Origin: Alphaproteobacteria bacterium
GTDB taxonomy: Bacteria > Pseudomonadota > Alphaproteobacteria > GCA-2731375
Reading direction: 5' to 3'
NCBI GenBank assembly: GCA_029936195.1
Contig: JAPYUH010000005.1
Coordinates: forward strand, 15,821 to 49,881
Length of the DNA: 34,061 bases
The position numbers and the translations under genes are program-made. Positions 1-34,061 of the stretch are shown here, piece by piece; position 1 is the stretch's first letter; each line of letters starts with the position of its first letter. Below the pieces are notes generated by a model. It worked only from the letters and a program-made list of their open reading frames with translations, was not told the DNA's origin and did no database searches.

Positions 1-159
1 CCGGATATCGGAAATGATCAGGTCCGGGCGGCCAGCCTTCATTGCCTGCAATCCCAGACTGCCATCTTTTGCTTCAATTACGTCATGATTCTCGCGCTCG
101 AGAATACGCCGGACCGTAACTCTAAAATCAGCTTCGTCGTCTAACAACAGGAATTTCAA
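1..159 (-). CDS. Response regulator receiver domain, N-terminal part only
   Basis: The 53 visible codons read as the start of a CheY-like receiver domain. There is a hydrophobic first strand followed by the acidic pair Asp7-Asp8, an amphipathic helix (RRILERE), and a third strand ending in LIISDI, where Asp51 is the expected phosphoacceptor. The rest of the gene lies beyond base 1, so the output domain is unknown. The reading frame is closed upstream by a stop at 172-174, and no ATG lies between that stop and the domain. Translation therefore probably starts at TTG 159, or at CTG 165; I see no good Shine-Dalgarno. The protein would receive phosphate from a histidine kinase outside the window. 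The domain call is firm, the start is uncertain. Confidence 0.85.
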   Translation of the reverse strand, partial: MKFLLLDDEADFRVTVRRILERENHDVIEAKDGSLGLQAMKAGRPDLIISDIR

Positions 160-341
160 GGCCAGGAACCATCATTTGCACAATAGAACTTCGTCCGTTC
201 ACGCAGCGATATTCAACACCGAATTATCTATTCGCAACCGGAAATTGGTACGGTTTTGGAACGTCGGTTAATTTAAGTCAAACTAATTAAGAAAATAACA
301 ATTCAAAATCCATGACGGGCATGCCCTCGACCTTGAACAAT

Positions 342-1997
342 TCATATGCGGCCATCGTAGGCATTACGGCCAATCTCGCAGGCCAGCAAGGTGAAGGTTT
401 CCCGCCCCCCGGCATCCGACATGGCGGCGGCGATGCCGGCGCGGCTGTAGATCGCCACCCCATGGCCGCCCATGGCGTTGGCCAGGGCGACAAAATCCGT
501 GGCGCCGAATGTCACGCCCAGAGGCTGAAGGCCACTCTCCCGCTGTTTCTTTTCGATCAGGGCAAGGGCGTGGTCCACGAACACCACAACCAGGATATTT
601 TGCCGCAAATCCCGCAAGGTGGCCAATTCGCCCATGACCATTTCCAGGCTGGCGTCGCCCATGAAACCGATCACCATGCGGTCGGGGGCCGCCAGTTTGG
701 CGCCGATGGCCAAGGGCAGGGCGCAACCCATGGTGCATAGCGCCGAGGATTGCAACAGGCCGCGGGGCTGGAAACAGCGCCAGATTTGCGACAGCAGAAT
801 GCGGTGGGCACCGCTGTCGGCGGTGGCGACGGCATTGTCGGGGCTGTGTTTTTGAATTTCGTCGACCAGGGCGCCGGGGCCCCAATCTTCGTCAGCCCGG
901 AACGCCGCGATCAGCGCCGCCCGCGTTGCCGCCGCCTCGCCATTGGGCCAGGTTTCGTTATGCCCGCCGTCCCGGCCCCCACCTTGTCCCAGTGCCCCAA
1001 GGCCCGCGCCCACATGACACCGGAAGGACCAGCGCGCCTGATGCATGTAATGGGTGTTTTCCAAACCGCCTAGTTCTATTACATCCGCGTCCCGCGGCCA
1101 GGGGTCGCGCCAGCCCACACGCATTTCGATGGGGTCATATCCGGCCAGGATAATGCAATCGCTTTGCGCCACCAGCGGCAGCAAATACCGGTCCGCCAGG
1201 GGCGACAGCCCGGCGCCACCCAAGGCCAGGGGTTCGTCCTCCGCCAGCACGCCCTTGGCTTTGTATGTGGTGATGAGAGGAACCTGAAATCGGCGCGCGA
1301 ACGCCGCCACGGCATCGGCGGCATGATCATGCAAAACGCCAACACCGGCGATTAGAATGGGCCGTTCGGCGGCGGCCAGACAGGCCTGGGCCGCCTCCCA
1401 TTCAGGGCCGGGCGCGGGCGCCAAGGGCTGCGTTGGCGCCTGCAACCGGGCCCGTTCGGCGCCCTGGTCCATGGTCGCGACCGCGATCGGCACGTCAATA
1501 TGCACCGGACCGGGAGGATAGGCGGTGGCGATGGCAATGGCTTTGTCCACCAACACATCCACGGCGCCGCTCGCCAGGGTCAGGGAAGCCTTGGTGATGG
1601 GCGCCAGCAAGGCGGCATGGTCAAGGACCTGATGGGTGTAACTCGCCGCCTCGGCCGCATCGACACGGCCGGTGATAAAGATCAGCGGCACCTGATCCTG
1701 CAGGGCGTTGGCCATGACGTTGGCGGCATTGGCCACGCCGGGCCCCAGGGTCGCCAACAGGACACCCGGCGCGCCGGTGACGTGGTGGGTGCCCTCGGCC
1801 ATGAAGCCGCCGGAATTTTCATGCTTGCACAATTCGAACCGAATGCCGGCCCGGTCCAGGGCCGCCATCACCGCTAAAACCTCGCCGCCGGGTATGCCAA
1901 AGGCATGGCGGCAGCCGGCCCGGAACAGGGCGCGGGCCAGAATATCGACACTGCTATTCATCTCGTCCCAACTTTCCCCGGCAGTTTGGTCATCCAT
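342..1997 (-). CDS. Thiamine-diphosphate-dependent enzyme, acetolactate-synthase-like
   Basis: A 551-residue protein with the three-domain plan of the acetolactate synthase / benzoylformate decarboxylase family: N-terminal pyrimidine-binding domain (about 15-180), central domain (about 200-340) and C-terminal diphosphate-binding domain (about 375-545). The glutamate that activates the cofactor is Glu60 (KHENSGG). The metal/diphosphate motif is GDAS at 447-450. The usual Asn 27 residues later is Asp475 in VDHALAL, still a possible Mg ligand. Family members decarboxylate 2-oxo acids or make acyloins; the substrate is not readable here. No acetolactate synthase small subunit lies next to it, so a catabolic 2-oxo acid role is more likely than branched-chain amino acid synthesis (inference). 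TTG 2003 and ATG 1961 are other possible starts; the latter has a better purine-rich leader. Confidence 0.88.
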   Translation of the reverse strand: MDDQTAGESWDEMNSSVDILARALFRAGCRHAFGIPGGEVLAVMAALDRAGIRFELCKHENSGGFMAEGTHHVTGAPGVLLATLGPGVANAANVMANALQDQVPLIFITGRVDAAEAASYTHQVLDHAALLAPITKASLTLASGAVDVLVDKAIAIATAYPPGPVHIDVPIAVATMDQGAERARLQAPTQPLAPAPGPEWEAAQACLAAAERPILIAGVGVLHDHAADAVAAFARRFQVPLITTYKAKGVLAEDEPLALGGAGLSPLADRYLLPLVAQSDCIILAGYDPIEMRVGWRDPWPRDADVIELGGLENTHYMHQARWSFRCHVGAGLGALGQGGGRDGGHNETWPNGEAAATRAALIAAFRADEDWGPGALVDEIQKHSPDNAVATADSGAHRILLSQIWRCFQPRGLLQSSALCTMGCALPLAIGAKLAAPDRMVIGFMGDASLEMVMGELATLRDLRQNILVVVFVDHALALIEKKQRESGLQPLGVTFGATDFVALANAMGGHGVAIYSRAGIAAAMSDAGGRETFTLLACEIGRNAYDGRI

Positions 1998-2084
1998 GCT
2001 CAATTGATCGTTACCAGCTTCCTGGACAACTCAGACCTTGCTAGACTAGCCATACTCTATTTTAGTGCGAAAAGGACAGCCGTC

Positions 2085-2732
2085 ATGAGTTTAGCCGAAC
2101 AGTTGGAAAAGATACGCGCCGGCTCGGCAAAGCGTTTGCCCGAACACACGCGGGCGGTCATGGCCGCCGGGACCCAGGCCTTGCGCGACAGCGGCCTGAT
2201 GGACCGGGCCTTGAACGCCGGTGACCGGCTGCCCGCATTCGCGTTGGAGAATGCCCAGGGTACGGTCGTTCGTTCCGACGAGCTGTTGGCCAGGGGCCCC
2301 ATGGTGGTGACTGTTTTTCGCGGAGTCTGGTGACCCTACTGCAATGCAGAGCTGTATGCTTTGCAAGGCACTCTGAACGAGCTTGAAGACCTGGGCGCCA
2401 GCCTGGTGGCGTTGACGCCGCAAAAGTCCGAGCACAACCGCGCCAGCACGGATAAGAACAATCTAAACTTCCATCTCCTGACCGACCCGGGCAATGCCTA
2501 TGCGGCGGAACTTGGCATACGCTTCGAGCTACCGGCCGATCTGCGCCAGGTTTATCTGAGTTTGGGCATTGATCTGGTGGCATACAACGGTAATGAGAGC
2601 TGGACCTTGCCGATGCCGGCGCGTTACGTGGTTGACGGGGGCGGCATCATCCGGGCCGCCGACATTAGCGTGGATTACACACACCGGCCGGAGCCCGGCA
2701 AAACCCTCGACGACCTGCGTGGACTTGTCTAA
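2085..2732 (+). CDS. Peroxiredoxin-like (AhpC/TSA) selenoprotein with in-frame TGA at codon 83
   Basis: Read through the TGA at 2331-2333, this is one continuous 215-residue thioredoxin-fold protein of the AhpC/TSA family. Both halves are in the same frame, and homology to the family continues across the TGA. Residues 78-89 read FRGVW-U-PYCNAE. Family members have Cys at this spot (FRGxWCPYC), so the TGA replaces the catalytic cysteine and leaves the partner Cys86, giving a UxxC redox motif. A hairpin fitting a bacterial SECIS follows 6 nt later (separate entry). The likely role is reduction of peroxides or disulfides by selenocysteine; the substrate is unknown. ATG 2085 has the Shine-Dalgarno AAAGGA at 2071-2076. 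The downstream DUF2459 gene overlaps its stop codon. The alternatives are a nonsense mutation or a sequencing error at TGC/TGT, but the exact position and the hairpin favour Sec. Decoding would need selA, selB, selC and selD elsewhere in the genome. Confidence 0.85.
2340..2365 (+). promoter_or_regulatory. Candidate bacterial SECIS hairpin within the selenoprotein coding region
   Basis: Six bases after the TGA (2331-2333) the mRNA can fold TGCAA-T-GCA (2340-2348) against TGC-T-TTGCA (2357-2365). This gives 8 base pairs interrupted by one T:T mismatch, closing the 8-nt loop GAGCTGTA (2349-2356). The loop begins with G, 16 nt after the TGA. Bacterial SECIS elements bound by SelB lie just downstream of the UGA, with an apical loop roughly 16-37 nt away, a G among the first loop bases and an unpaired U in the stem. 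All of these can be pointed to here. The fold was made by eye and not by energy calculation. Confidence 0.65.
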
Positions 2733-3384
2733 CGCAACGGCTCATCTCATTCGGTCCTGGTGTTGGGCCGCGCTGGTTTTGATATTGGCGGCTTGTGCCG
2801 CGCAGGCGCCTTTCGAGGGCAGCACCTCGTCGGACGACAAGACGATATTTGTCACCTCCAACGGCTGGCATACGGGCGTTGTCATGGCGAAGTCGGATAT
2901 CCCGTTCGGCCTGTTGCCCGAAGCGGCCGACTTTGCCGAAGCCGCGTACTTTGAATTCGGCTGGGGCGATGCCGAATTTTACCCGGCCAGGGATGTGACC
3001 GTCACCATGACCATGGCCGCCGCCCTGGTGCCGACCCCGGCGGTGATGCACATGGCGGGCCTATGGACCAGACCGGCGCGATACTTTCCCAAGGCGGAAG
3101 TCATCCCCTTGATCATTTCCGCGAAGAATTTCGGCCGTCTGGCTGCATTCATTGACGGCAGTTTCAAGCGGCCCGGCGCCGGACGGGTCTCTCATTTCAC
3201 GCCGGGGTTATACGCCGCATCGGGATTCTATCCCGCCAAGGGCCGCTTCCATCTGCTCAACACCTGCAATACCTGGACGGCGCGGGCCCTTCGCGCGGCG
3301 GGTTTCAAAATTGATGCCCGGGGCACCACCCAGGCCGAGGCCTTGATGCAGCAGGTCCGTGGGTTATACAGAGGTGCCGGTTAA
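2719..3384 (+). CDS. DUF2459 family lipoprotein
   Basis: A 221-residue protein of the DUF2459 (TIGR02117) family, whose function is not established. The N-terminus has Arg12, a hydrophobic stretch and a lipobox ending in LAAC with Cys26, so it is probably a lipoprotein exported to the envelope. Conserved-looking blocks are NGWHTG, FGWGDAEFY and, near the C-terminus, NTCNTWTARAL. The His and Cys of these blocks could form a cysteine-hydrolase-like site; this is only inference. No ATG is available: GTG 2719 or TTG 2725 starts just before the stop of the selenoprotein gene (TAA 2730-2732), so translation is likely coupled to it. It converges on the acyl-CoA synthetase gene and overlaps its end by 21 bases. 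Confidence 0.8.
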   Translation: MDLSNATAHLIRSWCWAALVLILAACAAQAPFEGSTSSDDKTIFVTSNGWHTGVVMAKSDIPFGLLPEAADFAEAAYFEFGWGDAEFYPARDVTVTMTMAAALVPTPAVMHMAGLWTRPARYFPKAEVIPLIISAKNFGRLAAFIDGSFKRPGAGRVSHFTPGLYAASGFYPAKGRFHLLNTCNTWTARALRAAGFKIDARGTTQAEALMQQVRGLYRGAG

Positions 3385-5049
3385 AGATTGCGCGGCCCGT
3401 TCCCGCAGCTCCGCCTTGCGCACCTTGCCAGTGGAGGTCATGGGCAGTTCGGGCAGAAACAAAACATGCCGGGGGATCTTGAACGAGGCGATCCGGCCCC
3501 GGCAATAGTCCAGGATCGCATCCTCGTCAGGCGCCCGCCCCGCCTTCGCCACCACGAAGGCGACGGCCACTTCGGTCAATCGATCATCGGCATGGCCGAC
3601 CACCGCCACATCGGCCACGTCCTCGTGGCCCAGCAGATAGCCCTCTACTTCCATGGCATCCACATTCTCGCCGCCGATCTTCAGCATATCCTTGTAGCGG
3701 CCCAGAAAGCGGAGGAAGCCGTCGGCCCGCAAATAACCCATGTCGCCGCTATGAAACCAGCCGTCTTGGTCATAGGCGGCGGCCGTTTCTTCCGGTTTTT
3801 TGTAATAACCCAGCATCAGATTATAGGATTTGATGATGATTTCACCCGGCGTGCCCGTGGGCTGATCGTTGCCGGTTTCGGGGTCGATGACCCGGAAGTC
3901 AAAGCCGTCGCAGGGATGGCCGGAGGAATAGCAGATTTGTTCCCGGCTCGAATCCAGAAACGACAAACAGGCATTGCCGCCGATTTCGGTCATGCCATAG
4001 GCGGTGACGGGCCACATGGGCGCCAGCACATCGAGGGCCCTGCGCAGCACCGGCACCGCGCTGTTGGTGCCGCCACCGAATATGCCGGTGCGCAGGGATG
4101 ACAGGTCCCTGGCCCTGGCCTCCTGGGCATCGATCAGGCCCTTCACGTGGGTTTCGAAGCCGGACAACTGGGTCACGCCTTCCGCTTCGATGGCATCGAG
4201 ACAGGCTTCGGGATCAAACATTTCCACCAGGATCTGCCGGTTGCCCGTGGCCATGGACAGCATCGGCCCATCCAGATAGCCGAAAATATGGAACAGGGGC
4301 AGATAGTTGAACATCACATCCCGCTCCGTCGTGCCCAGAACCTTTACCCGGTCGATCTGATTGCGCAAAAAGCCATGGCTGCGCACGACCCCCTTGGGAA
4401 AGCCCGTGGTGCCGGAGGTGTACATGATGAACGCCGGATCATCGCGCCGGACTGCCGCCGCCCGCCGGGCCAGCTCCCCATTCAGCGCATCATCGTCGTT
4501 GCCCGCGATCCCGGCCCAATGATGGGTGCCGAAGGGCGCCGCCGCCGCAGCTTCCGTGGTTTTGATAATGATCCGTCGCAGATATGGAAATTGTTCGGAA
4601 TTGATCGTGCCATTTTCAGACCGTTCCTCGTCCCCCACCATCTCTCGGGTCATTTGCCAATAGTCGATGGGGCCGGAGGTGTCATGGGTGATCAGAGTGC
4701 TGCAATCCGCCTGGCCCAGAACATAGGCCGCATCCGCCGTGCGAAAACGGGTGTTTATGGACACCATGACGGCGCCCACCCTGGCGATGGCAAAAATCAG
4801 GTGGATCCATTCGGGGCAATTGTTCAGCCATACCGCGACCCGGTCGCCCGTGCCGACCCCGGCGGCAATCAGCCCGCGCGCCACCTGATCGGAGCGGGTG
4901 GCAATATCGGTGAAACTCTGCCTCTCGTCGCGAAAGGCCAACGCCTCCCGACCGCCCCAGCGGTCCGCCGCAAGCCCCGGCAGATCGGCCAGGGTGGTGG
5001 TGTCATTCCACGGCGTTGGATTAGGCGACGGGTTTGGCGCCGGGTTCAC
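3364..5049 (-). CDS. Acyl-CoA synthetase / AMP-dependent acid-CoA ligase
   Basis: A 561-residue member of the ANL adenylating family, which activates a carboxylic acid with ATP to an acyl-AMP and then transfers it to CoA in the cytoplasm. Visible motifs, in order, are the phosphate-binding loop YTSGTTGFPKG (210-220), YGMTE in the middle, the HSGDMG block with the ATP-ribose-binding Asp, the hinge GRYKDMLKIGGENV, and the C-terminal catalytic Lys in TSTGKVRKAEL. Length is usual for the family. The start is GTG at 5047-5049, whose bases overlap the stop of the upstream amidohydrolase (GTGA), so the two are translationally coupled. It is the last gene of the operon NIPSNAP, amidohydrolase, ligase. 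The substrate is not readable; a product of the amidohydrolase is a reasonable guess. Confidence 0.93.
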   Translation of the reverse strand: MNPAPNPSPNPTPWNDTTTLADLPGLAADRWGGREALAFRDERQSFTDIATRSDQVARGLIAAGVGTGDRVAVWLNNCPEWIHLIFAIARVGAVMVSINTRFRTADAAYVLGQADCSTLITHDTSGPIDYWQMTREMVGDEERSENGTINSEQFPYLRRIIIKTTEAAAAAPFGTHHWAGIAGNDDDALNGELARRAAAVRRDDPAFIMYTSGTTGFPKGVVRSHGFLRNQIDRVKVLGTTERDVMFNYLPLFHIFGYLDGPMLSMATGNRQILVEMFDPEACLDAIEAEGVTQLSGFETHVKGLIDAQEARARDLSSLRTGIFGGGTNSAVPVLRRALDVLAPMWPVTAYGMTEIGGNACLSFLDSSREQICYSSGHPCDGFDFRVIDPETGNDQPTGTPGEIIIKSYNLMLGYYKKPEETAAAYDQDGWFHSGDMGYLRADGFLRFLGRYKDMLKIGGENVDAMEVEGYLLGHEDVADVAVVGHADDRLTEVAVAFVVAKAGRAPDEDAILDYCRGRIASFKIPRHVLFLPELPMTSTGKVRKAELRERAAQSLTGTSV

Positions 5050-6194
5050 TGTTGGGGAAAACCATACAATTTCGCCGCATTATCGTAGGTGGTCTTCTGC
5101 CGGATGGCATCGGGCAGATGGCCCATTTCCCGCTCTATGAATTCCTGACTGTCGGGCCAGATGCCGTCGGGATGGGGGAAATCAGAGCCCCACATAATAT
5201 TGTCCTCGCCCAGATTATCGACCAGTTTCATGCCGACGGGATCGCTTTGGAAAGTGGCATAACACTGGCGGTACCAATATTCCGACGGCTTCATTTTCAG
5301 GGTCAGGTCCTTGAACTGATCCTCCCATTCCAGATCCATATGTTCCAGGATATAGGGGATCCAGCCAATGCCGCTTTCCCCAATGACAACCTTCAGGTCT
5401 GGATGGGACTCCAGCTTGCCGCCGAATATGATCTCCATCAACTTGTTGGACATCAGCATTTGAAAGGCGGTGATGAAGACGGCGAAGGCCTGGCGCGCTT
5501 CCAAGGGCTCCATGGAGGCAAAATCCGGCGCCTTCGTGCCGCCGCCGGTGTGGAAATGCAGGGGCAGCTTGGAGGCCGCCGCCGCCGCGAACACCGGGTC
5601 CCAGTGCTTGTGATACAGGGGCTTGCCGTCGGGGACCGAGGGTATTTCCAGGCCCCGGACCCCGCCGCGCGCCGCCACGCGCTCAATTTCCGCCACCGCC
5701 GCGGCAATATCGTGGCCTGGGATGGACGCGATGCCCGCCAACCGGTCGGGGTAAGTGCCGCAAAAATCGGCCAGCCAGTCATTGTATATCTGCATCATCA
5801 CGATGGAGGCGTCCGGGTCGTTTAAACGCCCCGCCGCGCCCAGAATACCGTACAGAACCTCGCCCACCACGCCGTCCAGATCCTGATCCTTGATGCGCAG
5901 CTCGGGTTCGGTCAGGCGGCGGATGCCGTTCTTGCCATCCTCGTACAGGCCTTGTTCCGCCATGCGGTCGGAGCGGTGGATAACGCCCGGCACATATTCC
6001 CGCCCGGCCGAGCCCATGCCGTTCTGCAAGCCGAACTGCCCACCGCCGTTGGAGACCCAGACCGGACCAATGGGCCCGTCCGTGACATAGGGCATGCGGT
6101 CCTTCATGGCGGCCGGTGCATTGTCGGTGAACAGATCGGGCGGCAGCCAGATCAGATCAATATGGCAGTCGGCGGAAATCACTCCCTTGGGCAT
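5046..6194 (-). CDS. Amidohydrolase-related (Amidohydro_2) protein, possible decarboxylase
   Basis: A 382-residue metal-dependent TIM-barrel protein of the Amidohydro_2 group, which includes ACMSD and resorcylate-type decarboxylases as well as hydrolases. Possible metal or catalytic residues are Asp9 and His11 (SADCHID), His213 and His215 (PLHFHTG), Glu273 (IGESG) and Asp338 (GSDFPHPD). ATG 6194 is preferred because GAGGAAAGG stands just upstream. A longer frame reaching 6554 merely reads the NIPSNAP gene out of frame. It lies between the NIPSNAP gene and the acyl-CoA synthetase and overlaps the latter's start, which suggests the three act on one aromatic or cyclic acid (inference). The cytoplasmic location is inferred from the absence of a signal peptide. 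Confidence 0.9.
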   Translation of the reverse strand: MPKGVISADCHIDLIWLPPDLFTDNAPAAMKDRMPYVTDGPIGPVWVSNGGGQFGLQNGMGSAGREYVPGVIHRSDRMAEQGLYEDGKNGIRRLTEPELRIKDQDLDGVVGEVLYGILGAAGRLNDPDASIVMMQIYNDWLADFCGTYPDRLAGIASIPGHDIAAAVAEIERVAARGGVRGLEIPSVPDGKPLYHKHWDPVFAAAAASKLPLHFHTGGGTKAPDFASMEPLEARQAFAVFITAFQMLMSNKLMEIIFGGKLESHPDLKVVIGESGIGWIPYILEHMDLEWEDQFKDLTLKMKPSEYWYRQCYATFQSDPVGMKLVDNLGEDNIMWGSDFPHPDGIWPDSQEFIEREMGHLPDAIRQKTTYDNAAKLYGFPQQ

Positions 6195-6216
6195 TTTGAT
6201 GGCCTTTCCTCGGTTC

Positions 6217-6248
6217 TGGAGTCTTGGTTTATTGGAGTCTCGGTTTTT
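6217..6248. repeat. 16-bp tandem duplication in the NIPSNAP-amidohydrolase spacer
   Basis: Two adjacent 16-bp units, TGGAGTCTTGGTTTAT (6217-6232) and TGGAGTCTCGGTTTTT (6233-6248), differ at only two positions. They fill most of the 59-base spacer between the two genes and lie just upstream of the amidohydrolase Shine-Dalgarno. Slipped-strand duplication is the simplest explanation. Confidence 0.85.
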
Positions 6249-6253
6249 TGGCG

Positions 6254-6580
6254 TTATTGCACCGAGGAGAATTTGGTCGGCACCAGGAACTGGCTGCTCA
6301 GGGAGGCGACGATCTGGCCGTTGGCCTCGGTCCCAGCGCGTTTTTCCAGCCATTCGGGATCGGTGGCAAAGGCGCCGAACTTCTCCTCCCGCTCGGCCAT
6401 GGAGTCCCAAGCCAGCATGTAGGTCAGATCCTGGTTGGATTCGCCAATCGCCGTGGTCCAAAACCCCGCCTGACGGATGCCAAACCTCTCCCATATGGGC
6501 AGGGTGATGGTCTCGAACCGCTTCAACAGGTCCGGCAGCCGGCCCGGCACGCAATGATAAATTCGTAGTTCGTAGATCAT
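6254..6580 (-). CDS. NIPSNAP family protein
   Basis: A 108-residue protein starting MIYELRIYHCVPGR, the typical opening of NIPSNAP proteins, which adopt a dimeric alpha-beta barrel fold. The single domain covers the whole protein. The block LTYMLAWDSMAEREE near residue 55 fits the second half of the fold. The biochemical role of bacterial NIPSNAP proteins is mostly unknown, but they often sit beside catabolic genes, as here. ATG 6580 has a strong Shine-Dalgarno (GGGAGGAAAAC). It is the first gene of a minus-strand operon with the amidohydrolase and acyl-CoA synthetase, and it diverges from the CoA-transferase gene. Confidence 0.88.
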   Translation of the reverse strand: MIYELRIYHCVPGRLPDLLKRFETITLPIWERFGIRQAGFWTTAIGESNQDLTYMLAWDSMAEREEKFGAFATDPEWLEKRAGTEANGQIVASLSSQFLVPTKFSSVQ

Positions 6581-6603
6581 GATGTTTTCCTCCCTTTTTA
6601 ATT

Positions 6604-6632
6604 TCCCTACCTTTCTAGCCGCTTGCTGTCAA
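6604..6632 (-). promoter_or_regulatory. Candidate promoter for the NIPSNAP operon
   Basis: On the minus strand a perfect TTGACA (-35, bases 6627-6632) lies 17 bp from TAGGGA (6604-6609), which is a poor -10. The pair sits about 25 bp upstream of the NIPSNAP start in the 151-bp divergent spacer with the CoA-transferase gene. The spacer also carries CACGT-N8-ACGTG (6663-6680), a possible but unproven operator. Confidence 0.3.
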
Positions 6633-6731
6633 AATGGGAACAGCAGCTACACAACACATTGTCACGTCGGCAACAACGTGGGGCGTCGTCAAGATTGAAC
6701 AAGAGCAAAAAAATATTAGGAGCGAAGCATC

Positions 6732-7961
6732 ATGAACGAGATAAGCGGCGGCGCGGGCTGTCTGCAGGGCGTGCGTATTCTGGATCTGACCCAGTTCGAG
6801 GCGGGCCCGTCGTGTACCGAGGCCTTGGCCTGGCTGGGGGCGGAAGTCGTGAAGGTGGAAAACCCCAGGGGCGGCGACCCCGGGCGCGGATCCTTCGCCG
6901 AGCCACCCGGCAAGGATTCCTGGTATTTTCTTTTGTTCAATGCCTCGAAAAAGTCCATCACGGTAAACTTAAAAGACCCGGCGGGGGTCGCCTTGGTCAA
7001 GGATCTCGCCCGCAAGGCGGACGTGATGGTGGAGAACTTCGCCCCCGGCGCCATTGAACGCCTCGGCCTGGGCCATGACGTGATGCGGGAGGTCAACCCC
7101 GCCTTGATCTACGCCCAGGTCAAGGGCTTTGGCGAAGGCAGCCCGTTCGAAAACAACCTGGCCTTTGACATGATCGCCCAGGCCTGCGGCGGCATCATGT
7201 CCATCACCGGCGAGCCGGATCAGCCGCCGGTGAAGCCGGGCACCACCTTGGGCGATACGGGCACGGGCATGCTGCTGGCCATTTCCATCCTGGGCGCGCT
7301 GTATAGGCGCAAGGACAGTGGCAAGGGGGAGCGCCTGCAACTGGCCATGCAGGATGCCATGTTGCATTACATCCGGGTCGCCTTCGCCTCCCAGGCCGCG
7401 TTCAACAAGCCGGCGCCGCGGGCGGGCGCGAAATTAATATCGGGGGCCAATCCACCCTGCGGCATTTTTCCCTGCAAGCCGGGCGGCCCCAACGACTATG
7501 TCTATATCTACACCTCGCGGGCCAATCCCCTGCACTGGCAGCGGTTGCTGGAATTGATCGGCCGGGAGGATCTGATTGGAGATCCCAACTATGCCACCGG
7601 CGCCATCCGCGCCGAGCGGGAGGACGAGATCGACGAAATGGTCAGTCAGTGGACCCGCCAGCATGACAAGCACGAGGCCATGCGTCTGGTCGGCGCGGCC
7701 GGTATTCCCGCCGGCGCGGTGCTGGATACGGACGAGTTGCAAAACGATCCGGACTTTGAACGCCGGGGCATCATGCAGACTATGACCCACCCCACCAACG
7801 GTGATTTCAAGATACCCGCCTGGCCCGTGCGACACGACGGCGCCCCGCCCCCCATCGCGCCCGCTCCCCTGCTGGGCGAGCATGCCGACGACGTGCTGGG
7901 CCGTTGGCTGGACATGGATAGCGCGGCGGTCGGAAAACTGCGCGACGACGGGGTGATTTAG
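6732..7961 (+). CDS. CaiB/BaiF family CoA-transferase (family III)
   Basis: A 409-residue family III CoA-transferase, which moves CoA between carboxylic acids through an aspartyl-CoA anhydride. Visible features are the N-terminal GVRILDLTQFEAGP, the block WLGAEVVKVENPRGGDPGR (about 34-52), NLKDPAG (79-85), and the expected catalytic Asp175 in LGDTGTGM, followed by the C-terminal lobe with GIPAGAVLDTDEL. Length matches the family. ATG 6732 has AGGAG upstream. It is transcribed divergently from the NIPSNAP operon, so both may share regulation, and together they would make and exchange acyl-CoAs. It converges on the next gene and overlaps its end by 4 bases. The substrate is not readable. Confidence 0.92.
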   Translation: MNEISGGAGCLQGVRILDLTQFEAGPSCTEALAWLGAEVVKVENPRGGDPGRGSFAEPPGKDSWYFLLFNASKKSITVNLKDPAGVALVKDLARKADVMVENFAPGAIERLGLGHDVMREVNPALIYAQVKGFGEGSPFENNLAFDMIAQACGGIMSITGEPDQPPVKPGTTLGDTGTGMLLAISILGALYRRKDSGKGERLQLAMQDAMLHYIRVAFASQAAFNKPAPRAGAKLISGANPPCGIFPCKPGGPNDYVYIYTSRANPLHWQRLLELIGREDLIGDPNYATGAIRAEREDEIDEMVSQWTRQHDKHEAMRLVGAAGIPAGAVLDTDELQNDPDFERRGIMQTMTHPTNGDFKIPAWPVRHDGAPPPIAPAPLLGEHADDVLGRWLDMDSAAVGKLRDDGVI

Positions 7962-9067
7962 CTGTCGAGGCACCAATCCAATATGGGCCGGTTTTCGTCG
8001 CTGGGATAGGTGTGTGAGAGGTCTTCAACCTCGCGATAATGCAGCCTTGCCCCGGCGGCGGCAAGGGCCTGTTGGGCATCGCGGGCGATTTGGACGGGGA
8101 ACATCCAATCCAGGGCGCCGTGGGTGACATAGACGGGCAGATCCTTGATCCTCCCCGGGTCCATCATTTCCAGCAACAGGGGATGGAAGGAGGCGGAAAT
8201 AGGCGCCAGATGCGTGAAGGGGGACCCTTCGCCCAGGCCCGAGACATAGGTGAAGGTGCCGCCGTCGCTCATACCGGTCAGCAAAATATGGTCCGGGTCA
8301 ATGTTCCATTGCTCTTGGGCGAAGCGCACCAGCCCGGCCAGATTGGCGCTGTCGGCTTCCGGTTCCATCAACGACCAAGTACCCTCCCGCGAGGTCGGCG
8401 TGATCAGAATGGCGCCCCGGCCGCGGGCCTCGCGCAGCCAGGTCCACAGGAAATCCCGGCCATGGCCGCTGCCCCCATGCAGCCCCATGATCAAGGGATA
8501 GGCCACGCCGGGGTCATAATATTCCGGCACATACATGGAAAAGCCGCCCCGGTCCGGCTTGTCATTATTGGCATGCATGATGCCCACATTGTCCCGGCCG
8601 CTGTCCGCATTGGCCAGTTTCGAAACCAGCGCCTCGTCCGCCCGCCCGGCATCATCAAGAAAAAAGCGATTGATGGGCGGCAGCATCCTGGCCGCCGGGT
8701 ACAGGGCAGCCATGGCCTTGGCGTTCTGGCGAATGCCGCGATAAGCCTGGGAGGTGCCATCGGGCGCTTGCGCTGCCTCCCGCAGTCCATCGAAACCAAG
8801 GCAGACGGCCTCGGCCGCGGCCACCATCTGATCGGCGAAGGGTGCCAGTTTCGCCGGCCAGTCCAGGGCACGGAAGGGTTCCAGACCCTGGCGCAGCGGT
8901 TCATCGACGCCCGCCACGCTGGCCACGAGCTCTGCCAAATGCGGCGGATGCAGGCGCCGCGCTATATAGCCAAGGGCCTCCATGCCATTCAACAACGGCC
9001 CCAGCAAATCGGTAATGGCGTTGATCAGGGCCTCATTACTGGCGGCGGCTTTCGATTCATCGGTCAT
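7958..9067 (-). CDS. Alpha/beta hydrolase with long helical N-terminal region
   Basis: A 369-residue protein. Residues from about 175 form an alpha/beta hydrolase of the phospholipase/carboxylesterase or esterase type: oxyanion-region LHGGSGHG (197-204), nucleophile Ser267 in GMSDGG, acid Asp320 (HGALDWMFP) and His352 (LSHTYP). The first about 165 residues are mostly helical by look and resemble nothing I recognise; they may bind a partner or cap the active site. ATG 9067 is used; TTG 9085 would add six residues. There is no signal peptide. It stands alone on the minus strand between two plus-strand genes and overlaps the end of the CoA-transferase gene by 4 bases. It is probably an esterase acting on a small organic ester. 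Confidence 0.83.
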   Translation of the reverse strand: MTDESKAAASNEALINAITDLLGPLLNGMEALGYIARRLHPPHLAELVASVAGVDEPLRQGLEPFRALDWPAKLAPFADQMVAAAEAVCLGFDGLREAAQAPDGTSQAYRGIRQNAKAMAALYPAARMLPPINRFFLDDAGRADEALVSKLANADSGRDNVGIMHANNDKPDRGGFSMYVPEYYDPGVAYPLIMGLHGGSGHGRDFLWTWLREARGRGAILITPTSREGTWSLMEPEADSANLAGLVRFAQEQWNIDPDHILLTGMSDGGTFTYVSGLGEGSPFTHLAPISASFHPLLLEMMDPGRIKDLPVYVTHGALDWMFPVQIARDAQQALAAAGARLHYREVEDLSHTYPSDENRPILDWCLDS

Positions 9068-9169
9068 GGCAACTCTATTCAGCAAGTCATTTTACCCACC
9101 ATATCACCTTGACCAAACACTCTCACTGGCCAAAATTGATCCATAAACCAAAACGGGAGGAATCGAGAC

Positions 9170-10192
9170 ATGGCGGTACAATCAACAAACCACGAATGGC
9201 TGGCACGGGGCGAGGAAGAAACCCTGGAGCCGGACCTGGCCATCTGCGATCCGCACCATCATCTGTGGGAGTTCAACCACACCCGGGTAGCGCACCGTTA
9301 TCTGCTGGATGAAATTCTGGTGGATATGAATTGCGGCCACAACGTGGTCTCCACCGTGTATATCGAATGCGGCGCCATGATCGATGTGAACGACCCGTCC
9401 CCCATGCGCATGGTCAACGAAACCAAATTCGTCAACGGCGTCGCCGCCATGAGCGCCTCGGGCCTGTACGGCGATGTCCAGATCGCCGCCGGCATCGTCG
9501 GGCATGCGGATTTGTGCCTGGGCGATGATGTGGGGACGGTGTTGGAGGCCCACGTGGCGGCCGGGGGCGGACGGTTTCGCGGTATCCGACATTCCTGCAC
9601 CTGGGATGCGGCGCCCGATGTGCCCAATGCCCGTTGCGCCCCGGTTCGCCACCTTTATCAACAGGACAACTTCCGCCAGGGCTTCGCCCATCTGGCGCGC
9701 CACGATATGAGCTTTGAGGGCTGGTGCTATCACACCCAAATCAGTGAATTGAAGGAACTGGCCCAGGCCTTTCCCGACACCACCATCATTCTGGATCATT
9801 TCGGCGGCCCCCTTGGCATCGGACCCTATAAAGGCAAGCTGGAGGAGAATTTCACCCAATGGCGGGCCGACATAACGGCACTGGCCAAATGCCAGAACGT
9901 GGTCGCCAAACTGGGCGGCATCAACATGGAATTGAACGGCTTCGGCTGGCATGAAATGGATCGACCGCCCAGCTCGGAAGAATTGATGCAGGCAACCCGG
10001 CCCTATTATGAACACACCATCGAACAGTTCGGGGCGGACCGGTGCATGTTCGAATCCAATTTTCCCGTCGACATGTGCACCTGCAGCTACAATGTGCTGT
10101 GGAACAGTTTCAAGCGTCTGACGGCGGATTATTCGGCCGATGAAAAGGCCAAGCTGCATCACGATACGGCGACCCAGATCTATCGTCTTTGA
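9170..10192 (+). CDS. Amidohydrolase-related (Amidohydro_2) protein
   Basis: A 340-residue metal-dependent hydrolase of the Amidohydro_2 group. The metal motif is at residues 27-31 (DPHHH, with His29 and His31), followed by LW, a signature also seen in lactonase-like (PDC/LigI-type) members. Further landmarks are GIRHSCTWD, IILDHFGGPLG and the late FESNFPVD, whose Asp would be catalytic. It probably opens a lactone or hydrolyses a cyclic acid in the cytoplasm. ATG 9170 has a strong GGGAGGAA upstream. Its stop codon overlaps the start of the TauE/SafE gene (TGATG), and the LLM flavoenzyme follows, so the three form one operon. It is only distantly similar to the amidohydrolase at 5046-6194. 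Confidence 0.9.
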   Translation: MAVQSTNHEWLARGEEETLEPDLAICDPHHHLWEFNHTRVAHRYLLDEILVDMNCGHNVVSTVYIECGAMIDVNDPSPMRMVNETKFVNGVAAMSASGLYGDVQIAAGIVGHADLCLGDDVGTVLEAHVAAGGGRFRGIRHSCTWDAAPDVPNARCAPVRHLYQQDNFRQGFAHLARHDMSFEGWCYHTQISELKELAQAFPDTTIILDHFGGPLGIGPYKGKLEENFTQWRADITALAKCQNVVAKLGGINMELNGFGWHEMDRPPSSEELMQATRPYYEHTIEQFGADRCMFESNFPVDMCTCSYNVLWNSFKRLTADYSADEKAKLHHDTATQIYRL

Positions 10193-10962
10193 TGGGGTTT
10201 GACCCGGCCGGCCTGCTGCCGGGCGATTTGGCGCCCTGGCTGGCCTTGGTACTATTGGGGCTTAGCGCGGTGACCTCGTTCATCTCGGCTGCCTTCGGCC
10301 TGGGTGGCGGCATGGTGTTGTTGGCGGTGATGGCCACCATTCTGCCGGCCACCGCGTTGGTGCCCGTGCATGGCGTGGTGCAGATCGGCTCCAACATCTC
10401 GCGGGCGGCGGTCATGGTGCGGCATATCCAACTGCCGGTGCTGCTGCCCCTGACCCTGGGCAGCCTGGCCGGCGCGGTGATCGGCGGGCTGATCGCCGTG
10501 CGCTTGCCGGACTGGTTGTTGTTTCTGGCGGTAGGTTCCTTCGTTCTATGGTCGGCGTGGAGCAAGGGTTCAATTCTCCTGGGCCGGGCCACCCTTGTGC
10601 TGGGTGGTGCCATCTCGGGTTTTTTGACCATGTTCATCGGCGGCACGGGGCCGTTCGTGGCGGCAGTAATCAAGACCCTGAAGCTGGACCGCATGAAAAC
10701 CGTCGGCACCCAGGCCGGCTGCATGGTTTTTCAACATGGCATGAAGATCGCCGTGTTCGGCGTCCTCGGCTTTGACTACCTGCCCTATCTGCCCTTGATC
10801 GCCGGCATGATCGCCACTGGTGTCCTGGGCACGCTGATCGGCAGCAAGGTCCTGCACGGCATGGGCGACAGCCGTTTTCGTATTATTCTGACCGGCCTGC
10901 TGACCATTCTGGGACTGCGCCTCTTGTGGCAGTCGGGATCAATCGTTCTGGGGGGCGGTTGA
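10192..10962 (+). CDS. TauE/SafE family permease (TSUP)
   Basis: A 256-residue integral membrane protein with about eight hydrophobic segments and the internal two-fold pattern of the TSUP family. Typical Gly-rich stretches are FGLGGGM (near residue 36) and FIGGTGPF in the second half. Family members carry sulfite, sulfoacetate or other small organic anions across the inner membrane. Here it is coupled to the amidohydrolase by a TGATG overlap and precedes the LLM gene, so it may carry their substrate or product (inference). ATG 10192 was chosen over TTG 10189 because of this coupling. Confidence 0.88.
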   Translation: MGFDPAGLLPGDLAPWLALVLLGLSAVTSFISAAFGLGGGMVLLAVMATILPATALVPVHGVVQIGSNISRAAVMVRHIQLPVLLPLTLGSLAGAVIGGLIAVRLPDWLLFLAVGSFVLWSAWSKGSILLGRATLVLGGAISGFLTMFIGGTGPFVAAVIKTLKLDRMKTVGTQAGCMVFQHGMKIAVFGVLGFDYLPYLPLIAGMIATGVLGTLIGSKVLHGMGDSRFRIILTGLLTILGLRLLWQSGSIVLGGG

Positions 10963-11013
10963 TCGCGGCGCGATTGACGCTCAGAATAGAAAAAGTATGG
11001 AGGGAGACAGGTC

Positions 11014-11883
11014 ATGAAATTCGGGCTGCGTTATTGCAATACGGGCCGCTATATCGATCCGGCCAAGGCGGTGGAATTGGTGCAGGCGGGCGAGGATGCC
11101 GGGTTCGAGTCCGCCTGGACGGTGGAGCATACCGTGGTGCCGGAAGGCTACCAATCCGCCTATCCCTATTCCGATGACGGCAAGATGGCCGGCGGCCACG
11201 ACGACGTGCCCCTGCCCGACCCCCTGATCTGGATGGCCTACGTGGCGGCGGCGACCAACCAGATCAAATTGGCCACGGGCATCCTGATCCTGCCCCAGCA
11301 TAATCCCGTCATCACCGCCAAGCAGATCGCGACTTTGGATTTTATGTCGGCTGGGCGGGTACTGTTGGGCATCGGTGTCGGCTGGATGCGGGAAGAATTC
11401 GAGGCCCTGGGCGCCCCGTTCGATGACCGCGGCGCGCGCACGGATGACTATGTGGCGGCCATGCGGTCCCTGTGGAGCCAGGAGAAGGCCACCCATCAAG
11501 GCGAATACGCCAGCTTCGAAAACGTCTATTGCCGGCCGCAACCCGTCAATGGTTCGGTCCCCATCATCGTTGGCGGCCATTCCCGGCCAGCGGCGCGGCG
11601 GGCGGGACGTCTGGGCAATGGCTATTTTCCAGCCCGGGGCGCCCCCGCCGACCTGATCGCCCTGGCGCGGAAAACGGCCCAGGAACATGGCCGCGACCCC
11701 GCCGCGATCGAGATCACCACGTCGCTGCCCGACGACATGGACGAAATTCCAGCCCTGGCCGCCGCCGGCGTCAGTCGCATTCTGGTGCCGGTCACGCCCA
11801 TGGCTGGCTTGGCAACGCGAATTTCCAATCCCGACGACGTCAAGAACTGGCGCGACATCATCGACAAATACGCCGAGGTTTAG
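11014..11883 (+). CDS. LLM class flavin-dependent (F420-type) oxidoreductase
   Basis: A 289-residue luciferase-like TIM-barrel protein. The start MKFGLRYCNTGRYIDP, the block WTVEHTVVPEGYQS, then LATGILILPQHNP, LDFMSAGRVLLGIGVGW and the C-terminal PIIVGGHSRPAARRAGRLGNGYFP are the standard order of the F420/FMN LLM family. Members oxidise or monooxygenate organic substrates with a reduced flavin-type cofactor; FMN or F420 cannot be decided from sequence alone. ATG 11014 has GGAGGGAGA upstream. It is the third gene of the amidohydrolase-TauE-LLM operon, 51 bases after the permease, and it converges on the amidase gene with a 4-base overlap. Confidence 0.9.
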   Translation: MKFGLRYCNTGRYIDPAKAVELVQAGEDAGFESAWTVEHTVVPEGYQSAYPYSDDGKMAGGHDDVPLPDPLIWMAYVAAATNQIKLATGILILPQHNPVITAKQIATLDFMSAGRVLLGIGVGWMREEFEALGAPFDDRGARTDDYVAAMRSLWSQEKATHQGEYASFENVYCRPQPVNGSVPIIVGGHSRPAARRAGRLGNGYFPARGAPADLIALARKTAQEHGRDPAAIEITTSLPDDMDEIPALAAAGVSRILVPVTPMAGLATRISNPDDVKNWRDIIDKYAEV

Positions 11884-13259
11884 ATGTTGGGATGGCCAAT
11901 GCCGTCCGTGGATCGTTCGTAGGCATGGGCAATATCGAGCATCCTGGCCTCGTCGAAAGGTTGCGCGACGATCTGCAAACCCATGGGCAGGCCGTTCGCG
12001 GCCAGACCGCAAGGCACGGAAATTGCCGGCCAGCCCAAGGCGTTGAAGGGCAAGGTGTTGCGGGCCCTCATCCGCACCAGGCCGGGGTCGTCTTCAGTTA
12101 TCGGACAGGCGGCCAGGGCGGTGGTGGGCAGTACAAGGGCATCAAAACCCTGGAAAGCCGCCATGATGCCGCGTTTCAATTGCCGGCGCAGTTGCTGGGC
12201 CTGAACATATTCGACGGCGTTATGGCTGCGGCCCGACTCTATGACCCGCCGCAGGGTGGGGCCGAAATCATCCGGCCGTGCCTCAAAACGGCGGTGATGA
12301 TAGGCGGCCGCCTCCACCCCGATCATCAGATTGGTGCAATAGCTTAATGTTTTCAGATCGGGCAGCTTGATTTCTTCAATCACGGCGCCTTGGTCCCCCA
12401 GCACCGCGATCGCCCGTTCCGCGGCGGCGGCCCATTCGGGATCGCAGCCGGTGAAAAAATCAACACGGGGAATGGCGAGGCGGACGCCGTTTATTGGGCC
12501 GGCCGGCGCGGCAAAATCCGGTAGCGGGACATCCGCGCTATGGGGATCATCGGGGTCGTGACCCGAAATAGCCCCCAAGACCATGGCCGCGTCCCCCACG
12601 CTGCGCGTCATGGGACCCAGATGGTCCATGCTGTTGGACAACACCATGGCGCCTTGTTTGGAAACCCGGCCAAACGTGGGCTTTAGGCCGACAATGCCGC
12701 ACAGGGCCGCGGGCTGGCGGATCGACATGGCGGTGTCGCTGCCAATGGCGGCGAAGGCCAGACCGGCGGCCACCGCCGCCGCCGAACCGCCCGACGAGCC
12801 GCCGGTGATGTAATCCCGGTTCCAGGGATTGCCGGGTCCACCGAAAGCCGAGGATTGCGAGGACGAATCCGCCGCGCCCTCGGACAGATTGGTCTTACCG
12901 AGCAGCACCGCGCCGGCATCCGCCAGTTTGGCCACCACCATGGCATCAAAATCCGGGATGTCATCGGCATAGGCGCGCGAGGCAAAGGTAGTGCGGATGC
13001 CCTTGGTGGCCAACAGGTCCTTCACCGCCACGGGAATACCGTGCAAGGGCCCCCGGTCATGGCCCGCCGATAGCTCACGCTGGGCCGTTTCCGCTTGGGC
13101 CAGGGCCAGCTCGCCGGTCACGGTGATGAAGCTGTTGAGTTCGCTATCCAGGCTATCAATCCGCGAAAGCATGGCCTGGGTCAGCTCAACAACACCTATG
13201 TCGCCCTGGCGCAACAGGACACCGGCTTCTTCGATTGACAGCCAATGGTGATCCCGCAT
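11880..13259 (-). CDS. Amidase signature family protein
   Basis: A 459-residue amidase that hydrolyses amide bonds with a Ser-cisSer-Lys triad. Lys80 (VAVKDLL), cis-Ser155 (GGSSGGSAAAVAAG) and nucleophile Ser179 keep the same spacing as in GatA (79/154/178). The residues before Ser179 are Ala-Met (SDTAMSIRQP) where the family nearly always has Gly-Gly, a change in the oxyanion-hole loop that may alter specificity or activity. It is probably a catabolic amidase, not GatA, since no gatB or gatC is nearby. ATG 13259 overlaps the methyltransferase stop (TGATG), so it is the last gene of the operon SDR-like protein, methyltransferase, amidase. Confidence 0.92.
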   Translation of the reverse strand: MRDHHWLSIEEAGVLLRQGDIGVVELTQAMLSRIDSLDSELNSFITVTGELALAQAETAQRELSAGHDRGPLHGIPVAVKDLLATKGIRTTFASRAYADDIPDFDAMVVAKLADAGAVLLGKTNLSEGAADSSSQSSAFGGPGNPWNRDYITGGSSGGSAAAVAAGLAFAAIGSDTAMSIRQPAALCGIVGLKPTFGRVSKQGAMVLSNSMDHLGPMTRSVGDAAMVLGAISGHDPDDPHSADVPLPDFAAPAGPINGVRLAIPRVDFFTGCDPEWAAAAERAIAVLGDQGAVIEEIKLPDLKTLSYCTNLMIGVEAAAYHHRRFEARPDDFGPTLRRVIESGRSHNAVEYVQAQQLRRQLKRGIMAAFQGFDALVLPTTALAACPITEDDPGLVRMRARNTLPFNALGWPAISVPCGLAANGLPMGLQIVAQPFDEARMLDIAHAYERSTDGIGHPNI

Positions 13260-14131
13260 CAGGGGCGGCGGGCCTGGACGAAATGCAAACTGCTCGGCAC
13301 CCGCGCTTCGTCCGTGCCGTCGTAGTAGACCGACAGCCGGCTCTCTATCTCGGCGCCGATTGCCGCCAGGGTTTCCGGCGACGGATCATGGTTCGCGATG
13401 ATCCTGGAGGCCGGGCCGATGTTCAAGGCGTAGTCGGCTGCCTCTATAAGATCGGAAATGGGCGTTAGATCAACGGTCTCGGACAAGACCGAAATATCCC
13501 GGAAGCCAGCGCCCGTCAAAATTTCGGTCACATAATCAGTATCGGCAAAGGCCAATGGCCCCGGTGCCCGTGGCGGCGCGGCTTCCGGCGCACCGAGGAA
13601 CTTGATCGCGGCGTCCCGTGGAATGAAAAACCAGGGGTTCTCGGCCATTGGCGCCCAACAGACGAAACACAACCGGCCGCCCGGACGCAAGGCCGTCAGA
13701 AGGTTGGCAAACGCCGCTGTCGGATCCTCGAAAAACATTACGCCGAACCTTGATAACAACAGATCGTGGCGCCCGGCGGCAAATTGGTGACTTTGCGCAT
13801 CAGCGATCTCGAACATCAATTCGGCCGTCCCCGCGTGCTGTTTCGCCCGGCTGCGGGCCAGATCAAGCATGGCATGGGAAAGATCGATGCCCAGGACGCC
13901 ACCTTCCGGGCCGACAGCATCGGCGGCGGCCAGCACGGTGGCGCCGGTGCCGCAACCGATGTCGAGGACCCGTTCGCCGGCCTTGATAGCGGCGTGTTCA
14001 AACAAACGCCGCCCGGGCCCGCTCAACAAATGGTCCATTATGGCCTGATTTTGGGTCCAGGCGTCGCCCGCCTTGGCGTTCCAATATTCGGACTGTGCGC
14101 TGTTCGCCACGGCTTTTGGTGTCTCTGTCAT
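13259..14131 (-). CDS. Class I SAM-dependent methyltransferase
   Basis: A 290-residue Rossmann-fold methyltransferase of the Methyltransf_11/25 type. The SAM-binding motif I is VLDIGCGTGA at 55-64, followed by the acidic residue after strand 2 (LGIDLSHAMLDLAR), DAQ after strand 3 and the strand-4 block LLLSRFGVMFFEDP. The C-terminal third (from about 190) would form the substrate side. The substrate is unknown; small-molecule methylation is likely. ATG 14131 lies 5 bases after the SDR stop. TTG 14140 overlaps that stop and is an alternative start. It sits in an operon with the SDR-like gene and the amidase, with a 1-base overlap downstream. Confidence 0.88.
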   Translation of the reverse strand: MTETPKAVANSAQSEYWNAKAGDAWTQNQAIMDHLLSGPGRRLFEHAAIKAGERVLDIGCGTGATVLAAADAVGPEGGVLGIDLSHAMLDLARSRAKQHAGTAELMFEIADAQSHQFAAGRHDLLLSRFGVMFFEDPTAAFANLLTALRPGGRLCFVCWAPMAENPWFFIPRDAAIKFLGAPEAAPPRAPGPLAFADTDYVTEILTGAGFRDISVLSETVDLTPISDLIEAADYALNIGPASRIIANHDPSPETLAAIGAEIESRLSVYYDGTDEARVPSSLHFVQARRP

Positions 14132-14136
14132 TGTAT

Positions 14137-14877
14137 TCAATCACTCCATCCGCCGCTGAGGGAAAAAAACTGACCGGTCTGGAACCGGTTTTCGCCGTCC
14201 AACAAGGAGGCGGCGAAATGGGCAACTTCGTCGGGCCGGCCTAAACGATGCATGGGGGTTCGTTTCTCAACCCGGCTGCGAACCTCCGGATCGTCGGCGC
14301 CGTTGGCCTTGATGAAACCCGGATAATCCAGAAAGTTGGTGCCCAGGGCATTGATGCAAACCCCCTTGTCCGCGACATCCAGGGCGGCTGCCTTGACCAT
14401 CATATTAGCCCCCGCCCGCGTCGCCGAGTATAATGCCGAGGCCGGCACGGGACGGCGACCGGTGGCCGAGGTGACAATGACGATCTGTCCAGCGCCATTG
14501 GGCACCATGACCGCCAACAGCGCCTGCAGGGCATGAAACACCGCCTCCTGATTGGCCCCCTGCAGGGTCTGTAATTGTTCCAGCGTGGCTTCGGTGAAAC
14601 GGCCGCCGATGATCACGCCCGTGCGCACGCAGGCGGCGTCCAACCGGCCAAAACGTTCCAGCCCCACCGCGATCAGGCGGGCAATGGCGCTGCCGTCGAC
14701 GAGATCCCGGCAACCCTGGACCGCCACCACATCGGCGCCCAGTGCCTCCACCTCCCCTACCAGGCCCGGCAGGGGATCGCCCAGGATCAGGTCATGGTCG
14801 CGGGCAGCCAGTTTGCGGGCCAGATCGGGGCCCAGATGAAGATTGCAATCGGTGATCAGCGCAACGCGTCGGGTCAT
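14137..14877 (-). CDS. Short-chain dehydrogenase/reductase-like protein with degenerate motifs
   Basis: A 246-residue protein with the overall SDR pattern. Ser137 (VTSATGR) and Tyr150 (ASALYSATRAG) are in place, and the end LGRPDEVAHFAASLL...SGGW is typical. Three hallmarks are changed. The cofactor loop TGxxxGxG reads TDCNLHLG (9-16), NNAG reads CVRTG (83-87), and the catalytic Lys of YxxxK is Arg154. It may not bind NAD(P) in the usual way and could be a pseudo-enzyme or a specialised subfamily. ATG 14877 is preferred because the domain starts five residues later; ATG 14913 would add twelve residues. It is the first gene of the operon with the methyltransferase and amidase, just downstream of the TRAP terminator. 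Confidence 0.82.
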   Translation of the reverse strand: MTRRVALITDCNLHLGPDLARKLAARDHDLILGDPLPGLVGEVEALGADVVAVQGCRDLVDGSAIARLIAVGLERFGRLDAACVRTGVIIGGRFTEATLEQLQTLQGANQEAVFHALQALLAVMVPNGAGQIVIVTSATGRRPVPASALYSATRAGANMMVKAAALDVADKGVCINALGTNFLDYPGFIKANGADDPEVRSRVEKRTPMHRLGRPDEVAHFAASLLDGENRFQTGQFFSLSGGWSD

Positions 14878-14940
14878 GACGGTGTCTTTCTGCCTGCATG
14901 AGGTGACAAGCATAGACTATTTTGCGAAGACGATGTTCCC

Positions 14941-14978
14941 AAGGAAAAGGGGCACACCGGCAACGCCGGCGCACCCCT
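14941..14978 (-). terminator. Rho-independent terminator after dctM
   Basis: On the minus strand the RNA forms a 14-bp stem with three G:U pairs between 14965-14978 and 14948-14961, with a GUU loop, followed directly by UUUUCCUU (14947-14941). It lies 21 bases after the dctM stop and separates the TRAP operon from the SDR-like operon. Confidence 0.85.
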
Positions 14979-14998
14979 GTTTCGAAATGGCTACGGGT

Positions 14999-16345
14999 TT
15001 ACGACCTCAGCAACAAGGTCGGCAGCCAGAGACTGATTTCCGGGAAGGCGATAAGCAACGCCAGGGTCACGATATCCATCGCCAGGAACCACATGATGCC
15101 CTTGAAGATGGTCTCCAGCGGGACGGCATCGCCCACCACGCCTTTCAGAATATAGACGTTCAGACCAACGGGCGGGGTAATCAGCCCGATCTCCAGGAAC
15201 TTGACCATGATGACGCCGAACCAGACCAGGTCATAGCCCAGGTCCTGGATCACCGGCGTGACCACGGGAAGGGTTAGCAGCATCATGCCCAAGGGGTCCA
15301 TGAAGGTGCCCAGCACAATGTAGATGACGGATAGGGAGACCAGGATCATCACCGGCGGGACATCCAGATGGCCAGCCCAGACGGTCAACTCGGCCGCAAC
15401 GCCGGTCAGGGCGATGAAGCCGACAAAAATCTTCGCGCCCAGAACCAGGGCAAAGATATTGGCCGACTGGCGGGCAGTTTCGACCAGGGCATCCTTGGCC
15501 GAATCCTTGTTCAGACGCTTGGCCAGAAAGCCCAGGATCCAGGCGCCCGCGGCACCGGCGGCGGCCGCCTCCGTCGGGGTGACGATACCAGAATAAATGC
15601 CGCCCATGACGATGGTGAACAAGGCCAGGATGGACCAGGTGCCCTTCAGGGAGGTGATCTTCTCGGTCCAGTTGGAGGGCTCGCCGCGAGGGGCAAATTC
15701 TGGATTGGCCCGGGCCCGGACCCAAACCATGGCCATGTAGATTGCGGCGGACAGAATGCCCGGGATCAGGCCGGCCATCAAAAGCTGGCCAACGGATTCT
15801 TCCGTGAAGATGCCGTACAGGATCATCAGGATCGATGGCGGGATCAGCGACCCCAGGGTGCCGGAGGCGGCGACGACGCCGGTTGCCAGGCCGGGATCGT
15901 ATTTATGCCGCAGCATTTCGGGCACGGCCAATTTGCCCATGGCCGCGGCCGTCGCCAGGGAGGAGCCGCTGACGGCGGCGAACATGGCACAACCCAGGAC
16001 CGAGGCCAGGGCCAAACCGCCATGCAGTTTCGACATCCAGACCCGCGCGGTGTCATAAATATCCCGGGTGAAGCCGGCGTGGAATGCCACATAACCCATC
16101 AACAAAAACAGCGGCACCGCCACAATGGGGAAAGAGGCGATAAAGGAGAACGGTTCCAGCGCCGCATAGGCGAAGGCCGCCTCGAAACCGCGGTCAAAGT
16201 CAAATTGTTCGCCTTCGGGCCAGCCGACCGCGAAGATCAAGCCGACGAAGCCGACGATGGCCATGCCAAAGGCGATGGGCACCCGCAGGGACACGAGAAA
16301 CAGCATCGCGCCCAGGCCGAGCATACCTAGTAAAAAAGGATCCAT
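14999..16345 (-). CDS. dctM: TRAP transporter large permease subunit DctM
   Basis: A 448-residue, very hydrophobic protein with roughly 11-12 membrane segments and the DctM family layout. Landmarks are the N-terminal VSLRVPIAFGMAIVGF, the glycine-rich GSSLATAAAMGKLAVPEM, GTLGSLIPPSILMILYG, and in the C-terminal half VTPTEAAAAGAAGAW and LITPPVGLNVYILKGV. It forms the sodium-driven transmembrane channel of a TRAP transporter in the inner membrane, working with DctQ and the binding protein DctP encoded just upstream. ATG 16345 lies 15 bases after the dctQ stop. A Rho-independent terminator follows. Confidence 0.95.
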   Translation of the reverse strand: MDPFLLGMLGLGAMLFLVSLRVPIAFGMAIVGFVGLIFAVGWPEGEQFDFDRGFEAAFAYAALEPFSFIASFPIVAVPLFLLMGYVAFHAGFTRDIYDTARVWMSKLHGGLALASVLGCAMFAAVSGSSLATAAAMGKLAVPEMLRHKYDPGLATGVVAASGTLGSLIPPSILMILYGIFTEESVGQLLMAGLIPGILSAAIYMAMVWVRARANPEFAPRGEPSNWTEKITSLKGTWSILALFTIVMGGIYSGIVTPTEAAAAGAAGAWILGFLAKRLNKDSAKDALVETARQSANIFALVLGAKIFVGFIALTGVAAELTVWAGHLDVPPVMILVSLSVIYIVLGTFMDPLGMMLLTLPVVTPVIQDLGYDLVWFGVIMVKFLEIGLITPPVGLNVYILKGVVGDAVPLETIFKGIMWFLAMDIVTLALLIAFPEISLWLPTLLLRS

Positions 16346-16360
16346 TACGTATCAAAACTC

Positions 16361-16891
16361 TCAAAGTTCGGCGTCAAGGATGCGGTCTTCTTCCGACCGT
16401 GTCGCTGTCGCCGTGTCATTAACAATGCCGTGGATCGATTGGATAAGATCCACCAGCAAACGTACCGCGAAGAGTGCCACGCCGAAGAACACGGCAAATT
16501 TGGCCGGCCATTCGACCAGTTCCAAGGGCCCTTCCACGTAGGCTTGGATTTCGTAGGATTCATAAAAATCCGTGAACACGGCCCAGCCGACAATGGTAAA
16601 GGCAATCAAACCGACAAATACGCCAAATGTCTCCAAAATCACTTTCTTCCGGTTCGGCATCCATTCCGTAAAAATCGTGACGAAGACATGCTCCCGCGAG
16701 GCCTGAACCGAACTCAATGGCAAAAATACGACGAACACCATCAGAAATTCGGAAAACACCAAGTCGTCGGGTATGGGTGCGGCAAACAAATATCGCCCCA
16801 AAACAGAGAAGCAGACCAACAAGGTCATTGTGACCAAGGCCGTTACAGAAATAACGACTGTTATGCGATCTATCGTATTTAATATTTTCAC
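16361..16891 (-). CDS. dctQ: TRAP transporter small permease subunit DctQ
   Basis: A 176-residue protein with four membrane segments (about 10-35, 45-65, 85-110, 130-150), as expected for DctQ. It includes the FSVLGRYLF block at the end of helix 1 and SREHVFVTIF after helix 2. It pairs with DctM in the inner membrane. The start is GTG 16889-16891. Only nine bases (AATCTTGTT) separate it from a long hairpin, and no Shine-Dalgarno is present, so its translation is probably weak or controlled by the hairpin. It is the middle gene of the dctP-dctQ-dctM operon. Confidence 0.9.
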   Translation of the reverse strand: MKILNTIDRITVVISVTALVTMTLLVCFSVLGRYLFAAPIPDDLVFSEFLMVFVVFLPLSSVQASREHVFVTIFTEWMPNRKKVILETFGVFVGLIAFTIVGWAVFTDFYESYEIQAYVEGPLELVEWPAKFAVFFGVALFAVRLLVDLIQSIHGIVNDTATATRSEEDRILDAEL

Positions 16892-16900
16892 AACAAGATT

Positions 16901-16935
16901 GTGGGGTTCCGTCCAAGACTTGGCCGGAACCCCAC
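16901..16935 (-). promoter_or_regulatory. Long hairpin between dctP and dctQ
   Basis: A perfect 11-bp inverted repeat, GTGGGGTTCCG (16901-16911) against CGGAACCCCAC (16925-16935), encloses a second 5-bp inverted repeat (CCAAG/CTTGG). A 35-base stem can form. No U-tract follows on the minus strand. It lies 36 bases after the dctP stop and 9 bases before the dctQ start. Probable roles are protecting the dctP 3' end or lowering dctQM expression, so that the binding protein is made in excess. Confidence 0.75.
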
Positions 16936-16971
16936 CCTTTTACAGATTGTGCGTGAACTTAGTTCGCAATC

Positions 16972-18054
16972 CTAGTTCTTAGGCGCCCAAGGATAGCCGT
17001 CGTCCTTGAGTTTCTTGGTCCATTTGGCGTGGACCGCCTTGAACTTGGCGATGAATGCATCCGCATCCATGCCCTTTTTGGTGACCTTGGCCTTCCAATC
17101 AGAGGTGAAAGAGGCCGCGGCCGCGACGAACTTGGCATGTTCTTCCTTGCTCAAGGTATAGATGTTGACCTTTTTGCCATCGATGCCTTTTTGCAGAGAT
17201 TCCCGAGCCTCTTCGGTTGCTTCGATGGATTTTCTTGCGTAAACATCCATGTATTCATCGGAGGTCTTCACCAACACGTCCCGGATATCGTCCGGCATAC
17301 TTTTGAGCAGCTTTGTATTGATGCCGCCGCCATAGCCGAGAACCTGGCCCATGGCCGCTTCCGTCAAATGCGAGGCAACTTCATAATGTTTGTAGGATTT
17401 GACGAACGGCGTGTAGTTGATGGTGCCGTCGATGGTGCCGCGGTCCAGGGCCGCATAAAGCTCGCCAAAGCCGATCTTCACCGGCACCGCGCCCAGCGCC
17501 TTGAACAGATGGGTCCAACCGCCCGATGTGCGGATCTTCAGGCCCTTGAGCCCGGCGGCGGTTACCACCTTCTTTTTGGCCATCAGCAATTGTACCGGGC
17601 CGGTGGTGTTATTGAAAAGAATGGTGACCTTATGCTTGTCGGTCTCCGCCTTGATTTCCGGTACGGTCTGGCGCAGTTCGAACCAAGTGCGCATGCCAAC
17701 CCAGGCATCTGAATGCAGGAACGGCGTATTGGCATAATTCCAGACCGGGAATTCGGCCGGGTGATAGATGCCGATGATGGTGCCCATGTCCGACAGCCCC
17801 GAACCGACCGCCTTCATGGTCGCCTTGCCTTTCACCAATGACTGGCTCCAGAACCACTTGATCTTGATATTGCCCTTGGAACGGGTCTCAAGTGCCTCGG
17901 CCCACCAGAACAACGCATTGGCGCGCGGGCCGCGGGGCGGTCCGATATCCGCATAACGAAGAGTGTAAACCTTGGCTTCCGCCGATGAATAGCCGACTGG
18001 CGCGGCTAGCAGAGCGGTCGCCGCAATGGCGCCGCAAAGAGCAAGTTTGAACAT
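16972..18054 (-). CDS. dctP: TRAP transporter substrate-binding protein DctP
   Basis: A 360-residue periplasmic binding protein. It starts with a Sec signal peptide (MFKLALCGAIAATALLAAP, cleavage near residue 26). The mature part has the DctP fold. The segment GLKGLKIRTSGGW carries the conserved Arg expected to clamp a carboxylate of the ligand, and FGELYAALDRGTIDGTINYTP is the usual block before the hinge. The ligand is an organic acid of unknown identity. ATG 18054 was chosen because it begins the signal peptide and has GGGGGA upstream; the frame stays open to 18135 without a better start. It is the first gene of the TRAP operon, with a hairpin between it and dctQ. Confidence 0.93.
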   Translation of the reverse strand: MFKLALCGAIAATALLAAPVGYSSAEAKVYTLRYADIGPPRGPRANALFWWAEALETRSKGNIKIKWFWSQSLVKGKATMKAVGSGLSDMGTIIGIYHPAEFPVWNYANTPFLHSDAWVGMRTWFELRQTVPEIKAETDKHKVTILFNNTTGPVQLLMAKKKVVTAAGLKGLKIRTSGGWTHLFKALGAVPVKIGFGELYAALDRGTIDGTINYTPFVKSYKHYEVASHLTEAAMGQVLGYGGGINTKLLKSMPDDIRDVLVKTSDEYMDVYARKSIEATEEARESLQKGIDGKKVNIYTLSKEEHAKFVAAAASFTSDWKAKVTKKGMDADAFIAKFKAVHAKWTKKLKDDGYPWAPKN

Positions 18055-18525
18055 GTGTAATCCCCCGATTAGGACAAAATTTCTATTAATTGTTACCTGA
18101 ATTTTCCCAGACAACCTCCAAAGAGGCTCCAACAATAACTATGTTTAATGAAAAATGAAACAGTTTAGCGCCCGCCGCCGGTTACCGTCGGTCAAGCAGG
18201 CAGGCGGGACAGGCCCCAATTCAGGGATTTGAAGCCTGATAGGATAGAGAATTACAGTCGTGGAGACCTGTGCGGGACGCTCATGCCTTTTTTGATATTA
18301 GGCGGGCCATCCGCCGAATGGGTTTTATCAGAGGGATCGGGCGCGGACGGCAAGGCATCAATTTCGGTTATGCGGGCAACTCAATATTAACAACAGGCGC
18401 CGAAAATTTCCGCGCAGCGTGACCGAATTTGTCGTTCGATATCTTTAAGCCGCATGGGGTGCGTTACCATGAGCGCAACCCATGCGGTCCCGGCCCGCCG
18501 AATTGGCCGAAATATGCAATAAAGA
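18055..18525. other. Gene-free spacer between dctP and the peroxiredoxin gene
   Basis: This 471-base stretch lies upstream of dctP and downstream of the peroxiredoxin gene, so it should hold the TRAP operon promoter. Its first about 120 bases are AT-rich, but I find no convincing -35/-10 pair. It also holds the hairpin at 18450-18487. Only a weak 35-codon ATG frame (18283-18390, plus strand) is visible, with no good ribosome site. No RNA gene was recognised. Confidence 0.6.
18450..18487 (-). terminator. Hairpin downstream of the peroxiredoxin gene, possible terminator
   Basis: A strong inverted repeat: CCGCATGGG-G-TGCG (18450-18463) pairs with CGCA-A-CCCATGCGG (18474-18487) around a 10-base loop, so 13 of 14 positions pair. 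It begins 38 bases after the peroxiredoxin stop. No U-tract follows on the minus strand, so it is either a weak terminator or an RNA 3'-end stabiliser. Confidence 0.5.
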
Positions 18526-19188
18526 TTACGAGCTGGGATCTGGCACGAAGCGCAAATAGGGCTTTGGCGCGGTCCAGCCGTCGGGATATTTGGCCTTGGC
18601 GTCTTCGTCGGAGATGGCCGGCACGATGATGACATCCTCGCCCTTTTTCCAATTGACCGGCGTCGCGACCTGATGCTGGGCGGTCAGTTGGCAGGAATCC
18701 AGGACGCGCAGCACTTCGTCGAAGTTGCGTCCCGTGCTCATGGGATAAGTCAGGGACAGCTTGATCTTCTTGTCGGGGCCGATCAGGAAGACCGTGCGCA
18801 CCGTTGCATTATTGACCGCCGTGCGGCCGTCCGATCCCCCGCTTTCGTCCGCCGGCAGCATTTCATATTGTTTAGCCACGGCCAAATCCGTGTCGCCGAT
18901 CATGGGATAGGTCACCGCATGGCCCTGCACATCCTCTATGTCCTTGGCCCAGGCGGCGTGATTTTCCACCGGATCCACGGACAGTCCGATGATCTTGCAA
19001 TTGCGCTTGTCGAATTCCGGCTTCAGGCCGGCCATGTAACCCAGTTCCGTGGTGCACACCGGCGTGAAATCCTTGGGGTGGGAAAACAGCATGGCCCAGC
19101 CATCGCCGATCCAGTCGTGAAAGCTGATGGCGCCTTCGGTGGTTTTCGCCGTGAAATCCGGTGCCTGGTCATTAATTCTCAGGGTCAT
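18526..19188 (-). CDS. 1-Cys peroxiredoxin (Prx6 family)
   Basis: A 220-residue peroxiredoxin. Peroxidatic Cys45 lies in FTPVCTTELG, preceded by HPKDF, as in the Prx6 group. The C-terminal half (from about 160) has the extended domain of that group, with PAISDEDAKAKYPDGW. No resolving Cys is placed as in 2-Cys enzymes, so an external thiol would recycle it. It removes hydrogen peroxide and organic peroxides in the cytoplasm. ATG 19188 has GGAGGCGA upstream. It follows the COG0523 GTPase gene by 46 bases and may be read from that operon or from its own promoter. The same window encodes a separate selenocysteine-type peroxiredoxin-like protein at 2085-2732. Confidence 0.95.
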   Translation of the reverse strand: MTLRINDQAPDFTAKTTEGAISFHDWIGDGWAMLFSHPKDFTPVCTTELGYMAGLKPEFDKRNCKIIGLSVDPVENHAAWAKDIEDVQGHAVTYPMIGDTDLAVAKQYEMLPADESGGSDGRTAVNNATVRTVFLIGPDKKIKLSLTYPMSTGRNFDEVLRVLDSCQLTAQHQVATPVNWKKGEDVIIVPAISDEDAKAKYPDGWTAPKPYLRFVPDPSS

Positions 19189-19234
19189 TGGTTTCGCCTC
19201 CGCGCGATAAGTTAATGTGTTTCAAATTGGTATC

Positions 19235-20140
19235 CTAAATGCAAGCTGACAACAAGGACGCGCGCAGACAGTCTGAATCAATTTGACCCTCGATGCCAAT
19301 CAAAACCAATTGAGTTGCCGGCACCTCCTCCCGCCAGGCGGGGCCCAGGGAAAGTTCGTGTCGACAGCCCACCAGTTGCAGAACATGGGCATGCACCGGA
19401 TCATCTCCCAGGCGCACCAGCCCCTTGGCGCGCAGGACACCCCTGGGCCAAGACGCAATCCGTGCCAGCAATCGCTCCCGGTCCAGCGCCCTTGGGGTCC
19501 GGAACACCACCGTTTGATAAGTGGCGTGAGGTTCCGCATGGATTGTTTGCGGCAGGCCGCCGGCACCGAGCAAAATTGTAAATGGTATAGCGCCGAAAGA
19601 GGTTGGGATGACGCGGCTATCGGATGCCTCCGCCGCCAGCCATGTCATCACGGATTGGTTTTGCGCGCCGGTCAGCAAATCCGTCTTGTTAAGAAGCAAG
19701 ATATCCGCCGCCGCCAATTGCAATTGAACAGTATGGCCAACGAACTTGTCCGCCGCTTGCGCCTGGATATTATCGCCATCGGCAAGAACGATGACCCCAT
19801 CCAGGCATAAACCGGGCCAGCCCCGGCCATACATGGCGATTTTGGCGGGATTGGCAACGCCGCTGGCTTCGATAACGATATGATCGGGGGGCACAGCCAT
19901 GGCCAGGACTTTGTCGAGGGCCTCGCCCAGGGCATCGGCGATGGTGCAGCATACACAGCCATTGGACAGCGATATGGTATCGCCGTCATGGGCCGCGATC
20001 AGCCGGGCATCGATATTGATGGCGCCGAAGTCATTGACCAAAACCGCCAGTCGCAGGCCATGGTCGCCGGCCAGCAGGCTGTTGATCATCGTGGTCTTGC
20101 CGGCGCCCAGATAACCGCCGATCACGGTAACCGGTATCAT
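19235..20140 (-). CDS. CobW/COG0523 family GTPase (putative metallochaperone)
   Basis: A 301-residue G3E-family GTPase. Walker A is GGYLGAGKT (8-16), the switch region is VNDFGAINIDARLI (35-48), and the metal-binding CxCC motif is Cys62, Cys64, Cys65 in SNGCVCCTI. EASGVANPAKI and the base-specificity motif NKTD follow; the C-terminal CobW_C domain occupies the last about 90 residues. Family members deliver zinc, cobalt or iron to target enzymes using GTP. ATG 20140 starts 7 bases after the stop of a metal-dependent amidohydrolase, with no clear Shine-Dalgarno, so translation is probably coupled. The neighbour is the obvious candidate client (inference). A longer frame reaching 20323 is only amidohydrolase sequence read in another frame. 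Confidence 0.92.
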   Translation of the reverse strand: MIPVTVIGGYLGAGKTTMINSLLAGDHGLRLAVLVNDFGAINIDARLIAAHDGDTISLSNGCVCCTIADALGEALDKVLAMAVPPDHIVIEASGVANPAKIAMYGRGWPGLCLDGVIVLADGDNIQAQAADKFVGHTVQLQLAAADILLLNKTDLLTGAQNQSVMTWLAAEASDSRVIPTSFGAIPFTILLGAGGLPQTIHAEPHATYQTVVFRTPRALDRERLLARIASWPRGVLRAKGLVRLGDDPVHAHVLQLVGCRHELSLGPAWREEVPATQLVLIGIEGQIDSDCLRASLLSACI

Positions 20141-20147
20141 GGCAGTA

Positions 20148-21800
20148 TCACGGGCGCTTGATGGGATGGGGGCGCCCTTCGAAAACTGTGCCCCAGATGG
20201 GAATTTCGCGCAGGTTTTCCGCCCCCACCTCGTAGGGGTCCTGTTCCAGAATAGTAAAATCCGCGGTCTTGCCGCCGCGAATGCTGCCGATCTCGTGCTC
20301 CAGACCCAGAATATAGGCGGCATCGATGGTGATCGCGCGCAATGCCTGGTCCAGGGTCAGGCGTTCTTCCGGCCCCATGACATGGCCGGCTTCGCTGATC
20401 CTGGTGGCGGCGACCCAGGCGCTGTTCAGGGGCAGGGCCGGGGCCATGGTGAAATCAGTATGCAGGGCCGTGGTCACATTGTGCCGGGCCAGGGTGCCCA
20501 GGCGGGACATTTGGCTGGCCCGCTCGTGGCCCAATTTGTTCTGCCAATAGGCATGCCCCAACTCGTGCACGTAGTAGATATTGACCGAGGCCAGGGCACC
20601 CAGATCCGCCATGCGGCGCACCTGCTCCGGCGTGGAGACGCCGAAATGCTCAATGGTGAAACGGTGGTTAAATCTCGGCCGTTCCCATTGCAGCTTTTCC
20701 AGGGTATCGAGGGCCAGCTCCACGCCCATATCGCCGGTACAATGGACATGGATCTTAAAGCCCGCGTTCCAATAGGCCCGGGCCACCTGCTCAAAGGTCT
20801 CGGGCGGGGTCATCCATTCGCCATGGGAGCCGTCGATGGCGCCGGGCGGGCCCAGCTGCATCAGACCGGCATAAAAACCGCCGTCGGCGAACAGCTTCAC
20901 ATGGTCATAAAATCGCAGGCGATGGGTGTTGCGTTCACGCAGGCCGACGGTTCGTTGCACCAGTCTGTCGCCGTCCTTTTGGCCACCTCCAAGGGCATTG
21001 CCAGGCGGAATCATCTGCACCCGGAATGGGGTATCGTCCCGCTCCAACACCTTGACCAGGGCGTCCCATTCCATGTCCAGATTAAACATCCCCGCCGCCA
21101 TGTCGCCGATCGTGGTGTGGCCGCCAAAGTGGACCACTTCGGCCAACCGCTCCAGCCCGCCTTCAAATCGTTTGGATTCCAGGATGTAGGGATTGAAATA
21201 ACGATAGGCCAGGGACAAGCCGGTTTCGAAAAAGCGGCCTTCCGCCATGTTGACCTGCGGATGCCGTTCCCCGTCCGCTTCATCCATGCCCATCCAGGCA
21301 ATGGCGGCATCATTGACCACCAAGGTGTGAAAGCCGCGATGCCAGACGATGATCGGGCGGTTGGCGGAAATGCCATTCAAGGTCCGGCGGTCCACCTCGC
21401 CATGCCAAATGGGGTGATGGCCCCAGGTAAACATTGGTTCGTCGGGGTCGCCCATGTCCAGATCGATCTCTTTCAGGCGATCCAGAAATTCATTGTGGCC
21501 CCGTGTGGCGGGGACGTCCTGCCAAGGCAGATGCCATTCCAGGGCGGTGGTAAAATGCATGGGCAGCAGTACCGCCGCCATTGAGGGATGCAAATGCGGG
21601 TCGATAAAGCCCGGCATGATGACGTGGTCGCGAAAGCGCTCGTCGATGGTATGGGGATGGGCATCCAGCCAGGGCCGCATGCTCTCAAGGCTGCCGACCT
21701 CGATAATTTTGTCACCGCGCACGGCCACCGCCTCGGCCGTGGGCAGGGCCGGCTCCATGGTGCGGATCATGCGGGCCGGGTAAACGGTGATTGGTTCCAT
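20148..21800 (-). CDS. Amidohydrolase, Amidohydro_3 (YtcJ-like) family
   Basis: A 550-residue metal-dependent hydrolase of the YtcJ-like Amidohydro_3 family. It has an N-terminal beta-sandwich piece (1-60), the metal motif PGFIDPHLHPS with His69 and His71, then barrel landmarks FADGGFYAG, IHVHCTGD, HRFTIEHFGV and HTDFTMAP, and a C-terminal return to the sandwich (GSIRGGKTADFTILEQDP). It would hydrolyse an amide, carbamate or related C-N bond; the substrate is unknown. ATG 21800 overlaps the MFS stop (TGATG) and has GAGGAAA upstream. It sits in an operon of MFS exporter, amidohydrolase, COG0523 GTPase, consistent with a metal-loaded degradative enzyme that has its own chaperone (inference). 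Confidence 0.92.
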   Translation of the reverse strand: MEPITVYPARMIRTMEPALPTAEAVAVRGDKIIEVGSLESMRPWLDAHPHTIDERFRDHVIMPGFIDPHLHPSMAAVLLPMHFTTALEWHLPWQDVPATRGHNEFLDRLKEIDLDMGDPDEPMFTWGHHPIWHGEVDRRTLNGISANRPIIVWHRGFHTLVVNDAAIAWMGMDEADGERHPQVNMAEGRFFETGLSLAYRYFNPYILESKRFEGGLERLAEVVHFGGHTTIGDMAAGMFNLDMEWDALVKVLERDDTPFRVQMIPPGNALGGGQKDGDRLVQRTVGLRERNTHRLRFYDHVKLFADGGFYAGLMQLGPPGAIDGSHGEWMTPPETFEQVARAYWNAGFKIHVHCTGDMGVELALDTLEKLQWERPRFNHRFTIEHFGVSTPEQVRRMADLGALASVNIYYVHELGHAYWQNKLGHERASQMSRLGTLARHNVTTALHTDFTMAPALPLNSAWVAATRISEAGHVMGPEERLTLDQALRAITIDAAYILGLEHEIGSIRGGKTADFTILEQDPYEVGAENLREIPIWGTVFEGRPHPIKRP

Positions 21801-23323
21801 CACGGTGTTTCCTCTTTGGGCATGCGGACAAGCCAGAGCAGCGGCAGGGGGATAATGGCGATTATGGCATACAGGCGGAAGGCATTTATGTAGCCGATCA
21901 TGGCGGCTTGGCGCTTAATCTCGGCCGATGTGGCCGACAGACCCTCGACGGTGCCCAGATCCAGCACCCCGGTGATCCAGGGCAGGGTCAAAATCTTGGA
22001 AAACTCGGACAGCGGCATACCCAATTCGACGCTGTTTACGAAGGTCGAACGAATGACCACGGCTACGCAGATAGAAATGAACAGCGACGAGGCAAAATTG
22101 CGGAACATGTGAAACACCGCCGAGGCCTCGTCCAGGAAGTCGGGCTTAATGGTGGAAAACATGATCAGCGTCAGCGGCACCCAGGACATCCCAATACCCA
22201 GGCCTTGCAGGGCGCCGGTCCAGGCGACGCCGAAATAGGTCAGATTGACGTCATATTGGGCAAGGGCGTAACCCGATACCGCCTGGCAGAGAAAGCCAAA
22301 GGCCAGCGTGGCGTGCACATTCCATTGCGCCATACGGATCACCAGCAAGAACGATATCAGATTGCCCGCGCCGCGGATAGCCAGCAGAATGCCGATGGTG
22401 CTGTCGGGGTAGCCGCGCAATTCCTGCAGCATGGAGGGGATCAGCACCAGGGGCGCGACATTCAACATGCCGAACATAAAGGCTAGAATTAGCCCAATGG
22501 TATAGTTTCGGTTTAGGAACAATGCCGGCCTGATAAAGGGCCGCGCCGAAGTGGAAATATGGACCAGGAAGATATAGACGGCGAGGAAACCAACGGTGCA
22601 TTCGACGATGGTTTCAGGGGATTCGAACCAGGAATTACGCTCGCCTCGGTCGAACATGAACTGGAAGGCGGCCAGGGCGGCGGCGAGAGCCAGAAAGCCG
22701 AGCCAGTCCAGCGGCGGGCTGGGCGGCCGTACCGGCCGCCGTTTGACGAACATCCAGATCGCCCCGAAGGTCAGGACGCCAAACGGCACCAACATGAAGA
22801 AGACCCAGCGCCAACTGTATTCTTCCGCGATGGCGCCCCCTATGGTGGGCCCGATGATCGGCCCCATGCACACGCCCACGCCCCACAGAGCCGTGGCCAT
22901 GCTGTGCTCTTTGCGGGGAAAGGTATCCAATATGATGGCCTGGGACACCGGCACCAGGGGGGCGCCGAAGGCGCCTTGTAGAATACGGTAAAATACCAAG
23001 GCCTCCAGGCTGTCGGCCAGACCGCACAAAACGGAGGCAATGGTAAAGCCGACGGTGCCCAGCAACAACACATTGCGCCGGCCGAAGCGGTTCGACAGCC
23101 AGCCCGAAATAGGCGTCATCACGGCGGTGGCGACCAGATTGAAGGTGATCACCCAAGCCACCTGATCCGGCGTCGCCGACAGGGCGCCACGCATTTGCGG
23201 CAGCACCACGTTGGCGACCGTGATCGCCATTGCGTACAGCATGGTGGTGGCGGAAACTGTGGCCAAAACGATGAAACGCTGCGATGGCGCTACCATCGTG
23301 GCCGGATCGACTGTCATGGTCAT
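21800..23323 (-). CDS. MFS transporter, DHA2 (EmrB-like) family
   Basis: A 507-residue membrane protein with about 14 hydrophobic segments, the count of DHA2 drug:H+ antiporters. Motif A-like sequence follows helix 2 (GWLSNRFGRRNVLLLG), and motif C-like sequence is GVGVCMGPIIGPTIGGAIAEEYSWRWVFF. It likely exports hydrophobic compounds across the inner membrane, perhaps products or substrates of the amidohydrolase downstream. ATG 23323 is used; TTG 23344 would add seven residues. It is the first gene of a minus-strand operon and diverges from the cyclase/hydrolase gene across a 133-base spacer. Confidence 0.92.
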   Translation of the reverse strand: MTMTVDPATMVAPSQRFIVLATVSATTMLYAMAITVANVVLPQMRGALSATPDQVAWVITFNLVATAVMTPISGWLSNRFGRRNVLLLGTVGFTIASVLCGLADSLEALVFYRILQGAFGAPLVPVSQAIILDTFPRKEHSMATALWGVGVCMGPIIGPTIGGAIAEEYSWRWVFFMLVPFGVLTFGAIWMFVKRRPVRPPSPPLDWLGFLALAAALAAFQFMFDRGERNSWFESPETIVECTVGFLAVYIFLVHISTSARPFIRPALFLNRNYTIGLILAFMFGMLNVAPLVLIPSMLQELRGYPDSTIGILLAIRGAGNLISFLLVIRMAQWNVHATLAFGFLCQAVSGYALAQYDVNLTYFGVAWTGALQGLGIGMSWVPLTLIMFSTIKPDFLDEASAVFHMFRNFASSLFISICVAVVIRSTFVNSVELGMPLSEFSKILTLPWITGVLDLGTVEGLSATSAEIKRQAAMIGYINAFRLYAIIAIIPLPLLWLVRMPKEETP

Positions 23324-23456
23324 GGTGAACTCTATATCAGGCAATGATCAAGAATGGCGTGCTAAATTAAATCGCCTCCCATTTCACCAGCCTGGTCTTG
23401 CCGCCGTTATCAACACTGCGATAAACTGGGCCCACCGCGATCATAAAGGATTGGCC

Positions 23457-24886
23457 ATGGCTGATGCCGAGGTAACCCGGCGGTTGGCCGCCATACTTGC
23501 CGCCGACGTCGTCGGATATAGTAAGTTGATGGGGGCGGACGAGGCCGGCACCCTGGCCGCGTTGCGCGATATTTGGCAAGAGGAATTCGACCCTGCATAG
23601 CCCGGCACAACGGCCGCATCGCCAAGAAAATGGGCGATGGCGCCCTGGCGGAATTTGCCTCCGTGGTCGACGCGGTGTCCTGCGCCGTGGCTTTTCAAAG
23701 ACGCATGGCGGACCGGAACAGTACCCTGGGCGGTGCCCAAGACAATGATGGCCCGGCGCCCATGGAATTCCGAGTCGGCGTTAACCTGGGCGATATCTGG
23801 ATCGAGGACGGCGATATATTCGGCGACGGCGTCAACATCGCGGCCAGACTGGAAGGCCTGGCGCCCGCGGGCGGTGTTCTAATCTCGGATTCCGTTCATG
23901 GCCAGGTCGTGGGCAAGGTCGATGTTGAATTCTCTGATAGGGGCGAACGGCGGCTCAAGAATATCGATCGTCCGGTGCACTGCTGGCAATGGGATGGCAA
24001 GGTGGATCGTGCCGCCAACCCGGAAAAGACCATTGCGGATGCGTCCCTGGAACAAAAAATCCACTTCTGCACCTCGTCCGACGGCGCCGAAATCGCCTAC
24101 GCCACATCCGGCACCGGACCGCCCCTGGTTCGCGCCCCCCATTGGATGAGCCATCTTGAATTCGATTGGCAGTCGCCGATCTGGCGCCACGTATTGGCAT
24201 CATTGAGCCAGGAAAATACCCTGGTCCGGTTTGATCAACGGGCCAACGGTCTTTCGGATTGGGATGTGGAGGAGGTCTCCTTCGAAGCTTTTGTCAGTGA
24301 TTTGGAAGCCGTCGTCGATGCCGCGAATCTGGAACGCTTTCCCCTCTTCGGCATCTCCCAGGGTTGTGCCATATCCATTGCCTATGCGGTGCGGCACCCG
24401 CATCGGGTCAGCCGCCTCGTTCTGTACGGCGGGTTTGCCCGGGGCAACGAACAAAGGGGCTCGGCCGCCGCCGACCAGGCCGTCGCCATGCGTACGTTGA
24501 TCAAAACCGGATGGGGCCGCGACAACCCGGCCTTTCGCCAAATGTTTACCTCCAGTTTCCTGCCTGGCGGCACGACGGAACAATGGGACTGGTTCAACGA
24601 ATTGCAAAGGGTCAGCGTGTCGCCGGAAAACGCCGTGCGCCTCCGTACCGCCAACGACAATGTGGATATCACCGACCTGCTGCAACAAGTGACGGTGCCG
24701 ACACTGGTCATGCATTGCAAGGGCGACGGCATTGTCCCGTTCAGCGAAGGCCGCCGCATGGCCGCCATGATACCCGGCGCCCGGTTCGTGCCCTTGGAAG
24801 GCGAAAATCATCTGATCTTGGAAGACGAGCCCGCCTGGCCGATATTTCTGGCGGAGCTGCGCAGTTTTCTGGCGGCGCCGGATTAA
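23457..24886 (+). pseudogene. Adenylate cyclase/alpha-beta hydrolase fusion with a frameshift
   Basis: Two frames together encode one protein of about 476 residues. The first part (23457-23600, ATG with AAAGGA upstream) is the start of a class III nucleotide cyclase, with metal-binding Asp17 in LAADVVGYS. It stops at TAG 23598-23600. The second frame resumes without a gap at about 23597 (IARHNGRIAKKMGDG) and gives the second metal Asp in GDG and the catalytic NIAAR block (FGDGVNIAARLEGL). An alpha/beta hydrolase domain follows, with nucleophile Ser in GISQG, Asp in CKGDGIVP and His in GENHLIL. One base is missing near 23592-23597, and no slippery heptamer is visible. This cyclase-hydrolase fusion architecture is common in Alphaproteobacteria. 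Either the gene is broken or the sequence has an error; the rest of both domains looks intact. Confidence 0.85.
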
Positions 24887-24893
24887 CTTGCCG

Positions 24894-25145
24894 CTAACCA
24901 CCAACCGATAAATCGGTCCCCGGCAGGGGCGCTTCGCCGCCAACCCGGTGGGTCACCATGCGCCGGTGTAATGTGGTGATGGCGTCGCTGCCCGTGCGGC
25001 CGAACCAGAACGGAAAGATGCCGTGCAGCAAACAGGCGCATCCGGCGGCCAGCATGGTCAGGCCAAATCCGGAGGCGGTGATGAAATGCGCGCCATAGGT
25101 TTCATTGACCGCAGCCGGATGCTCGGTGAAGGAAATACGCGCCAT
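24894..25145 (-). CDS. DUF6356 family small membrane protein
   Basis: An 83-residue protein matching the DUF6356 pattern: FTEHPAAVNETYGAHF at the N-terminus, one hydrophobic segment (about 24-48) ending in LLHGIFPFWFGRTGS, and LHRRMVTHR toward the end. The function is unknown; it is probably an inner-membrane protein. ATG 25145 has GGGAGA upstream. It converges on the cyclase/hydrolase gene with only 7 bases between them and diverges from the Lrp/AsnC gene, whose product could regulate it. Confidence 0.8.
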   Translation of the reverse strand: MARISFTEHPAAVNETYGAHFITASGFGLTMLAAGCACLLHGIFPFWFGRTGSDAITTLHRRMVTHRVGGEAPLPGTDLSVGG

Positions 25146-25318
25146 GAAGTAATCTCCCAGCTATACCTGTATCATTCGTTGGGAATAATATAATGCGAAG
25201 AAGACGGAAAATTGTTGCTTTATAACTAATAAATTCAGGTGTGTTTATTAATTCATGCTTAAAATATGCGGTAAATTAGATTCAGATTTCACATCACCGT
25301 AGAAAAGCATAAATCCTC

Positions 25319-25768
25319 ATGGATGAATTTGATCGCCGTATCCTAACGGTCCTGCAAACAGATGCGTCCCAATCCGTGGCGCAGATCGCCGATCAGGTGG
25401 GCTTGTCGCCGACCCCGTGCTGGCGGCGGGTTCAGAAGCTGGAAGCCAACGGCGTCATCCGGGGCCGCGTGGCGTTGCTGGATGCGGCGCAGTTGGATCT
25501 GGGCCTCACCGTATTCGTGCACCTGCGCATCGCCCGCCACGGCAGCGACTGGTTGGAAGCCTTCACCCGCGCCATGATGGCCATGCCGGAGGTGCTGGAG
25601 GTCAGCCGGCTGGCCGGCAACTGGGATTATCTATTGCGGGTCGTGGTGGCCGACATGCCGGCCTACGATCGGTTCTACAAACGCCTGATCGAGGTTGACG
25701 GACTGAACGATGTCTCCTCCAGCTTTTCCATGGAGCAGATCAAATACACCACGGCGTTGCCGCTTTAG
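25319..25768 (+). CDS. Lrp/AsnC family transcriptional regulator
   Basis: A 149-residue regulator of usual Lrp length. The N-terminal winged helix-turn-helix (1-55) has DRRILTVLQTDASQSVAQIADQVGLS and the recognition helix PTPCWRRVQKLEANGVI. The C-terminal RAM/AsnC ligand-binding domain (about 65-142) has the alternating strands LGLTVFVHLRI and WDYLLRVVVADM. Members bind DNA as octamers or similar oligomers and sense amino acids or related acids. ATG 25319 follows a 173-base AT-rich spacer shared with the divergent DUF6356 gene; autoregulation from this spacer is likely for the family. Confidence 0.93.
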   Translation: MDEFDRRILTVLQTDASQSVAQIADQVGLSPTPCWRRVQKLEANGVIRGRVALLDAAQLDLGLTVFVHLRIARHGSDWLEAFTRAMMAMPEVLEVSRLAGNWDYLLRVVVADMPAYDRFYKRLIEVDGLNDVSSSFSMEQIKYTTALPL

Positions 25769-25805
25769 GAAATTCCAGTTTGATTGGACTCGCCAAGCCA
25801 GCCCG

Positions 25806-26960
25806 CTAACTCCCGTAACCGGGCCGGCGGGGGATGACCACGTCGCGGTGGACATGGACGCTGAGGATCAAGCCGAAGCCGATCAACAGGGACATCATGG
25901 AGGTGCCGCCATAGGAGACTAGGGGAAGCGGCACGCCGACCACAGGGATCAGGCCCATGACCATGGCCATGTTGATGAAGACGTAGAGGAAAAATGTCGT
26001 GATCATGCCGGCGGCCAGCAGGCGGCCGAACTGGTTGCGGCACCGCAGGGCGATGGCATAGCCGTAGACGATGACCAGAATGTATAGGCTCAAAAGTCCG
26101 AGGCAGCCGATTAGCCCGAACTCCTCCGCCAGCATGGTGAAGATGAAATCGGTTTGCCGCTCGGGCAAAAATGCCAAATGGCTTTGCGTGCCCTGCATGA
26201 AGCCCTTGCCGAACAGGCCGCCAGATCCGAGCGCGATCTTGGATTGCATGATGTGGTAGCCGGCGCCCAGGGGGTCGCGCTCCGGGTTCAGATAAGTCAG
26301 CACCCGGTCCTTTTGATAGCCGTGCAGCATGAACCGCCAGGCGATTGGGATGGCCGCCAAAATTGTGCCGAACAGCACCGCGAACTTCCATAATCTGACC
26401 CCGGCCAGCAACAGGATCGCCGTTGCCGTTGCCAACAGCAATATCGCCGTGCCCAAATCCGGCTGCCGCATGACCAGGGCCACGGGCACCAGGATCAGGG
26501 CGACGGGCACCACCAGCCACCGTATCCGCCCCACCTCTTCCAAGGAGGTGCCGTGGTAAAACCGCGCCAGGGCCAGGACCAGGGCGATCTTCATCACTTC
26601 CGATGGCTGCAGCTGGAACAGGCCCAAGTCGACCCAGCGCTGCGCGCCCATGCCGACAACGCCGATCAACTCCACCGCGATCAACAACACCAAGGCGGCG
26701 GCATAAATCAGATAGGCGTGGCGCAGCCAGGCCCGGATATCGATCAGGGCGATCAGCAGCATCAAGACCAAGCCGGCGCCGTAGCGGATCATCTGGCGCG
26801 AGGCCCAGGGGTCGATATGGCCGTTGGCGGCGGAATACAGCATGGCGAAGCCAACGCAGGCGATGAGCGAGATCAGGACGATCAGCAGCCAGTTGATCTG
26901 TACCAGTTTCTGCAGCAGGGTCAGATCCACCTGCCGCCCCATGGGGCTGCCCAATGTCAT
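25806..26960 (-). CDS. rodA: Peptidoglycan glycosyltransferase RodA (SEDS family)
   Basis: A 384-residue SEDS protein with about ten membrane segments. It polymerises lipid II into glycan strands during lateral wall growth, with PBP2 as partner transpeptidase. Key residues in place are Glu121 (LQPSEVMKI) and the catalytic Asp168 (RQPDLGTA), followed by the long periplasmic loop (QKDRVLTYLNPERDPLGAGYH) and the C-terminal PLPLVSYGGTSMM. ATG 26960 lies 15 bases after the mrdA stop with GAGAG just upstream. It is the last gene of the mreBCD-mrdA-rodA operon and converges on the Lrp gene. Confidence 0.96.
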   Translation of the reverse strand: MTLGSPMGRQVDLTLLQKLVQINWLLIVLISLIACVGFAMLYSAANGHIDPWASRQMIRYGAGLVLMLLIALIDIRAWLRHAYLIYAAALVLLIAVELIGVVGMGAQRWVDLGLFQLQPSEVMKIALVLALARFYHGTSLEEVGRIRWLVVPVALILVPVALVMRQPDLGTAILLLATATAILLLAGVRLWKFAVLFGTILAAIPIAWRFMLHGYQKDRVLTYLNPERDPLGAGYHIMQSKIALGSGGLFGKGFMQGTQSHLAFLPERQTDFIFTMLAEEFGLIGCLGLLSLYILVIVYGYAIALRCRNQFGRLLAAGMITTFFLYVFINMAMVMGLIPVVGVPLPLVSYGGTSMMSLLIGFGLILSVHVHRDVVIPRRPGYGS

Positions 26961-26975
26961 CTCTCGACCGTCACA

Positions 26976-28841
26976 TCACGTCTCCCGGCCCAGGGCCGAG
27001 TGGGCCAGCGGGTCCAACAGCAACACGTCCGTCATGATGTCCTTGGTCAGCTTCGCCGCATAGGTGCCGGATCCGCCATGTTCGACCACCACCGCCGTGG
27101 CATATCGTGGCGCACCGACCGGGGCAAAAGCCGTGAACAGGGCATGATCCCGTTCCCGCCAGGGGGTTTCCTTGGCCAGCTTGCCGCCCGCCTTGCGTTC
27201 GGCCTTGGAGATGCGGCGGACCTGGGCGGTGCCGGTCTTGCCGGCCATCTTGAAGGGTAGGCCCTCGCCCAGTTTGTATTTCCGGGCGGTGCCGCGTTCG
27301 CCATTCACAACCTCCTCCATGGCATCTGTAATGACCCGCAAATGGGTGGCCGAGACCCCGATTGCTTCCGGCGACGCCGGGGTCATCGCATCGCCGGGGC
27401 GGGCGGGAACCTGATGACGGGACAGCCGCGGGGTGACCGCCAGGCCGCCGTTGGCCAGGCGGGCGGTCATCACCGCCAACTGCAACGGCGTTATCAACAG
27501 ATAAGCCTGGCCAATGCCGGTAATCAGGGTTTCCCCCAATTGCCAGGGCACGCCGGTCACCGCCAGCTTCCAGTCCTTGGACGGCACCAGGCCGTCCTGT
27601 TCGCCCAGCAATTCAACGCCCAGGGCTTCGCCCAGACCAAAGCGCCGCGCCATGTCACCGATGCGGTCCACGCCCAATCGCCGGGCCAGATCGTAGAAAT
27701 AGATATCGCAGGACTGGGCGATGGATTGTTTCATGTCGACCCAGCCGTGGCCGCCATAGCGGTGACGCCAGCAATGGAATTTGGTGTTACTCAGTTTGAT
27801 CACGCCATTGCAGAACACCTGGTGCCCGGGCCCGGCGACGCCCGCTTCCATGGCGGCGAGGGCGACAATCATCTTGAAGGTGGAGCCAGGCGGATACTGC
27901 CCGGCGATGGCCTTGTTGATCAGCGGCTTGCGCGGATGCTGCACCAGGGCGTGCCAGGCCTTCGTCGACATGCCCAGATTGAAGGCGTTGGGATCGTAGC
28001 TGGGCGCCGAGACCATGGCCAGGATCTCGCCCTGATGAATATCCATGACCACGGCGGCGGCGCTTTCATCGGCCAGGCGGCGCGAAATCTTTTCCTGCAG
28101 ATCGGCATCGATGGTCAGTACCACATCGTCGCCGGGCTGGCCGTCCTGGCGGGCCAGTTCGCGGATTTCGCGGCCATAGGCGTTCACCTCGACCCGGCTG
28201 TTGCCCGCCTTGCCGCGCAGGGTTTCGTCAAAGATCTTTTCGATGCCGTTCTTGCCAATGCGGAAACCGGGCAGTTCCAACAACGGATCGCCGGTCAAAT
28301 CAGCCTCGGAAACAGAGGAGACATAGCCGACGATATGGGCCGTTTCCAACCCCACGGGATAGTGCCGCCCCTCGCCTACGTCAGGCTGCACGCCGGGCAG
28401 GTCGGGCAACAGCACGTTGATGCGGGCAAACTGCTCCCAGGTCAGATTTTCCGCCACCTTGACCGGCACGAAGGGCCGCTTGCGCATTACTTCGCGCAGC
28501 ACCCGGCGCCTCTGGTGGGGGGTAATGGGGATGACCCGGGCCAGGCGGTCCAGGGTTTCCGCCACGCCGTTGGTTTGTTCGGCAATCAAAACAACCCTAT
28601 AATTCTGCCGGTTCGAGGCCAGCTCGCGGCCAAATCGGTCCATCACCAGGCCGCGCGGCGGGGCCAGCAGGCGCATGGATATACGGTTTTCCTCGGCCAG
28701 CATCTGGTATTGGTCGGATTCCAATACTTGCAGATAGTACATTCGGCCCATCAAAACCGCCGCCAGGGACAATTTGCCCCCCGCCAGCAGCGCCGCCCGG
28801 CGGGTAAATGTTTTGTGGCGGTTGCCCTCCCCCCGGTCCAT
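26976..28841 (-). CDS. mrdA: Penicillin-binding protein 2 (MrdA)
   Basis: A 621-residue class B PBP with one N-terminal membrane anchor (about 14-33). Next is the dimerisation/pedestal domain, starting with the LLAPPRGLVMDRFGRELA block. The transpeptidase domain carries the three active-site motifs: Ser320-Thr-Phe-Lys323 (PPGSTFK), Ser377-Cys-Asp379 (the SxN/SxD motif, as in PBP2) and Lys535-Thr-Gly-Thr (AGKTGTAQ). It cross-links peptidoglycan of the lateral wall together with RodA. ATG 28841 lies 7 bases after the mreD stop. Length is usual for PBP2. Confidence 0.96.
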   Translation of the reverse strand: MDRGEGNRHKTFTRRAALLAGGKLSLAAVLMGRMYYLQVLESDQYQMLAEENRISMRLLAPPRGLVMDRFGRELASNRQNYRVVLIAEQTNGVAETLDRLARVIPITPHQRRRVLREVMRKRPFVPVKVAENLTWEQFARINVLLPDLPGVQPDVGEGRHYPVGLETAHIVGYVSSVSEADLTGDPLLELPGFRIGKNGIEKIFDETLRGKAGNSRVEVNAYGREIRELARQDGQPGDDVVLTIDADLQEKISRRLADESAAAVVMDIHQGEILAMVSAPSYDPNAFNLGMSTKAWHALVQHPRKPLINKAIAGQYPPGSTFKMIVALAAMEAGVAGPGHQVFCNGVIKLSNTKFHCWRHRYGGHGWVDMKQSIAQSCDIYFYDLARRLGVDRIGDMARRFGLGEALGVELLGEQDGLVPSKDWKLAVTGVPWQLGETLITGIGQAYLLITPLQLAVMTARLANGGLAVTPRLSRHQVPARPGDAMTPASPEAIGVSATHLRVITDAMEEVVNGERGTARKYKLGEGLPFKMAGKTGTAQVRRISKAERKAGGKLAKETPWRERDHALFTAFAPVGAPRYATAVVVEHGGSGTYAAKLTKDIMTDVLLLDPLAHSALGRET

Positions 28842-28848
28842 TGCCGCC

Positions 28849-29361
28849 TCAGGCGGGCCGGGTCAGGGGTTGCAGGCGGGCCAGGAATATCGCCACCAGG
28901 GGATAGGCGGCGGTGCCGATGGCGTGAGACACCAACAAGGGAACGGATTCTATGACCGTGACGTGGAAAACCGATGCCACGAACCAGTTCAGGATCGCCG
29001 CGCCGCCGGCAATCAGCAAATAACCCAGCCAGCCCACGGCAAAGGATTTACCGGCTAGGGCGCGGCGCTGGCCGGACGCGGCCCAATGCACCAGGATCAG
29101 CACCAGGGCGTTTAATCCCGGCGGCCCGCCGCTGAGGACATCAACCAACAGGCCCAGCAAGAAGGCGGCGCCCGCCGGCATCAGTTCGGGACGAAACAAG
29201 CTCCAGTAGTAAACCGATATCAGTGCCAGGACCGGCGCCGCCAAGGACGATTTCGGCAATCCATAGGGCAGAACGGCGGCCAGGATCAGCAGGACCGAAA
29301 CGGCGAATGGGATGCCCGAGCGGCAAAAATCAGCCACCTTGTTGGAAAGCCGGGCGTCCAT
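28849..29361 (-). CDS. mreD: Rod shape-determining protein MreD
   Basis: A 170-residue inner-membrane protein with about five hydrophobic segments, as in MreD. The block FLLGLLVDVLSGGPPGLNALVLILVHW matches the conserved middle of the family (GLxxDxxxGxPxGxxAL). It links MreC, RodA and PBP2 to MreB filaments. ATG 29361 starts 2 bases after the mreC stop, so translation is coupled; mrdA follows 7 bases after its own stop. Confidence 0.93.
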   Translation of the reverse strand: MDARLSNKVADFCRSGIPFAVSVLLILAAVLPYGLPKSSLAAPVLALISVYYWSLFRPELMPAGAAFLLGLLVDVLSGGPPGLNALVLILVHWAASGQRRALAGKSFAVGWLGYLLIAGGAAILNWFVASVFHVTVIESVPLLVSHAIGTAAYPLVAIFLARLQPLTRPA

Positions 29362-29363
29362 GG

Positions 29364-30281
29364 CTATAGCCCCGGCGTCACGGGGCGGGGCGATTGACGG
29401 CCGCTCCCCAAGGCGGCTCCTTTATGAGCCAAATCGCCGGCCGGCAGGGCGCGGTAGCGCAAGACGGTGACAAATTCCAGGCGGGCCCAGTCCACAAGGG
29501 GTTGAATGCGGGCCTCGCCATCGGCAATGGACGAAATGATGCCCACGGGCAGACCCGGCGGAAAGACGCCCGCATGGCCCGAGGTGACCACCCTGTCGCC
29601 CGGATTGACCTTGGCGTTGGCGGGCAGAAATGTCAGGCGGGGGCGGATCGAATTATCGCCGGCCAGGACGGCGCGATGCCGGGATTGTTCCACCACCACC
29701 GGCACGCGGGAGTTTAAATCGGTCAACAGCAGCAGGCGCGAGGAACGCTGCCCCACCTCCACCACCCGGCCGGCCAGGCCCAGGGCCGTGGTCACCGCCT
29801 GGCCCGCTTCCACGCCATCGCGGCGGCCGGCGTTGAGCAAGGCCGATTGCACGAACAGACCGCCCGTATCGCCGATCACCCGGGCGGAAATGAACATGGG
29901 CGCGGGATCGTGCGCCGGGTTCAGCAGGGCGCGCAGGTTGGCGTTTTCCTGTTCCAGATTGCGGGCAATGGTCTGCCATTTCGCCAGGCGCGTCACCTGC
30001 TCGCGCAAGGCCTGATTCTCGCGGTTGGTTTGCCAGAAATATTCAATTTCCGAGAGGGCATGGCGGGCTGATATGACCGGCGCGCTCAACACTTCAAGCA
30101 CCGGGGCGATCGCCTCCACCGCCAGGACGCGCAGCTGGCGGACGGCATCACCGTGCGTTTTACCCAAGACCAATAGGGCCAGGGCGGCGGCTACCAGCAG
30201 TCCGAAGCCGAAGCGCTGCGCCACCCCCCGCGCCGGAGCGGCAACCTTGGCTAACGTCGATAATCTTGGCCCTTTCGCCAC
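29364..30281 (-). CDS. mreC: Rod shape-determining protein MreC
   Basis: A 305-residue bitopic protein with a short cytoplasmic tail, a membrane helix (about 25-42), a coiled coil (about 80-118, NQALREQVTRLAKWQTIARN) and the two beta-barrel domains of MreC (ISARVIGDTGGLFVQSALLNAGRRDGV; GDRVVTSGHAGVFPPGLPVGII). It organises PBP2/RodA along the cell cylinder. The start is GTG 30279-30281. The sequence upstream is a perfect 12-bp tandem duplication that also duplicates the likely ribosome site (GGGAC). It lies 98 bases after mreB, a longer gap than the others in the operon. Confidence 0.94.
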   Translation of the reverse strand: MAKGPRLSTLAKVAAPARGVAQRFGFGLLVAAALALLVLGKTHGDAVRQLRVLAVEAIAPVLEVLSAPVISARHALSEIEYFWQTNRENQALREQVTRLAKWQTIARNLEQENANLRALLNPAHDPAPMFISARVIGDTGGLFVQSALLNAGRRDGVEAGQAVTTALGLAGRVVEVGQRSSRLLLLTDLNSRVPVVVEQSRHRAVLAGDNSIRPRLTFLPANAKVNPGDRVVTSGHAGVFPPGLPVGIISSIADGEARIQPLVDWARLEFVTVLRYRALPAGDLAHKGAALGSGRQSPRPVTPGL

Positions 30282-30304
30282 GTTTTGTCCCGCGTTTTGT
30301 CCCG
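30281..30304. repeat. 12-bp tandem duplication at the mreC ribosome-binding site
   Basis: CGTTTTGTCCCG occurs twice in direct succession (30281-30292, 30293-30304). On the minus strand each unit reads CGGGACAAAACG, with the purine-rich GGGAC as candidate Shine-Dalgarno; the inner copy abuts the mreC GTG start. Confidence 0.9.
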
Positions 30305-30346
30305 CTCGTTCTGCTCTCCGCCCTATCCAAACATGGTTCGGAAAGG

Positions 30347-31426
<1,080 letters not shown>

Positions 31427-31456
31427 TTAGTTTCGCCCCCGGTCCAAAAGAACCAT

Positions 31457-31465
31457 ATTATCACA
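31457..31465 (-). promoter_or_regulatory. Candidate extended -10 promoter element of mreB
   Basis: The minus strand reads TGTGATAAT, a TGn-extended -10 box, about 30 bases before the mreB GTG start. The -35 region 17 bp upstream (CTTAAG) is a poor match, which is tolerated by extended -10 promoters. Confidence 0.35.
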
Positions 31466-31546
31466 CTTTGTCATCACGTCTTAAGCTGACACCACTCTTA
31501 ACTGAATCCCATTAACCAAGCCTTACGGTTAACCTTTTCCCTCGCC

Positions 31547-31612
31547 GTGGTCGCGCCGTGTTCGCGCTGTGTTCGCACTGTGGTCGCACCGTCGTCGCAC
31601 CGTCGTCGCACC
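31547..31612. repeat. Six 11-bp tandem repeats upstream of mreB
   Basis: Six contiguous 11-bp units run GTGGTCGCGCC, GTGTTCGCGCT, GTGTTCGCACT, GTGGTCGCACC, GTCGTCGCACC, GTCGTCGCACC. The last two are identical and the others differ at one to four positions. The array ends 121 bp upstream of the mreB start. The period is close to one DNA helical turn, so any protein bound to the units would face one side of the helix. Confidence 0.92.
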
Positions 31613-31960
31613 CGCAAAACAGCCATAAACTTCCTTTGAGACAGCTTTGAGGCAACGAACGGGCGAAATCCGACAGGGATCAGACAACCGGTTCAGCAAG
31701 ACGGATACGGTAAACCGGGCAAAATTACCCGATTCCAAATAGTTATTACGACTAATTCGACCAGTACGGCAAGAAGAATATGGGCCAGACGCCGGTATGT
31801 CCGTGCGAAATTCGCAATCGAAACTCTGAACTTGGACATTTGCGTGCCGGGGGCTCTGGACTCCGGATTTTCATTCACGTTATGTAGGGTCCCAACTGGC
31901 CCTGCAAATGCCGGGCCCGGTTGACGGCGTCAGTTAGTGGCGTGAGAGGAGTAAACGCAC

Positions 31961-33259
31961 ATGCAGTTGGCAACACCGGAAGCCGTGGGCCTGTCGGGTC
32001 CGCGCCTTGAAAAGTTAACCGCGTGGATGGCCCATCAGGTGACCTCCAACCGTTTGCCGGGGCTGTCGGCCATGGTGCACCGGCGCGGTCAAAACGCCTA
32101 TTTCAACTGTACGGGGCAAATGGACCGGGAGGCCGGCAAGCCGGTCGCGGAGGACACCATCTTCCGCATTTATTCCATGACCAAGCCGATCACGGCGGTG
32201 GCGGCGATGATCTGCTACGAGGACGGCCAGTTTCAACTGGACGACCCGATCGCCAAGTTCCTGCCCGAATTCGCCGAGATGCGGGTCTGGGACGGCAACC
32301 ACAATTCTCCCAATGGTGAATTGAATACCGTGCCCGCCGAGGGCTATATCACCGTGCGCCACCTGCTAACCCATACAGCCGGGTTCAGCTATGAATTCAT
32401 GCAGGCGGGCCCGGTGGAGGCCTATTACCGGAAACACAAAATCACCTTCAACCCCAGCCGCCAGACCGAGGGCGGCGCCGACCTGGCCGCCATCACCTCC
32501 CGTCTGGCCATCGCGCCCCTGGTGCGGCAGCCGGGCAGCGGCTGGGGCTATTCCGTCTCCATCGATGTGCTGGGCCGCTTGATCGAGGTCTGGTCGGGGC
32601 AAAGCCTGGACCGTTATTTTGACGAGCGGATCTTCCAGCCCCTTGGCATGACCGACACCGCCTTCCATGTGGCGGGGGACAAGCTGGACAGATTTGCCGC
32701 CTGCTACGAACCCTCGGAAGGCGGCGGACTGGGCCGGTTGAATTCCACCGACGCCGTGATCCGCAAAAGCGACGGCATCGGCCTGAAACTCAGCGACGCA
32801 CCGGTGGGCAGCCGCTATACGCAAATGCCGGAAACCCTGTCGGGCGGCGGCGGGCTGACCGGCACCATTGGCGATTACGGCCGGTTTTGCCAGATACTGT
32901 TGCAAAAGGGCGAACTGGACGGCCAGCGCATATTGGGCCGCAAGACGGTGGAGTTCATGGCCGTCAACCACCTGCCCGGCAACCAGGACATGGCCGGCAT
33001 GGGCCAACCCATCTGGAGCGAATCCAGTGCCGAGGGCATCGGCTACGGCCTCGGCATGGCCGTGGTGATCGATGCCCCGACAACACAGCTGATCCGTTCC
33101 AACGGCGAATATTTCTGGGGCGGCGCCGCCTCCACCGCCTTCTGGATCGACCCGGCCGAGGAGATGTTCGTGGTCTTCATGACCCAATTGACGCCCTCGT
33201 CGTTCTACCCCATCCGCGCCGAGTTGCGCGTGGCGACCTATCTGGCATTGGTGGATTAG
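31961..33259 (+). CDS. Serine hydrolase, class C beta-lactamase / esterase-like
   Basis: A 432-residue protein of the beta-lactamase-related (PF00144) family, which includes esterases, D-aminopeptidases and lovastatin esterase-type enzymes. The nucleophile motif SxxK is Ser72-Met-Thr-Lys75 (IYSMTKPITAV). The YxN-like Tyr is in GWGYSVSIDVLG near residue 197, and the third motif is replaced by WGGAAST near the C-terminus. No signal peptide is visible, so it is probably a cytoplasmic esterase and not a resistance beta-lactamase. ATG 31961 has GAGAGGAG upstream. It is a single gene followed by a weak terminator. Confidence 0.9.
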   Translation: MQLATPEAVGLSGPRLEKLTAWMAHQVTSNRLPGLSAMVHRRGQNAYFNCTGQMDREAGKPVAEDTIFRIYSMTKPITAVAAMICYEDGQFQLDDPIAKFLPEFAEMRVWDGNHNSPNGELNTVPAEGYITVRHLLTHTAGFSYEFMQAGPVEAYYRKHKITFNPSRQTEGGADLAAITSRLAIAPLVRQPGSGWGYSVSIDVLGRLIEVWSGQSLDRYFDERIFQPLGMTDTAFHVAGDKLDRFAACYEPSEGGGLGRLNSTDAVIRKSDGIGLKLSDAPVGSRYTQMPETLSGGGGLTGTIGDYGRFCQILLQKGELDGQRILGRKTVEFMAVNHLPGNQDMAGMGQPIWSESSAEGIGYGLGMAVVIDAPTTQLIRSNGEYFWGGAASTAFWIDPAEEMFVVFMTQLTPSSFYPIRAELRVATYLALVD

Positions 33260-33305
33260 GCGGCCGTCTCGGCCCCGGGGCGATCATCGATACGCGCGCA
33301 AGAAT

Positions 33306-33326
33306 AGCGGGGACGTAACCGCTTTT
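33306..33326 (+). terminator. Weak Rho-independent terminator after the serine hydrolase
   Basis: AGCGG (33306-33310) and CCGCT (33319-33323) can pair around an 8-base loop and are followed by TTT. The stem is only 5 bp, so strength is doubtful, but it is 46 bases after the gene stop and before the convergent antitoxin gene. Confidence 0.4.
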
Positions 33327-33374
33327 CGTGGTCTCGGGACGGGCAAATTCGCCTATTGAAGGCCCGCCGCCACC

Positions 33375-33695
33375 TCACCGCTTGGCAATATCTCCCAACC
33401 CTTTCAGGGACACCGGTGGTCTATCTGGAAATTCCGCCACCAAGTTCAGGCGCCCGCCCAGGGCGGCGACATATCGGCTCAAGGTTGTGAGCAACAGATC
33501 GCTGCGTTTTTCAAGCTTCGAAACCGCGTTCTGTTTGATGCCGAGTATGCCCGCGACCTCCTCCTGTGTCAGCTGATGGGCCTGACGCAGGGCGCGCAAG
33601 GTCAGTTCCTCCGCCACCATGTCCGAAGTCATTTGCTCCACCGCCTTTCGCCGCTTCGCCGGCAATGCCTTCATGAGGTCATCAACGGTTCTCAT
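33375..33695 (-). CDS. XRE-type helix-turn-helix antitoxin (HigA-like)
   Basis: A 106-residue protein with an XRE helix-turn-helix at about 36-62 (LRQAHQLTQEEVAGILGIKQ, NAVSKLEKR), preceded by a basic helical segment (MKALPAKRRKAVE) and followed by a short strand region. It lies 26 bases after the toxin-like gene on the same strand, the toxin-first order typical of HigBA-type pairs. It should bind and neutralise the toxin and repress their operon. ATG 33695 has GAAGGA upstream; GTG 33719 is less likely. Confidence 0.88.
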   Translation of the reverse strand: MRTVDDLMKALPAKRRKAVEQMTSDMVAEELTLRALRQAHQLTQEEVAGILGIKQNAVSKLEKRSDLLLTTLSRYVAALGGRLNLVAEFPDRPPVSLKGLGDIAKR

Positions 33696-33721
33696 CGTTC
33701 CTTCTCCATTTTTTCCCACAG

Positions 33722-34060
33722 TCAGCCCGCCGATTTCAGCGCCGCCAAATGTGCATCAAAGCTTTGGTCGGCGGTTTTGATCAGTTTCCTGTAAAACGCC
33801 TTTTCGTTCTTCCCCTGCTTGTCGCCGCAAACGAGGACGATGCCCCGGCGTTTGGGGTCAAAGGCAAATGCGGCGCGCCAAACACTATTGTCGGCATCAA
33901 AGCGCAGCTCCTTCAAATTGGCGTGCCGCGAACCCTTCAGGGTATCTGCCTTCGGCCGCGAAAGCGCCGGCCCGAACACCTTCAGCACGCCCATCAGCTT
34001 GTCCTGAACGTCAGGAGACAGCGCATCGAATTCGGCGTCGAATTGTTTTCCCAAAACCAC
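33722..34060 (-). CDS. RelE/HigB-family toxin (PF05973-like), 5' end at window edge
   Basis: At least 112 residues of a RelE/ParE-superfamily toxin of the phage Gp49-like group. The visible order is QFDAEFDALSPDVQDKL, the conserved GSRHANLKELRFD, VWRAAFAFDPKRRGIVLVCGDK and the C-terminal YRKLI. Such toxins cleave mRNA on the ribosome. GTG 34058-34060 could be the start, but relatives have a few residues before this point, so the true start may lie beyond the window. It is the first gene of a toxin-antitoxin pair with the XRE protein downstream. Confidence 0.85.
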   Translation of the reverse strand: MVLGKQFDAEFDALSPDVQDKLMGVLKVFGPALSRPKADTLKGSRHANLKELRFDADNSVWRAAFAFDPKRRGIVLVCGDKQGKNEKAFYRKLIKTADQSFDAHLAALKSAG

Positions 34061-34061
34061 G

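Follow-up and report, generated by a model that had tools for sequence, protein, structure and literature searches.

Does a tandem array of 11-bp units upstream of mreB control this gene, or did it arise by duplication in a spacer that tolerates such changes? We addressed this question in a 34,061-nucleotide stretch of an alphaproteobacterial genome (the window, on contig C482 of an assembly of 4,585,388 bases in 540 contigs). The array, at 31547-31612, consists of six contiguous 11-bp units with starts at 31547, 31558, 31569, 31580, 31591 and 31602, which read in order GTGGTCGCGCC, GTGTTCGCGCT, GTGTTCGCACT, GTGGTCGCACC, GTCGTCGCACC and GTCGTCGCACC. It lies inside the 534-bp intergenic region between mreB and a divergent serine hydrolase gene, with the GTG start of mreB 119-186 bp downstream. 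The locus contains the following features:

29364..30281, minus strand: mreC, the next gene downstream of mreB (PF04085 MreC, E 6e-36)
30380..31426, minus strand: mreB, GTG start at 31426 (PF06723 MreB_Mbl, E 1.7e-151; 96-98% identity within the genus)
31457..31484, minus strand: sigma-70-like promoter match between the array and mreB, a consensus match only (9/12 positions; one found against 0.4 expected)
31512..31534, minus strand: block B, an imperfect dyad (GGTTAACC-N7-TTGGTTAA) between the array and mreB, from an alignment of 12 upstream regions and a pattern
31545..31612, no strand assigned: tandem array (TRF period 11, 6.2 copies, 89% matches, score 80)
31625..31653, minus strand: middle block, partly conserved, just beyond the array, from the alignment
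31742..31761, minus strand: block A (GTCGAATTAGTCGTAATAAC), conserved, 20 bp, from the alignment and a pattern search with one site per genome in 11/11 genus genomes
31872..31888, plus strand: promoter-like stretch before the hydrolase gene, 260 bp from the array, read by eye (L002 and L007 have a similar one, and none was seen in L004)
31961..33259, plus strand: divergent serine hydrolase (Pfam Beta-lactamase, PF00144, E 5.1e-66), which shares its intergenic region with mreB

An earlier note on this DNA had described six imperfect 11-bp units upstream of mreB, and all of them are present in the phase that it gave. We shuffled the 534-bp intergenic region 2000 times by dinucleotides, and the TRF score of 80 was never reached (maximum 51); 30 shuffles of the whole window gave a best score of 68. 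Within the window, the array has the top score among 13 TRF rows. We also sampled tandem repeats in 224,272 bases of the same genome, made up of the window and 20 other stretches, of whose bases 9,872 are N. A single other array in this sample reaches 80, two copies of a 24-bp unit (score 87). None of the other 23 rows with a score of at least 50 has five copies; the mreB array alone has five or more. With head-to-tail contiguous copies of a unit in the range of about 10-60 bp, it has the form of a minisatellite.

Two further properties had been ascribed to the units, namely that each spans one helical turn and that their divergence falls toward one end. A turn of B-DNA measures about 10.5 bp; the 11-bp unit slightly exceeds it, and sites would thus drift by about 17 degrees per unit, so that the spacing is near-helical and not exactly helical. 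The distances between neighbouring units are 1, 2, 1, 2 and 0, and therefore only the last pair is identical: the proposed gradient is weak and comes down to this terminal pair.

Is the array a conserved feature of mreB loci? We compared the loci of 11 genus genomes and 3/4 other family genomes, with 1.5 kb on either side where the contig allowed (L001-L014, L001 being the window's genome, G000), together with additional mreB loci from 16 others of the class. In the 600 bp upstream of mreB, the best identity at a lag of 11 bp was 51/57 in the window's genome. The array was absent from the 10 other genus genomes and the three family genomes (L002-L014, 19-26/57) and, over genus, family and class, from all 29 other mreB loci (18-27/57). 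Family genome G014, in which mreB is split over contigs, gave no match in a family-wide pattern search. The comparison used one genome per species, and the lack of the array in 10 congeners establishes no more than lineage specificity.

A scan of the window's own genome for the repeat, as had been proposed, gave a similar picture: a search with the 68-bp array, which lone scattered units, or a regulator that has one site, would escape, returned no second copy and a sole extra match of 14 bp (E 3.29). Wider searches were run with several patterns. A three-unit pattern matched once among 398 phylum genomes (G013, a sister-genus genome introduced below, not being among them), and this match was the window's own genome. 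A looser degenerate pattern gave two matches among 289 class genomes, the own genome and G013, which belongs to another genus of the same family. The family-wide pair pattern returned G000, G013 (five match rows at four sites) and one one-mismatch match in an apparently coding stretch of G002, and a different two-unit pattern, applied to 21 genomes, returned G000 and, with one mismatch, a single different site in G002. The strict unit pair was not found in viral contigs. Thus, among the genomes examined, only the window's species has the array.

What is conserved upstream of mreB? In the alignment of 11 genus loci and L012, block A ranks with the best conserved parts of the mreB upstream region. 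It occurs with at most one mismatch in all 11 genus genomes (up to three were allowed in the search), about 220-340 bp upstream of mreB in 11/11 regardless of the neighbouring gene, and 200 bp upstream in L012, which belongs to the sister genus. The seven bases before it read CTTGCCG in the window, where the other loci of the alignment have CTTGCGG. Block A may be a promoter or leader element of mreB. A similar block B is found in 10/11 genus loci and is not seen in L002 or L012. TTAA half-sites belong to cell-cycle regulators such as CtrA, and block B resembles the half-sites of CtrA-type regulators, with a spacing that differs from TTAA-N7-TTAA.

The gene upstream of mreB varies within the genus. 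Read by eye, it is a serine hydrolase gene in L001, L002, L004 and L007; it is what we take to be an ilvC-like gene in others among L005, L006 and L009-L014, and it is neither of the two in L003 and L008. At the contig end, the window also holds a pair of minus-strand genes for Gp49-like (PF05973) and HTH_3 (PF01381) proteins at 33375-34060, presumably a HigBA-like toxin-antitoxin pair.

In the same alignment, the middle block and block B are separated by a gap that varies in length and sequence, and the array fills this gap. The distance from block A to mreB is 334 bp in the window's genome versus 218-314 bp in nine genus relatives and 200 bp in L012; in the tenth relative, L009, whose upstream region carries an inserted repeat element, it is 339 bp, versus 333 bp in the window's genome, when a shorter anchor is used. 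From block A to block B, the window's genome measures 223 bp versus 129-216 bp in eight relatives. Since these spacings stay near the range of the relatives, the array neither breaks nor greatly displaces the conserved elements. The corresponding spacer of L005 (genome G010) holds an unrelated perfect duplication of 17 bp (TRF score 66), which indicates that this spacer is duplication-prone and weakly constrained.

The insertion in L009 (1334-1435, the mreB leader of G006) is, by eye, a repeat element of about 100 bp with inverted ends. Forty candidates were scored per genome, so that the high counts are lower bounds: the element has at least 42 matches in G010, at least 41 in G001, at least 40 in G006 and at least 36 in G009, followed by 21 in G003, 13 in G005, 6 in G008, 3 in G004 and 1 in G000, with none in G002 and G007.

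The units had been thought suitable for cooperative binding of a regulator or for DNA bending. Because the array is absent from relatives, has no second copy in the genome and lies apart from the conserved blocks, cooperative binding as a conserved feature of mreB regulation is not supported, and we rejected a genus-conserved regulatory array of mreB (19-26/57 at lag 11 in L002-L014 versus 51/57 in the window's genome). Bending of the A-tract type is out, since no A/T run in the array is longer than 2; it likewise has none of the helix-phased A-tracts of an A-tract-curved array.

The array is probably (at roughly 0.63) a young, species-specific minisatellite, born of slippage and without conserved function. 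A short GC-rich 11-mer in the fast-evolving spacer upstream of mreB would have been duplicated head to tail, through replication slippage or unequal exchange, and the units would then have gathered point changes. Any effect on mreB would most likely come from a small shift in spacing or leader length. Three observations point to tandem duplication in a weakly constrained spacer: (i) the identical terminal pair; (ii) the restriction to one lineage; and (iii) the unrelated duplication that a sister genome carries in this spacer. The recent expansion by slippage suggested in the earlier note fits the data, slippage itself being the presumed mechanism. No conserved regulatory function appears to be needed to explain the array. 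It resembles bacterial minisatellites and VNTR loci in its short imperfect head-to-tail intergenic units, its occurrence in one lineage and its identical terminal pair; strain-to-strain variation in copy number is a feature of those loci, whereas here each species is represented by one genome. Two observations sit less easily with a minisatellite of purely local origin. The array is among the two highest-scoring in the sampled DNA of its own genome, and one of its units agrees at 10/10 positions with repeats beside two integrases of G013 that have the same 11-bp period, a match that pure local slippage leaves as a coincidence.

What are the G013 repeats? In this genome the 10-mer GTGGTCGCAC, at 11-bp spacing, adjoins two PF13356 tyrosine integrases. 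Upstream of the first, which combines PF13356 and PF00589 (Arm-DNA-bind_3 and Phage_integrase), 3.1 copies of GTGGTCGCACG stop 27 bp short of the ATG; the second is preceded by GTGGTCGCACGATGGTCGCACG. Two further sites, TGGTCGCATATTGGTCGCAC, are found about 46-48 bp 3' of the tRNA-Lys(CTT) and tRNA-Arg(CCG) genes. The region upstream of the first integrase also contains a 48/48 copy of the 3' part of tRNA-Arg(CCG), and that of the second a 43/46 match to tRNA-Lys(CTT). Judged by sequence, this layout is what one would expect of islands whose attL and attR both carry arm sites; the fit is exact for the Arg pair and looser for the Lys pair. We infer that the repeats are putative arm-type sites of the integrases. 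The stretches concerned (L075:4363-4396, L080, L130:6276-6420 and L131:2554-2701) appear to be parts of tRNA-associated islands, whose two integrases share the GTGGTCGCAC repeat.

The reading of these repeats as arm sites has wider support. We surveyed the upstream regions of 43/45 fetched PF13356 loci (L083 was left out because it falls below the family cut-off, L091 because its domain is partial) and found a perfect 9/9 direct repeat in 6 regions at lag 11 and in 11 at lag 12, compared with 0 and 1, respectively, of 43 control stretches and none at either lag in letter shuffles (20 rounds). At other lags, such repeats occurred in 3/43 regions at lag 15 and in 2 each at lags 10 and 22. Among plasmid-borne relatives (10 of 20 among the matches listed; 2581 records matched), 8/10 examined carry a lag-11 repeat of at least 8/9, with differing sequences. 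A comparable arrangement is known from the alphaproteobacterial element ICEMlSymR7A, with five IntS P/arm-type motifs (TGKTGGTATC) in a 283-bp attP, according to the accessible part of PMC11963761.

Could the mreB array itself be made of such sites? Its units would then be the recognition sequence of the PF13356 arm-binding domain, left by or captured from a mobile element and later amplified. The six units agree with GTGGTCGCAC at 9, 8, 9, 10, 9 and 9 of 10 positions with the same period, and thereby form direct repeats of 10-12 bp with the integrase motif, binding being putative in both genomes. The repeats beside the two G013 integrases and the corresponding tRNA genes, the enrichment at lags 11 and 12 upstream of PF13356 genes and the lag-11 repeats of the plasmid-borne relatives all speak for this origin. 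The surroundings of the array speak against it: there is no tRNA gene within 1.5 kb on either side of mreB (L001), a search for PF13356 found no such integrase on the mreB contig, and the lone PF13356 match in G000 lies on another contig with different, 12-bp-type repeats. The flanks bear no likeness to the G013 sites, and the spacer outside the array, compared with the four G013 sites on both strands, scored no higher than the best of 100 shuffles. The native arrays that we saw have 2-3 units, not 6. Moreover, clean excision of an element should leave an attB, and such an attB lacks arm sites. Compared with integrase arm-type (P/P') sites, the array thus shares the period and the 10-mer of the G013 repeats and departs from them in unit number, integrase, tRNA and flanks.

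A similar viral array also counts against this origin. The viral contig L074 carries GTTGTCGCACG-type repeats, and no integrase was recognised near its array by eye among the listed ORFs of at least 120 aa in 14.3 of its 52 kb. The array at L074:3636-3740 comprises about 3.6 copies of the 11-bp GTGCGACAACC, followed by a 12-bp inverted repeat, and lies 3' of an ORF that looks ssb-like by eye.

How surprising is the shared 10-mer? By a rough estimate, the unit of an array agrees with a given 10-mer, whatever the phase or strand, with a probability of about 3e-5 to 5e-5; with the looser pattern, this rises to about 3.4e-4. We found no period-11 array in about 180,000 readable bases of the own genome outside the window, nor in 193,116 bases from partly overlapping loci of relatives, which bounds the rate of such arrays only at roughly 10 per Mb. 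If the rate were as high as this bound, a single looser match or a few of them would be unsurprising among 289 genomes; since the G013 match came from the degenerate pattern on these genomes, a chance match is possible class-wide, the bound being a rough one. In the 14 other family genomes, about 0.2 looser matches and about 0.03 exact 10-mers would be expected at the same bound. The coincidence with G013 is therefore mildly surprising, no more. We consider it unlikely that the mreB units are arm-type sites left by or captured from a mobile element; the fuller version, in which a chromosomal array of GTGGTCGCAC-type arm sites was captured upstream of mreB and amplified to six, with the integrase binding there as a regulator or a decoy away from any attachment core, seems to us improbable to the same degree.

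Alternatively, the array may regulate in this species alone. A protein would cooperatively bind the phased 11-bp units, one molecule per DNA turn in the manner of BldC/RdfS-type winged-helix proteins, and tune mreB or the divergent hydrolase gene. The regular near-helical phasing of six units and their position between divergent genes are in keeping with such a role. There are precedents in the accessible parts of two papers: BldC assembles into filaments in which neighbouring molecules are one DNA turn apart (PMC11963761), and in Mycoplasma, genes with variable numbers of upstream repeats differ in expression, which tracks the repeat number (PMC5179023). The array is like BldC operators in having direct repeats about one DNA turn apart, but the BldC repeats described in the accessible part of PMC11963761 are 9 bp, versus 11-bp units here, and the array lacks conservation. 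The absence from the examined relatives, the missing second site, the conserved elements outside the array and the lack of A-tracts count against this alternative as well, and we regard it as doubtful.

Less likely still is that the array acts within a transcribed mreB leader, either at the RNA level or through a leader peptide translated from it. Transcription starting near block A would include the array, which is also crossed by a 69-aa open frame starting with TTG. However, folding of each strand as RNA gave less stable structures than shuffles (z +2.62 and +1.67), which counts against a selected hairpin and led us to reject an RNA leader structure, and the window has no Rfam match at gathering thresholds. 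No Pfam family matches the 69-aa frame at E 0.001, the array part of the frame is found in none of the aligned relatives, and a period of 11 is not a multiple of 3. A consensus fold of 9/12 leaders (L002, L009 and L012 left out) showed little covariation, with two-sided changes in 2/44 pairs and a covariation term of +1.07. The accessible part of PMC4287350 lists no mreB start site useful for this locus.

That the array is an assembly or sequencing artefact is hardly credible: the genome is indeed in 540 contigs, but the array is only 68 bp, shorter than a typical sequencing read, five of its six units differ from their neighbours or each other, and its flanks are conserved blocks in normal order.

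What does the array mean for the organism and its relatives? Taken as a minisatellite, it is ordinary and could serve at most to mark strains; it illustrates that repeats in front of a key gene are not necessarily regulatory. Were the unit recognised by the integrase of a mobile element, a binding site of that element would be wired upstream of a core cell-shape gene. Beyond this locus, direct repeats at 11-12 bp just upstream of PF13356 integrases may allow simple prediction of arm sites.
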